Shown one piece after another: positions 1 through 64,000 of a stretch of DNA of 64,000 nt (the first letter of the stretch is position 1; each line of letters starts with the position of its first letter). This DNA is from Ilex aquifolium. Lineage: Eukaryota > Streptophyta > Magnoliopsida > Aquifoliales > Aquifoliaceae. Location: positions 36,305,593 through 36,369,592 of the forward strand of contig OX637392.1 of the NCBI GenBank assembly GCA_951799425.1, given 5' to 3'. The notes beneath the pieces were generated by a model, which worked only from the letters and a program-made list of their open reading frames with translations, searched no databases and was not told where the DNA came from. The translations under genes were made by a program, and so were the position numbers.

Positions 1-317
1 TCGTACCAATCAGTATTATGCGCGTCATATAAGTCCAGTACCTTTCCGTATAGTGCGGCCACTTAATTGCTCTTATCCTAAAAGTCACTTTTCAAAATCA
101 ATATATATATATATATATATATATAGTTGCAATTATGAATCACTTGTATATTTTATTGTAGGGCTAAGGTATGGTACTCTTTTTTCTAAATATAATTACA
201 AAATGATATTTATATAATTTTATTATTTGTATTTATTATTTTTATAATTAATAATATACATAACACAAATTAAGATCTATAGTTAATATTCACTTTTCTT
301 TAATCTCAATATCTATT
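1..317. other. AT-rich DNA with an (AT)n tract, no gene seen
   Basis: No convincing reading frame or element boundary is visible. An (AT)n microsatellite lies at about 101-126. The last 43 bases (274-316) recur beyond the TIR element that follows. Confidence 0.6.
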
Positions 318-477
318 GTCCGTTTGGTAACGTTTTCGTTTTTATGTTTTTTTTAATAAAAAAAATAAAACTAGTTTTTATTTTTCTGTGATAAAAAAAA
401 TATAAAACATATTTAGTAGTTATTTATATTTAAAAAATTATAAATAAAAAATAAAAAACATGTTTTGTATTTTACCC

Positions 478-790
478 AACACCACCTAAACCCTTCAACA
501 ATAACCACCTAAACCCACCAACAATAACCACCCAACTCCACCGAAAACTCACCCCCAACCCCCTGCAATCCACCACCCACCCCACTAACAACCACTCAAC
601 ACCCACAAAAGCCCATCACCCACCACCCCCCAACCCCTGCAATCCACCACCCCCTAATACCCACCCCCACCAACAACCACTCAACACCCACGAAAGCCCA
701 TCACCCACCACCCACGAAACCCACCCCCCAAACCCCTGAAACTCACCCCCCAAACCCCCTGAAACCCACCTCTCTCCCTCTCTCGTTGTC
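478..790. repeat. C-rich imperfect minisatellite plus CT repeat
   Basis: The stretch is built from CCACC and CAACC words. A unit of about 75-80 bp beginning ccctgcaatccaccacc occurs twice (about 560-631 and 635-712), each copy containing caacaaccactcaacaccca-like sequence and gcccatcacccaccac. A CT microsatellite follows at about 770-815 and a CA-rich stretch at 810-850. No coding frame is supported. Confidence 0.65.
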
Positions 791-872
791 TCTCTCTCTC
801 TATGTCTGTCTCACACACATACATACACACTCAAATATACATTCACACACAAATCTAACCAAATATAACAAT

Positions 873-1154
873 TTTTTTTTCCAAATCAACACTTTATTTC
901 ATTTCTTTAAAATTGTTTACAATGAAAGGAAAGGCAAACAACCTTGCCTTTAACAATATTAAAATTCCAAAAATAATAAAAGAATCAAAGAATTTAATTC
1001 CCAAAGCTAGAAATTGCATCTTCAATCACATCAACCTTGTCTTAGCATAGACCAGGAAGCTGCCCAAACCTCCATTCCCTTCAGCATTTCACAGCAGCAC
1101 AATCATCACAACCAGCTGGGGAGCACTTCACCAAAACACCATACTCAACCTTTG
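873..1154 (-). pseudogene. 5'-truncated processed retrocopy of a Cys-rich gene 3' end
   Basis: On the minus strand the segment reads as the last codons of a gene, a stop codon (1083-1081), a 3' untranslated region, an AATAAA-type signal (899-892) and a short poly(A) run (about 880-872). The visible C-terminal peptide is VEYGVLVKCSPAGCDDC followed by AAVKC and stop, with four cysteines. The insert is flanked by perfect 19-bp direct repeats, tctaaccaaatataacaat, at 854-872 and 1155-1173. Poly(A) plus a long TSD is the signature of LINE-mediated retroposition, truncated at the 5' end. I do not recognise the parent gene. It sits inside the TIR element, so either it inserted there or the TIR element carries it. 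Confidence 0.72.
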
Positions 1155-1682
1155 TCTAACCAAATATAACAATATATACATAGATCTAGGGCTATATGTG
1201 TATATATATACAGACAATATATATACATAGATCTACGGCTTTGAGGTACAGAGAGAGCTAGATGGAGATGGAGTGAAATCTGACATTGGAGATGGAGTGG
1301 TGGCTTCTGGATTCGAGAGCTCCTTCGCAACGTTTGGCATCGAGAGAAAGAGAGATGATCGAGAGAGAGCAGGCAAAAAAAAGGGTAAACATTCTTTTTA
1401 TAGTTCGAACAAAAAACCCTCCCTTTTTTACTGTTAATGGGATTCGAAGGGCAAACCTCATTAATTAATTTGAAGGGGGCGCATGTTTCTTCTTTTTCTT
1501 GTTTTTAAAAACACCAAAATCCTTGTTTCTAAACTTTGGAGTTGTTTACAAAACAGATTGGCAAAAAAAAAAATAAAAACACACTCCAAACATGTTTTTT
1601 ATTTTTTATTTTTAGAAAAAATTGAAAACAAAAACAAAAAAAACGCAAACACATTGTTACCAAACGGCACCTATGTTGTCGA

Positions 1683-1725
1683 ATCTACAGTTAATATTCA
1701 ATTTTCTTTAATCCCAATATCTATG
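1683..1725. repeat. Direct repeat of the sequence flanking the TIR element
   Basis: This 42-43 bp stretch matches 274-316 with about three mismatches (atctacagttaatattca here, atctatagttaatattca there). The two copies bracket the TIR element, with about 12 bases between its right terminus and this copy. It is far longer than a normal transposon TSD. Confidence 0.6.
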
Positions 1726-1740
1726 TTGAACACAATATAA

Positions 1741-2310
1741 GGCGATTGATATACCTACGAGTGCTTTTTTAGTATGTTTTGAGATTAAGATTAAAAAATT
1801 TCACAATTTTTCTTGATTAAAGATCACTCATTTTGTATTAGTGGATCGACCTATTTATAATAGTGGATTTTATTTGAATTTATTTAAAATGATTTAAATT
1901 TTTTTAAAAATAAAGTAAAAATGTAATGAATACTATCGAATTTGGATGACCTTGGAAGCTTGATTTACTATCCTGTTGAGATTCTCCCAATTACGAGGTC
2001 AAATGATCAATCATCCAGAAATTTATTTTCATGTTTCCTCTTTGAAAATTTTATCGTGTCTTCTATGTGGGTGTCCCTTTCATGTGTATTTCTCGTTTGT
2101 TATAAATTTATTGTTTATTGATATTGATGAGTTCATACATGTCAAAAAAATGTTAAAATTGTTGTGAAAGTAAAAGAATTATATAGACTACAAAGAGATT
2201 ATAGTCAAATTTTTAGACTTTTTTTCCAACAATAAATTTTCAACCTTTCATCCCTAACCAAGCATTCATGGGTTCCCACAACTCTAGTAAAGGGTGGATC
2301 TAACAAGTAT
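1741..2310. other. AT-rich intergenic DNA
   Basis: No gene, RNA or element end is visible. The last bases (aagtat, 2305-2310) are the target-site copy for the copia element that follows. Confidence 0.5.
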
Positions 2311-3226
2311 TATTGATAACAGTGAGTGACTTATATTTACTAGGTCTTGCTAATTTTGATGTGGTTAATATGCATTTAATTTCATCTTTGGATAGGAATG
2401 TGTTCATTGCCAAAAGTCAATGGGATAGTTCATTAGTAGTATTGTTTGGTTGTAGGTTAAAATGTAGGGAATGCCCTACGGTTGGAAAAATAGTATTTTG
2501 GAGATTTTCAATATATCTTTGGTAGATGAATTTTACCAGGATTTGATAAATTACGAAGTTTATTTGGAATTGATTTATCAGATTTTTTAGGATTAGGTTT
2601 TCTAGTTGGACTAGAATTAGGGTTATTAACTTGTGCCTATAAATATGTTGTAATGTCTGTCAATGGATCAAGCTTGGATCAGATTCTAACTGATCTAAAT
2701 TCGATTTCAAAAGTCCAATCAAATCTGATAATTCAACGGATTTTATCTTTGTGGTCTATATCCGAATTCGATAACAATCTGAAAATTCAATCCAAAAATT
2801 CAATTCAATCCGATCTAAATAACTTAATTAACTAAATTTTAAAAAATTATACCAAAATTTCAACTAAATTTATTTAAATAATCACTTAATTTTTTTAATA
2901 TTTATATAAAAAATATATAAATAATTTGAATCGGATCAGATATAGATATATCCAAATTCAAATATGTAAAATATAAGATATCAAATTTGGATTTGAGTTC
3001 AGATTATCGGTAAAAAAATATTAATCCATATCTAGCTAATCGGATTCGAATTTGGATCAGAATCTGCTCCATTGACATGCCTAGTTGTAACCCTTTTGGA
3101 TTCTGATATTACAATGAAGAAAACCCTTCTTATGGATGCAAGTAGGATTTTTACCAAACCACTTAAATCTTAATTTATTGTGTTTTTTATTTTCTTAATT
3201 GTTCACCATATTTCACATTCATAACA
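2311..3226 (+). repeat. Left (5') LTR of the decayed copia element
   Basis: It aligns along its length with 5277-5820, sharing actaggtcttgctaa near the start, ggattagggttattaac in the middle and ttgttcaccatat near the end. The first base pairs have decayed from the TGT seen in the right copy. A MITE adds 437 bases including the duplicated target. Confidence 0.75.
2654..3083. mobile_element. 430-bp hAT-like MITE inside the LTR
   Basis: The ends are inverted: tgtctgtcaatgga on the left, and the right end read in reverse is taggcatgtcaatgga. The element interrupts LTR sequence that is continuous in the right LTR. It is flanked by the 7-bp direct repeat gttgtaa (2647-2653 and 3084-3090). The interior is AT-rich and non-coding with several ggatcagat-like words near the termini. 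The terminal motif and TSD length suggest hAT. Confidence 0.75.
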
Positions 3227-3227
3227 A

Positions 3228-3241
3228 ATTAGTATCAGAGC
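3228..3241 (+). other. Primer-binding site, tRNA-iMet type
   Basis: attagtatcagagc directly follows the left LTR and differs slightly from the usual plant tggtatcagagc. Confidence 0.75.
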
Positions 3242-3259
3242 TATTAGTTATTTGAGCCA

Positions 3260-4625
3260 ATGGCAAAGCATTCTTCATTGGCTAAGTATGAAGTCGTAAA
3301 TTTGATGGCACAGGAAACTTCGGGTTATGGTAGAAAAGAGTTAAAGATCTGTTGGTGCAGTAAGGATTGGTGAAGGCTTTGGAAGAAAAAGCAAAAAAAC
3401 CATAAAAAATGTCGGTGGATGACTGGTAAGATCTCTAGATGAATGTGGTAAGTACAATTCATCTCTAACTGACAGATAATATTCTATACCATGTCATGGA
3501 TGATGAATCTCCTTTAATTATGTGGAAGAAATTGGAGAGTCGATTCATGTCAATTTTTTTGTCAATTAAGCTCTATTTGAAGAAGAAGTTATATGGCTTT
3601 AAGATGTTGGAAGGTTCGGATCTGGCTCAACACATCAATCTGTTTAATCAGATTATCAACGATTTGTTGAGGATTGATATCAAGTTCAAGGAGGAAGATC
3701 AATGATTAATACTTATGACTTTTCTTCTTGCTTCATACAAGAATCTGATTGTAACCTTATTGTATAGGAAGGATACTTTGACTATAGTGAAGATTACAAG
3801 GTCCCAGTTGGCGTATAATCAATAGAGGAAAAATACCGTTAAAGGATCCCAAGGTGAAGGACTCTTAGCAAAGGATAATCAGGGGCGTGGAAAAAACAGG
3901 GATAAAGGGGACATAATGTGTTTCAAGTGCTATGAGAGATGGCACATGGAGAAGGATTGTCCTAAGAGGAAGAAGGGTAAAGAAGCAAAGAAGGGTAAAG
4001 AAGCAATAAACAAGGATGGACCATTGAACACATCAATCGTAGCAGAACAAGACGTGGATTATGGTGATGTTGATATTCTTTCGGTCTCAACAAATTCTGA
4101 TCAAATGGAAACTCATGGATTCTGGATTCTGTAAGGTCTTATCACATGTCTCCTAATCGAGATTGGTTTGACACCTATAGATTAGTTAATTGTGGTATCA
4201 TTCTAATGAGTAATGATGTATTATGTAAAGTCGTTGGAATTGACACAGTTAGGGTTAATATGTTTGATGGTGTTATGAAAACTTTGGCTGATGTCAGACA
4301 TGTTCTAAATTTGAAGAAAAATATGATTTTTTTTGGGAACCTTAGACACCAATGGTTGTGGTTACAAGGCAGAAGGTGGAGGATTGAATGTAACCAAAGG
4401 TTCCATGGTGATTATGAAAGGACAAAAGATTGTAGGGAATATCTACAAGTTAGAAGAGATTTTTGTTGTAGGTGGAGTTGTTACAGTTATATCTTCTGAG
4501 ACTGAAATTGATGACACTTTGTCATGAGATATGCGATTACGGCATATGGGATACCGTGACATGATGGAACTATACAAAAGGAAGTTGTTGTAGGGGGTCC
4601 AGTCATGGAATCTGGACTCTTGCAA
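3260..4625 (+). pseudogene. Copia gag, protease and GAG-pre-integrase remnant
   Basis: Translation in shifting frames gives a copia Gag beginning near the atg at 3260. Next come a block with KKLYGFKMLEGSDLAQHINL (about 3583-3642), a CCHC zinc knuckle CFKCYERWHMEKDC (about 3919-3960), and a Lys/Glu-rich linker. A protease-like WILDS motif follows near 4120-4133, where the usual Gly after Asp-Ser is lost (the next codons read VRS). It ends in a fragment resembling the GAG-pre-integrase domain (RLRHMGYRDMMELYKR, about 4530-4580). Stops and frameshifts break the frame at many points, so it cannot encode a working product. Confidence 0.75.
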
Positions 4626-4639
4626 GTTTTTTTTTCTCT

Positions 4640-5180
4640 AGAAAAGCAGGGCAAGAAAATCAAGGGGATCTTAAGATACTTGACAGGTAGATCAAACTGT
4701 GTTATTGTGTTTGTTGAAAAGCGGGATTGTATTTCAGTTATGGGGTATATAGATTCTGGTTATGCTGGGGTTTTGTATGACTGAATGTCTACTATAAGGT
4801 ATGTGTATACACTTGTAGGAGGAAAAATTTGTTGGATATCCATGTTACAATCTCTAGTAGCTTTATCTACGACTGAGGCATAATACATGACAGTGATTGA
4901 GGTTGACAAGGAAGCATTGTGGGTGAAAGAGTTGGTAAAAGAGTCTGGATTCAAGCAAGGTGGAGTTTAGTTGTATTGTGATAGTCAGAGTGCAAAACAT
5001 CGGGTATATCATGGCAGGGAAAAACAGATTTATGTGAGGTTTTACAAGGTGAGAAAGTCAATTGCTACTGGGGGGTCATATTGAAAAAAGTGCATACTCT
5101 TGATGATACGGTTGATGTGTTGACAAGACAATTCCTTTTGACAAGTTCAAGCATTACTTGTACTTGGTTAATATTTCTCA
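4640..5180 (+). pseudogene. Copia RNase H remnant
   Basis: Joined directly to the preceding remnant is the C-terminal part of a copia pol. It includes a Gly-Ile-Leu-Arg-Tyr-Leu block, YIDSGYAG (the Asp of RNase H), ALSTTEA (Glu region) and LYCDSQSA (second Asp), with in-frame stops after GV and after TEA. Integrase core and reverse transcriptase, which should precede it, are absent, which indicates a large internal deletion near 4630. Confidence 0.75.
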
Positions 5181-5276
5181 ATGTTAAGAAAGGTGGAATC
5201 CCCAAACTATGGGTTCAAACTGGAGACATGTTATGATACTTTTTTAGAGTGGTGAATTATTCGCCAAGGTAGAGAT

Positions 5277-5820
5277 TGTAGGGAATAGTGAGTGGCTAAT
5301 ATTCACTAGGTCTTGCTAACTTTGATGTAGATAATATCCAGTTTCTAGTTTTAATTTTCGATAGGGATGTGTTCCCTGCCAACAGTCAATGAGATAGTTC
5401 AGTAGTAGTATTGTTTGGGGGTTGAATAATAGGGATACGGGGAATTTGTTGGGGTTGAATAATAGCTTAGGGGTACGGGAAATGCCTCCGGTAGGGGATG
5501 CCCCGTAGTAGGGAATGAGTATTTTGAGGATTTCCAATGTATCTCTAGTAGAGGAGTTTTACCATGATTTGATAAGTTAAGAAGTTTACTAGGAATTGAT
5601 GTATCAGAGTTACTAGAATTAAGTTTTCTTGTTGGACTAGGATTAGGGTTATTAACAGATGTCTATAAATATGTTCTAACCTTTTTGGATTATGATATAA
5701 TAATAATGAAAACCTTCTTGTGGATGTAAGTAAGATTTCTATCGAACGACGTAAATTTTATTTTCTTTTGTTATTGATTTTCTTGATTCTTGATTGTTCA
5801 CCATATTGCACCTTCACAAA
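5277..5820 (+). repeat. Right (3') LTR of the decayed copia element
   Basis: It starts TGTAGGGAATAG after a purine-rich tract (gccaaggtagagat). It is 544 bp and resembles the left LTR without the MITE. Around 5415-5515 it has local duplications of GGGGATACGG-like words not seen on the left. Confidence 0.75.
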
Positions 5821-5826
5821 AAGTAT

Positions 5827-6103
5827 AAATTAATGTACGTTATTACATGACTAAATATTTATTGACATAAAATGTTCTTATACTTTTCGTTTACTGCATC
5901 AGTTCTAGTCAAATATTTTCGGTCCCCTCTGATTTATTGATAATTGTAGGATAATTGAAAGATCCTCTAATAATCTTATATATACTGAAAATATGTCAAT
6001 ATCAACAAATTTAGTTCATTAAAATTTAAAATATTTTTTTAAAAAAGCAAAAATTTGGTGGCAGATAGATCTTTGTCCTTCAAGCCTGACACACATATCT
6101 ATT
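5827..6103. other. AT-rich spacer, nothing recognised
   Basis: Low-complexity AT-rich sequence. It ends in atcgt (6104-6108), the target copy of the next element. Confidence 0.5.
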
Positions 6104-6108
6104 ATCGT

Positions 6109-6829
6109 TGATGATACCTAAAATAAACCCTAAACACGAGCTCAGCAGATGAGCCCAGCTCGGAGGTCAGGTAAGATAAGCAGAGCTCATCCAAGCTATA
6201 GTCAGAGCTCGTCCAGTCCATGTTAGAGCTCACCCAAGCAAGATAACAGGAGGAGAGGTGAGGAGACAACAGGATGATAGCAAACACCTCCGAAGCGATG
6301 GACCAGCTAGAGCCAGGGCATGAAACCTTTAACCAACCAAGACCCTCTCCAAAGATAAAGGAGAATCCCATGGTAGAAGGCGAAGATATCGGGATACAGT
6401 CCATTAAGCCAGCCATATAGAGTTTGGGTAACTCCGGGATTGGGGAGAGAAATGAGGGAAGATCCCTTCATTATAGGAAGTAAAATCGGATTAGAGGTAA
6501 GCAAGAGGCTATAAAAGGGGGGTAGGCCTCCATGGAGAGGGGAGATATAGGCAATAGAGCCACGAAGAACCCTAATTCTCTCCTTATTACGTTGTAACAC
6601 GCTCAGTACTATCAATAAGAAAATTGGAGCAAAAGTCTCCATTGCCGAGTGGATTAGCTGAGCTCTCAGGCCGGTGAACCACTATAGTTCTGTTGTGTTA
6701 TCTCTCTTTCCTCAATTCCTATAAGCATTTCACCAGTATTGTTTGGCACGAGCCTTGTAGCTCAGACACCACACTTAAATTCCACGCATATCTGACCCTT
6801 AATTCATATTCGGTAGATTTACACCATCA
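6109..6829 (+). repeat. 5' LTR of the Tat element
   Basis: It begins tgatgatacctaaaataaac and ends ttacaccatca. A TATA box (tataaaag, 6510-6517) lies about 400 bp in; the other LTR has the same box at 17161-17168. The sequence is rich in gagctc words. Confidence 0.9.
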
Positions 6830-6832
6830 GTT

Positions 6833-6850
6833 TGGCGCCGTCTATGGGAA
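6833..6850 (+). other. Primer-binding site, tRNA-Asp type
   Basis: tggcgccgtctatgggaa lies three bases after the 5' LTR. TGGCGCCG is the usual primer-binding core of Tat and Athila elements. Confidence 0.85.
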
Positions 6851-6891
6851 CGACAGTTCTTGTTACAAATATACTGATTTCTCAGTGATTG

Positions 6892-8450
6892 ATGGTCTCT
6901 ACACGAAACATGAGTAAAAGTCAGATGAATCCTCCAAGAGTGCAGAATCCCCAGGAGGTCACCAGCGGGAGGCAACCGGAAAACCTTCATGACTTCATCC
7001 CCACTGCTGAAAACGAACCTCCTACGGTGGATCTTCCCCCTAACAATGAACTAGACGCCCTTCGCCTAGTCAATCAACACTTACTTCAAAAAAATGAAGA
7101 GCTCTTGAAGCTCTTACAAGGTCCTCAGCAGGCGCAACCACCCCGGCGAGGCCCGAATGATCTTCCTCCTAGGGAATGGCAGTGCCTTGATCCCCTCAGG
7201 GAAGCAAACGAAGGAGGAGAAAGCAGTCAAGCACCCCATCAGCCGCCTAGGAGGGGAATCAATGAAGAAGCACAAAGCCAGAACGAAGGACTGGAGAGAA
7301 ATGATTTCCTTCCTTTCCAACAGGAGAGAATGGAGCAATATTGGGAGCACCGCTTCAAAGACATCCAGCATGAGCTCAGCCACATGAGAGAGGTAGTGAA
7401 GGTCAAAACCCCAGTAACAATGGATGCTTGGTGCAACAAACTGAATCCCCATTCACTCCCGGGGTACTGCATTTTCCCCTTCCTCCGAAGTTCAGAGTAC
7501 CTCAGATGGAGGTTTTCGATGGGACAAAAGACCCTGTGGATCACCTCAACACTTACAAAAACCAAATGGAGTTGCACGGATACCAGGACCCTGTGCGGTG
7601 CAGGGCCTTAGCCATCACCCTGAAGGGGTCAGCCTTGGCATGGTTCAATAGGCTTCCCCCAGCCTCGATTTCTTCTTTCAAAGAACTTTCCATTTCCTTT
7701 GTATCCCACTTCATTGGAGCTCGGATCTACAGGAAGCCGAGCTATTATTTATTAAATGTCAAGCAGAGGCCCGAGGAGAACCTGCGATCTTATGTACAGA
7801 GGTTCAATTCAGAATCTCTTAAGGTGGACATCCCAGATGAAAAGTTTATCATTACTGCCTTCATTGCAGGATTAGGAGTGCAGTCAAAGCATCTAATGTT
7901 CTCTATATCGAAGAACCCTCAAGCAAGCATGGCTGAGGTGTTAGCCAAGGCAGAAAAGTACATAAATGGTGAAGAAGCACTCCTTTCCAAGGTAGGAAGT
8001 ACATCCTCACGTAAGAAGAAGGAAAAAGAAGAGAAGAAAAGGGACCGAAGTCTCAGGAAAGAAAAGGGGCGAGAAAGGTCCCCAATGAGGGATAGAGATC
8101 GCTCCCCAAAGAGAAGAGGAAACGTTAGAGACCGCTTGGGCCCCATGCAGCCTGAGTTGCAGCCTAGGTATGGACCTCAGCGATTCACCTCACTCACTGC
8201 CGCTGTATCCCAAGTTCTGTATGAGGTCCAAAATGAGAAGTTCCTAAGGTGGCCACCTCGGATGAAGGCTGATCCAGCAAAAAGAGACCCCACAAAGTAT
8301 TGTGACTACTACAGGGACCATGGTCACCATACTGATGAATGCATTCAGCTAAAGAAGGAGATCGAGTTCCTAATCCAACGAGGACAGTTGCATCGCTTTG
8401 TGGCCCATGACAACCAGAATCGAGCTCTTCCACCGCTGCCACCTCAATAG
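6892..8450 (+). pseudogene. Tat gag, frameshifted
   Basis: The first ATG after the primer-binding site is at 6892. The N-terminal part (to about 7440) is Pro/Gln/Glu-rich with a predicted coiled stretch (LRLVNQHLLQKNEELLKLL). The retrotransposon Gag domain then continues in another frame (7428-8450): EVFDGTKDPVDHLNTYKNQM, AWFNRLPPASISSF, a Lys/Arg/Glu/Ser-rich linker and a degenerate zinc knuckle YCDYYRDHGHHTDEC. One frameshift near 7430-7440 separates the halves. Gag would form the virus-like particle; this copy is broken. Downstream, 8451-8550 contains GEIRVVSGGFAGGGES, which normally precedes protease, and then the protease domain is missing. Confidence 0.8.
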
Positions 8451-8556
8451 CAGGCACCTGCACCACATCAGCAGCCTCTAGGTGAGATCAGAGTAGTATC
8501 TGGAGGATTTGCGGGAGGCGGAGAGTCCAAGCTGAGCAATCCCCTCCGCCTATCAC

Positions 8557-9786
8557 TTGGTCGTTAAATTTTCTACAGAAAACATAATCGGAGTGGTCCG
8601 AGGAGACCAGCGTGTAGCAAGAGAATGCTACATGTCATCTGTAAAGATGAAAGAGGTTGAGAACATCCAATTGGATGAACTCGACATGAGGGATGAGCTG
8701 GAAACAAGACCAATGCCCTCAGAAGAGCTGGAACCAGTTCAACTTGACAAGGAGCCAGAACACCTCGTTTATATAGGGTCCAAGCTGAGCAGAGAGGTCA
8801 AAACCCTTCTCGTTCAGTTCTTGAAGAAAAATATAGGGCTGTTTGCCTGGAAACAAGAGGATACAGAAGATATTGACCCCTCGATCATCACGCACAAGCT
8901 CAGCGTGAATCCTACTTGCAAACCTATCAAACAGAAGCGAAGAAGTTTCTCCCCGGAACGCCAAAAAGCAATCAACGAAGATGTTGGCAAACTCCTCCAC
9001 GCAAAGGCCATCAGGGAAGTTGACTACCCTACCTGGCTAGCAAATGGGGTTCTTGTTAAAAAAACCAATGGTAAGTGGCGAATGTGCATCGACTTCACTG
9101 ATCTCAACCGAGCATGCCCCAATGATAGCTTTCCCTTACCTCGGATCGACTTAATAGTGGACGCCACAGCCGGACATGAGCTCCTTAGCTTCATGGACAC
9201 TTTCTCAGGCTATAACCAAATCAGGATGGATCCCAATGACCAAGAGAAGACCTCCTTTGTGACTGAACAGGGAACATATTGTTATCAGGTCATGCCTTTT
9301 GGATTGAAAAACGCTGGAGCCACTTACCAGCGGTTGGTGAATAGGATGTTCCAAAAGCAGAGAGGTGCATCCATGGAAGTTTATATCGATGACATGTTAG
9401 TAAAGTCACTGAAGGCAGAAATCCACATCGAGCACCTAGCTGAATCAATCCAGATCATAAAGGAATACAAGATGAAGCTCAACCCTACGAAGTGTGCATT
9501 CGGGGTCTCGGCAGGAAAGTTTCTGGGTTTTATAGTTAGTAGCCGAGGAATTGAAGCTCACCCAGAGAAGGTCAGGGCGGTGTTAGATATGCAGTCACCA
9601 TCCAACACAAGAGAGGTACAACGCCTGACAGGTCGAATAGCTGCCTTGAGCTGTTTTGTGTCCAGGTCAAGCGATAAGTGCCAACCATTCTTTCAAGTCT
9701 TGAAGAAGGCGTTCCAATGGGATACCAAGTGCGAAGAAGCATTCAGAGCCTTAAAAAATTACATGAGCTCCCCCCTGTTTTGGTGA
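8557..9786 (+). pseudogene. Tat reverse transcriptase segment of pol
   Basis: An open frame of about 410 codons with no start of its own, as expected for part of a polyprotein. It begins just after the protease deletion (VVRGDQRVARECYM). Reverse transcriptase motifs follow: KTNGKWRMCIDFTDLNRACP, FMDTFSGYNQIRMDPND, VMPFGLKNAGATYQRL and the catalytic box EVYIDDMLVKS (YIDD, about 9379-9408). The frame ends at a TGA at 9784-9786, and the reading continues in another frame from about 9766, so a single frameshift separates reverse transcriptase from RNase H. The domain itself looks catalytically complete. Confidence 0.85.
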
Positions 9787-10565
9787 GCCCTTTAGAAGGG
9801 GAAGTCCTTACTCTTTACTTGGCAGTTTCAGATTTTTCAACAAGCGCAGCGCTGGTTAGGGAGCGAGACAGAGCTCAGCAACCAGTCTACTACTGCAGCA
9901 GAGCTCTAAGGGGGGCGAAGGAGAGATATCCAAAGATGGAGAAACTCACTTTAGCTTTGGTTACAACAGCTAGGAGACTCAGGCCCTATTTCCAGGCTCA
10001 TACCATCGAGGTCCCAACAGACCAGCCAATGAAACAAGTGCTGCATAAGCCAGAATCTTCTAGAAGGTTAGTAAAATGGGTCATAGAGCTCAGTGAATTT
10101 GATATCAGATATAAGCTAAGGACTGCCATCAAAGGACAAATTTTGGCGGATTTCATCGCAGAATTCACAGCGGCAGCACCTATGGAGATCACAGAGTTAA
10201 TACCCGACCTCCCCATATGGAGGCTTTTAGTGGATGGAGCTGCCAACGGTCAGGGAAGCGGTGCAGGTATGATCCTGACCTCTCCAAATGGAATAGATGT
10301 CGAGTATGCCCTTAGGTTTGGGTTTAAGGCTTCAAATAACGAGGTAGAGTACGAAGCGGTCATCGCTGGGCTCAATCTAGCTCATTCTATGGAAGCAGAA
10401 CAGCTGGAGATCTGCAGTGACTCTCAACTAGTGGTGAAGCAGATAGAGGAATCCTACGAAGCGAGAGGCGAAAAAATGATCCTTTACCTTAGAAAGGTAC
10501 AAGAACTAATTAAGAAGTTTGTGCAGGTTAAGGTCAGACACGTTCTCAGAACAGAGAATTCATGA
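9766..10565 (+). pseudogene. RNase H plus archaeal-type second RNase H of the Tat pol
   Basis: The first part (LYLAVSDFSTSAALVRE, VYYCSRALRGAKERYPKMEK, ADFIAEFT) is the connection and original RNase H domain. The second (LLVDGAANGQGSGAGMILTS, NNEVEYEAVIAGLNLA, ICSDSQLVVKQI) is a complete second RNase H with its Asp, Glu and Asp residues. This arrangement marks Tat-clade elements. The frame stops at TGA 10563-10565, exactly where relatives have an Arg codon before Ala-Asp-Ala-Leu, so CGA to TGA is the likely cause. Confidence 0.82.
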
Positions 10566-10811
10566 GCAGATGCGTTGGTAAGGTATTACAACAGAAAGGT
10601 TAGGCACAAGAGCTTTGAAGCCGGGGAGTTGGTGCTCAAGAAGCTCCTGTTTGCGAGAAAGGACCCCACTCATGGGAAGCTGGGACCCAACTGGGAAGAA
10701 CCCTATATCATATCAAGGGTAGTCTGACCTGGAAACTACGAGTTGCAAACAGAGGAAGGAAAGATCCTACCTCATTCTTGGAATGCCAAGCACCTTAAGA
10801 AGTTCTTTTAG
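10566..10811 (+). pseudogene. Integrase C-terminal tail fused to RNase H end
   Basis: After ADALV the frame goes directly into RYYNRKVRHKSFEAGELVLK and ends KHLKKFF stop (10809-10811). This is the far C-terminus of gypsy integrase (GKLGPNWEEPYII). The HHCC zinc domain and DDE core are deleted. One internal TGA at 10725-10727 again replaces a likely CGA. Confidence 0.78.
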
Positions 10812-10918
10812 TAAGTTTTCCTTGTAATAGAGCTATTTTCGATGAGAATAAACGAGTCTTTCATTCATCCTCATGTGACTTCCAAAATAAGTAAATATAT
10901 AATAAGTGTATATGAAAC

Positions 10919-11190
10919 AAGCTCTACAGCTCATATACAAACGATAAGCTTCTAAGCTTATAAAATTCAAGATGAGCTCTTCAGCTCATATACAAACGAT
11001 AAGCTTCTAAGCTTATAAAATTCAAGATGAGCTATTCAGCTCATATACAAATGATAAGCTTCTAAGCTTATAAAATTCAAGATGAGCTCTTCAGCTCATA
11101 TACAAACGATAAGCTTCTAAGCTTATAAAATTCAAGATGAGCTCTTCAGCTCATAAACAAACGATAAGCCTCTAAGCTTATATAATTCAA
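10919..11190. repeat. 55-bp minisatellite, about five copies
   Basis: The unit gagctcttcagctcatatac continues aaacgataagcttctaagct and tataaaattcaagat, 55 bp in all. It is repeated almost five times and is highly homogeneous. It contains two overlapping AAGCTT palindromes. It lies between the end of pol and the captured RPS18 fragment, and degenerate repeat-like sequence resumes at 11500-11560. Confidence 0.9.
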
Positions 11191-11499
11191 GCTGACTTCT
11201 TCTTGGAGACACCAACAGTCTTTCCCCCATGACCAGTAGTCTTCGTGTGCTGCCCACGCACTTGAAGACCCCAATACTAACGAAGATCACGGTAGTTCCT
11301 GATCTTCTTCAAATGTTCAGGATCAACTCTCAGCTTCATGTCTAGTGCATTGGATGTCACCTGAGAATACTTCCCATCCTTATAGTCCTTCTTCCTGTTG
11401 GGGAACCAATCGGGGATTGAGGTCAGTGCGAACATGATCTTCTGCTTTCCAACTACGTTCGTGTTCTGAACACGAAGAATGTGCTGAAACAGCTCAGCG
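11187..11499 (-). pseudogene. RPS18: Captured fragment of 40S ribosomal protein S18 gene
   Basis: The minus-strand translation runs [72 protein letters not shown], stop, YWGLQVRGQHTKTTGHGGK, TVGVSKKKSA, stop. This is the cytosolic S18 (uS13) ribosomal protein. It lacks the first few residues and an internal block of roughly 43 residues between FALTSI and PDWF. It also has an in-frame TAG at the position of a conserved His. No intron is visible, so capture from a spliced transcript is possible. The fragment sits inside the Tat element, in the same orientation as the two antisense genes upstream, and carries several substitutions; it cannot make a functional ribosomal protein. Confidence 0.88.
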
Positions 11500-11695
11500 C
11501 CCAAGCTTATAGAATTCAGAATGAACTCCTTAGCTCATAAGAGACGAGCCCCTCGGCTCATACATGAACATACACATTCCAAAAGAAAGATCTGATATTC
11601 AAAGAATCCAAGAATGCAAGCGTTCAAGAAAATGCAAAGAAAAACAGAGTTTGACATTAATCAGAAAAGAAAGGGAATACAAGGGGGTAGAGCTC

Positions 11696-12782
11696 CTAGT
11701 CCTTCTTAAGCTGTGACTTCAGCTCAGCAACTTCCTCCTTCAGGTGAGCATTCTCCTCCTTCAGCTCATCCCTTTCTTGTTCAGCCTTGTAGAGTGAGTC
11801 AAGAAGCTTCTGACCTGCTGGGGTAAGAAAAATAGTGGAAAGAGAGTCGGGTGAGAAAGAGCCGTCCCTCTTGCGCCTCTTCGAGCTCGCACCAGTATCC
11901 CCCTCCTCATTAGAGTCTCATTCCTCGTCAGATTCAGAGAAAGAGGTCTAGGAAAAGTAAGGAACGGAGGAAAATTCATATTTAGTTGCCACTGCCCCAA
12001 GAAAATAAAGGTTTTCATTTGTCATCAACTCAAAATAAGTCCTAGGCTCCACTAGCCGCAACTCGTCAATAATCATCATCTCTGGCACATCCAGATCAGG
12101 TGGACCTGCGCAACAAGAATATAATAAGAATATGTCTTCAAAGTAATACTCGAGAGAGCTCGGCTCGAGCTTACCAATGCGAGAGAAGCTCTTCCAGGAC
12201 CGTGGAATCCTAGCATCACGACAGCGCACCTCAGGGGACTGCCAAGACTCCCCAGAAGCAAAAAAGAAACGTTTAGACCACCTTTCAGGATTGGAAGGAA
12301 GGCCTAGAACCAAAGGAGGTGAATTAAAGTTCCTCCAACGAAAGAAGCTGAAGCAAGGGGCATCATCTTCCTCGATCTCGAAGAAGTAAAGAAACTCGGC
12401 AGCAGAAGGAAATCTGCCATTGCCATATAAGCGATAGAAGAGGAAAAAGCTCACCATGGCGGCCCATCCTTGTGGGGAAAGGCAAGAAGGACATAGACCA
12501 TAATAGGCAAGAACTCGCCCAATAGCGGGATGAATGGGAAGGCGAAGTCCCATGTCCATAGCACCCTCAAAAAGGCAGACTTCCCCTCGAGAAAGATAGT
12601 TGCAGGGCTCGTCAGGGGTAGGAACTCGCAGAGAAAAATCAAGATCAGGAAAAAAACCGTTTCTTGATGGCTACCAAATCAGAAGGCTCTAGGGTCGAAG
12701 GAGACAAATAGCGACAATGCCACTTCCATTCGATTCCGAAGGAAGTGCGTTCCTTGAACAGAGAAGAAACGGAAGTAGCCAT
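11696..12782 (-). pseudogene. Antisense gene A: Transposase_28-like protein of gypsy element, one intron
   Basis: Read from an ATG at 12782-12780 (MATSVSSLFKERTSFG), the protein has the conserved core of the putative gypsy-type ORF family: GLRLPIHPAIGRVL, the block CPSCLSPQGWAAMVSFFLFY, RWSKRFFFASGESW and RIPRSWKSFSRI. A phase-1 intron with GT at 12174 and CAG at 12106 (69 bp, no stops) is likely. Exon 2 ends in an acidic region and a coiled coil (ERDELKEENAHLKEEVAELK) with stop at 11698-11696. Disabling changes are an extra T in a T7 run near 12651-12657 (frameshift), a TAG near 11948 and a TGA about 30 bases further on. Its function in retroelements is unknown. It is a paralogue of gene B. 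Confidence 0.75.
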
Positions 12783-13421
12783 TTAAGATTATGGTGAAGA
12801 CAAAGAGTGGTCACGAAGGATCAAGAAGAAACTCAGAAATATTTTTGGCAAAAGAGAAAGAAACACAGCAGCTGCTAGGAGACTTAAAGAAGATGGCAAG
12901 TTTTTAAGAAACCAAGAGCCACGTGAAAGGTAGAGTCGGCGGTCTTCTTGGTTTCCTAATTAATAAAGTTGGTTGCGGTTATGAAAAGCAGTTGGGAAAA
13001 GGCGGGAAAAGGAGTCAGCACAAGATTACCCCTCCTAATGCACTCAAAACAATTGAAAACAAGTCTGTTCCTACTTAGATAGAATATTCCTCATACTTCT
13101 TTGAATTAAGCTCAGCTCGGTTGGCAGTCTGGCATCTCCATAGCCAGTCTTCGAAGAACCTCAGTTGCAAGAACCATGCTCACATCAGGCTAGTAAGTTC
13201 CTGATAAGTTCCTTAGAACATGACAGCTATTAAAAGTCCTTAATTTTGCTTTAAGAAGGACTGAAGTACTTCTCAAAGCAATGGGGGCAAGGGGAACATA
13301 ACACAACACAATTATGTTTCAAAGACAGAAGTCACATCGCAATTCAAATTCAAAGCAAACTTTGTATTTCAGTAAACAAGTTCAAAGTATAGGAAAGAGT
13401 GCTATGAACATAAGAAAAGCC
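12783..13421. other. Spacer between antisense genes A and B
   Basis: No reading frame or repeat is recognised. On the minus strand it would form the 3' flank of gene B and the promoter region of gene A. Confidence 0.5.
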
Positions 13422-16101
13422 CTAAGTGTCTTGGGAAGACGCAATTGAAGGGTCCTGCAGCTCGGCAAAGGAGCCTTCGACAGCAAGTAGAAGGGAAGAG
13501 CTTCCAGAGGTACCAACCACACGGCTCTCTACTCCCATTAATTCTGAATCTTGAGCAAGGGCCTTAGTCACGAGGTCAGCTGAGAACGGTGTAATGGTTA
13601 AAGCAGTAGGAGTTGTAGCTGAAAGCTCGGGAATTGCAACAGAGCTGGTTCCAGTAGGAAGAGCTCCAGGAGTATCAGCAGGAGGGATGGACATCTCAAT
13701 ACCCTCTAGGGTAGCATCTGGAGGAGCCAAGTCGTCCCCCTCACCATCTGTATCAATCTCCTCCAGCTCTTTTTCAGTAGGAATGAAAAAGTTAAAATCG
13801 AGGTCTGGATAAGTCTTTGTAGCTCTGCGTTTGAAGGTAAGCCATCCAGAGGCCCACTGGGTGGTGACATCATCCCTTAACTCAGCAATCACACCATCCC
13901 TCTTCTGGACAAGGGCCTTCGGCTCCTCAAGCTCAGTACAGAGTGCTGCATTTGCCTCAGTCACAGTGAGATAATCCTCCTTCACACTCTGCAAAGAGCT
14001 CTGGGCTTCAAAAGCTTCTTGACTGGCTTTAGCCCAAGCCTCGGACTTAAGCTTCAGCTCTTCCCTGGCTTTCCTCAGCTCATCCCTGGCTCTCTTTTCT
14101 CTTTCGTCAGCAGCATCTTTGGCCTTTTGTAAACCCTGAAGGGAAGAAGCCTGTCTCTCCAACTCCTCCTTGACGCTTGTCACCTGAGCTCAGAGATCGT
14201 CATTGTCAAAAGTGAGCTCAGCTACCTTAAACTCATATGCTTTTAAAGCTTTGACAGAGCTCTCAGAGGATTGGATCCTGTTCACCATGCCTTTTACGTG
14301 GAGAGCCAACTAAGGACAAAAAAATAAATAAATAATAAATAAACTCAAAGATGCAACGTAAAACGAAAACAGATGTATAAGGATGCTGGAGCTTACGACA
14401 GCTGTTCCCTGAAAAGCTGAGCTGATGGTCTCCTCAAGGGGCATGGAAGAAGCCTTTTGGACGTCAAAGTCAGTGAGAACAGAAGAGATGGCCCCTGCGG
14501 CGAGACCACTGTTCTCAAAAAAGGAGTCCTCATTCTCCTCCACCTTGGGATGCTGTGCTTCGCCACCCTCAGCTTTCTTCGGAAAAGATTCAATAATCTT
14601 CCCTGAAGGGCTATAGGTGAAACTATCAGGTTGAAGGTCAGGAATCATCTTCAAAGTTTCCCTAACCTCAGTTGAGGAAGGAGAAGCCTCGCTTGGCTCA
14701 CTAGCTTGGCGTAAAGTGGGCTGGGCCCCTGATGGCAGGATGACCTCTCTAACTGGTAGGATGCTCAATGACTGGACTTGCGTAGATGAGGTTGAGGTTG
14801 GAGAGGAAAAGGGCACCCCCTATTTTTGAACTTTAGCCCGGGTAACAGGGCTACTTCCAGAGCCGACCGCAGCTTTCCGTTTGCCACTTTTCCCACTTCT
14901 CGATAAGTGGTCAATCTTAGCCTGGATTTCCTCTGGGGTGGGCTTCATTGCCGAAGAGCCTGGAAGATCTGAGCTAGAGTTATGTATATATGAGGAAAAA
15001 GGAAGAGAGGCAGCGTAGCTTATCAGGAAAAGGAATTACCTGTAGCTTCTTCAGGTCTGACAACGGAAATAGGAGATGGGGCTTCTACCTCTACCCCAGG
15101 GGGACTAAACCCTCTCTCAACCAGAACAAAGGGCCGGATAAGCTCAGAATACATTCGCGGGTCGCACTTGACTAGCTTCAGCTTTACCTCCTCGTCCTCG
15201 GCACTGAGCTCAGGTCGAGTACCTAGACACAACGCAAATAGAGTGGAATCAGAGACTTATGACTCCCAAAGCAAAATTCAGTCAGCCCAAGCAAGGACTC
15301 ACATAAATTCTCTGGAACAGTCCAGGCCCTAGGGATACCAAGAGTATCCGATCTGTCAGCAGGATTGTACTCCCAATTAGTACCTCCAACGAAGAAGAAA
15401 CGTTTTTTCCAATGCTTATGGGAGGATGGAATGTGAGAGATGATCTGTCTAGCGTTGGTTTTCTTGGAAATATATAGGAAGCCCTCAAAAGAGGTCTGCT
15501 TGATGTTAAAAAAGTCCAAAAGCAGGGAAATGCTGGGAACTCCAAGCTTGTGGTCCTTGAAAAAAACCAGGAGACCCACCAGAACCCCCCAAAAGTTAGG
15601 GGAAAGCTGAGAGGGGCAAACATTGAAATATTAAAGGACATTCTTGATGAATGGGTGCAGAGGGAAGCGAAGGCCATTCTCAAATACGCCCTCAAAGAAG
15701 CAGATCCTCTTATGAACTTTGGCAACGTAAAGGGTGGAGCTGTCTGGGCACCAAGGTTGAACACCAGCAAGAAACCCATAGCGGGCAGTGAAAATCTTCA
15801 TGAAGGAAGGGTGGACCTTGCTAGGGCCCACAATCTCGGCGTGGTCTAAGGCAGCTCCTAGGTATAATGTACTACCAGAAACCCCAACCCCACTAACTTT
15901 GCCCTTGCCTTTGTCAAGTTTGGGGGGCATAAGGGAAGGCGATGAGGGAAGCTCCTTGGTATTGACTCCAGACTCAGCAACATCAACTCCGGGGAAGTTA
16001 TCAATTTCATCACCCACTTCCCCTAAGTCAGTCTCCTCCTCGGCAGACCTACTTTCTAGGGGAACAGCAGAGGAGCGAGTAGCTCTGGAAGGGGCATGCA
16101 T
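13422..16101 (-). pseudogene. Antisense gene B: longer Transposase_28-like protein, four exons
   Basis: It starts at ATG 16101-16099 (MHAPSRATRSSAVPLESR). Exon 1 (16101-15303) carries the family core ENGLRFPLHPFIKNVL, CPSQLSPNFWGVLVG, HWKKRFFFVGGTNWE and GIPRAW. Introns with consensus borders are inferred at 15302-15223 (GTGAGT to TCTAG), 15039-14960 (GTAATT to CCAG) and 14396-14310 (GTAAGC to TTAG). The exons keep one frame across all three. The C-terminal half is a long charged coiled coil (about 14190-13880) followed by an acidic, Ser/Thr/Ala-rich tail ending at 13422. Nonsense codons interrupt it at about 15631-15633, 14820-14822 and 14190. The first intron is phase 1 at the same protein position as in gene A. 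Confidence 0.72.
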
Positions 16102-16736
16102 ATTTGGACAGGAGAAAGGAAGACTAAAGGAACGATAGAGGGGAGGAACGCTAACCAAGCTTTCTCTAATAACCCTAGGGTCAGCACAGTAGCTTCCAAC
16201 AGCGAGTATATGCACAATAGAGCTCCAATCCACAAAATGGGGAAGTGGGGATAGACAACAATCACGATTCCAGCAATAAAAGAACCGAAAAGACCAAAAA
16301 TGCAATAACCACCTCGAACTCGAGGGATCCAGAACGAGGAAAGATGCGAAAAGAGGGTAGAAAGGGCGTACCTAGTTGGGAGAGAGCAACAACAAAGTCG
16401 GGGCCAAATCAAAAGGGAGAAGCACTGTAAGTCCTCGAATCGAACACAGGAAAACCGATTTTGAGCAAGAATCAGAAAACTTTGAGACAGAAAGCCAAGA
16501 ATTCGCAAAGGCAAGAAGTTTGAAGAAAGAGAAGAAGTTGAACAGTGGAAGAAGCGGTTCAAGTAGCCGTTTGGGTATTTAAAGCTTAAGGGACGTGGGC
16601 AGTAACGTGCGCGGGAATCGAGGGAAGCCATGATCATTACAAACCATCAAAAGACTTCAATCACGTGCAAGTCAGGGTCAGCCATGTGCAGATCTACCTC
16701 GGTTTAGGAACAGCTCAGCCCTTACCCAAGCTCGCT
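16102..16736 (-). other. Presumed leader and promoter of antisense gene B
   Basis: Long open stretches exist on both strands but none shows recognisable motifs. By position this is the 5' region of gene B and, on the plus strand, the last segment before the polypurine tract. No function is assigned. Confidence 0.4.
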
Positions 16737-16759
16737 TGAGGCAGGGGCTGGGGGGTAAC
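16737..16759 (+). other. Polypurine tract
   Basis: gaggcaggggctggggggta followed by ac lies directly upstream of the 3' LTR, as expected for plus-strand DNA priming. Confidence 0.8.
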
Positions 16760-17480
16760 TGATGATACCTAAAATAAACCCTAAGCACGAGCTCAGCAGA
16801 TGAACCCAGCTCGGAGGTCAGGTAAGATAAGCAGAGCTCATCCAAGCTATAATCAGAGCTCGTCCAGTCCATGTTAGAGCTCACCCAAGCAAGATAACAG
16901 GAGGAGAGGTGAGGAGACAGCATGATGATAGCAGACACCTCCGAAGCGATGGACCAGCTGGAGCCAGGGCATGAAACCTTTAACCAACCAAGACCCTCTC
17001 CAAAGATAAAGGAGAATCCCATGGTAGAAGGCGAAGATATCGGGATACAGTCCGTTAAGCCAGCCATATGGAGTTTGGGTAACTCCGGGATTGGGGAGAG
17101 AAAGGAGGAAAGATCCCTTCATTATAGGAAGTAAAATCAGATTAGAGGTAAGCAAGAGGCTATAAAAGGGGGGTAGGCCTCCATGGAGAGGGGAGATATA
17201 GGCAATAGAGCCACGAAGAACCCTAATTCTCTCCTTATTACGTTGTAACACGCTTAGTACTATCAATAAGAAAATTGGAGCAAAAGTCTCCATTGCCGAG
17301 TGGATTTGCCGAGCTCTCAGGCCGGTGAACCACTATAGTTCTGTTGTGTTATCTCCCTTTCCTCAATTCCTATAAGCATTTCACCAGTATTGTTTGGCAC
17401 GAGCCTTGTAGCTCAGACACCACACTTAAATTCCACGCATATCTGACCCTTAATTCATATTAGGTAGATTTACACCATCA
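16760..17480 (+). repeat. 3' LTR of the Tat element
   Basis: It is 721 bp, the same length as the 5' LTR, with scattered substitutions (for example gattagctgagct in the left copy and gatttgccgagct here). It is followed by the TSD atcgt. Confidence 0.9.
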
Positions 17481-17485
17481 ATCGT

Positions 17486-17655
17486 ATTGAAAATATCTTA
17501 GTTAATGAGATGAAAGTTAAAAAGATAATGACATTTGAAATTTAGGAATGCATCCAAAAAACTCGGAATCTATATCTATTTTATTCTTTTTTTTTTTTTT
17601 TTTGGACTGGTCCTCAAAATTATTCTCATTCGGCCATAATTTCACATATTCTAAT
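17486..17655. other. Short AT-rich spacer with poly(T)
   Basis: It contains a T run of about 18 near 17587-17603. It ends in ctaat, the target copy for the solo LTR. Confidence 0.5.
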
Positions 17656-20228
17656 TGTAACACCCCAAAACACACCCTGGACGGCATTACATTCTAAAAC
17701 CATTCACAACATGAGAGCGACTAAATAAATTCCATAAATAAAGAAATTTCATTCCTCATATATCATGTCCATAGCATTATCCCAAAAGAATAGGCCCATT
17801 TTGGCCTTTACATTCCAAAAATCAAATAATGTAGCGCAGCGGAAATAACAAAAGAAAACTAGACTTTACAAGGTTCAAAATGAATATCCTAGTCTAGTAC
17901 AAAAAGGAAAGGAAGTTGCTCTATGCATCCACCTCGGGATCCACACTTCTGTCAAGTGGAGTCTCCCAAGTAGCGGGCTCCTCGACCCTTACGTCCACCT
18001 CAAGCAGGTAATCTGAAAAATGTTAGCGGTAGGGGGTGAGCACTAAGCTCTGTAGGAAAATTCTCCCAACTCAAACAAGGTTTAGAAAACATGTAAAACA
18101 AGTCGGTCTCATTTCACAAATATCATATATAACTTTTGAAGTAAAACCATGACATTTAAATAGATCTCAAGTTTAGGGAACAACAGTAATTGAATGGATA
18201 AGTGGAACCACTATACAGTTAACAAACCATATTCAAAGATAATCCAATCCACCATACATTGTTTCCACAAGTTCTCGCGGAATCCCATACTTCCCCAAGA
18301 CTCTTGTAGAAACCGTCTATGGTAAAATGAACAATAACCAATATACAATTTCCAACTTTAGGCCATTTAGGAAGGGCGCCTTCCGATGCATTGTCCCATA
18401 CCAATGCACCGGCCAAGGCGGTCCAATCCATCATCCCATTTATATTAGTTCATCCCCGTTCCATGTATGTTGATTACTTCTCATAAATCTACCCAACGAT
18501 TATACCTAGTCCACCAATTACAATCACAATCACAAACACTTTAGGAAAAGGCGTCTACCATCCCTCTGGCAGTGACGAGTCCCTTCCCAGGAAAAGTATA
18601 CCATCCCTTGTTCGAACTCCAGTGAACGATAGTGGTCGCATTACCACATGACAACCCACTACAAGTGTTAGGAAACCATCACCCCCACTGGGATAGACTA
18701 ACCTCTAACACTCTACGGCATCTCTCGAAGGCAATCCAAGTCCATCACAACAACCATACAAATGAGGAAACCAAAATGTTCTCAAAAACCCCCAATTTTC
18801 TCAAGTAGTTGTACAAAGAGCAATATAAGAAAATGTACAAGAGATCATCATAAATACCATCTTGTTGTTCAATATGAAACACTAAAGTTTTGAAATCAAG
18901 AATCTATGAGTAATCAAACTTTGGAATCATTACCAACGAATATTAAGCTTGGAGTATAAAGAATAAAGGCGCACCAAGCTTGAAAATCATGGACAAAGGA
19001 GAAATTATGATTTAACGGAACAATCATATATGGAAATAAATAACAAACGACTGTCAAGGTGTGAAATCAAGAACAAAAGAACATTCAAGTCTTGGAACCA
19101 AGAATAAAGAATATCAAGTATTGAATATCAAGCTTAGAATTCAAGACAAAGGAACAATCATGTATTGAAATCAATAACAAGGGAGAAGTCAAGAGAAAAA
19201 CACATCTCCCTTGAAGACTAGGGTTTGGTAGGAAACAAGGAGATTCAAGGGTTACCCAACAATCACAATATTTTTCACATGGCATCAATTGCAAGAATAG
19301 CAAGAATTAAGGATTTGATAGCATATATATAACATTTAGAGTGAAGAGATACATATAAATAAACCTAGCCTCAATGTAAAAGAATGGAAGAAAACCCCTA
19401 CCTTATGCTCTTGAAGAAACCTAGGGTTTGAGTCTTGAATCACTTGTGAACCCTTTGTCTTTCCTTTTGATCTTGAGTTTTATCTTTCTCTCTTTCTCTC
19501 TAAGGGTTTCTAGGAGGGTTAGGGAGAGAGGGAGATGAAGAAATGGGGCAAATGAGGCTAAAAAGGGTGTTTTAAAACACCAAATCCCGATTTTTACTGT
19601 TCGGCGGGCGCCAGACGGATGGTACCGGTACTCAGTACCGGTACCCCAAACCTTCTGGAGTCGAAGTACCGGTACACAGTACCGGTACTGTATGGTACCG
19701 GTACCCAGTACCGGTACACTTTGTCTGCTGTAACTTCCAGGGCAGTTTTGACCCATTTAGAGGTTGAATTGGAAAATTTCCATGAGACACACTTTTGTAG
19801 CCCTAGATGTCTACTATCTACTGTAAAAATTTCAGATCAATTGGACTTAAGGATAAAAAGTTATGACCAAAATACTAGAAGGTGTCCCAACTCCTTTTTA
19901 CCCAAATTTTCTCTAAGTGTGTTTTCACTCCGGAATACTTCCTAACTTCCAATACACCTCATATTACCTCTCCCAAGGTTGTTCGACCTTCCGGATTCAA
20001 TGGACACCTTATTTTGACCTAAAAATATTTAGAAATTCATCTAGTCACCCTTTCCAAGTTTAATCGTCTTGGAAACTCCAACTTCCCAATCCATATTTAT
20101 CTCTAGCGTTCTCCTACTATTACAATCTATATAATTTATTCTTACATCCTTACACATATCCACATATTTACGACAATTATTTACTATATCTTTCTATACA
20201 TATATAAAAGAAAATGCGGGGTGTTACA
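17656..20228 (+). mobile_element. Solo LTR, TGTAACACCCC type (Del/Tekay-like)
   Basis: It begins TGTAACACCCC and ends GGGGTGTTACA, the terminal inverted motif of large Del/Tekay-type chromovirus LTRs. It is 2573 bp with no gag or pol. The flanks are ctaat (17651-17655) and ttaat (20229-20233), a five-base TSD with one mismatch. It contains a cluster of ACCGGT palindromes. The sequence has no coding potential; orientation is assigned by the ends only. Confidence 0.8.
19615..19722. repeat. Cluster of GTACCGGTAC palindromes in the solo LTR
   Basis: Six to seven copies of TACCGGTA occur within about 105 bp, for example ggtaccggtactcagtaccg. They are separated by the linker ccaaaccttctggagtcgaa. 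Each unit is a perfect short palindrome with CCGG at its centre. Confidence 0.85.
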
Positions 20229-20233
20229 TTAAT

Positions 20234-21119
20234 TTTGATTTATTATTTCTAAAATCGTAAGTGCTGGAATGACATCAAAATATAACAAAAAAGTTGGGCA
20301 ATGGAGAAAACAAGACAGGCTGATAGCTGTTTTGCTGGTGTCATTGTCCCATGAGAATGAGGTCAGAAAAGTCGGAAGGCATTGGTGAGTTCAACAAAGT
20401 GGGGCGGCTGTTTTGATTGTCCTGTAAAATATTATTTGGACATAATTTAGGGACCTAATTAAATACAACTATTAAATTGGTTGTGGACTCCATCTAACAT
20501 TGAAATTCACAGCTAATCCAATAATTGCATTGAAGACACATCATTAGGTTCCCAAATTAAATTCCCAAATAAGATCCCTATAGCATTTCTTAATTCCATC
20601 CACTTCATGAGTTTATTTCACAATAGAATCTGCATATCCTTATCAGTTCTAGACTCGAAGAATGTTGAACGTTAAGATCAAGAATGGTAGCATGTGTACA
20701 ACTAAATACTATTCGAATGCGTGTGAACTAGTCCGTTGACAATATTATACCGCCATTATCCATGATCTGATAGACTAGATTAATATGAAAAAGATAAGAG
20801 TATGGGGCGGGATTATACCCGCGTTATTGATGATGTGAAAAATCTTATAAATAAGAAGAAAAAAAAAATAGGAGGAAAAAAGTGAAATTCTAAGATTAGA
20901 TTTTAACTTATCGAGAAAGGGAGGTTGGGATCCAATTTCTTCTTGAGAAATATATAGAGTGAACAAATTTTATTCGTTTATCCTCCCAATTATCACCACC
21001 CTATGTAACATGATTATTCCAATCCCTTGAATACTTTCTTGATGTGAACAGATATATAATCAAACTCAAGGTCAATAAGAGTAATGCTACATACATGCAT
21101 AAATGTTATTAGTCAAACA
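20234..21119. other. Intergenic DNA, nothing recognised
   Basis: Moderately AT-rich single-copy-looking sequence. No frame above background and no paired element ends that I trust. Confidence 0.45.
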
Positions 21120-21128
21120 TATCTCGGC

Positions 21129-21402
21129 TTTTTTTTTTTTTTTTTTGCTACAGGATGTATAGATTTGTGTCGACTACTTCCTCGAACTTTGAAATGATCA
21201 CCGTAATTCGAGCTAGTTTAAGGACATGTCCCTTGAAGAACAAGGGTGGCTGACCTAGCTTTGAGACAGCCACAGTAATTCAAGCTAGTTTAAGGACATA
21301 TCCCTTGAGGAACAAAGGTGGTTGACCCTTAGGGATGTGTAAAGTATCGAACATGAGACCTCTTATTTACAAGAGGACAGACTTAATTACTGGACCACCC
21401 TA
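21129..21402 (-). mobile_element. tRNA-derived SINE
   Basis: On the minus strand the unit begins gggtggtccagtaattaag (box A-like, about 21400-21380). It has a box B-like ggtctcatgttcgatac at about 21361-21345 and ends in an A run (T18 on the plus strand, 21129-21146). Direct repeats tatctcggc (21120-21128) and tatcttggc (21409-21417) flank it with one mismatch. The body contains two tandem copies of about 70 bp sharing agctagtttaaggacat. The pol III-type head, A tail and TSD together support a SINE of about 270 bp. Confidence 0.78.
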
Positions 21403-21417
21403 AAAATTTATCTTGGC

Positions 21418-22128
21418 CTTTAATATTTGATCATCCAACACCAATATGTTGGGGTTGAATTGGCAATTGCATGATAAAATAATGAAGGAAATCTACGTAA
21501 TCCTCCTTTCCTCCTCTATAGCCCTTTCCTTCCCTGAAGTAGTAGCCCCCTCCCCCTTTCATCGAACATCGCCATCTTGCCCATCTTTTTCCCACCATAG
21601 AAAACACAACACCTTCCTGCGGTTGTTGTGGAGGGGACGTGTCTAGCTCTGTATGTGTGTTTGTGCGTGCTTCGGATAATTGGATTTTTTTAGTGGACTG
21701 ATTTTGATCCAATAAAGGCTAAGATTGGATTTACAGTTATTTTGACTTTGCAACAACGGTGCAATCTTGGCATGTCTTGAATAGTTTTCTGATGATGTAA
21801 GCTGTTCTATTAACATTATTCAGTGGAGGGAAACTTGTTTGCAATGATAGTAAGTAGTCCCCGGGTCAGTGTCAATGAATGACCCAATAGTTTAAACAAA
21901 TATTAGGGGTGGTTGTTGTAATTTATCCAAAATAAAAAATTAATTAATCCAAAGTCCCATCTTGAAAGGAAACAAATAAGTTTGAACATATAAAAATTGA
22001 GCTTATACTAGAGATTAATATTAAACATGTGACATGAAAAAAATTAAATTATTTTTTAAAACAAGCATTAAACTTGCAACTGCAATATCCTATAGAATAT
22101 ACTCTTTCATAAAATGTCAAATTTACAT
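21418..22128. other. Intergenic DNA, nothing recognised
   Basis: A C/T-rich patch at about 21500-21600 is followed by AT-rich sequence. No supported gene. Confidence 0.45.
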
Positions 22129-22133
22129 CCTTC

Positions 22134-23057
22134 TATTATAGAAAATAACAATATATAATTATATTATATTAAACTGTATAAAGTCTAACTTATACACTAA
22201 TCTAAACAGAATGTATAGAAATCAAAACCAGTGCACTTATATTGACGCAAAATAGCACGAATAGTAAAATCCAGAAAATCAGAAATCCAATAATAAAAAC
22301 AATAATTCGAGCCCTGTATAATCACAGTTTCCTTAAAACAGATTTGTTCCCTCTTGGTATTTAAGGTTAATAAGCAACTGTCTCCCAAGATAGAACGGAT
22401 TTCGTTCTTAAAGATGCAGCACTTCAATCTCCAAGACTCCAACGAACACAATTCTGTGTTTATACTTGAACCCAACATGAAATAATAATGCAACAATATG
22501 CAGAGAGAGAGAGAAGAAAGACTGAAAACTTAATTCGGTATTTTGAATAATTGAGAGAACTTGAATGACAGAGCAATTCTTGAATTGTTCAATGGTATGT
22601 TTTGGGAGTGCAAGGAATCACATATTTATAAACTCACAAGTGGCTTTTCATAAAGGGTGTAACCATATGTAATAGTACCTTTTAGTCCAAAGGGTATCAA
22701 TGGTGACTTTATGAAAAGGTACAACCATTTGAAATGATGTCTTTTAGTCCAAGAGATATCAATGGTGACTTTATGAAAAGTTGTGACTATTTGTAATGGT
22801 GTCTTTTAACCAAAAGATGTTAATAGTGACTTTATGAAAATATATAACTATTTGGATTGGTGTCTTTAATCAAAAGTCACCAATTTTGAATTAGTAGTCT
22901 TTCATGTCATATTCACTTCACACCTTTTCAATTGCTCCCAAAAGTCACAAAGACTTTAACAACCTTTTTAATTGCTCCCAAAAGTCACAAAGACTTTTAA
23001 TAATTTCTCATTCATTATTTAATGGTTTTTTAAATAAATATACAATTATTTCCAACA
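22134..23057 (-). repeat. 3' LTR of the minus-strand copia element
   Basis: It starts TGTTGGAAATAATTG on the minus strand (from 23057), just after a polypurine tract (catgtggggaat), and ends at 22134. It is 924 bp. A fourfold imperfect repeat of about 60-65 bp containing ttttagtccaaagg and ggtgactttatgaaaa lies at about 22640-22880. Confidence 0.88.
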
Positions 23058-23132
23058 ATTCCCCACATGAATAAAAATTCAATGGATGATAATGCAGACG
23101 CTAGTTCAAGTACATGTGAAAGGTTATTGCAT

Positions 23133-24720
23133 CTACCTATCACAGTGAATGCATATTGTAGGCACAAGCTTTGACCAATTTGAAATATTCTCTAAGTTAC
23201 GAAGCCATTCTACTTCTTCTCCAGCTTTATCTAAGGCAACGAACTCAGATTTCATTGTAGATATAACAATACATGTTTGCTTTGAGGATTTACAAGACAC
23301 CGCTGCACTACCCAAGGTAAAGACATATCCACTTGTAGATTTTAAATCTTTAGTATCGGATATCCAATTAGCATCGGTATATCCCTCGAGTACTTCTGGG
23401 TAGTTCGTGTAGTGCGAACCATAGTTTTGAGTACGTTTTAAATATCCCAAAACTCTAATAATTTTTTTTCAGTGGTCTTTTCTGGGATTACTTTTATATC
23501 GACTTAGTTTACTCATTGAGTATTCTATATCTGGACGGGTACAATTCATTATGTACATTAAACTATCAATAATACATCCATATTATAACTGTGATATTCC
23601 ATTACCTTTATTCTTAGAAAGATGGATATTAGCATCGACAGGTGTTCTGATAGGTTTTATCTCATACTTCTTGAACTTATCAAGTACTTTTTCAATATAA
23701 TGAGATTGAGATAACACGAGTCTATCTGACATCCTAGAAATTTTAATTCCTAATATAACGTCAGCAACACCTAGGTCTTTCATTTCAAACCTATTTGTCA
23801 ACATCCGCTTGGTAGCTTTAATGACATCGTTATTGCTGCCCATAATTAGCATGTCGTCAATATAAAAACATACAATAAGGTATCCTCTATGAATACTATT
23901 GACATATACATATTTATCACACTCATTTATTTTGTACCCAGTTGACAACATTACTTTGTCAAATTTTTCATGCCACTACTTCGGTTCTTATTTTAAACCA
24001 TATAGAGATTTAACAAACTTGCATACTTTCTTTTATTGTCCATTAACAATGAACCGCTCAGGTTGTTCCATGTATATTTCTTCATCTAATTCACCATTCA
24101 AGAATGTTGTCTTTACATCCATTTGATATATTTCAAGACCATTCAATGCAGCTATAGCAATTAACATCCGTATGGAAGTAATTCTTGTAACTGGTGAATA
24201 AGTGTCAAAATAATCCAATCGTTCCCTTTGTTTATATCCTTTGGCTACAAGTTTAGCTTTCTGCTTGTCAATGGATCCATCGGCTTTCATCTTCTTTTTA
24301 AAAATTCATTTACAACCTAAAGGTTTGTTACCTGGTGGAAGATCCACCAACTCCCATATATGATTTTTCATAATGGATTCGATTTCAGAATCGACAGCTT
24401 CCTTCCAATAAGGAGCTTTAGGAGAGGACATAACTTCTTTGAAACTTTGAGGATCATTTTCTAATAGATAAGTTAGAAAATTACGATCAAATTACTTCGA
24501 AGTCTTTGTCCTGTTGCTACGTCTAAGTTCATCTTCAATGAACTCCTCGTTTTGACCATTACTAGTTGTAACCTCAATTGGTCTCTTTAATAAACTTGAT
24601 TTATGTGATATATTAAATGGAAAATTATTTTCAAAGAATGAAGCACTCCTTGATTCTATAATTGAATTAATATGCACATCAGGAATCTCAGATTTTTGAA
24701 CAAGAAATCGATATGCACTA
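23133..24720 (-). pseudogene. Copia reverse transcriptase and RNase H
   Basis: Minus-strand segments in several frames give the copia reverse transcriptase entry region (KAKLVAKGYKQRERLDYFDT near 24290-24230), YSPVTRITSIRMLIAIAALN, MDVKTTFLNGELDEEIYMEQ and the catalytic FYIDDMLIMGSN (YIDD intact, about 23870-23840). RNase H follows ([30 protein letters not shown], about 23390-23270). Stops and frameshifts at about 24490, 24030, 23955 and 23580 break the frame. Confidence 0.85.
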
Positions 24721-26279
24721 CTTTTATGAGTGTAAAATCCAGGTAAATTTGAACTTTTTTGTGAATAAGGGCAAAATGGTCAATTGTCATCCTAATGTTT
24801 ATTTGAAATACTCATGCTCTAGAACTTGGATGAGAAAACGGAGTTCGTCGTTGGATTCGTATCGCGAAATCTAGTCACCCTGTCAAATTTCGTCGAATTT
24901 CGAGATAGTCGAATTTTGCACGTCGTTCGAGGCGACTGCGTGACGAATGACCTCACGAACGTCCCTATAAATAAATTTTATAAATTTTCCTTAAAATTGA
25001 ATTAAAGTTCAAATAAAATTAATTTGAACTTAAACCGGGATCAAATAAATCATTTCGGGGCAGAAACGGACCCGGATCAGTGGGTGACGTGTGGCGCGAC
25101 ATAGGCCGAGCATTTAAAATTATAAATAGGGACTTAAATGAGATATTTCAGCAGAAATATCCCATTGTTCAGCCCCTTTTGGCCGTCCATAGAGAGAGAA
25201 GAGAAAGAAGAGAGAAAAGAGAGAAAACATTGATTCTTCAAGCTTCTCCTTCGATTTCCCGGAGTTCGGTCACTCGGAATTCGTTGGACAAAGACTTAAA
25301 GTTGCTCTACGTGACTAGGGCTACGCGTGAGTACTAAGAACGAAGAGCTTCACCGAAGATCAAAGGGCAATTTTTTGGAGAAATCAAAGCCTTGAGTCTT
25401 TGGGGGTGTTCTTGGTGTGTTCTTGAAGCCTAGTCTTCATTTCAAGCTTCAAGAGGTAGGGTTCTTCCTACCTTGGATAAATTCTTGTCCTTAGATGTTG
25501 ATAGTTTAAGGGTTGTTATGTTTATGCATATGGATAGACCTTCATATATGTGTTTATGGTTATATAAATTATGCCTTAAACGTGTTTGGTGAAATGCCTT
25601 GTGTATTTGGAAATTGTTGTTTTGATTTAATTGAAATAACATGCTTAAGTTTAACTTGTGGAGTCATATGCTTATGATATGATTTGTAATTGAATGATCA
25701 TGTTGAAATTGTTCATCTGTTGTTGGCATATTGAGCATTTTGTTATATGCAATGGGACATGGCATTGCATATGCACGGAAGCATCTCATTACATGGGTGT
25801 GTGTGCATGGTTGATGTCAACACCACACTTGGTGATTGACGGTATGACTTGGGAAAGGTTGGGTCGAAGACCTAGCTAAGCCACTTGGTTGCATGATAAA
25901 TTGGGTTGGGGTTAGCAAGAAGAGGCATGACGACCTCTCGAGTGCAAGGCCCGGTGATTTGGGAGGTGCACTCCATTGGTGTAAGAGTCCATAAAGTGTA
26001 CGGGTATGGAAGACCCTTGGTGTAAGTCCATGAATATCCAACTCCAAGAAAGACCCTAGTTTTGAAAATGTCATTTGATGCGAACATAAATGATGGAATG
26101 AAACACTTTGGCATTGCATCGTGTAGTAGGAGTCGGCGAGGACTCGGGTTGAAGTGCATGAGTGAGTGTCATCTCATTTCATGGCATGGTATTGTTGCAT
26201 TCCAACTTAGAATGCATATCCTTATAAGGAATGATTGTTTATATGTTGCAAATGAATGTTGCATGAGCATGAGCATCTA

Positions 26280-26303
26280 GGGGGGGGAGGGGGGAGGGGA
26301 GTA
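26280..26303 (+). repeat. G-rich tract with G-quadruplex potential
   Basis: Runs of 8, 6 and 4 G separated by single A (starting ggggggggaggggggagggg) occur in the solo LTR, which fits an intrastrand G-quadruplex pattern on the plus strand. Confidence 0.7.
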
Positions 26304-26608
26304 GCCTTTGTAGGATCTACTCTACTGGGCGTTGGCTCACCCTATATGGGAAACATTTCAGGTGTGGGGTTTGCACCGGTGGATGACTCACTTGGAGAGC
26401 ATCAAGCATGAAGGGGGCCAACTTGTGGCCTTTATGGTTTATTTTGTAAAGCTTTTGAGAAAATTCCATTTGATGTGTAAATGTATGGAACTTGTATAAA
26501 TTATGTTTTATATGGGAAATCTTATCTAACATGTGTTGGATGATTTTTGGAGGGTTGGAGTAGATTGAAAATGAAAAACAGTTGAAAAAGACAAAACTGG
26601 GAAGAAAG

Positions 26609-26775
26609 TACCGGTACGGTAGGGTACCGGTACGGTGTACCGGTACGCACTTTCCAGTAGGTAAACTGCATCGGTACTTAGTACCGGTATGGTGTACCGG
26701 TACGCACTTTCCAATAGGCAAACCGTACCGGTACGCAGTACCGGTATGATATTGTACTGGTACACAGTACCCATA
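26609..26775. repeat. Cluster of TACCGGTA palindromes in the solo LTR
   Basis: About seven intact and several mutated copies of GTACCGGTAC-like palindromes occur in 165 bp, in two larger repeats sharing gtaccggtacgcactttcca. Variants such as gcatcggtac and gtactggtac look like C-to-T changes at the central CG. Confidence 0.85.
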
Positions 26776-27057
26776 CACTCTCAAGAATTTTCAGATTTTT
26801 AAACTACTTTGCCCTATTTTCAGTCTATGCCTTCCTTCTCTCCAATGATGTAAATTGACTATAACGGAGTATAAATCCGGGTATGTTGGATCTTGGTTGA
26901 ACCCAATGAATAATTGAATCAAGTTTATATTTATGAGTTATGATCCCAGCTAAGGGGATGCTATCGCCATGATGTTGGGTTGAGTGACATCCACGGGAAA
27001 TTCCGCGGGTTGATGGGTAATCAACGGACCCCCGGATTTTGGGGCGTCACAATGAGC

Positions 27058-28138
27058 ATAACTAATGAATACACAGTCAATGATTTTTGGTCCTACCTTA
27101 ACCTTTTTCGGTTTAGGAACCGCCACTTTTGCTAGACACCTCCACACTTTTAAGAATTTAGAGAAAGGTCTTCGACCTTTCCATAATTCATATGGTGTCT
27201 GATTAGTTTTCTTATGAGGCACCTTGTTAAGAGTATAATTAGTAGATAATAAGGCTTCTCCCCACAAGTTTTGGGGTGCTCCCAAACTTGACAACATAGC
27301 ATTCATCATTTTTTTCAATATTCGATTTTAACGTTCAGCTATGCCATTTGATTGAGGTGAATAGAGGGCAGTTGTTTGGTGAATGATTCCATGTGTTGCA
27401 CAAAACTCCTCAAAAGGAGATTCATATTCACCACCCCTATCACTTCTTAGTGTCTTTATCTTTCTACTAAGTTGATTCTCAACTTCATTCTTATAATGCT
27501 TGAACCCCTTTATAAATTTCATCTTTACTTCTAATTAAGTAAACATAACAGTATCTTGTACAATCATCAATAAAAGTAATAAAATACTTTTTACCACCTC
27601 TTGTTTGCACAAATTTTAAGTCACAATCATCATTATGAATTAATTCAAGAGGTTCAGTACTTCTTTCAATTGACTTGAAAGATGTTCTTGCCAACTTTGA
27701 TTCCACACAAGTCTCACATTTATGATTTGGATCAATAGACATCTTAGGCAAGTCATTCAAATTAACTAATCTTCTAATTGCATTATAATTAACATCTCCT
27801 AGTCTAGCATGCCACATATTATAAAACTGAAGCAAGTAAGGAGAATTCATCTCATTCTTATTATTAGAAGATGTGGGTACAACCGTCATTACATTGAGCT
27901 TAAAATGCCCATCACTCATGTATCCATTCTCTACAAACATCTCATTCTTAGTGAGTCCAAATTTGTTGGATACAAACACTAACTTAAAGCCATTCTTGCT
28001 AAGCAAGGAACCGGATACTAGATTCTTTCGAATATCTGGGACATGAAGCACTTCGTTCAAGGTGAGTTTCTTACTGGATGTCATCTTGAGTATTACCTTT
28101 CCACAACCTTCAACCTTTGAAGTAGAGGAGTTTCCCAT
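27058..28138 (-). pseudogene. Copia GAG-pre-integrase and integrase
   Basis: Minus-strand translation shows LHVPDIRKNLVSGSLL, then the HHCC region MWHARLGDVNYNAIRRL with CETCVESKLARTSF, the catalytic region FITFIDDCTRYCYVYL, and LRSDRGGEYESPFEEFCAT with SPQSNGIAER. The second His of the zinc domain (LGH in relatives) is Asp here, near 27793-27796. Frameshifts lie near 27500 and 27325. Integrase would insert the cDNA; this one is dead. The frame runs up to 27058, where the solo LTR interrupts it, and resumes at 24720. Confidence 0.82.
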
Positions 28139-28220
28139 GTAGAGCTGTTCATCATACTCTATCTTTTTGTAAGTAGAAAACGTCCACTTATTTGAACAAA
28201 TGTGTCGGTTGGCACCAGTA

Positions 28221-29170
28221 TCAACTCACCAAGTTACATTCGGAAACCACTGCAGAGAGGTTCATGTCGGAGACTTCCATTGAAAGCTTGTCTGATTCTG
28301 TCATGTATGCTTGTGCATTAGGCTTCTTGAAATTCTTTGGCCTACGACAATCTTTTGAGATATGCCCCGGTTTGCCACAGTTGTAGTATTTGCCCTTGAA
28401 TTTCTTCGATCCTTGATTTGGACCTTCGTCATTGTGCTTCCTTTTCTTGTTAGTCTTGGTTCCTCTTTCAACTATGTTGGCCTTAGATTCCATGGAATTA
28501 AAAATTCCACTTTTTTTCTCAGATTTACGGTTAGCCTCCTCAATCCTCAATCGAACAATCAATTTTTCAAGTTTCATCTTTTTGTGCTTATGCTTGAGAT
28601 AGTTCTTAAAATCCTTCCATACGGGTGGTAATTTCTCCACAATTGTAGCCACTTGCAATGACTCACTAAGAGACATACCCTCGGCATGGATGTCATGAAG
28701 GATTACTTGAATTTCTTGAACCTGGGAGATAATAGTCTTAGAATCCACCATTTTGAAATCCAAGAATTTACCGACAATGAACTTCTCTGTACCGGCATCC
28801 TTGGTCTTGTACTTTTTGTCCAAGGACTCCCAAAGTTTTTTGCGGTTTTGACTGCACTGTACACATTATATAATATATTGTCTAACCCATTGAGGATGTA
28901 AATTCTACACAAGAAATCCAAGTGCTTTCAAGCATCCACAGTAGCCACATTTTCCACATTTGTTTCATTTTCATCGAATGAAGGAACATCTTCCTTGAGA
29001 AACTTTACAAGATTAAGGGTGGTGAGATAGAAAAGCATCTTGGATTGCCAATGTTTGAAGTCCGAGCCATTGAACTTCTCGGGCTTCTCCCCATCAGACA
29101 CACTCACTGTTGTAGGAACAACTGTTGCATGAACAACAGTAGGAGGAACATAATCATTTGAAGTTGTCAT
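28221..29170 (-). pseudogene. Copia gag
   Basis: It starts at ATG 29170 (MTTSNDYVPPTVVHATVV) and contains EKFNGSDFKHWQSKMLFYLT, typical of copia Gag. After two frameshifts (about 28925 and 28800) it continues through KFLDFKMVDSKTIISQVQEI to a Lys-rich linker and zinc knuckle YYNCGKPGHISKDC. The first Cys of the knuckle is Tyr (TGC to TAC), so the finger lacks one ligand. The protease region between 28220 and 28140 is badly eroded. Confidence 0.82.
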
Positions 29171-29350
29171 TTATGTTACACAAACAGAAGCAATAATTTA
29201 ATACTAAAATGAAGATTCTAACATAATACACAATTCTGATTGGTGATAGGTAAAGTAATTAATGAAACTAAGACAGTAACAAAATACAAAATTCTATTTT
29301 AGACTTATAACAGTACTTGTTATTATAAAACACAAAATCTGTCGTAAGAT

Positions 29351-29725
29351 TATTATAGAAAATAACAATATATAATTATATTATATTAAACTATATAAAG
29401 TCTAACTTATACACTAATCTAAACATAATGTATAGAAATCAAAACCAGTGCACTTACATTGACGCAGAATAGCACGAATAGTAAAATTCAGAAAACCAGA
29501 AATCCAGAAATTCAATAATAAAAACAATAATCCGAGCCCGGGGTAATCACAGTTTCCTTAAGACAGATTTGCCTTATCTCGATGCTTAAGGTTGATAAGC
29601 AATTGTCCCCCAAGGTAGAACGGATTTTGTTCTTAAAGATGCAGCACTTCAATCTCCAAGACTCCAACGAACACAATTCTGTGTTTATACTTGAACCGAA
29701 CTTGAAATAATAATGCAACAATATG

Positions 29726-29785
<60 letters not shown>

Positions 29786-30324
29786 AAAGACTGAAAACTT
29801 AATTCGGTATTTTGGATAATTGAGAGAACTTGAATGATAGAGCAATTCTTGAATTGTTCAATGGTATGTTTTGGGAGTGCAAGGAATCACATATTTATAG
29901 ACTCACAAGTGACTTTTCATAAAGGGTGTAACCATATGTAATGGTACCTTTTAGTCCAAAGGGTATCAATGGTGACTTTATGAAAAGGTACAACCATTTG
30001 AAATGGTGTCTTTTAGTCCAAGAGATATCAATGATGACTTTATGAAAAGTTATGACTATTTGTAATGGTGTCTTTTAACCAAAAGATATTAATGGTGACT
30101 TTATGAAAATATATAACTATTTAAATTGGTGTCTTTAATCAAAAGTCACAAATTTTGAATTAGGAGCCTTTCATGTCATATTCACTTCACACCTTTTCAA
30201 TTGCTCCCAAAAGTCACAAAGACTTTAACAACCTTTCAATTACTCCCAAAAGTCACAAACACTTTAATAATTTCCCATTCACTACTTAATAATTTTTTAA
30301 ATAAATATACCATTATTTCCAACA
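29351..30324 (-). repeat. 5' LTR of the minus-strand copia element
   Basis: It is 974 bp, longer than its partner mainly because of a (GA)n/(CA)n microsatellite at 29725-29782. It starts TGTTGGAAATAATGG on the minus strand at 30324. The downstream primer-binding site is not obviously of tRNA-iMet type. Confidence 0.88.
29725..29782. repeat. (CA)n and (GA)n microsatellite in the LTR
   Basis: CA repeats run into about 22 GA repeats. The other LTR has only a short GA run at the equivalent place (about 22503-22515), so the expansion is specific to this LTR. Confidence 0.9.
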
Positions 30325-30329
30325 CCTTC

Positions 30330-30902
30330 CTTATGCACATAATAGTACAATCTGCATGAAAACCATGCAGCATCTCACTAATAGCATGACACTTCCCATC
30401 GTACTTCTTGAAAGGCTATACATACGATGACTTGGAATAGTAATGAGAGGAATTTTCTTCCCCAATCCTTAAGATAATCCGAAAACATTGGTGGGCTATG
30501 ACATGATATCATTGCCTAACCGTAGCCGTATACCAGCTACTCTTAATAGAACTGGATTCATGGGCAACATCAAAATATGTAAATTTCCTAGTAACTATTT
30601 CGGTGATTAATATCAACATTATACTTGATCATTCACAATAAAAGTCAATATATGATAAAAGTAAAGATTTATAAAATTCCCAAAATCCATATCAAGGTCA
30701 GGTCTAATGGACCCAATTGATTTTGGCCCAAGTTAAGGAGCCATAAATAATATAAATGAATAGTTCATTAGGAGTTAGAGTCCCAAGAATTTGGTCTTTT
30801 ATGAACAGAAATTGTTGCAGCTAAATATATAAAAATTGTCACTAAATCTTTTAGTGATAACTTTTTTTATTGTCATTAGGCCGTGACAATATGTGTAGTG
30901 AC
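30330..30902. other. Spacer; its end is the left part of a split AT-rich element
   Basis: 30330-30815 shows nothing recognisable. From about 30820 the sequence has ttgtcactaaatcttttagtg-like words in both orientations, which continue after the Tekay element at 59035, so the Tekay element probably landed inside a small non-coding DNA element. Confidence 0.45.
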
Positions 30903-30907
30903 TAAAT

Positions 30908-33239
30908 TGTGACGCCCAAAAAAATCGGAGGTCCTTTGTCAACCCATTGATCACTCATAAACCCGCGAAATACCCATAGATACCATGTAACTCGATATCA
31001 CGCCGTTATGCTCCATTTATCGGGTTCCATAATTTAACAAAATACGGGCAGAGTCTCCTTTGTACGGGGAGCACTACCCAAAACACAACATGTGCAATCA
31101 TATAACATTGACTACATCGGGTCCATTTATCCATACTCATTTAACAATACATAATTTTACATTAAAAATAGTCCATATGAGTTCGATTATAATTCTTTTA
31201 CATACATTACATGCCCAAAAACTAACTTAGCAAATGTTTTACAAAAACATATTTTTTCACAATAGTTTTACAGAATGTGAATTAAAAGCCACAAGTCGGC
31301 TTTTCTTCATCATTGATGCCCGAATACGAGCCGTCCACCGGTGTATAACTCGCACCTGAAATGTTTTCTCAAAAAGGGTGAGCCACGCTCAATAAGATAT
31401 CTCCTAAAGAGGCAACCCCCCAACCTAAGTGCATATGAAATGTCCACATGCAACATTCAACAAGAAGCAACATTCTAATCAAGAATATGCAATTTAATGT
31501 TGGAAATTCACTATACCATGCCATGAAATAAAAAGAGATTCACTCTTACACTTCAACCCCGAGCCTTACTGACTCCCGTAACACATGCAATGCCAATGTG
31601 TATAAATCCACTAGTGATGTTATACATCTAATGATCTTTTTAAATCTTTTTAAAATAATGTGTCTTTGTTTAAAACAAAATCATGTGTCTTTGTTGGGTA
31701 GCGGGATTTTGGTATCTCACCACCGGTTCCGCACACCGATACACTATTTTGGACTTGCACCGAAGGAAGTGTATAAACCAATAATCGAATCTTGCACCCG
31801 AGGGAGAATCTAGCCCTGCTTGCTATACCCGACACAAGTTTTTCATGCGACCATGCAACTTAGCCGGACCTAGGTCTAACCTTCCCGAGTTCACTTATCA
31901 ACCACCAAGAATGATGTTTGATCAACTATGCACACACATCCACACTCATGCCTCATGCCTCATGCCTCATGCCCATGAATATGTTGCCCCCGTGCAAATG
32001 CAATGTAATGTGTAATTGCAACACCATTATCATGTCCAATATGTACGAGTGTCATATGAACAACTCAACCACATTTCAACATACACCAAGGTTAATTATA
32101 TCATAAGCATATAATTTTCATAAAACCTCATCATATCAATATATCATGAGCATGTATCAACATTTACATTTAACAACAATTTTTCCCAAGCATGTTATCA
32201 CATAATCTCATGCAAGTAACACACTTTATTTCACATAGGCATTTTATCAAACACCTTCAAGGAATCAAATCATGTAATCACATAAAATGCCCAAATTTAT
32301 CGCATAACTCAAAAAAAAAAAAATCATATTAAGTGATTTCCACATACCCAATTATCAAAACTTCCAAAAAATCACAAACTAGTAATTTCTAATTACCAAT
32401 TCATACTAGAATTGAATTTACGCATTTCCATTAAACCAACTATAATAGGCAAGTGTTAAAATACACATAACACCCCACCCATTTCATATATTCATCCTAG
32501 GTTGGAAGTAAACCTAGTTAGGATGAAAACTCTACCTCTTGAAGCGTAAAACAATGCTAGGAAGTTCCAAGAACCCAAACCTTGCCCAAAACAAAACTTT
32601 CCTCAAAATCCCGTCTTTGAATCTTTAGTGAAACCCATCCTTTTTGGTATGGTTACGTAGCCTTGGTCGCGTGATCGAATTTAATACTTGACCCAAAGGA
32701 TTCCGACCGGCGGATCTCCGTAGATCGTAGAGAGAAGTCTTGAATCTTTACTTTTTTCTTCATTTCCCTCTCTTCCTCTTCCAACGTTAGAACCCAGCAA
32801 TCCAACGGAGATTTTTGTGGAAAATCAGATTTTTTGACTCCTATTTATACCCTTTAACGCTTGGTTCACATCGAGCTACGCGTTCCCTATTCTTGGGTCC
32901 GTTTACGCCTGGAAACGATTAAATTTCGTCCTGATTTAAGTTCAAGATATTTTTATATAAAATTTATTTAAATTATAATAAAATTTTAGAAATTTAATTT
33001 TTGGGGTCGTTTTTTATGTCACCCGACACCTGGTCGCCTTAAAAAACGTGAAAAACCCGACTATCTCAGAATTCGACGAAAAATTGTCTGGGTAACTAGA
33101 TTTCGCGAGAAGAATCCAATATTGAGGTCCGTTTTATCATCCGAGCTTTAGAGAAATACAGGTTTTCAACCTGCACCGAAGTGACAAGTTGCTGTTTTGC
33201 CATTTTTCATAAAAAGTTCAAATTTACTCGGGTTTTACA
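30908..33239 (-). repeat. 3' LTR of the Tekay element
   Basis: On the minus strand it starts TGTAAAACCCGAG at 33239 and ends GGGCGTCACA at 30908. It is preceded by a purine-rich tract containing cggggacgaaattcttttaa, the usual 3' boundary of this family. Confidence 0.88.
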
Positions 33240-33730
33240 TTCTTCCCGCCTTAAAAGAATTTCGTCCCCGAAATTCACACACACATGTACATTCAACCAC
33301 ATGCATTATGCAACAGTCATATAATACTAAATGACTATAAGAATGTACCTCCATCATCGAATAAGAAAGAATAACTGGTACGTATAGTGTCCTCACGCTC
33401 CCATGTCGCCTCTTGCACACCTTAGTGCTGCCACAACACCTTCACTAGCTTCATGGTCTTACCTTGTAAAATCTGTTCTCAACTATCCATGATATGCACC
33501 GGTCCCTCCTCGAAGGTCCCATCCGCATCACAATCAACTCACCCCAATCCACCGCATGTGTCAGATCTGGAGTGTACTTCCAAAGCATGGAGACATGAAA
33601 TACCATGTGACCACCCGATAGATTTGGCGATAACGCCAACTGGTAAGCAACTACGCCAACCCTCTCAAGTACCTTGAAGGGTTAGATATACCTCGGCGAG
33701 AGCTTTCTCCGCTTGCTAAACCTGACCACT
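33240..33730 (-). pseudogene. Tekay integrase C-terminus and chromodomain remnant
   Basis: The minus-strand peptides ALSPNLSGGHMVFHVSMLWK, DLTHAVDWGEL and CISWIVENRFYKVRP match the end of chromovirus integrase leading into the chromodomain. The rest of integrase lies beyond the nested Athila element, from 47593. Stops are present on both sides. Confidence 0.75.
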
Positions 33731-35000
33731 TGACTTGATCCGAAATGTGTACACCCAAGTGCAGGCGGTCAAGTTGTAGTAATAATCTGGTTTGAGTCCA
33801 GAGTCGAATCCTCAGGGAACTATGGTTGGTGTTCTTTGAAGTAAATAGTGAGAAAGACTTGTAATTGGAAATATTATGATTTTGAAGTTGTGGGAAGTTT
33901 TGGATAGAATGTAAGATTCTTTCCAATGGGTATTTTGCTAGACAAAATATAAGATGATTAAATGTAACAAGCACTCTTTGGTTCGGGAATCAGAATATGT
34001 AGTTGATTGTCCGGTGCATTATGTTTGTGCTTTATAACTCAATTAACTCCCGTGTCAACGGCAAATTAATCGGAAGATAGGAATGAAGTGCAATAATTGT
34101 GGACATTGAAAGTTTGTCATGAAGAGTTAGTTAGGGTACTTGCCTTGAATCAATGGATCTTTCCATGTAGGAGTCATCCATTTATCATAGAAAGATCCGT
34201 TGATTATACAAAGTACCTTTACTTTGCTAGGTGCATTCAATCACCCAAAAATCAAGTGGAGTATAGAACATTTAAGCATAAAGGTGATACACAAACATAA
34301 TGTCCGGATTAATCTTTTACATATCTATCATCCCTTCCCAAAGAGTGAATGAGGACTACTCACCCTTCATAGCTATGGTAAAGCTAGAATGATGAATGGT
34401 ACTCATCCCCAAAAGGTGTTACAAAGTAAAATGCTCAAGCACTAGAAGTGAAATGCTTTAAAGTAAAATAGCTAAACAAGGAGCCGATCTTCGACAAAGA
34501 ATGAGTGAATCACGTTCCACCCTTCACGGCTTTGGTAAAGCTCTAGAAAAGTGGAAGAGTTTCACTCCTCTAAGGGGAAGAAGGAAGCTCCAACAATGGA
34601 AGTAAAAGAAAACAATACTTAAATTAAAAGAAAGCAATAAATACTTGGTGTTTAATCCACAACCAAGAGATGATAATACATAAAAGAAAACAACAACTTC
34701 TTGGTGTTTAATCCACAACCAAGATATAATAAAAACATAAAAGAAAACAATAACTTCTTGGTGTTTAATTCACAACCAAGATCTAATAAAAAGAAAACAA
34801 CAACTTCTTGGTGTTTAATTCACAACCAAGATCTAATAAAAAGAAAACAATAACTCAAGAAAGTAAATAAAGCAATAATACTTGAAAGATGATTCAAGAA
34901 AAAGATTCAAGACCTTTGGAGTGTTTTCCACTAGGAAGAAATGTTCTTTACAAGAAAAATGAAACAAGAGAAGGATGCCCATTACAAGCCCCCAAGGGGG

Positions 35001-35010
35001 GTATTTATAG
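35001..35010 (-). promoter_or_regulatory. TATA box of the Athila 3' LTR
   Basis: On the minus strand it reads ctataaatac, about 455 bp into the LTR and directly downstream of the 42-bp repeats. The same box is in the 5' LTR at 47125-47134, where it would drive the element. Confidence 0.65.
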
Positions 35011-35020
35011 GCATCCAAAT

Positions 35021-35200
35021 TACAAATATCCTAAAAGATATTTATCCTAAAATATATTTAATTACAAATATCCTAAAAGATATTTATCCTAAAAGATATT
35101 TAATTACAAATATCCTAAAAGATATTTATCCTAAAAGATATTTAATTACAAATATCCTAAAAGATATTTATCCTAAAAGATATTTAATTACAAATATCAA
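35021..35200 (-). repeat. Four 42-bp tandem repeats with evening-element-like motifs
   Basis: The unit ttacaaatatcctaaaagat continues atttatcctaaaagatattt and aa. On the minus strand each unit carries AAATATCT twice (seven exact, one mutated) with adjacent GGATAA words. AAATATCT is the core of the plant evening element bound by CCA1/LHY/RVE factors, and GATAA is an I-box. The array is just upstream of the TATA box, the position of an enhancer. Confidence 0.8.
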
Positions 35201-35463
35201 GAAGATCTTGATTTACACTTTGATCTCCCTTTGTTTTGAGCTTTAATAATTTACACCCTATACTTTGATAAGTTGCTCTCCATGCTTTGATAATTGGCTC
35301 CCGTCGTTTTGACGCATAAAAACCTGAAAAGAACAACATTCAATGCATTATCCTTAATTCACACATTAACCCTAATTAGATTTATTTTGACTAGTTTAAC
35401 TTTATTTAATTACACAATTGACCTTTTAATTTAATTACATTTTGCATTAATTAGGGTTAATCA

Positions 35464-35480
35464 CACCCCCCAACCTAAAC
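35464..35480 (-). other. Polypurine tract of the Athila element
   Basis: On the minus strand ttaggttggggggtg precedes the 3' LTR. A similar aggttggggggtgag occurs internally at about 39703-39718, after ggggacaatgttcagtct. Confidence 0.75.
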
Positions 35481-37354
35481 ATTACTAGTCCCTAGTAATA
35501 AATAACAGCATAACAAAATCACTTTCGTAGATAACACGATTGCATTTAGCATATGCAATAAGCCGTTGAACCCCTAGGTGATTCCTAGTGGACGAGTTTT
35601 GTCTCGTGAAGGTTTTCAGTGAAGCTACCTACAAACTCCATTTGAAAAAAATGTGTATATGCATTAGCACCATGATAGCTGAGACGCCGAAATTTTTTTT
35701 TTTTTTTTTTTTTTTTTAGTAAAATAAAACACTTCTCTGTCATTGGTACGTAATATATGCAAAAATAAACACTTGTTATATTGGTATTTGAAATTCCCTA
35801 TGTAGTAAGAATGATCATTCTAGCAACAAGAATTGTTATATAACAAACACTCCACTTTACTACCTTCCATGGATAGCTTCGATTTCACAAACCTCTCGTA
35901 GAATGCTCTCAGCAAAAATTCACTCCGATTATAGTGACTTGTCTCTCACGGGGCATGTGATCAGAAGGTGGCCAATCGAAAAATCACATGCACAATTAGG
36001 AAGGAAGTGAAGTTTACGGAAACAAACTAATCATGTTTGGCATAATCTCATGAAAGAATATTGATGCAATTTAAAGAAATACTATTTACCATACCCCAAT
36101 TTTGATTAACAACACACACATGTAACAGACTTGAGATCAATTAGGGCTTTTCATAGGTTGTAGCGTGGCCAGAGGTCAGTGGCTAATGAAATGACGTCAG
36201 AGGTTTTCAAAAGCTATCTTTTCATTCTGTAATGTAGCACACTTCTTTCTAGCTTTTCGACATTTTGCCCAGAAATGATTTCTTTTTTTTTTTTTTTTTC
36301 ATTTGTTCCCATTGATTCTCCTTATCATCGAAAAGTAATCTCCACAGTTTTCCCATTTCTTTGCATTTCTGTGTCATATTGATTAATAAGAGTGTGCAAG
36401 AAAATTAGATAGCAATGGTGTGTCCAGTATGTTTTCTTGTGGCTTGGTAAATATTTGGGTTTATCAAAGAAGAAATCATACATTGAGGGCTCAAACATGG
36501 CTGACTAGGGAAATAATTTTGCAGAAAAAATGGCTAAGGCTCAATATCAAATCAAAGATGGCCTAAAATCCTTTCTCAAGTATGTGAACATGTATGTGTC
36601 GTATGAACAGATTTCTTGGGGATATGTCAACAGATTACCTTAGTTGCGTCAATCAAAGCAAATTTAATGAGATTATTCAAAAATAGAGAATGAAAGACCT
36701 TACTTGAATAAATGTTAATTATCTCTCAAAAGTATGGTAAGGCTCAAAACTTACCATGGTATTCTTTATCATCCCTACTGGTAATGTCAGGTTTTTCATG
36801 GAATGTCGGTTATATACCGATTCTATTTTTGAGTCTGGTCATTCTGTACCTTAAGAATAACAAATAGCAATATACATTTGACATTTAAGCATAGAGAAAA
36901 TACCATTTTTCAAAGAAGTGAGTTTTTTTTTTTTTTTTTTTTTTAAAAAAAGAAGAAATAAAATTCAAAATTATAAACATACTCATTTATCTATGAAAAT
37001 TGAAAGAAGACTAGATGCACCAATTAAACTTGAAAAACTATGACGTCTCAGGATAAGTCCCTACCCACACTACAGGTTGGCATTTTAGGACATTCCTTAC
37101 TCAGCCCACATACTCATTTATCTATGAAAATTGAAAGAAGATAAAATGCACAAATTGAACTTGGAAATTTATGGCGTCTCAGGATCAAATCCCTACCTAC
37201 ACTGTTAGTTGGTAGTTCGGGACGTTCCTTACTCGGCCCATATTTTTATTTCAACAACCAGACTTTGTACAAAAATATTTTACAAAAGAGTTCAAACCCT
37301 TAACCTTCATTCCAAAACATATTTTTCCACAGCTTTGTCTTTAATAGTCAAAAT
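35481..37354 (-). other. Non-coding 3' region of the Athila element
   Basis: No open frame of note. It holds long T runs on the plus strand (A runs on the element's sense strand) at about 35691-35717, 36283-36299 and 36926-36943. It also holds a 131-bp tandem duplication (36978-37108 and 37109-37239), each copy ending in ccttactcagccca-like sequence that resembles part of the Cys-rich protein gene just upstream in the element. Confidence 0.6.
36978..37239. repeat. 131-bp tandem repeat, two copies
   Basis: Both copies begin catactcatttatctatgaa and contain gcgtctcaggat, or a close variant, and ccttactc(a/g)gccca. The end resembles the segment of the Cys-rich protein gene that encodes GLSKDYPDTP, so it may be a decayed third copy. 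Confidence 0.7.
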
Positions 37355-37780
37355 CTAATCCGAGTCATTGCTTGGATCTATGTCATTATCAGTGACCCTT
37401 CCAACTTCTTGTCGCACATAACTTGTAAGTCCTGGACTGGCATAAGATGGCGTGTCAGGATAATCCTTACTCAGCCCATACACTATCCAGTTTAATCGAT
37501 CGGTTGCACGACCCGAAATTGGTTCAGAACACTGATTATGTTTTTTCATATGAAATATCCTGCCACAATGGTAACAAGCACCCAGTCGTTTGGAACGACG
37601 ATGTTTAGCAAAATTGCTTCTGCCACACAATGGTTGTTGTTGTTTCTCTCGGATCTCAATTTTTCTCACATCCCTTGCTTTTCTCATTATCACAGCATGC
37701 ACATCAGATGGGAAAATGCGTAGAACTCCTAGACTAAACCAAAAAAGTTTAGGATCCATGCTTGCTAAGACTAAAGACAT
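37355..37780 (-). CDS. Cys-rich basic protein 2 (CRP2), viral NABP-like architecture
   Basis: 141 codons from ATG 37780-37778. The order is a hydrophobic N-terminus (LFWFSLGVL, residues 12-20), then FPSDVH, then a basic helix (MRKARDVRKIEIREK). After LCGRS (51-55) comes an Arg/Lys-rich stretch and a finger with C69, C72, H77 and C84 (C-x2-C-x4-H-x6-C). Next are the conserved block SEPISGRATDRLNWIV, the block GLSKDYPDTP and an acidic tail. It is a paralogue of CRP1, about two-thirds identical by eye. The layout (Gly-Arg-Ser, a basic run, then a C-x2-C finger) recalls the cysteine-rich nucleic-acid-binding proteins of carla-like plant viruses, which suppress RNA silencing. It is not a Gag knuckle, whose last spacing is four. 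The open frame and conservation argue for selection; the function is inferred. Confidence 0.62.
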   Translation of the reverse strand: MSLVLASMDPKLFWFSLGVLRIFPSDVHAVIMRKARDVRKIEIREKQQQPLCGRSNFAKHRRSKRLGACYHCGRIFHMKKHNQCSEPISGRATDRLNWIVYGLSKDYPDTPSYASPGLTSYVRQEVGRVTDNDIDPSNDSD

Positions 37781-38318
37781 TCTATCTGGTTCTTTAACGT
37801 CTGCCAGTCACAAAGACAGTTGAAGCTGCATCCGATGTGATCATGAAATACAGGTACAAATACTAAAAAAAACGCGATCCAGAAAAAATAAATTTTTTTT
37901 TTTTTTTTTTTTTTTCAGATCTAAAACTAAAATTACAAATACGAAACTAGAGAAAATATATCAAAATACAAGCGGAAGGAAGAAGATTTAGGATGAAACA
38001 AACAAATTAACGAAGAAGGAATAAACCCAGAATACATAGGATTGAGGAGGATATTTTGGCAAATTATCAGATCTTACTGTAACAGCAATTACAACATAGT
38101 CATTGGAGGGCATAGCAAATTCACAAGGAATCTTATAAAGACAAATAGCCATGAGAATCACAAGCTGTAGATATCAAATTTCAAATATATATATAAATGA
38201 AATTACAAACAAGCAATACTTACAACACTAGCACTAGTGGGCTAGTGGAGATAAGGTTGTAAGGTACAGATCTGTTCATCTGCCGAAACCTACAAACAAA
38301 ATACAACAATTACTCAAC

Positions 38319-38450
38319 TCAAGGAATATCTGGGTTTCTCTGGAAACTCCTCATCCTAAGTGTGAGAACACAAAGAGCACCCAGGTACACATACAAACAT
38401 ATAAGACAAATTATTAAACAAAAGACTGGATCGTCGGCGTATATGGTCAT
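38319..38450 (-). CDS. Membrane micropeptide 2 (43 residues)
   Basis: ATG 38450-38448 to TGA 38321-38319. The peptide starts MTIYADDP, has a hydrophobic span of about 22 residues (VFCLIICLICLYVYLGALCV) and ends in a basic tail with RNPDIP. It aligns with micropeptide 1 over its whole length (shared DDP before the span, ICLY within it, NPD-x-P at the end). The DNA is too diverged for chance retention of a short open frame to be the simplest explanation. It lies 538 bases upstream of CRP2 on the same strand, the same order as in cassette 1. A single-span membrane peptide is predicted; its role is unknown. Confidence 0.5.
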   Translation of the reverse strand: MTIYADDPVFCLIICLICLYVYLGALCVLTLRMRSFQRNPDIP

Positions 38451-38459
38451 GGATTTACA

Positions 38460-38621
38460 GGGGGTGAGTTGTTTTTACAGAGAACAGAAAGAACGACGAC
38501 GAAGAAGAAGAGAAGAAAAAGAAAGAGAAGAAGAGAAGGGAAAGATAAAAGGGGGGAACCAACACCGGTGATGGTGGAAGAAAAATAAAAAGGTGGAAGG
38601 CCTAATAAAGGCATTCCTCAG

Positions 38622-38654
<33 letters not shown>

Positions 38655-38780
38655 TGTCGGCAGGAGCTGGCAGGCAGAAGAAAAGAAAAGAAAAAAAAGA
38701 AGAAGAAAGGCAGTGGGAGGCCCCCCCCCCCTTTTTTTTTCTACCTTTACTTTCGGCAGTGTCGGCAGGCGCAATAATAG
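38460..38780 (-). other. Upstream region of cassette 2, with pyrimidine tract and homopolymers
   Basis: On the sense (minus) strand there is a C/T-rich stretch (complement of 38490-38550), an A run (T28 on plus at about 38625-38652) and C9/T9 runs at about 38720-38740. The sequence gcctaataaaggcattcc at about 38599-38616 matches gccttataaaggcagtcc at the end of pol, so the duplicated unit began at the pol stop codon. Confidence 0.55.
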
Positions 38781-39077
38781 CAGCAGGCGCAATAATGGTG
38801 CATAGTAATAAAAATGAGTAGGATAAGAGAACACCTCGCACTTGAGCTTTGACCCATGCACCGATATCTGAAACTAGGAACAACAAAATTATACAACAAA
38901 AGAAAGTGACATGCATTAAAAATAACATTAATAAATAAAAGCAACTATACACTATTGTAGAAGGATTTTAGCAAAAACGTTCAAACGTGTTGTAACGTTC
39001 GAACGTCGAATCAAAAATTTTTACAGACTCGGACCTTCAGCTTTCATTCCCAACCTCAGTACACTTTTCCACAGAGT

Positions 39078-39488
39078 TCAATCTGATTCCCCCTCCGTAT
39101 CTGTGTAAAATGGACAACCAGTAACTCTCCCAACTTCCTCTCTCACAAATCGGTTAAGCACAGTACCGGAATAGCATGGCGTATCAGGGTAATCCTTACT
39201 CAGCCCATTCACTATCCAGTTTAATCGATCGGTTGCGCGACCGGAAATTGGTTCAGAACATTTGTTGTATCTTTTCTCATGAAAGTATCTGCCACACTGT
39301 TTACAGGCACCAAGTCGTGTAGCACGACGACGTTTAGAATAACTGCTTCGGCCACAGAGGGGTTTCGCTTGTTTTTCTTTGATTTCAGCCTTCCTTACTA
39401 ATCTTGCTTTTCTCATGATCATGGTATGTACATCAGATGGAAAAGTACGTAGGACTCCTAGACTAAACCAAAAAAGATTTACATCCAT
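39078..39488 (-). CDS. Cys-rich basic protein 1 (CRP1), viral NABP-like architecture
   Basis: 136 codons from ATG 39488-39486. This start matches the internal Met-9 of CRP2 (MD..LFWFSLGVLR). The ATG used by CRP2 is GTG here, with the frame closed just upstream. Features: LFWFSLGVL (residues 5-13), FPSDVH (16-21), a basic helix (MRKARLVRKAEIKEK), CGRS (45-48), KRRR (52-55), and a finger C62, C65, H70, C77. SEPISGRATDRLNWIV, GLSKDYPDTP and an acidic C-terminus follow. The last spacing of six differs from Gag knuckles. Resemblance to carla-like virus cysteine-rich nucleic-acid-binding proteins is by motif order only. If real, it could bind RNA or small RNAs and protect the element from silencing. 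Confidence 0.62.
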   Translation of the reverse strand: MDVNLFWFSLGVLRTFPSDVHTMIMRKARLVRKAEIKEKQAKPLCGRSSYSKRRRATRLGACKQCGRYFHEKRYNKCSEPISGRATDRLNWIVNGLSKDYPDTPCYSGTVLNRFVREEVGRVTGCPFYTDTEGESD

Positions 39489-39828
39489 GATTGCTACTTT
39501 ATAACCCACTATCTGGTTCTTTTACGTCTTCCAGTCACAAAGACGATCAAAACTGACCCACATATATTATCATTAATACAAGGTACATAATCTGAACAGA
39601 TACAACAATAAAAACAAAAAAATTTACAGAAAATTTTACGGGTTCAACCTGCGCAGATCAACTACTGTAAACTGCAGATCAACTACTGTAAACTGTAGAT
39701 CTCACCCCCCAACCTAGACTGAACATTGTCCCCAATGTTTCGAGTTTTTCGGTTTGTAGAGCTTGAATACGCAGTTAACTGTGGAGATCTGTTCAATCGC
39801 CGATGACCTATACCAAAAAAAACAGAGA

Positions 39829-39975
39829 TTAAGCATCTTTGGGGTGGTCTGGGTTTTCATTGGGACAAAAACCCTTGATCATCAGTGCGGCCCGAAGAAG
39901 AACAGCCATAAGTAAATAATACAAACAAATGTAGATCATGAGAAGGAGGATAGGGTCATCGAAAAATGCAGACAT
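39829..39975 (-). CDS. Membrane micropeptide 1 (48 residues)
   Basis: ATG 39975-39973 to stop at 39831-39829. The peptide begins MSAFFDDP, followed by a strongly hydrophobic span (ILLLMIYICLYYLLMAVLL) and a polar tail ending NENPDHPKDA. The frame is open further upstream through a Phe/Ser-rich stretch that merely translates the pyrimidine tract, so the short start is preferred because it aligns with micropeptide 2. It lies about 150 bases after the gag-pol stop and 340 bases before CRP1, all on the same strand. The predicted product is a small one-pass membrane protein with no family that I can name with confidence. Confidence 0.5.
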   Translation of the reverse strand: MSAFFDDPILLLMIYICLYYLLMAVLLRAALMIKGFCPNENPDHPKDA

Positions 39976-40019
39976 GGTATTGTTATGGGTTGGATCGTGG
40001 TACAGAAGACCAGATGCAG

Positions 40020-40137
40020 TGGAGAAGAAGAAGAAAAGAGAAGAAAAAGAAGAAGAAAAAGAAAAGAAAAGAGTAAAGGCGATGGGGAAAAGAAAAAGGA
40101 AAAAAAAAAAAAACGATGGGAGCCTTATAAAGGCAGT
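40020..40137 (-). promoter_or_regulatory. Candidate internal promoter and pyrimidine-rich leader for cassette 1
   Basis: On the minus strand ctttataagg overlaps the gag-pol stop codon (40127-40125) and is followed by about 90 bases of almost pure C/T up to about 40020, then micropeptide 1. A TATA-like box plus a CT-rich leader would suit a separate transcript for the accessory genes. The duplicated counterpart before cassette 2 has tttattagg. Confidence 0.3.
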
Positions 40138-43100
40138 CCATCGTGTCGGGTGTCTGATTGACCCGACCCTTTTTTGTGTCGGCAAGCGTAATCTCCGGAG
40201 TGATTTCCGGAGATACTTTCTGGATCCATAAAAAAAATGGTCTCCACATTTTGGACAAAATTCTCCACAAAGGGTTTTAATCGCTGACCATTGACGGTAA
40301 AAATGTTACCGTTTGATGGGTTCTCCACTTCCACTGCCCCATGTTCAAATACCTTTTTAACAATGTATGGTCCAGTCCATCTTGATTTCAACTTACCAGG
40401 AAATAGGCGAAGTCTCGAATTGAAAAGTAGAACCTTTTGATCAGGTTCAAAAGATTTTCGCACTATGTTCTTGTCATGAAAAATTTTCATCCTGGTTTTT
40501 GCAATCTTAGCATTTTCATATGCTTCATTTCTCAATTCCTCCAATTCATTAATTTGAAGCTTCCGTGACAGTCCAGCCTTGTCTAAGTCAAAATTCATTG
40601 CTTTAATAGCCCAGTATGCCCTATGTTCCAATTCCACAGGCAAGTGACATGGCTTTCCATAGACTAATCGATAGGGAGACATGCCCAAAATTGTTTTAAA
40701 AGCAGTTCGGTATGCCCAGAGCGCATCAGTTAGTCTTAATGACCAATCTTTGCGATCTGGGTTCACCGTTTTTTCCAAAATTAATTTGATCTCCCGATTA
40801 GCTAACTCAGCTTGTCCACTGGTCTGTGGATGATAAGGGGTTGCAATTTTGTGAAAAATCAAGTATTTTTTCATTAAATTCCAGAAGGAACGATTGCAAA
40901 AATGAGAACCCCCATCACTTATAATGGATTTTGGAATTCCAAACCGAGATAAAATATTTTCTTTTAAAAACTTGATCACTGTTTGATGATCATTATTTCG
41001 GCATGGAATTGCTTCAACCCATTTGGATACATAGTCTACGGCTACTAAAATGTATAGATAGCCAAAGGAGGGGGGAAATGGTCCCATAAAATCGATACCC
41101 CAACAGTCAAAAATTTCGATCACCAAAATTGGGTTTAAGGGCATCATGTTTCTTTTTGAAATGTTTCCCAACCTTTGACATCTATCGCAAGTTACGCAAA
41201 AAGCATGGACATCTTGGAAAAGTGTGGGCCAGTAAAATCCACACTGCAAGATTTTTGCAGCGGTTTTTCGAGATGAAAAATGACCACCGCATGCTTCTGA
41301 ATGACAAAATGTTATTACCTGTCTACTTTCCTGAGCGGGGATGCAACGTCTTATGATCTGATCCTTACAGTACTTGAATACGTAGGGATCTTCCCAAAAG
41401 AAATTGCGGACCTCCCTCAGAAACTTCTTTTTGTCCATGGGAGTGAAAAATGGAGGAAGTGTTCTGGTAGCAAGGAAATTAGCAATATCAGCGTACCATA
41501 GGGTCTCATCAATCCTGAATAGTTGTTCATCAGGGAATTTTTCATTGATTGGCAGTCCATCCTCATGAAATTCATAAGTTAATCTTGACAGATGATCTGC
41601 CACCACATTTTCCACACCCTTTTTGTCCTTAATGACTAAATCAAATTCTTGGAGCAAAAGGATCCATCTCAAGAGCCTTGGTTTGGCATCTTTTTTTGTA
41701 AGCAAAAATTTCAGTGCTGCATGGTCAGTAAATACAGTAACAGAAGAACCAACAAGATAAGATCGAAATTTTTCCAATGCAAATACTACAGCAAGTAATT
41801 CCTTTTCAGTTGTTGAGTAATTCATTTGGGCATCATTTAAAGTTTTACTTGCATAGTAAATCACATGTGGCTTCTTATCTTTTCTTTGTCCCAAAACAGC
41901 ACCTACATCATAGTCACTAGCATCACACATCAATTCAAAGGGTAGAGTCCAGTCAGGAGGTTGCATTATTGGGGCAGAAATTAACATGCCTTTGAGTTTG
42001 TCAAAGGATTTTTGGCACGCTTCATTCCAGTCGAAAATGACATCCTGACTCAAAAGATGACACATAGGTTTTGCTATGGTGCTGAAATCTTTTATGAACC
42101 TTCTGTAGAATCCTGCATGACCTAAGAATGATCGAACATCCTTCACAACCCTAGGAGCAGGAAGATTCCTTATCAAATCAATTTTTGCTTTATCAACTTT
42201 CATGCCTTCTGACGACACAATGTGACCCAAGACAATGCCTTGATTCACCATGAAATGACATTTCTCCCAGTTAAGCACCAGATTTGCCTCTTTGCATCTC
42301 ATCAAAACTTTTTCTAGGTTAGCTAGACACAAATCAAATGAGTCACCATATACCGAGAAATCATCCATGAAGATTTCCAAAAATTTTTCGACCATGTCAC
42401 TGAACAAGCTCAGCATACATCTTTGAAATGTTGCAGGAGCGTTACAAAGTCCGAATGGCATCCTTTTGAATGCAAAGGTGCCAAATGGACATGTGAATGT
42501 GGTCTTTTCTTGGTCATTCAGAGCTATCTCAATTTGATTGTATCCGGAATACCCATCCAGGAAACAGTAAAATTCATGGCCTGCTATTCTCTCGAGGACT
42601 TGGTCAAGGAAGGGAAGAGGAAAATGGTCTTTTCTAGTCACCAGATTGAGTTTTCGATAGTCAATGCACATTCGCCATCCTGTGACGACTCGTGTTGGCA
42701 CGAGTTCATTTGCATCATTTTTGACTACTGTGACTCCAGATTTCTTTGGTACAACTTGGGTTGGACTAACCCATTTGCTATCGGAGATAGGAAAAATTAT
42801 CCCTGCATCCAGGAGTTTGAGCACTTCCAGTCTCACAACCTCTTTCATGTGAGGATTCAATCGTCGCTGCATTTGACGAGAGGGTTTTGAGTCCTCTTCA
42901 AGGTATATGGCATGATTACAAATTAACGGGCTTATACCTTTCAAATCAGCGATGGTCCACCCAATGGTGCTTTTGTGACTTTTAAGAACTTCAATTAATT
43001 GAGCTTCTTGCAAGTCTGTGATTTTTGAAGAAATTACCACTGGGTAAGATTTATCCTCACCTAAAAATGCATACTTGAGATCAGATGGGAGCGGTTTCAG

Positions 43101-45737
43101 TTCAGGCTTTGGTGGCCTGTCACTTGAAGATAGTGGTTTTGTACCACTTGATGAAATTTCTTCAAATTTAGGAGCCCATGTCCCCACATTGAAGGTAGGG
43201 CACTCAATGGAGTTTTGTTCCAGAGAGTCAGATGAGTCAGATTTTGACAAAGTTGATTCACTAAGATCCTCACAGAATGAGTCATTCAGATGTGCTTGTA
43301 TCAATGACTCAATGGAATTTATTTCTCCTACCTCCTCGTACTCTCTTGGGTGTTTTGCAATGTCAAAGACGTTCATTTCGAGAGTCATATCCCCAAAAGT
43401 CAATTTCATAATACCATTCCTGCAATTGATTAGTGCATTGGAGGTTGCTAGAAAAGGTCGACCAAGAATGACAGGAATTGGAGTTTCTGAATGAAATTCT
43501 GGATGAGTATCTAGAACAATGAAGTCTACAGGGAAGACAAAATTATCCACTTGGACAAGTACATCTTCAACAATACCCCTAGGAATTTTTACAGATCTAT
43601 CTGCCAATTGGAGTGTGGTGCAAGTGGGTTTCAGTTCACCTAAACCCAACTGCTGGTAGACAGAGAAAGGAAGCAAGTTGACACTAGCTCCAAGGTCTAA
43701 CAATGCTTGCTCAATTTTGAAATTTCCAATGACACATGACACAGTGGGACACCCTGGATCTTCGCACTTTGAAGGGATTTTGTGTTGAAGTAGGGCACTG
43801 GCTTGCTCTGTGAGGAAGGCTCTTTTTTGAACATTTTGGCTTCTTTTGACTGTGCACAAGTCTTTTAGAAACTTGGCATAAGCTGGAACCTGTTGGATTG
43901 CATCCAGAAGTGGGATGTTGATTTTTACTTGCTTGAAAAGCTCGTAAATTTCAGACTGATTGTTTGCTTTCTGTATGCTCTTGAGTCTATGAGGGAAAGG
44001 AGCAGGAATAGAACACGAGGGTTCTTCTTCCCTTGATGGCTCTGGTTCTTGTTCAATCATGGGATCACAGTCATTTTTTTTTTCAAGTTCTGGCTCACTT
44101 AATGGGTTGGCTGGAATTGAGACTGGTTTTGGGTCTGGAATCAGCATGTTTCTGATGGACTTGTCAATCTTTTTGCCACTTCTCAATGTGGTGACAGTTT
44201 TGGCTTGGTCTTGTGGAGTTTCCATAGTTGATGGATTTCCCACCTGAAATTGGCCTTGTGGAGGCTTTGGTTGGGCAGGAAATTTTCCCTTCTCATGTGT
44301 GCTCATGGACTGGGTCAGCTTTTGAATGTGGCCTTTGAGATCCTCAAAAGATTGTGTGGTCTGGGCCTTGAAATCAATAAAAGCCTGAGTAGAACTATTG
44401 TTATAGCTCATTTGGGTTTGCATGAATTGATTCAATGTATCTTCAAGGCTCCTTTTGTGTGGTGGTTGATATGGAGGATATTGTGGAGGTACTTGAGGTG
44501 GATGTGGTGGCCCTTGTTGATGAGGATATTGTGGAGGTCCTTGAGGTGGTTGTTGTGGACCTTGTTGCTGATTCATGGGGGTTGGTTGTGTGTTTCTCCA
44601 ACTGAAATTTGGGTGGTTCCGCCACCCTGGATTGTATGTTTCAGAGTATGGGTTGGAGTAAGGCTTGTTGAAATTGGAAATGGCATTTGTTTGTTCCAAC
44701 AAAACTTCTTTGAATGCCGGTATGGTCGGGCATTCCCCAGTAGGATGCCCTGTTAGCGCACAAATCCCACACACTTGTTCTGTGGGAGGGACAACATCAA
44801 CTTGATGGATCTTTTTCATCTCTAAAGCTTCAAGCTTTCGAGACAAAGTGGACATTTTTGCTCTAAGATCATCATCTTCTCTCAAGACATACTTACCCCC
44901 TTGGAAAGTAGGTGGTTTGGCTTCTACAGTGGTAGGAGAGGCTGAGTCCCACATTTGAGAACTGTCAGATATGGTATCAAAAAAATTGAATGCCTCCTCC
45001 GGACTTTTTCCCATGAACTCTCCTTGAGCCATCATTTCGACAAACTGTCGTAACCTAGTGGGCAAGGAATCATAGAAAAAACCTGCCAAAGTCCAATTTT
45101 CAAAAGCATGGTGTGGACAAGATTGGAGAAGATCTTTGAATCTCTCCCAGCTTTGATAAAAAGTTTCCCCTTCTTTGACCGAAAAATTCATGATTTGTCT
45201 TTTGAGTGTATTAGTGCGGTGCAGAGGAAATAATTTTCTGAAAAATTCATTCTGTAGAGCCTGCCAATTAGGGATTGAAAGAGATTTTAAAGAATGTAAC
45301 CATTGTTTGGCTTTATCCCTCAAAGAGAAAGAAAACAATTTCATTTTTGTCAATTCAGAATTGTCTTGAAATGTTCCACACACTTCTTCGAAGTCTTTGA
45401 TATGCAGATACGGATTTTCTGCATCCAATCCATGAAACACGGGCAATAACTGCACTGTCCCCGGCTTTACAGTAAAGAGGGGAGCATTTTCAGGAAAAAT
45501 AAAACAAGAGGGGACACTATTCCTTGTGGGATGTAAGTAATCTCGCAATGTTCGAATGTTGGGTACTTCCCCCTCTCTCACATGATCTTCACCCTGCCTA
45601 TCAATATTTGCCATATTGAAGTTACAAGAATCGGCTTCTGATTTGGGTGAAGGTGGTTCAAGTTGATTTACAGACCCAGAAGATTCAGCAGGCAAATTTT
45701 GAAAGAGACGTTTGGTGTCAGTCATAAAAAAAAACAA
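40125..45737 (-). CDS. Athila-type Gag-Pol polyprotein, intact
   Basis: One uninterrupted frame of 1870 codons; the likely start is MTDTKRLF at 45725, four codons inside the longest frame. Domains by approximate residue: Gag 105-270 ([33 protein letters not shown]); zinc knuckle [14 protein letters not shown] about 320; Pro/Gln-rich linker 370-430; aspartic protease [13 protein letters not shown] about 680; reverse transcriptase with [24 protein letters not shown] and catalytic FMDDFSVYG about 1120; RNase [12 protein letters not shown] about 1335; integrase HHCC ([19 protein letters not shown]) about 1480-1530, [11 protein letters not shown] about 1545 and [10 protein letters not shown]. There is no chromodomain. 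It makes the capsid and enzymes for reverse transcription and integration. No stop or frameshift is seen, so it could be functional. Confidence 0.93.
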
Positions 45738-45826
45738 AATTATTCACAATAAGGCAAAAATATATACTAAAAGAGAGTTTTTTTTTTTTTTTTTTTTTCA
45801 CCTTTTTCTAAAAAGAGCACCTTTTA

Positions 45827-45848
45827 TGATTCCCCGGCAACGGCGCCA
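45827..45848 (-). other. Primer-binding site, tRNA-Asp type
   Basis: On the minus strand tggcgccgttgccggggaat follows the 5' LTR by six bases. Between it and gag-pol there is only a leader of about 90 bases with an A20-type run (45781-45799 as T on plus). Confidence 0.9.
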
Positions 45849-45854
45849 AAAACT

Positions 45855-47587
45855 TGACTTGATCCGAAATGTGTACACCCAAGTGCAGGCGGTCAAGTTG
45901 TAGTAATAATCTGGTTTGAGTCCAGAGTCGAATCCTCAGGGAACTATGGTTGGTGTTCTTTGAAGTAAATAGTGAGAAAGACTTGTAATTGGAAATATTA
46001 TGATTTTGAAGTTGTGGGAAGTTTTGGATAGAATGTAAGATTCTTTCCAATGGGTAATTTGCTAGACAAAATATAAGATGATTAAATGTAACAAGCACTC
46101 TTTGGTTCGGGAATCAGAATATGTAGTTGATTGTCCGGTGCATTATGTTTGTGCTTTATAACTCAATTAACTCCCGTGTCAACGGCAAATTAATCGGAAG
46201 ATAGGAATGAAGTGCAATAATTGTGGACATTGAAAGTTTGTCATGAAGAGTTAGTTAGGGTACTTGCCTTGAATCAATGGATCTTTCCATGTAGGAGTCA
46301 TCCATTTATCATAGAAAGATCCGTTGATTATACAAAGTACCTTTACTTTGCTAGGTGCATTCAATCACCCAAAAATCAAGTGGAGTATAGAACATTTAAG
46401 CATAAAGGTGATACACAAACATAATGTCCGGATTAATCTTTTACATATCTATCATCCCTTCCCAAAGAGTGAATGAGGACTACTCACCCTTCATAGCTAT
46501 GGTAAAGCTAGAATGATGAATGGTACTCATCCCCAAAAGGTGTTACAAAGTAAAATGCTCAAGCACTAGAAGTGAAATGCTTTAAAGTAAAATAGCTAAA
46601 CAAGGAGCCGATCTTCGACAAAGAATGAGTGAATCACGTTCCACCCTTCACGGCTTTGGTAAAGCTCTAGAAAAGTGGAAGAGTTTCACTCCTCTAAGGG
46701 GAAGAAGGAAGCTCCAACAATGGAAGTAAAAGAAAACAATACTTAAATTAAAAGAAAGCAATAAATACTTGGTGTTTAATCCACAACCAAGAGATGATAA
46801 TACATAAAAGAAAACAACAACTTCTTGGTGTTTAATCCACAACCAAGATATAATAAAAACATAAAAGAAAACAATAACTTCTTGGTGTTTAATTCACAAC
46901 CAAGATCTAATAAAAAGAAAACAACAACTTCTTGGTGTTTAATTCACAACCAAGATCTAATAAAAAGAAAACAATAACTCAAGAAAGTAAATAAAGCAAT
47001 AATACTTGAAAGATGATTCAAGAAAAAGATTCAAGACCTTTGGAGTGTTTTCCACTAGGAAGAAATGTTCTTTACAAGAAAAATGAAACAAGAGAAGGAT
47101 GCCCATTACAAGCCCCCAAGGGGGGTATTTATAGGCATCCAAATTACAAATATCCTAAAAGATATTTATCCTAAAATATATTTAATTACAAATATCCTAA
47201 AAGATATTTATCCTAAAAGATATTTAATTACAAATATCCTAAAAGATATTTATCCTAAAAGATATTTAATTACAAATATCCTAAAAGATATTTATCCTAA
47301 AAGATATTTAATTACAAATATCAAGAAGATCTTGATTTACACTTTGATCTCCCTTTGTTTTGAGCTTTAATAATTTACACCCTATACTTTGATAAGTTGC
47401 TCTCCATGCTTTGATAATTGGCTCCCGTCGTTTTGACGCATAAAAACCTGAAAAGAACAACATTCAATGCATTATCCTTAATTCACACATTAACCCTAAT
47501 TAGATTTATTTTGACTAGTTTAACTTTATTTAATTACACAATTGACCTTTTAATTTAATTACATTTTGCATTAATTAGGGTTAATCA
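45855..47587 (-). repeat. 5' LTR of the Athila element
   Basis: It is 1733 bp, offset by exactly 12,124 from the 3' LTR. The TATA box is at 47125-47134, the 42-bp repeats at 47145-47324 and the hairpin repeats at 46764-46974. This copy would promote transcription of the element. Confidence 0.92.
47145..47324 (-). promoter_or_regulatory. Evening-element-like repeat array of the 5' LTR
   Basis: This is the promoter copy of the array at 35021-35200: four 42-bp units giving seven AAATATCT and several GGATAA words on the minus strand, ending some 10-20 bases upstream of the TATA box. It could place the element under clock and light regulators. Confidence 0.55.
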
Positions 47588-47592
47588 CCACT

Positions 47593-50500
47593 CATCTCTT
47601 AGGCATCACATTCAAGAAGACGTGATCTCCAACCTCAAACTCCAGAGGTCTCCACCGTCTGTCAGCGTAGCTCTTCTGCCAGCTCTGAGCCGTGAGAAGA
47701 CGCTTCCGTATCATGTCCACATTCTCTGAGGTGTCTCTAACCAATTCCATACCCATAGAGGGTCTCTCTCTAACCTCTGTCCAACAAACCGAAGAATGAT
47801 AAGGCCTCCCATAAAGTGCCTCATAGGGTGACATCTGTATGTTCGCTTGATAACTATTGTTATAGGCGAACTTCACTAAGGGTAAATGCTCTTTCCAGTT
47901 ACCCTTGAGATCTAGGACGCATGCCTGTAGCATGTCCTCTAAAGTCTGGATGGTCCTCTCCAACTGACTGTCCGTCTGGGGATGAAAGGTTGTGCTTATC
48001 ATCAACCGTGTCCTCATGGCCTGCTGAAAACTCTCCAAAAAATGAGCCGTAAACCTGGGATTTTGATCCGATACTATAGATACGAGCATCCTATGCAATC
48101 GGACAATCTCCTGTATGTACAATCGGCAGAATTCCTCCAGTGTGAAGGTCATTCGAACGACCAAAAAATGCGTCAACTTCATAAGCCGATCCACTATCAC
48201 CTATACTGTGTCATATCCCCGCAATGTCTGTCGCAAGTGGGTCACAAAATTCACCATGACATGCTCCCACTTCCACTCAGCCACCTCCAAAGTCTGGAGC
48301 AACCCTGAGGGTCTCTAGTGCTTAGTCTTGACCTGCTAATACGTGAGAGTGAGACATCGACTAATGAAATCTCCAACGTGCCTCTTCATCCCGTTCCAAT
48401 AGTACTGGCGACAAAGATCATGGTACATCTTCGTGCCACCAGGATGTACAGCAAAACGGGAGCAATGAAACTCCCTAAGGATCTCCTCCCTCAGATCCGT
48501 AGACTGGGAAAATACAACTCTTCTCCTAAACCGAAGACTACCATCCGGGTGAATAGCCTAACCCTCGTCATCTGTACTCAACTATACTCGGTCCTTGATA
48601 GAAAATATCTCCGTGTCCTGTCTCTGTTACTCGATCACTCTACTCAGTAGGGAAGACATAGCCACCAAAGTGCCCTGAGTCTGACTCCTGTAGTGTAGCC
48701 TCAACTGCCCCACAATCTTGACCATCTGCCATTCCCGAGAAGCCACACTAGCCAAGACTCCCCGTGACTTTCGACTGAATGCATCAACCACCACATTTTC
48801 CTGACCAGCCTGGTAATGCAAAGTGAGGTCATAGTCCTCTAAATACTCCATCCACCTGCGTTGTCTCAAGTTGATGTCCTGCTATGTGAAGATGTACTTC
48901 AGACTCTTGTGGGCAAAAAATACCTCGAACTGCTCTCCGTATAAATAGTGGCGCCAAGCCTTCAAGGCAAAGACAATGGCCGCCAACTCCATATCATACG
49001 TAGGGTAATTCTGCTCGTAGTTCTTTAATTTTTGGAAATCATAAGCCACCACTATCCCGGACTGCATCAAAACACACCCAAGTCCGTCCTTCGAGGCATC
49101 ATAATACACTGTGTACCTCTGTCCCCTTTCCAAAACTATCCAAATCGGAGTTGAAATAAGCCTCTTCTTCAACTCTTGGAATGCACTCTAACACGAGTCA
49201 TCCCACTGAAACTTGACCTCCTTCCGGGTCAATCTCGTCATAGGTGCAGCTAGTTGGGAGAAGTTCTCAATGAACCTCTTGTAGTACCCCACCGATCACA
49301 AGAAACTGCGTATCTTGAAGATTGACTTTAGTTTCTCCCAACTCATAACTGCCTAGACCTTCTCCGGGTCAACTAACACACCCGAAGCCGACACCAAGTG
49401 TCCCAAAAACTTCACTTCTGTAAGCCAAAATTCACATTTGCTAAACTTGGCATACAACTGATGGTCCCTCAAGGTCTGGAGAACAACCCTCAAGTGACCC
49501 TCGTGCTCCTCCTCAGACTGGGAGTAGATCAGAATGTCATTAACAAAGACCACGAAAAATTGATCTAGGCAGGGTTGGAACAACCTATTTATGAGATCCA
49601 TGAATGCCGCCGGGGCATTCGTTAATCCAAAAGGCATAACTGTGAACTCCAAATGCCCATACCGCGTCCTAAACGCCGTCTTAGGGACATCTATCTCCCT
49701 AATCCCTAACTAATGGTATCCTGTGCGTAGATCTATCTTGGAGTAGACCCGCGTCCCTCTCAGTTGGTAAAAAAGTCATCAATCCTCGCAAAAGGGTATC
49801 TATTCTTAATAGTAACCCTATTCAACTGCCGGTAGTCTATGCATAGCCAAAGGGTCTTGTCCTTCTTCTTGGCAAATAACACCGGAGCACCCCAAGGTGA
49901 GGTGCTCGGTTTAATGAACCCCTTGTCCATCAATTCTTACAATTAGACCTTGAGTTCCTGCAACTCTGCAGGTGCCATTCTATGGAGAGTCATAGAAATG
50001 AGAGATGTACCAAGGTGCAACTCAATAGTGAAGTCTACATCCCTATGTGGAGGTAATCCCGGTAGTTCATCCGAAAAAAATATCCTCATACTCACAAACC
50101 ACCTAAGGTAGACCCAACTCTTATCTCGCCTCGTCCTCCAAGGTAAGGCTTGCTAGCCAACCCATCAGCTACCCGTGGCAACGAGAGTCATACACTACTT
50201 GGGGTAGAGCATCATGCTTCTCCCCCTGAAATTTGAAACAAACACCATCCGGTGTGTAAGCGATGACCCTCTTCCGATCACAATCAATGACGACTCAGTG
50301 TGCCACTAACCAATCCATCCCAAGGATGACATCAAACTCTGACATGTCCATGACCCGAAGGTCCACGATGAGTAGAATCCCTAAGATCTCTAGCTCACAA
50401 CCCCGATATATCCGATCAATCCTAACCCTAATTCCTAGGGAAGAACTCACATGCAATGGCTTTTCCAAGGTCTCAGTCTCTACGCCCATGTCCTTCACAT

Positions 50501-50803
50501 ATGATGCCGAAATGAATGAATAAGATGCACCAGAGTCAAATAATAACCTTGCCCATAAGCGAGAGAGTAGAAATGTATCCTAAATAACTGATTGATCCAC
50601 TGGCTCAGTCTGAGGTGTGATGGCGTAGACACGCCCCTAGGTCTTCGAAGTCCCGGCCTGTGAGCCCTGTCCTCGGCCTCAACCCATGCCTTGGCGCATC
50701 TAGCCTGATTGTGGGATCCCCGCACGTGAAGTAGTAAGGGCCTATGTAGCACCCTAGAACTGATACTGGCTTCCCTGGCCCGTGGTGGGGTGGGGAGGAA
50801 CAA
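47593..50803 (-). pseudogene. Tekay pol: protease, reverse transcriptase, RNase H, integrase
   Basis: On the minus strand, from right to left: protease region (EFDVILGMDWLVAH, about 50340-50295); reverse transcriptase with [20 protein letters not shown] and [13 protein letters not shown], where the catalytic Asp-Asp is Asn-Asp (AAT at 49541-49539); RNase H ([34 protein letters not shown], about 49110-48960, then NVVVDAFSRK); integrase core (MIVDRLMKLTHFLV, SIVSDQNPRFTAHFLESF, QLERTIQTLEDMLQ, about 48200-47850). Many stops and frameshifts separate the pieces. The frame ends at the Athila insertion and resumes at 33730. It is inactive. Confidence 0.82.
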
Positions 50804-50855
50804 AGTATGTCTGTGGCTTTCCCACTAATGATTGGGACTGAGATGCCTCATAACC

Positions 50856-51424
50856 CTAGGATCCATGTCTCTGAGGACAATCTTGCTTCATGTGGCCCCG
50901 TTGGTGGCAATGGAAGCATGCCCGTGAGCCTGCCTGGCTAGAAGCCCTAAAGTGTCTCCCGCCTTTGAGGGATTGACCTTGGCCTTGGCCTTGATTGTCA
51001 CGGCCTTGTCCCTGATACCCTTGTTGAGCAGAAGTCATCTACTTCTTTCCCAAACTAGTAGAAGATGATTGACCCACCTTCTTCTTGTCCTTAGCACTCG
51101 CTTCCCGAATGCTCCGTGAGTCATCAAAATCTCTCTTAATGGCCATAGCTGTCTCGACAATCGAGTCCAAGTCTTGTAGGCGGTGGCCCACAATTTTACC
51201 TCGGATGGATAACTTTAACCCATCCTCGAACCTCCTCACTTTGGCTATATCTGTGGCCACATAATCATCGGTAAAACAGGCTAACTCGGTGAACTTAGCC
51301 ATGTACTCCGTCACCGTCATGTTCCCTTGTTTCAAGTCCAAGAACTCCCTGGCTTTAGCTTGACGATCAACCGATGGGAAGTACTTGTCCATGAAGACCT
51401 TCTGAAACTCTCCCCATGTCATTG
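50856..51424 (-). pseudogene. Tekay gag, C-terminal part with zinc knuckle
   Basis: MTWGEFQKVFMDKYFP, MTVTEYMAKFTELACFTDDY and RRFEDGLKLSIRGKI are the second half of the chromovirus Gag domain (51422-51039). After a stop comes a Gly/Gln-rich linker and a complete zinc knuckle CFHCHQRGHMKQDC (about 50921-50880). The N-terminal half lies beyond the nested LTR block at 55941-56308. Confidence 0.82.
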
Positions 51425-51790
51425 ATGCTTGACTTTATTCCATCGTTCCTAATTTCTGACCATGATTCTGGTAATGTGTATGTGACTTATACGGTTAGGT
51501 GAGTGTCATTCTCCCTCAGATATCATACAAGAAATGGGAAACAGGTGTGTGAATGAAATATGTGTGTGTGTACAAAAGTGCTCCCCAAGCATAGAGAGAC
51601 TTTCAAGTGTTGTGTTTTACTTAGAATTGATATTCCAAGGTCGTTTCCTTATGGAAGGAAGGTGAATTGTGTTGAAGGTGATTTTGTGAAAATAGAAAAG
51701 TGTAAAAATCTTTTGAATATGTTTTTTGGTGATTTGTGTTCTTGATGAAAAGAAATGGAAATAAGTGTTGGCTAATCCAAAGAGGTCATT

Positions 51791-53160
51791 GATTGATTGA
51801 AAACGTTGTATTCCCTAACCTCTTAACATCCCTCAATGTGTGTATGACTTATAGGACTAAGGGAGTGTCACTCTCCCTCGGAATGATGCAAGAGATAGGG
51901 CAACGAAATGGAGGATGGAATGAATGAAAATGTAAATGAAATGTGGGTGTGTGAACAAAAGTGCTCCCCAATCGCAAAGAGTCTTTTGTGTGTTGGTGTT
52001 TTACTTGGAAAAGTATTCCAAGGTCGTCTCCTCAGGGAAGGAAAGTTCAAGTTGTGTGAAGGTGATTTTGCAAAAGGTAAAGAAAGTGAAAAATCTTTTG
52101 TTTGAGTTTTGTGATTGTGTTTGTGAATGAAAATGCAATAAAAACAAGTGTTGGTTAATCCGAAGAGGTCATTCCAATGGGAATACCAAACCAACTCAAG
52201 CCTTTCCCCAATGGTGCATAGATGAACGATTAATTTGTGGAAAGCTCGGGACTAAAGGGAGGTGAGGATCCAAGCATAACTCGTGACAATGCCTACGGGA
52301 TATCAAAGACTCACAACCACGTCCTCACCCCAACCCAGTCAAACCGAACCATCGTACACCGAGAGGAGGAAAGAAAATGAGTTGAAATGGCACACCCAAG
52401 AGGAGGTCTCCCTTGGATTAGCCAACTAAAAATCTAGCTACTCATGCATAAAGGAAAGACATACAATATGTAAAGAGACATGGCAAAATGATTGATTGAA
52501 AACGTTGTATTCCCTAACCTCTTAACATCATCCCTCAATGTGTGTATGACTTATAGGACTAAGGGAGTGTCACTCTCCCTCGGAATGATGCAAGAGATAG
52601 GGCAATGGAATGGAGGATGGAATGAATGAAAATGTAAATGAAATGTGAACAAAAGTGCTCCCCAATCGCAAGGAGTCTTTCGTGTGTCGTGTTTTACTTG
52701 GAAAGTATTCCAATGTCGTCTCCTCAGGGAAGGAAAGTTCAAGTGTGTGAAGGTGATTTTGTCAAAAAGGAAAAGTGTAAAATCTTTTAGTTTGTTTTGG
52801 TGAGTGGAGATTGTAAATGAAAATGCAAGAAAACAAATGATGGCTAATCAAAATGGGTCATTCCAATGGGAATACCAAATCAACTCCAATCCTTCCTCCA
52901 ATGGTGCATGGATGAACGATTGATTCGTGGGAAGCTAGGGATGAGATGGTGAGGATCCAAGCATAAACCGTGACTAGGCCTACGGAATATCAAAGACTCA
53001 CAAACTCATCCACCCTCAACCCAGTCAAACCGAACCATCGTACACCGAGAGGAGGAATGGAAAAGAGTTGAAGTAGCACACCCAAGAGGAATTTTCCCTT
53101 GGATTAGCCAACTTAAATCTAGCTACTCATAATAAAAGACAAGACAATAATGTAAAATGA
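51791..53160. repeat. 699-bp tandem duplication within the LTR block
   Basis: gattgattgaaaacgttgta begins units at 51791 and 52490. Each continues through cactctccctcggaatgatg, gaggatggaatgaatgaaaa and the tcgtacaccgagaggaggaa region. A partial, more diverged unit precedes them (51425-51790). Confidence 0.85.
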
Positions 53161-53515
53161 AAGACATTGTAGAGAGATGAAGATTTAAACTAAGTTAATG
53201 AAAGAAAACTTAACTACGAAGAGAAATATTCAATACCCATTTTAAAGCATGAAAATGAATAAAACTTGAACAACAATGGTGAAATCTAGAATATTCAACT
53301 AAACTTGCAAAGCACTTGAAGTAAATGACATTAAAAGTAATTAATGAAGCTTACAAGAGTATTCAAGAAGATTACAAGTGAAAAGATGGAAGAAAATGCA
53401 AAAACATAAATTTCTTACACTATGACACTATCCATTGTCTTCTTCATGGGATTTTCTAAGCTTAGGTAGCCACACAAAATACAATGTGTAAATGCTGAAT
53501 ATATTGGAGAGTTAG

Positions 53516-53847
53516 TGTAACACCCCGTACCCGCCTCTTAAAAGAGGTAGTACAGGAGTCACTTATAAACAACCCAAATCTCCCCCAAGCAACCGATGTG
53601 GGACTAGCCAGGATCTCACAATCCACCCCCCTCAGGGCTGCACGTCCCCGTGCAGCTTTACCACGCCGCAGCGCTAGGCTCACACGAGCACCCGTGCAGG
53701 GTTACCCACCATCAGCCGGTCAGGGTCGGCTCTGATACCATTTGTAACACCCCGTACCCGCCTCTTAAAAGAGGTAGTACAGGAGTCACTTATAAACAGC
53801 CCAAATCTCCCCCAAGCAACCGATGTGGGACTAGCCAGGATCTCACA
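53516..53847 (-). mobile_element. Complete TRIM (terminal-repeat retrotransposon in miniature)
   Basis: The element is 332 bp. Two 105-bp LTRs (53516-53620 and 53743-53847) differ at one position that I can see (aaacaaccc versus aaacagccc). The TSD gttag is perfect (53511-53515, 53848-53852). On the minus strand the LTR starts TGTGAGATCC and ends GGGTGTTACA. It is followed after two bases by the tRNA-iMet primer-binding site tggtatcagagc (53740-53729), a 122-bp interior and the polypurine tract tgaggggggtggat. There is no coding capacity. Near-identical LTRs indicate a recent insertion, made by enzymes supplied in trans. Confidence 0.93.
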
Positions 53848-54138
53848 GTTAGCCTTCAATTTCGATGCATGGTGGTCCCCCCTAGCTGTGTGCAGGCCTC
53901 CCATCAATAGGAGGCTGAGTTGAAGCTTGGACAGGCTAGGAGAAGGTTAGCCTGCAACTCCCCTGGTAGCCCCCTTCAATCCCCTCTTCATTAATGACAT
54001 TGCCTCCAAATGTCTTCAAGTAGGGTGTAGGAGGCATGGTTGTAGGGATAAAATGTCGGGCTAGGTGTGGGAGAAGTGTATGTGGGACCCCCAAGCAAGT
54101 GGAGCATGATTGCAGGCGCTTCTGGGCTGTTCTGGGAG

Positions 54139-54200
54139 CGTACAGGTACTGTGTACCGGTACTCTAAACCTTCTGGAGTTCGAAGTACCGGTACTTTTTT
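54139..54200. repeat. ACCGGT palindrome cluster in the long LTR copy
   Basis: gtgtaccggtactctaaacc and gttcgaagtaccggtact, plus a mutated gtacaggtac, lie beside the linker ccttctggagt. Nearly the same linker occurs in the cluster at 19615-19722. Confidence 0.8.
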
Positions 54201-55584
54201 CTGCTCTGGACCGCTTTTCGTAGAATCGGCATAATGTTTGATCCAGCCGTTGGATTGAGCTGAAATTTTGAAAACATACAGAAGACATCCAGATATACAA
54301 CTTTCGTGTTTTAAACTTTTTCAGATTCGAAGTGGATCATGGTAAAAATGGAGGAATACCGAGGCTCTATTTCCAGATGGTGTGGCTGCTGGTGCTTTTG
54401 TTCCCAAACACCAATACCTCCTTGATTTCTTCACTTTTAAGCCTCCAAATCTTCATGTAATGTGTCCATGCCATCAACACACATCCATCATAGTTGCAAG
54501 GTCCTAAAATCAATCATTTAAGCTATAAAAACTTACAACATTGAAAATTCAACATTATTCATAAAATTGGCTAACACTAAGTACTTATATGCAAAAGTTG
54601 AGTTAAAATGAATGTAATGAGACCTTCAAATATACAATATTTTGTGCTCATCAATCATTCCAATGGGAATGTCAAATTAACTAAAGACATTCTTCCAATG
54701 GTGTCTAGACGTTCGATTGATTCGTAGGAAGTAAGGGACTAAAACGGAGGTGAGGATTTAAGCATACCCTGTGACAAGTCTAGGGTGTATCAAGAACTCA
54801 CAACCACGTCCATACTCAACCTAGTCAAACCAAACCATCTTACACTACGAGGAGGAATGAAAAAGAGTTGATTTGGCATATCCAAGAGGAATTCTCCCTT
54901 GGATTAGCCAACTTAAAGCTTAGCTACTCATATTTAATGCAAGAACATACATAAAGTAAAGATACATTGTGACGAAATGAAGATTGGAACTTGAATTAAT
55001 GCAAGAAAAGTTAAACTATTAAAAAGTGCTTTTAATACCCATTTTAAAAGCTTGAAGTGAAAAACTCAATACAACAATGGTAGAATCTAGAATGCATAAT
55101 TCAACTTGCAATACACTTGAAATAAATGACATTAAGTGCAATAAATGAAGCTTACAAGAGTCTTAAAGTAGATTACAAGTTAAATGGGAAAAGAAAAATG
55201 CAAAAATCTAACTTCTCTCTCTAAAACTATGTCTTCCTCCTTGGGCTCTTCTCTCTCTACAATGCTCTACTCTCTCCAATGCTGAATAATCTGAATTGTA
55301 GCTTGCATTTTCGTCCATGGAGGTCCTCTAGCATGTGTGACAGGCTTTCCATCTATAGGAGGCTGAGTTGATGGCTTGGACAGGCTAGGACAAGTCTAGC
55401 CTACAACTTCCCAGGCTTTCCTCTTCCCTCTCTTCCTCATAAATACTTGGGCCTCCAAAGTCTAACCTTAGGTATGGGGAGGCATGTATGAGTGTAAGGG
55501 ATGTCAGGGGACAAGTGGGAGAATCATAGGTGAGACCCCCAAGTGAAAGAACTTGAGTTGCAAGCTTCATTCCTTTTTCAGCAA

Positions 55585-55730
55585 AACCCACCGGTAGGTC
55601 GATGGCCAAACCTATCGGTAAGTTTTACTCCAGTAGCTAAAACCTTCCGGAAGGTTTGCGGTAGAACCAACTCCAGTAGATAAAACCTACCGATAGTTTT
55701 ATGAACAAACCTACCGGTAGGTTTTTACTT
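55585..55730. repeat. CCTACCGGTAGG-type palindrome cluster in the truncated LTR copy
   Basis: At the position matching 54139-54200 in the other LTR copy, the palindromes here have different arms: aaacctaccggtaggttt, aaccttccggaaggttt, and mutated cctatcggtaag and cctaccgatag. Again CCGG is central. Confidence 0.8.
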
Positions 55731-55940
55731 GTTTTGCTCAAATCAAGCCTCCCCTTCATCTCTATTGACTTTAAGCACTACGATGGGGGCTTAACTCACG
55801 CCATTTCCAACTATTTGCTTGCAAACATACCGAAACCTCATTAATTGTAGAAATATTACAATTCCTCCCATATTTACCACAAAAACAAGTCTAAAAGGGG
55901 TGCAAATGTGTAAATGATGTGCAATATTTTGTGCTAATCA

Positions 55941-56308
55941 ATTGCCTCTAGATCACTCGAGGCCTTTGCCCAATTCCACCACAAATGGGCTTCTCCTTCT
56001 AGCTGGAATGCAGCTAGCTTGATCTTAGTGGCATCAGAAGTGATCTCCATAGCCTCTAGGACTTTGTCGACTTGCTGAAACCAATAGTCACCTACCATCG
56101 GATCCGCCCCTCCCATAAAAGTCGGAGGCTTGTGTGCCTTGAAATTTTGGAGGTTACTTGAGCCCCTTTGGCCCACACTGGCGCTAACATGTGCAAAGGT
56201 AGCTGTCATACTACCAATAGCCTCCATGAAGGCTTGTTGGTCGAAGGCCGGTGGTGGTTGGTTGCTGTTCCATCCACTACCTCGACGTCCTCTTCCTTTA
56301 TTTGCCAT
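55941..56308 (-). pseudogene. Tekay gag, N-terminal part
   Basis: It begins at ATG 56308 (MANKGRGRRGSGWNSNQPPP) and contains FMEAIGSMTATFAHV, the block HKPPTFMGGADPMVGDYWFQ, the block MEITSDATKIKLAAFQLEGE and AHLWWNWA, the first half of the chromovirus Gag domain. It ends at the LTR block; the continuation is at 51424. This part has no internal stop. Confidence 0.85.
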
Positions 56309-56654
56309 CTACACACATATCAAATAGCAATACAACACTAACTTAGTATCCCAAAATAGGGATCAAAGTTGAAACATTGAGATTTCTCTTTTTGTCTCAC
56401 TAGTAAAGCGTGTGCCTCATACTAGTAGACATTTACACCATGAACCGTCCCGTTCCTTTGTCTTTCGACTGCCAATGTTATGTTTTCTAACCCTAGTGTC
56501 TCGTTTCCATATACATTTTATAATGCATATACTTCACATCACATATAACACAAAACATGTAGCAATTAAAGCACATAACATGTAGCAATTAAAGCACAAT
56601 GAATGTAATGGTCTAAACCCATGCCCCTCAAGCCCTAGGTAAATCGTATACCTA

Positions 56655-56668
56655 GGTTCTAATACCAA
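56655..56668 (-). other. Primer-binding site of the Tekay element
   Basis: On the minus strand ttggtattagaacc lies two bases after the 5' LTR end. It is a variant of the tRNA-iMet site. Confidence 0.75.
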
Positions 56669-56670
56669 GT

Positions 56671-59034
56671 TGTGACGCCCCAAAAATCGGGGGTCCTTTG
56701 TCAACTCATTGATCACCCATCAACCCAGGAATACCCATGGATACCGTGTAACTCGATATCACACTGTTATGCCCCATTTACTGGGATTCATAATTTAACA
56801 AAATTCGGACAGAGACTCTTTTGTACGAGGAGCACTACCCAAAACATAACATGTGCAATCATACAACATTGACCACACCGGGTTCATTTATCCATACTCA
56901 TATAACAATACGCAATTTTACATTAAAAATAATCCATATGAGTTCGATTAAAATTCTTTTACATACATTATATGCCCAAAAAATAACTTAGCAAATGTTT
57001 TACAAAAACATAGTTTTTCACAATAGTTTTACAATACGTGAATTAAAAGCCACAAGTCGGCTTTTCTTCATCCTTGAGGCCCCGAATATGAGTCGTCCAC
57101 CAGTGTATAACCCGCACCTGAAATCTTTTTCCAAAAAAGGTGAGCCACGCTCAATAGGGTATCTCATAAATAGGCCACTCCCCAACCTAAGTGCATATGA
57201 AATGTCCACATGCAACATTCAACAAGCAACAATATTTCAATCAAGAATATGCAATTCAATGTTGGAAATTCACTATACCATGCCATGAAATGAGATGAGA
57301 CTCACTCATGCACTTCAACCCGAGCCCTTACCGACTCCCGTAAAACATGCAATGCCAATGTGTATAAATCCACCATTGATGTCATACATCCAATGATCTT
57401 TTTAAATCTTTTTAAAATAAACCATGCGTGGTTGTTTAAAACAAAATCATGCGCCTTTGTTTAAAACAAAATCATGCGCCTTTGTTTAAAACAAAATCAT
57501 GTGTCTTTGTTTAAAACAAAATCATGTGTCTTTGTTGGGTAGCAGGATTTTGGTGTCTCACCCGCCGATTCCGCACACTGATACACTTTTTTGGACTTGC
57601 ACCGAAGGAAGTGTAAAAACCAGTAATTGGGTCTTGCACCCAAGGGAGAATCTAGCTCTTCTTGCTATACCCGACACAAGTTTTTCATGCAACCATGCAA
57701 TTCAGTCGGACCTAGGTCCAACCTTCCTGAGTTCACTTATCAACCACCAAGAATGGTGTTTGATCAACTATGCACCCACACCCACACTTATGCCTTATGC
57801 TCATGAATGTGTTGCACTCATGCAAAATCAATGTAAGATGTAATTGCAACACCAATATCATGTCCAATATGTAAGAGTGTCATATGAACAATTTCAACCA
57901 CATAGCATATAATTTCCATAAAATCCTCATCATGTCAATATATCATGAGCATATATCAACATTTACATTTAACAACAATTTTTCCCAAGCATGTTATCAC
58001 ATAATTTCATGCAATTAACACACTTTATTTCACATAGGCATTTTATCAAACACCTTCAAGGCACCAAATCATGTAATCACATAAAATGCCCAAATTTATC
58101 ACATAACTCAAAAAAAATCAGATTAAGTGATTTCCACATACCAAATTATCAAACCATTCAAGAAATCACAAACTAGCAATTTCTAATTAACAATTCATAC
58201 TAGATAGAATTTACTCGTTTCCATTAAACCAACTACAATAGGCAAGTGTTAAAATACATATAACAGCTCACCCATTTCATATATTCATCCTAGGTTGGAA
58301 GTAAACCTAGTTAGGATGAAAATCCTACATCTTGAAGCGTAAAACAATGCTAGGAAGCTCCAAAAACCCAAACCTTGCCAAAAACCAAACTTTCCCCAAA
58401 ATCCCGTCTTTGAATCTTTAGCGAAACCCGTCCTTTTTTGTATGGTTGTGAAACCCTGGTCGCGTAGATCGACTTTAATATTTAGCCCGAATGATTCCAA
58501 CCGGCGGAACTCCATAGATCATAGAGAGAAGTCTTAAATCTTTACTTTTTTCTTCATTTCCCTCTCTTCCTCTTCCAATGTTAGAACCCGACAATACAGT
58601 AGAGATTTTTGTGCAAAATCAAATTTTTTGACTCTTATTTATACCCTTTAACGCTTGGTCCACGTCGCGCCACACGTTCCCTATTCTCGAGTCCGTTTTC
58701 GTCCCGAAATGATTAAATTTCATTTCGGTTTAAGTTTAAGATATTTTTATATGAAATTTATTTAAATTATAATAAAATTTTAGAAATTTTATTTTTGGGT
58801 TCGTTTTTTAGGTCACCCGATACCTGGGTCGCCTCGAAAAACGCAAAAAACCCGACTATCTCGGAATTCGACGAAAATTGTCTAGGTAATTAGATTTCGC
58901 GAGACGAATCCAACGGTGAGGTCCATTTCGTCATCCGAGCTCTAGAGAAATACAGATTTTTAACCCGCACCGAAGTGAAAAAATTACCGTTTTGCCCTTT
59001 TTCATAACAAGTTTAAATTTAACCGAGTTTTACA
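56671..59034 (-). repeat. 5' LTR of the Tekay element
   Basis: On the minus strand it starts TGTAAAACTCGG at 59034 and ends GGGGCGTCACA at 56671. It is 2364 bp, against 2332 bp for the 3' LTR. It has four tandem 25-bp units at 57431-57530 where the 3' LTR has about one. Confidence 0.88.
57431..57530. repeat. 25-bp tandem repeat, four copies
   Basis: The unit tttgtttaaaacaaaatcat plus gcgcc or gtgtc contains the palindrome TGTTTAAAACA. The 3' LTR of the same element has roughly one unit at about 31665-31690, so the array expanded (or contracted) after insertion. Confidence 0.9.
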
Positions 59035-59330
59035 TAAATAATTTAGCTATGACATTTCAATGCTATCACTAAAAGTAAAATTTTTCGCCGTAATATGAAA
59101 AAATGTCACTTAGATGTGTAATATTTAGTGACAATAATTATTATAGCAAATTAAGTTAATTGTGCCACTAAAATGGATTATGTCGCTACTAAAAGTACAA
59201 TAAAAACTTGACTTTTAGTGACAACAATTATAGTTATAGCTAAAATTTACTATTTAGCCACAATTAAAATCACCGCTAAAATATTTTAATGACAATTTAT
59301 TGTCATGGCTTAAACGTTGAAATGAATAAA
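59035..59330. other. Right part of the AT-rich element split by the Tekay insertion
   Basis: tttagtgaca and tcactaaaag words occur repeatedly in both orientations (for example cttttagtgacaacaatta), continuing the pattern at 30820-30907. It is non-coding, probably a MITE or other non-autonomous DNA element; its ends were not defined. Confidence 0.45.
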
Positions 59331-60092
59331 AAAATTATTAAATTTTGGAAACAAACTTATTTTTGTTGATTATTTTTCAATTCACCTATTCACAAAAAAT
59401 TACATAGGCAATGAAGAACAATAGTATAATCAATACTCGATACTGTAAAAAATATATTTTCAAATCAATTAACTTAAAAATAATATTGTGATATAGTACT
59501 ATTAAACTATACATGTGTATAATGCATTACCATAAAAGAAAAGAAATCAAATATATATATATAATGATCATTTGACTTTTGAAGAATTATATATCGTAGG
59601 TGTTACCTAGCATGCAAACATGACAAATGAAACATAATCAGGTTATTTTTTAAAATTTAATAGCTATCAATAATCTAATGTCACAATTCAATCAACAACA
59701 TTATAATGAATAGGCATGTTCAGAATAATATCTTCTATTATGCATCAAAGCAAAATATGAATTTGTGTACAAGAAGTACAAAACTTTTCAAGGTCACGGA
59801 TTTAATGTTAAAACTCGTTGTTTTTACCCAAGAGAAAGAGGAATTTAAAAATGGTAACTGTGAAACCCTAATATGCATGGCATATCATTTAATTAAATGT
59901 ACTAGTATAATGGAGAAGATGTATAAAATTTTAAGGAAAAATAGAATTTCCTAAAAGTTTGGGGAGGTAAATGTAATTACTTAATATTTAATGCGAGATA
60001 TGCATAGGATGAGGTATAAGCTTGTGTAACATATATAAGTTTCCAATAGATAGGAAGTAAATATTATTGGGGTTAATATATATATATATATA
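59331..60092. other. AT-rich spacer, no gene seen
   Basis: Apart from a (TA)n tract at about 60076-60093 nothing is recognisable. Confidence 0.45.
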
Positions 60093-60158
60093 TGTAAGGG
60101 GTATCACCCGACACGAAAGGATTCTGGCTAACCTGGCGGACATCTCGGATGCACCAGT

Positions 60159-62279
60159 TGTGACGCCCCAAAATCCGGGGGTCCGTTGATTCCCCATCAA
60201 CCCGCGGAATACCTGTAGATACCTAGTATCTCGATATCACACTGTTATGCCCCATTTACCGGGGTCCATAACTTAACGAAAATTGGGCAGAGTCTCCTTT
60301 GTATGGGGAGCTCTACCCAATACCCAACCTGTGCAGTACACAATTACCAGACCCATCCGAGGTCAAATATAAAGCAATGGCCGCACCGGGTCCATGTATA
60401 AGTAAACATTGGCCACACTGGGTCCAATTAACCATACTTAAATCAAAACATGAAAGGCTAATCTAACAATAGTCTTTATAAGTTCTATTACAATTATTCT
60501 ACGCATTACATGCTCCAAAATATAGTTTCTAACATGTAATTACACAAAACATTAAGTAAAGCCACATGCGGCTTTCTTCAAGCATGAGGGTCCAAAATGG
60601 AGCCATCCGCCGGTGTATCTCTCCCACCTGAAATGTGTTCCCGTATAGGGTGAGCCAACGCCCAGTAGAGTATTTCCTACAGAGGCTACTCCTCAACCTA
60701 TATGCATATGAAATGTTCACATGCAACATTCATAAATCCGTAACCATTCCATCAAATAATATACAATTAAATGATGTAATGATATAATGTCATGCCATGA
60801 ATGAGGTGAGACCCACCCATGTGCACTCAACCCGAGTCCACTCTGACTCCCTTTATATGTCAATGCCATGTATGTGAAACCGGGCTACCTAAGCCCCATG
60901 AAATGAGATGAGACTCATGTACTCAACCCGAGCCCTCCCTGGCTCCTCAACACAATGTTAATGCCAACGTGTTTGATGTATCATGAAATGAGATGTGACT
61001 CATTTATGCACTCACCCCGAGCCCTTCCCAGCTCGACAACACAATGCAAATGTCAATGTGTAATGACCCGTCTTCGACGGAAATACATCCAATGATCACT
61101 TTGAATAAAAATCATGCGTTTTATAAATAAGATCATTATTGGATGGTACTCATTGAATGAGTATTTTATAAATCAAAATCTTGTGTCTTTGTTGGGCAAC
61201 GGATTTTGGTATCTCAACCTCCGGTTCCGTAAACACCAGCACTTTTCTGGAATTTCACCGCCGGACAAGTGCCTGAACCATGTAACCGGGTCTTGCACCC
61301 GAGGGGGGATCTATCCCTTCTTGCTATACCCAGACACAAGTTTTTCCTTATGCAATGCAATCATGCGACTCAGTCGGATCTTCGATCCAACTTTCCCGAG
61401 CCCACCATCAAACACCAAGTATGGTGTTGATTAATGCAACCATACCACCACACTCATGAATGACTCCCATGAATGTGACACAACCTTATGCCCAATATGC
61501 TATGACCGCCAATGAGCAACTCTTTTCATGTCCACATGCATTTAATACCACATAGGTTGTGGTACAATACCCATGCACAAACACACCCACACCCATCCTA
61601 ACATCCCATGAATGTGATGCCACACCATGTCCCATATGCAATGTATGCAACTTGGACTACTCCTTGCGTCAATTACCATGCCGGGTATCGACGTCAACCA
61701 TGCACTCACCCATGAAATAAATGATTCCATGCCAATGCAATGTAATGCACCATTGCATATCCATGCCATGTGCCATATGATATGAATGCCATATGGACAA
61801 TTAATTCATAGTTTCATATGTTCACATTCATGGCAATTATATCAATAACATATAACTACCAAAATCCTTAACCATGTCAATATACATCATAACCATATAA
61901 ATTCCATACTTCATCTCAACATTGATACATCAAGACCATATATCAATAATTCATAATTTCAACATAAATCATATCGTACACATATGATTTTCATTTACCA
62001 CATAAGGCATAACATGTTATTTATCATATAACAATTTCAATCCATTAGGCATTTTGTTGAACACCTTCAAGGCAAACAACATGGTAACACATATCATGCC
62101 CAATTTCCACATAATTCAAGAAATTCCAATAGGCAATTTCTACATACCCATTTAGGATAAAATTATTTTACCTAAATTCCACCAATAGGCAAGTGTAATT
62201 TTCTAACAACCTACCCACCATCTTCATTATTCCATAACCATATACATATAAATATATGTATACATACGTCAATATATAT

Positions 62280-62323
<44 letters not shown>

Positions 62324-63221
62324 AGCCCATTTATCATAGGCATTTCTAGGTAAGAAATCAACCCAAGTAGGAGAACCCCTACCTCTTGTAGCGTGAGAAT
62401 CCCGTAGGAAGCTCCCAAGACACGAAAACCCAACTCGAAGCTTGATTTTCCCAACTCCCGAAATTTCACCTTCGGTGAAATTCGTCATTTTTGGTACCCA
62501 CGCGTAGCCTTCGTCGACGTGATCACTTCTCCCTTCTAGCTCGACGGAATCTGAGCAAAGAAATACAACTCGAATCTTGATTTTCGTACACCCCCACCCG
62601 TTCACCTTCGGTGAAACTTGTTGTTTTTGGTACCCACGCGTAGCTCTCGTCGCGTAGATGAACTTTGCCTTTTGAATCGACGAATTCCGACGGACGGAAC
62701 TCCCGGAATCGGAGCGGGAAGCTTGGAGATCAAAATTTTTCTTCTCTATTTCTCCCCAAACGTCCAGACCAGTAAACACTGGTTTTTGTGTGATTTTTTT
62801 GCTAAAAAATCAGATATTTGCCGATATTTATAGTCGCAAATGAGCGGTCCACATCGCACCGCATATTTTCGACTTTCGGGTCCGTTTTTCGTCCCGAAAC
62901 GATTCATTATACCTCGGATTAAGTTCAAATTAATTTTATTTGAACTTTAACTTAATTTTAATGAAATTTTATAAAATCCATTATTGGGGACCTTTAAAAT
63001 TACATTCGCCACGCAGTCGCCTCGAACGACGTGCAAAAATCTGACTATCTCGGAATTCGACGAAATTTCTAGTGATTACTAGATTTCGCGTTGCGAATCC
63101 AATGGCACACTCCGTTTCCTCATCCAAGGTCTAGAACATGATTATTTCACATACGCATAAGGGTGGAGAATTACCATTTTGCCCTTTTTCAGAAAAAGTT
63201 CAATTTTTCCCGGGTTTTACA
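60159..63221 (-). mobile_element. Solo LTR of the TGTAAAACCC...GGCGTCACA family
   Basis: It is 3063 bp and on the minus strand starts TGTAAAACCCGGG (63221) and ends GGGGCGTCACA (60159). The TSD ccagt is perfect (60154-60158, 63222-63226). It is longer than its relatives because of internal tandem repeats: about three units around 60800-61060 sharing caacccgagcc, and two units around 62455-62660 sharing ttggtacccacgcgtag. It also has a (TA)n tract. Confidence 0.9.
62270..62324. repeat. (TA)n microsatellite in the solo LTR
   Basis: About 25 TA units with a single G interruption. Confidence 0.9.
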
Positions 63222-63763
63222 CCAGTAGCCTTTACCTCCATCCCACATCGGGTAGGAGTCGTCTCCCCTCCTCGCATATAAGCCTTGGCTTCCTATGGAG
63301 GAGGTACCCACTAGCATCTGATCAGTAGGAGGTACTCTCAATTTTTTGCCTCTTACATTTGGCGCCGTCTGTGAGAAACGATGATTAAGTTTCCACGAAT
63401 TGTAAATATATAAGTACTCAATCGATCTTGCCCTATAATATGACGAGCATTGTTGACAAATTTGTATGTGCAACAATCGAGATCGCGAGCATTGCGTACA
63501 AGAGTTAATCATGGGTCTGTGTGAACGACTGAACGTGCATCTAGAACGTTCATCACGATTTTCGGTATTTCTGCCTTACGGGATGGATGTTGTATCATGA
63601 AGTAGAATTATTCATCTTCTAGAAGCACAAACTACTGGTTGTGGTATTTCCCTTCCATGGAATTTATTTTTAGAACAAAGTCAGTTGCCCTTTATTTGGG
63701 CCCCATGCGACCAGCACAAAGGTTGCATGTGTTGAAAATAGTTATTTGGAACGACTATACTAC

Positions 63764-64000
63764 GACCGAGCAAACAACTAGGCTATCCGGCCGAGCTAAA
63801 ATTGGTCCAACCTAGCAAAGGATAAAACTCAACCGAGCAGATAGCTAGGTTATCTCGGCCGAGATAAAATTGGTCCGACCTAGCAAAGGATAAAACTCGA
63901 CTGAGCAAGTAGCTAGGCTATCCGGGCCGAGCTAAAATTGGTTCAATCGAGCAAAGGGCAAGATCCGACCGAGCAGATAGCTAGGCTATCGGTCGAGCTA
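63764..64000. repeat. 67-68 bp minisatellite, at least 3.5 copies, cut by window end
   Basis: Units start at 63764, 63831, 63899 and 63967 with gaccgagcagatagctaggc or a variant. Each contains ggccgagctaaaattggtcc and cctagcaaaggataaaactc or close variants. They lie in the untranslated interior of the last element. Confidence 0.88.

What the first reader, a model, noticed from the sequence alone, without database searches (positions are those of the whole stretch)
37355..39975. Duplicated two-gene accessory cassette (membrane micropeptide plus Cys-rich protein) in an intact Athila-type element
Downstream of an uninterrupted gag-pol, on the same strand, the order is micropeptide 1, CRP1, micropeptide 2, CRP2. 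Both members of each pair stay open and align with each other although the intervening DNA has diverged. The homology of flanking motifs (gtctttgtgactgg-like before each CRP, the pyrimidine tract before each micropeptide, and a match to the pol stop region) shows duplication of one unit. This slot usually holds an env-like gene in Athila elements. I know of no described family with this cassette.
Basis: partly seen in the sequence, partly recalled or inferred. Interest (0 to 1): 0.9.

Follow-up and report, generated by a model that had tools for sequence, protein, structure and literature searches.

The report
Retrotransposon carrying virus silencing-suppressor genes
A very abundant plant-type retrotransposon carries two copies of a small gene that belongs to the family plant RNA viruses use to block RNA silencing, each paired with a tiny membrane peptide, which suggests a jumping gene that borrowed a virus's shield against its host.

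Summary
A complete 13.9-kb Ty3-type element (33731-47587, minus strand; LTRs 1 difference in 1733; TSD CCACT) carries, after an open gag-pol, micropeptide 1, CRP_A, micropeptide 2, CRP_B. Profile searches reach Grapevine virus A p10 and Poplar mosaic virus; the best structure matches of a modest model are flexivirus homologues too. It is no oddity of one copy: a 33-base pre-CRP pattern occurs 2423 times in this 800-Mb genome (reversed control 0); of 20 places sampled, 20 have a CRP behind it, 15 fully open. One-unit and two-unit families exist, with exchange between them. Among open CRPs, dN < dS in 128 of 128 pairs with dS > 0.2 (medians 0.16, 0.26). The micropeptide is probably coding (weaker evidence). 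Best reading: a flexivirus-type suppressor gene captured by an Athila-type lineage, duplicated and kept by selection, probably to blunt siRNA defence. Homology and selection are shown; suppressor activity, expression route and direction of transfer are inferred. Ten literature searches found no description.

The parts
33731..35463 (-). 3' LTR, 1733 bp, TG...CA
   Evidence: one mismatch with the 5' LTR
45855..47587 (-). 5' LTR, 1733 bp
33726..33730 (.). target-site duplication CCACT (one side)
47588..47592 (.). target-site duplication CCACT (other side)
45831..45848 (-). primer-binding site TGGCGCCGTTGCCGGGGA, 6 bases after the LTR; called tRNA-Asp type from recall; a tRNA-Asp primer site is described for Diaspora/Calypso in PMC1142308
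35464..35475 (-). polypurine tract GGTTGGGGGGTG next to the 3' LTR
40125..45725 (-). gag-pol, one open frame: Retrotrans_gag, Asp_protease_2, RVT_1, RT_RNaseH, Integrase_H2C2, rve
40122..40134 (-). unit 1 TATA-like GCCTTTATAAGGC, overlapping the pol stop codon
   Evidence: such a box in 5 of 5 units compared
39829..39975 (-). micropeptide 1 (48 aa, one hydrophobic stretch, best 19-aa Kyte-Doolittle mean 2.75)
39808..39822 (-). unit 1 3'-splice-site-like TTTTTTTTGGTATAG|G, just after the micropeptide stop (putative)
   Evidence: such a site in 5 of 5 units compared
39704..39733 (-). internal polypurine-tract-like GGGGACAATGTTCAGTCTAGGTTGGGGGGT
   Evidence: 4 of 5 units (absent from unit 2 of the window)
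39511..39544 (-). 34-base motif before CRP_A
39078..39488 (-). CRP_A, 136 aa, flexivirus NABP / silencing-suppressor family
   Evidence: PF05515 41.1 bits (cut-off 23), PF01623 26.3-26.4 bits (cut-off 20.9)
38600..38612 (-). unit 2 TATA-like GCCTTTATTAGGC
38319..38450 (-). micropeptide 2 (43 aa, best 19-aa Kyte-Doolittle mean 2.82)
38290..38301 (-). unit 2 3'-splice-site-like TTTTGTTTGTAG|G (putative)
37784..37817 (-). 34-base motif before CRP_B; the overlapping 33-base pattern at 37782-37814 occurs 2423 times in the genome with up to 2 mismatches
37355..37759 (-). CRP_B, 134 aa (in-frame ATG 7 codons upstream at 37780), flexivirus NABP / silencing-suppressor family
   Evidence: PF05515 E 1.5e-12, 48.4 bits; PF01623 24.2 bits

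Best explanation
An Athila-type Ty3 retrotransposon lineage carries a gene of the flexivirus cysteine-rich nucleic-acid-binding protein family, most simply captured from a betaflexivirus-like RNA by template switching during reverse transcription. It sits in the post-pol slot as a unit with a one-helix membrane micropeptide, was duplicated as that unit, and has been kept by purifying selection through the family's spread. Proposed work: each CRP is made from a subgenomic RNA (spliced to an acceptor before the CRP, or started at the TATA-like box of each unit), binds RNA through its Arg-rich stretch and zinc finger, and blunts siRNA-based silencing of the element's transcripts, so that new copies can be made before the host shuts them off. 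The micropeptide probably sits in the ER or another membrane as a separate accessory. Shown here: homology, unit duplication, copy number, open frames, dN<dS of the CRPs. Inferred: suppressor activity, expression route, virus-to-element direction, micropeptide role.
For: Pfam: both CRPs pass curated cut-offs of PF05515 and PF01623; in a 30-sequence set that includes 9 named viral rows, 28 of 30 match PF05515 and 20 of 30 PF01623. Profile searches: Grapevine virus A RNA-binding protein E 3e-7 (43% identity over 45% of the query) and Carrot vitivirus 1 (E 0.018, weak) from element-type CRPs alone; further vitiviruses and Poplar mosaic virus (E 3.5e-4) with a mixed profile that already held two vitivirus rows. 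Shared GRSxxAKRRRA / C.CG / H / C / ISG / DRL / G / ETP layout. Foldseek of a 30-row model (mean pLDDT 62.6): of 53 matches at E<=10, ranks 1-25 are plant flexivirus proteins plus one closterovirus protein (CTV p23) and three unnamed rows; top is Glyptostrobus pensilis prunevirus 'RNA silencing suppressor', 33% identity, E 4.6e-4, the only one below 0.001. Selection: dN<dS in 128 of 128 CRP pairs with dS>0.2, median ratio 0.16 (24 pairs) and 0.26 (104 pairs); all 10 pairs of five CRPs Z -2.6 to -4.2. Spread: pre-CRP pattern 1202+1221 times, reversed control 0; of 20 sampled places 20 have a CRP behind it, 15 fully open, and in all 15 the first ATG after the pattern is the CRP start or in frame with it. 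Homologue function in print: GVA p10 suppresses silencing and has Arg-rich and zinc-finger parts (PMC10819895 passages); CYVCV, PVM, CVB and SPCFV CRPs suppress silencing (PMC12172455 abstract and discussion).
Against: No activity, transcript or protein was measured. Viral CRPs have other roles (pathogenicity, cell death, NLS and zinc finger described as features of transcription factors), one tested mandarivirus CRP suppressed silencing only weakly and only with ssRNA, and an RNA-binding protein could instead serve as an RNA chaperone for the element. Within the young window family pN/pS is 0.68-0.72 (CRP_A 19 copies S6 N14; CRP_B 19 copies S5 N13), and among CRP pairs with dS<=0.2 the median ratio is 0.42-0.46 with values up to 1.94 (40 pairs): single copies drift after insertion. 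The tree was rooted at its midpoint, so transfer direction is untested, and the carlavirus row and P0035 are on very long branches. TM-scores of the first 12 structure matches are low, 0.28-0.35 by query. Splice sites and TATA boxes are pattern matches only; I saw no splice donor shared by all units, and my donor scan used an approximate matrix.
Confidence: 0.6

Rival explanations
1. The CRP is a viral-derived or shared nucleic-acid-binding protein used by the element as an RNA chaperone, packaging factor or transcription regulator of its own RNA, not as a silencing suppressor.
For: Strongly basic protein with Arg-rich motif and C-x2-C-H-C-type finger; the gag-pol pieces gave no zinc-knuckle match at E 0.001, so a separate nucleic-acid binder could fill that role; mandarivirus/allexivirus CRPs carry an NLS and a zinc finger described as features of transcription factors.
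Against: Several studied relatives are silencing suppressors; pol-less derivatives keep gag and CRP, which fits either role.
Confidence: 0.25
2. Passive hitch-hiking: an endogenised virus fragment that happened to lie in a successful element and has no function.
For: pN/pS 0.68-0.72 among young copies; 5 of 20 sampled CRP places are broken; micropeptides broken or unmatched in some copies.
Against: 128 of 128 diverged pairs with dN<dS (open copies only); both paralogues are kept in several families, with matching protein groups from other sources, though database proteins are open by definition.
Confidence: 0.07
3. The transfer went the other way, or both ways: flexivirus CRPs derive from a plant retrotransposon or host gene.
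For: CRP-bearing elements are diverse (several families here, plus 40-44% identical groups from other sources); vitivirus CRPs lack the first 45 or so residues of the element CRPs, while prunevirus and trichovirus ones are of similar length to them.
Against: The family occurs in many flexivirus genera in the structure matches, while the section I read of an angiosperm-wide screen of extra domains (PMC9289625) does not name this domain among the nine it names of 15, so the element side looks restricted; the root was not tested.
Confidence: 0.1
4. The micropeptide frames are not genes but by-products of a conserved promoter/leader region upstream of each CRP.
For: Micropeptide dN/dS in 10 pairs is 0.17-0.78 with Z -0.6 to -1.5, none significant alone; pol-less derivatives L065 and L067 have lost most of the micropeptide but keep the CRP; no Pfam family above its cut-off for three versions.
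Against: In-frame protein similarity beats 5000 shuffles at p<=0.05 in 10 of 10 pairs (protein-guided alignment); with 36 ungapped codons frame 0 has p<0.05 in 6 of 10 pairs and p<=0.10 in 9 of 10, the other five frames p<0.05 in 7 of 50, and only frame 0 is free of stops in every pair; a hydrophobic core in all five versions compared. The pairs are not independent.
Confidence: 0.3

Closest known systems
Flexivirus CRP/NABP (PF05515 Viral_NABP, PF01623 Carla_C4): GVA p10, prunevirus 'RNA silencing suppressor', trichovirus 15K, carlavirus and allexivirus CRPs
   Same: Pfam membership, Arg-rich GRSxxAKRRR motif followed by a C-C-H-C finger, ISG..DRL..G..ETP tail, similar size (130 and 139 aa in two pruneviruses versus 134-136 aa), last gene before the 3' end
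   Different: Carried by an LTR retrotransposon, present twice, each behind a membrane micropeptide; no other viral gene was recognised in the window element
Athila/Calypso/Diaspora lineage of plant Ty3 elements (PMC1142308 passages)
   Same: tRNA-Asp-type primer site a few bases after the LTR, single gag-pol frame, extra genes between pol and 3' LTR as in Athila and Calypso
   Different: No env-like ORF and no ATHILA ORF1 domain match; CRP/micropeptide units instead
Orchid Ty3 elements with an m6A demethylase (2-ODD/AlkB-type) domain (PMC9289625, section 12 and passages)
   Same: Extra gene in a plant Ty3 element, of a domain class also found in flexiviruses
   Different: Different protein, one gene; the section read does not name the NABP domain
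Insect R1 LINEs with tobamovirus-like SF1 helicase (PMC4686597, start of abstract in listing; PMC6338049 passages)
   Same: Retroelement with a plant-virus-like protein proposed to suppress silencing
   Different: Non-LTR element in insects, domain fused to ORF2, not a dedicated suppressor
Nodavirus-like element captured by a retrotransposon in Bursaphelenchus (PMC5177903, outline and abstract)
   Same: RNA-virus sequence inside a retrotransposon, expressed
   Different: Nematode; not a plant suppressor family duplicated and amplified
Sunflower Athila 14 aORF(-), 70 aa with one TM helix (PMC11728184 passages)
   Same: Small one-helix accessory ORF in an Athila element
   Different: Antisense there, sense here; no CRP mentioned in the passages seen

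Membership tests
Flexivirus CRP/NABP (PF05515/PF01623) | Whole-protein score above Pfam's curated cut-off | tested here: met
   CRP_B 48.4 and CRP_A 41.1 bits against 23 (PF05515); 24.2 and 26.3 against 20.9 (PF01623)
Flexivirus CRP/NABP (PF05515/PF01623) | Arg-rich stretch followed by zinc-finger-type cysteines/histidine | tested here: met
   GRSSYSKRRR then C62 C65 H70 C77 (CRP_A numbering); metal binding not tested
Flexivirus CRP/NABP (PF05515/PF01623) | Closer to viral members than to cellular zinc-ribbon proteins | tested here: met
   PDB sequence search with CRP_B gave no match better than E 0.078, ribosomal zinc-ribbon proteins for the most part. Nesting inside a given viral genus not resolved
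Flexivirus CRP/NABP (PF05515/PF01623) | RNA-silencing suppression and nucleic-acid binding | not testable with these tools
   needs an assay
Athila/Calypso clade of Ty3 elements | Ty3 order PR-RT-RH-INT, no second RNase H or chromodomain hit | tested here: met
   three pieces of gag-pol at E 0.001 (the two RNase H models listed overlap one place)
Athila/Calypso clade of Ty3 elements | tRNA-Asp primer site a few bases past the LTR | tested here: met
   against the description in PMC1142308; the tRNA sequence itself is recalled
Athila/Calypso clade of Ty3 elements | RT places in the Athila clade | not tested
   no named RT set was at hand
Athila/Calypso clade of Ty3 elements | env-like ORF or ATHILA ORF1-type domain after pol | tested here: not met
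   no ATHILA-type Pfam match in the gag-pol pieces, CRPs or micropeptides; no frame longer than 150 aa after pol on the element strand in 36400-40124, none of 60 aa or more listed in 35500-37354
Retroviral env-like gene | Long glycoprotein-like ORF with signal peptide and TM | tested here: not met
   micropeptides are 43-48 aa with one hydrophobic stretch
Triple-gene-block protein 3 or other known viral membrane peptide | Pfam match | tested here: not met
   micropeptide 1 no family; micropeptide 2 and the L062 version only hits far below cut-off (best DUF3481, 16.3 bits against 28.5)

The most novel reading that the evidence does not exclude
A plant retrotransposon lineage armed itself with an RNA-virus silencing suppressor, split it into two specialised copies, each with a membrane partner, and owes its thousands of copies to them; CRP genes may even pass back and forth between such elements and flexiviruses, making the element a natural chimera of retrotransposon and RNA virus.
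Probability: 0.35. Interest if true: 0.95.

Novelty: new variant of a known kind. Interest (0 to 1): 0.87.

Why it matters
How plant retrotransposons get past siRNA silencing is an open question, and the jobs of their post-pol genes are mostly unknown. Here the accessory gene belongs to a family with tested silencing suppressors among its viral members, in an element with near-identical LTRs and over two thousand sites in one genome. It gives a directly testable case of a transposon using a virus-type counter-defence, points to gene flow between RNA viruses and LTR elements, and offers a natural set of one-unit, two-unit, pol-less and tandem-array forms to compare.

Tried and rejected
Structure of CRP_B from 12 rows: pLDDT 43.5, not used. 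Related loci in viral contigs with CRP_B alone and with alignment A1: none of 19 and none of 31 pattern matches confirmed. PDB sequence search with CRP_B: 13 look-alikes, mostly ribosomal zinc-ribbon proteins, best E 0.078. The pol-less copies L065 and L067 first looked like reverse-transcribed spliced RNA (gag joined to the micropeptide end); the junction is a short shared stretch without GT-AG, so I read it as a deletion. An intron inside each unit: the 3'-splice-like sites are shared but I saw no donor shared by all units. The CRP type P0017 was sought in this genome: best hits 41-46%, in the same element CRPs as far as the places can be compared. TGBp3-like nature of the micropeptides: no Pfam family above cut-off.

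Literature: ten searches listed no report of a flexivirus NABP in a retrotransposon; the library holds only open-licence PMC papers, I saw listings, abstracts, passages or single sections of the papers named, and supplements could not be read. PMC9289625 reports 15 extra domains in 121 angiosperms; the section I read names nine of them, so absence from its figure is not shown.

Full report
What is there. The window holds a complete Ty3-type LTR element on the minus strand, 33731-47587. Its LTRs (33731-35463 and 45855-47587, 1733 bp) differ at one position, the element is flanked by CCACT on both sides, a tRNA-Asp-type primer site follows the 5' LTR and a polypurine tract precedes the 3' LTR. 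Three pieces of the open gag-pol frame match Retrotrans_gag, Asp_protease_2, RVT_1, RT_RNaseH, Integrase_H2C2 and rve. Diaspora and Calypso, of the Athila lineage, have a tRNA-Asp primer site five bases beyond the LTR (PMC1142308 passages); here the gap is six. I made no RT tree, so 'Athila-type' rests on this and on the domain order. The host assembly is unnamed; that it is a plant is inferred from the kind of element.

What the CRPs are. Both CRPs score above Pfam's cut-offs for Viral_NABP and Carla_C4. A search of 5.8 billion proteins with CRP_B found 10 relatives of 13 candidates, 64-88% identical, from ENA or JGI contigs of unnamed organisms; a profile of 12 element-type CRPs then listed 27 proteins of 552 candidates at E<=10, among them Grapevine virus A RNA-binding protein at E 3e-7; a mixed profile, which already contained two vitivirus rows, listed 31 of 4988 candidates at E<=1, adding more vitiviruses and Poplar mosaic carlavirus at E 3.5e-4. 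The shared core is GRS..AKRRRA, C.CG, H, C, ISG..DRL..I/V..G, ETP. A 30-row AlphaFold model of CRP_A reached pLDDT 62.6, with 62 of 136 residues at 70-90; its first 25 of 53 Foldseek matches in the viral library are prunevirus, allexivirus, trichovirus, carlavirus, potexvirus/mandarivirus, vitivirus and other flexivirus CRPs, CTV p23 and three unnamed rows; only rank 1 is below E 0.001 and the TM-scores are low, so this is support from sequence-plus-structure letters rather than a firm fold match.

Not a single curiosity. Searching the host assembly (800 Mb, 103 contigs) with CRP_B gave 4093 first-look candidates, of which the best 150 were scored, all 99-100% identical and without stops. With the protein P0010, 150 of 4120 candidates were scored; 8 of 150 have a stop, and they fall into groups at about 90, 86, 80-81 and 78% identity. 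These lists are ranked by similarity and so favour open copies. A fairer sample: a 33-base pattern before CRP_B occurs 1202+1221 times with up to two mismatches, the reversed control 0 times. From the roughly 100 places listed (exact matches, chromosomes C1 and C2 only) I took about every fifth, 20 in all: a CRP follows in 20 of 20, and it is fully open (134-141 aa) in 15 of 20; the other five are frameshifted, stopped or lack the start.

Selection. Among 19 CRPs (15 open ones of that sample, two of the window, L059, L055) 171 pairs were compared: in all 128 pairs with dS above 0.2, dN is below dS; medians are 0.16 (24 pairs, dS 0.2-0.5) and 0.26 (104 pairs, dS 0.5-2). In 40 closer pairs the medians are 0.42-0.46, single values up to 1.94; the remaining three of the 171 pairs fell into no dS band. 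Only open copies were used, and the pairs are not independent. CRP_A against CRP_B: dS 0.73-0.76, dN 0.20-0.21, ratio 0.28. Young copies of the window family show the looser pattern expected after insertion: CRP_A S6 N14, CRP_B S5 N13, no stops in 19 copies each; micropeptide 1 S0 N5 in 18, micropeptide 2 S2 N2 in 19 (L010 was left out of all these counts, although its CRP_B is open and its CRP_A match has a stop). The micropeptide is less sure: ratios 0.17-0.78, no pair significant alone, yet in-frame similarity beats shuffles in 10 of 10 pairs, and in an ungapped test frame 0 reaches p<0.05 in 6 of 10 pairs against 7 of 50 in the other frames.

Modular history. Family I (30 loci, L029-L058) has the same order: micropeptide 1 matches full length in 27 of 30 and micropeptide 2 over 44-45 aa in 29 of 30. 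Its CRP_A (L055) is 104 of 136 identical to the window's, but the part of CRP_B read is identical to the window's (91 of 91 residues in L029, 52 of 52 in L055), which points to exchange between families. L060 has a CRP_A whose first half is nearer the window's (63 against 49 of 68) and second half nearer family I (66 against 58 of 68), and a CRP_B broken near its start. L059 has one unit with its own micropeptide and no second unit in the 3.0 kb read after it. L061, L062 and L064 show another micropeptide version before a CRP (CRP start broken in L062; micropeptide broken in L063), but these stretches are too short to exclude a second unit. In the tree, CRP_A groups with P0006-P0010 and P0012 (100/100), CRP_B sits with P0001-P0002 (82/81), and the 16-row element-type clade has 94/91, so the two copies parted before these families did. 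Derivatives without pol (L065, L067) keep an open CRP, and a tandem array with a period of 1518 bases (11 hits; L069) repeats the unit.

How it may be expressed and work. Five units compared (two of the window, L059, L062, L055 unit 2) all carry GCCTTTAT[A/T/G]AGGC, a 3'-splice-like TAG|G just after the micropeptide stop, and the 34-base motif; four of five carry a polypurine-like stretch. The motif contains CAG or AAG followed by a leader with no out-of-frame ATG before the CRP start in the 15 open copies, which would suit a splice acceptor there; this is inference. Several viral relatives suppress silencing, and I take that as the likeliest role, at about 0.6. The rivals are an RNA-chaperone or regulatory role, and, for the micropeptide, a by-product of a conserved leader.

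Known or new. CRP family: known. Retroelements with RNA-virus-like genes: known in insects and a nematode. Plant LTR elements with extra genes: known. Plant genomes with betaflexivirus remnants: a replicase-like piece in cucumber (PMC3136472 passages). A plant LTR element lineage that carries, duplicates and maintains a flexivirus-type suppressor gene with a membrane micropeptide: not found in my ten searches of open papers.

Noticed in passing
genome G000 C2:23935965-23951436 (L069 reads its start): Tandem array of the micropeptide-CRP unit with a period of 1518 bases, 11 CRP hits: a retrotransposon cassette turned into a satellite-like repeat.
   Followed up: partly
L065 and L067: Two separate copies in which gag runs directly into the last codons of the micropeptide and then an open CRP: pol-less derivatives that keep gag sequence and CRP.
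   Followed up: partly
proteins P0015-P0021, P0023-P0025, P0027: A second group of CRPs (MVHIDG... and MHVDGR... types, 40-44% identical) from unnamed contigs, with decayed-looking relatives, so perhaps also genomic or element-borne in other hosts; no near match in this genome.
   Followed up: partly
window 47592-51422: Frames that look by eye like pieces of another, degraded Ty3-type gag-pol on the same strand begin at the insertion point (no family search made); the element probably landed in an older retrotransposon.
   Followed up: no
window 36977-37185: Two 78-base direct-repeat copies, 131 bases apart, between CRP_B and the 3' LTR; similar MGRVRN... frames appear after the CRPs of L059 and L060.
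   Followed up: no
window 34626-35240 and 46750-47364: Short tandem repeats inside both LTRs (families D1 and D2).
   Followed up: no
window 40390-40400: The best-scoring donor-like sequence in the stretch scanned, CTG|GTAAGT at 40396, lies near the end of pol (approximate matrix).
   Followed up: no
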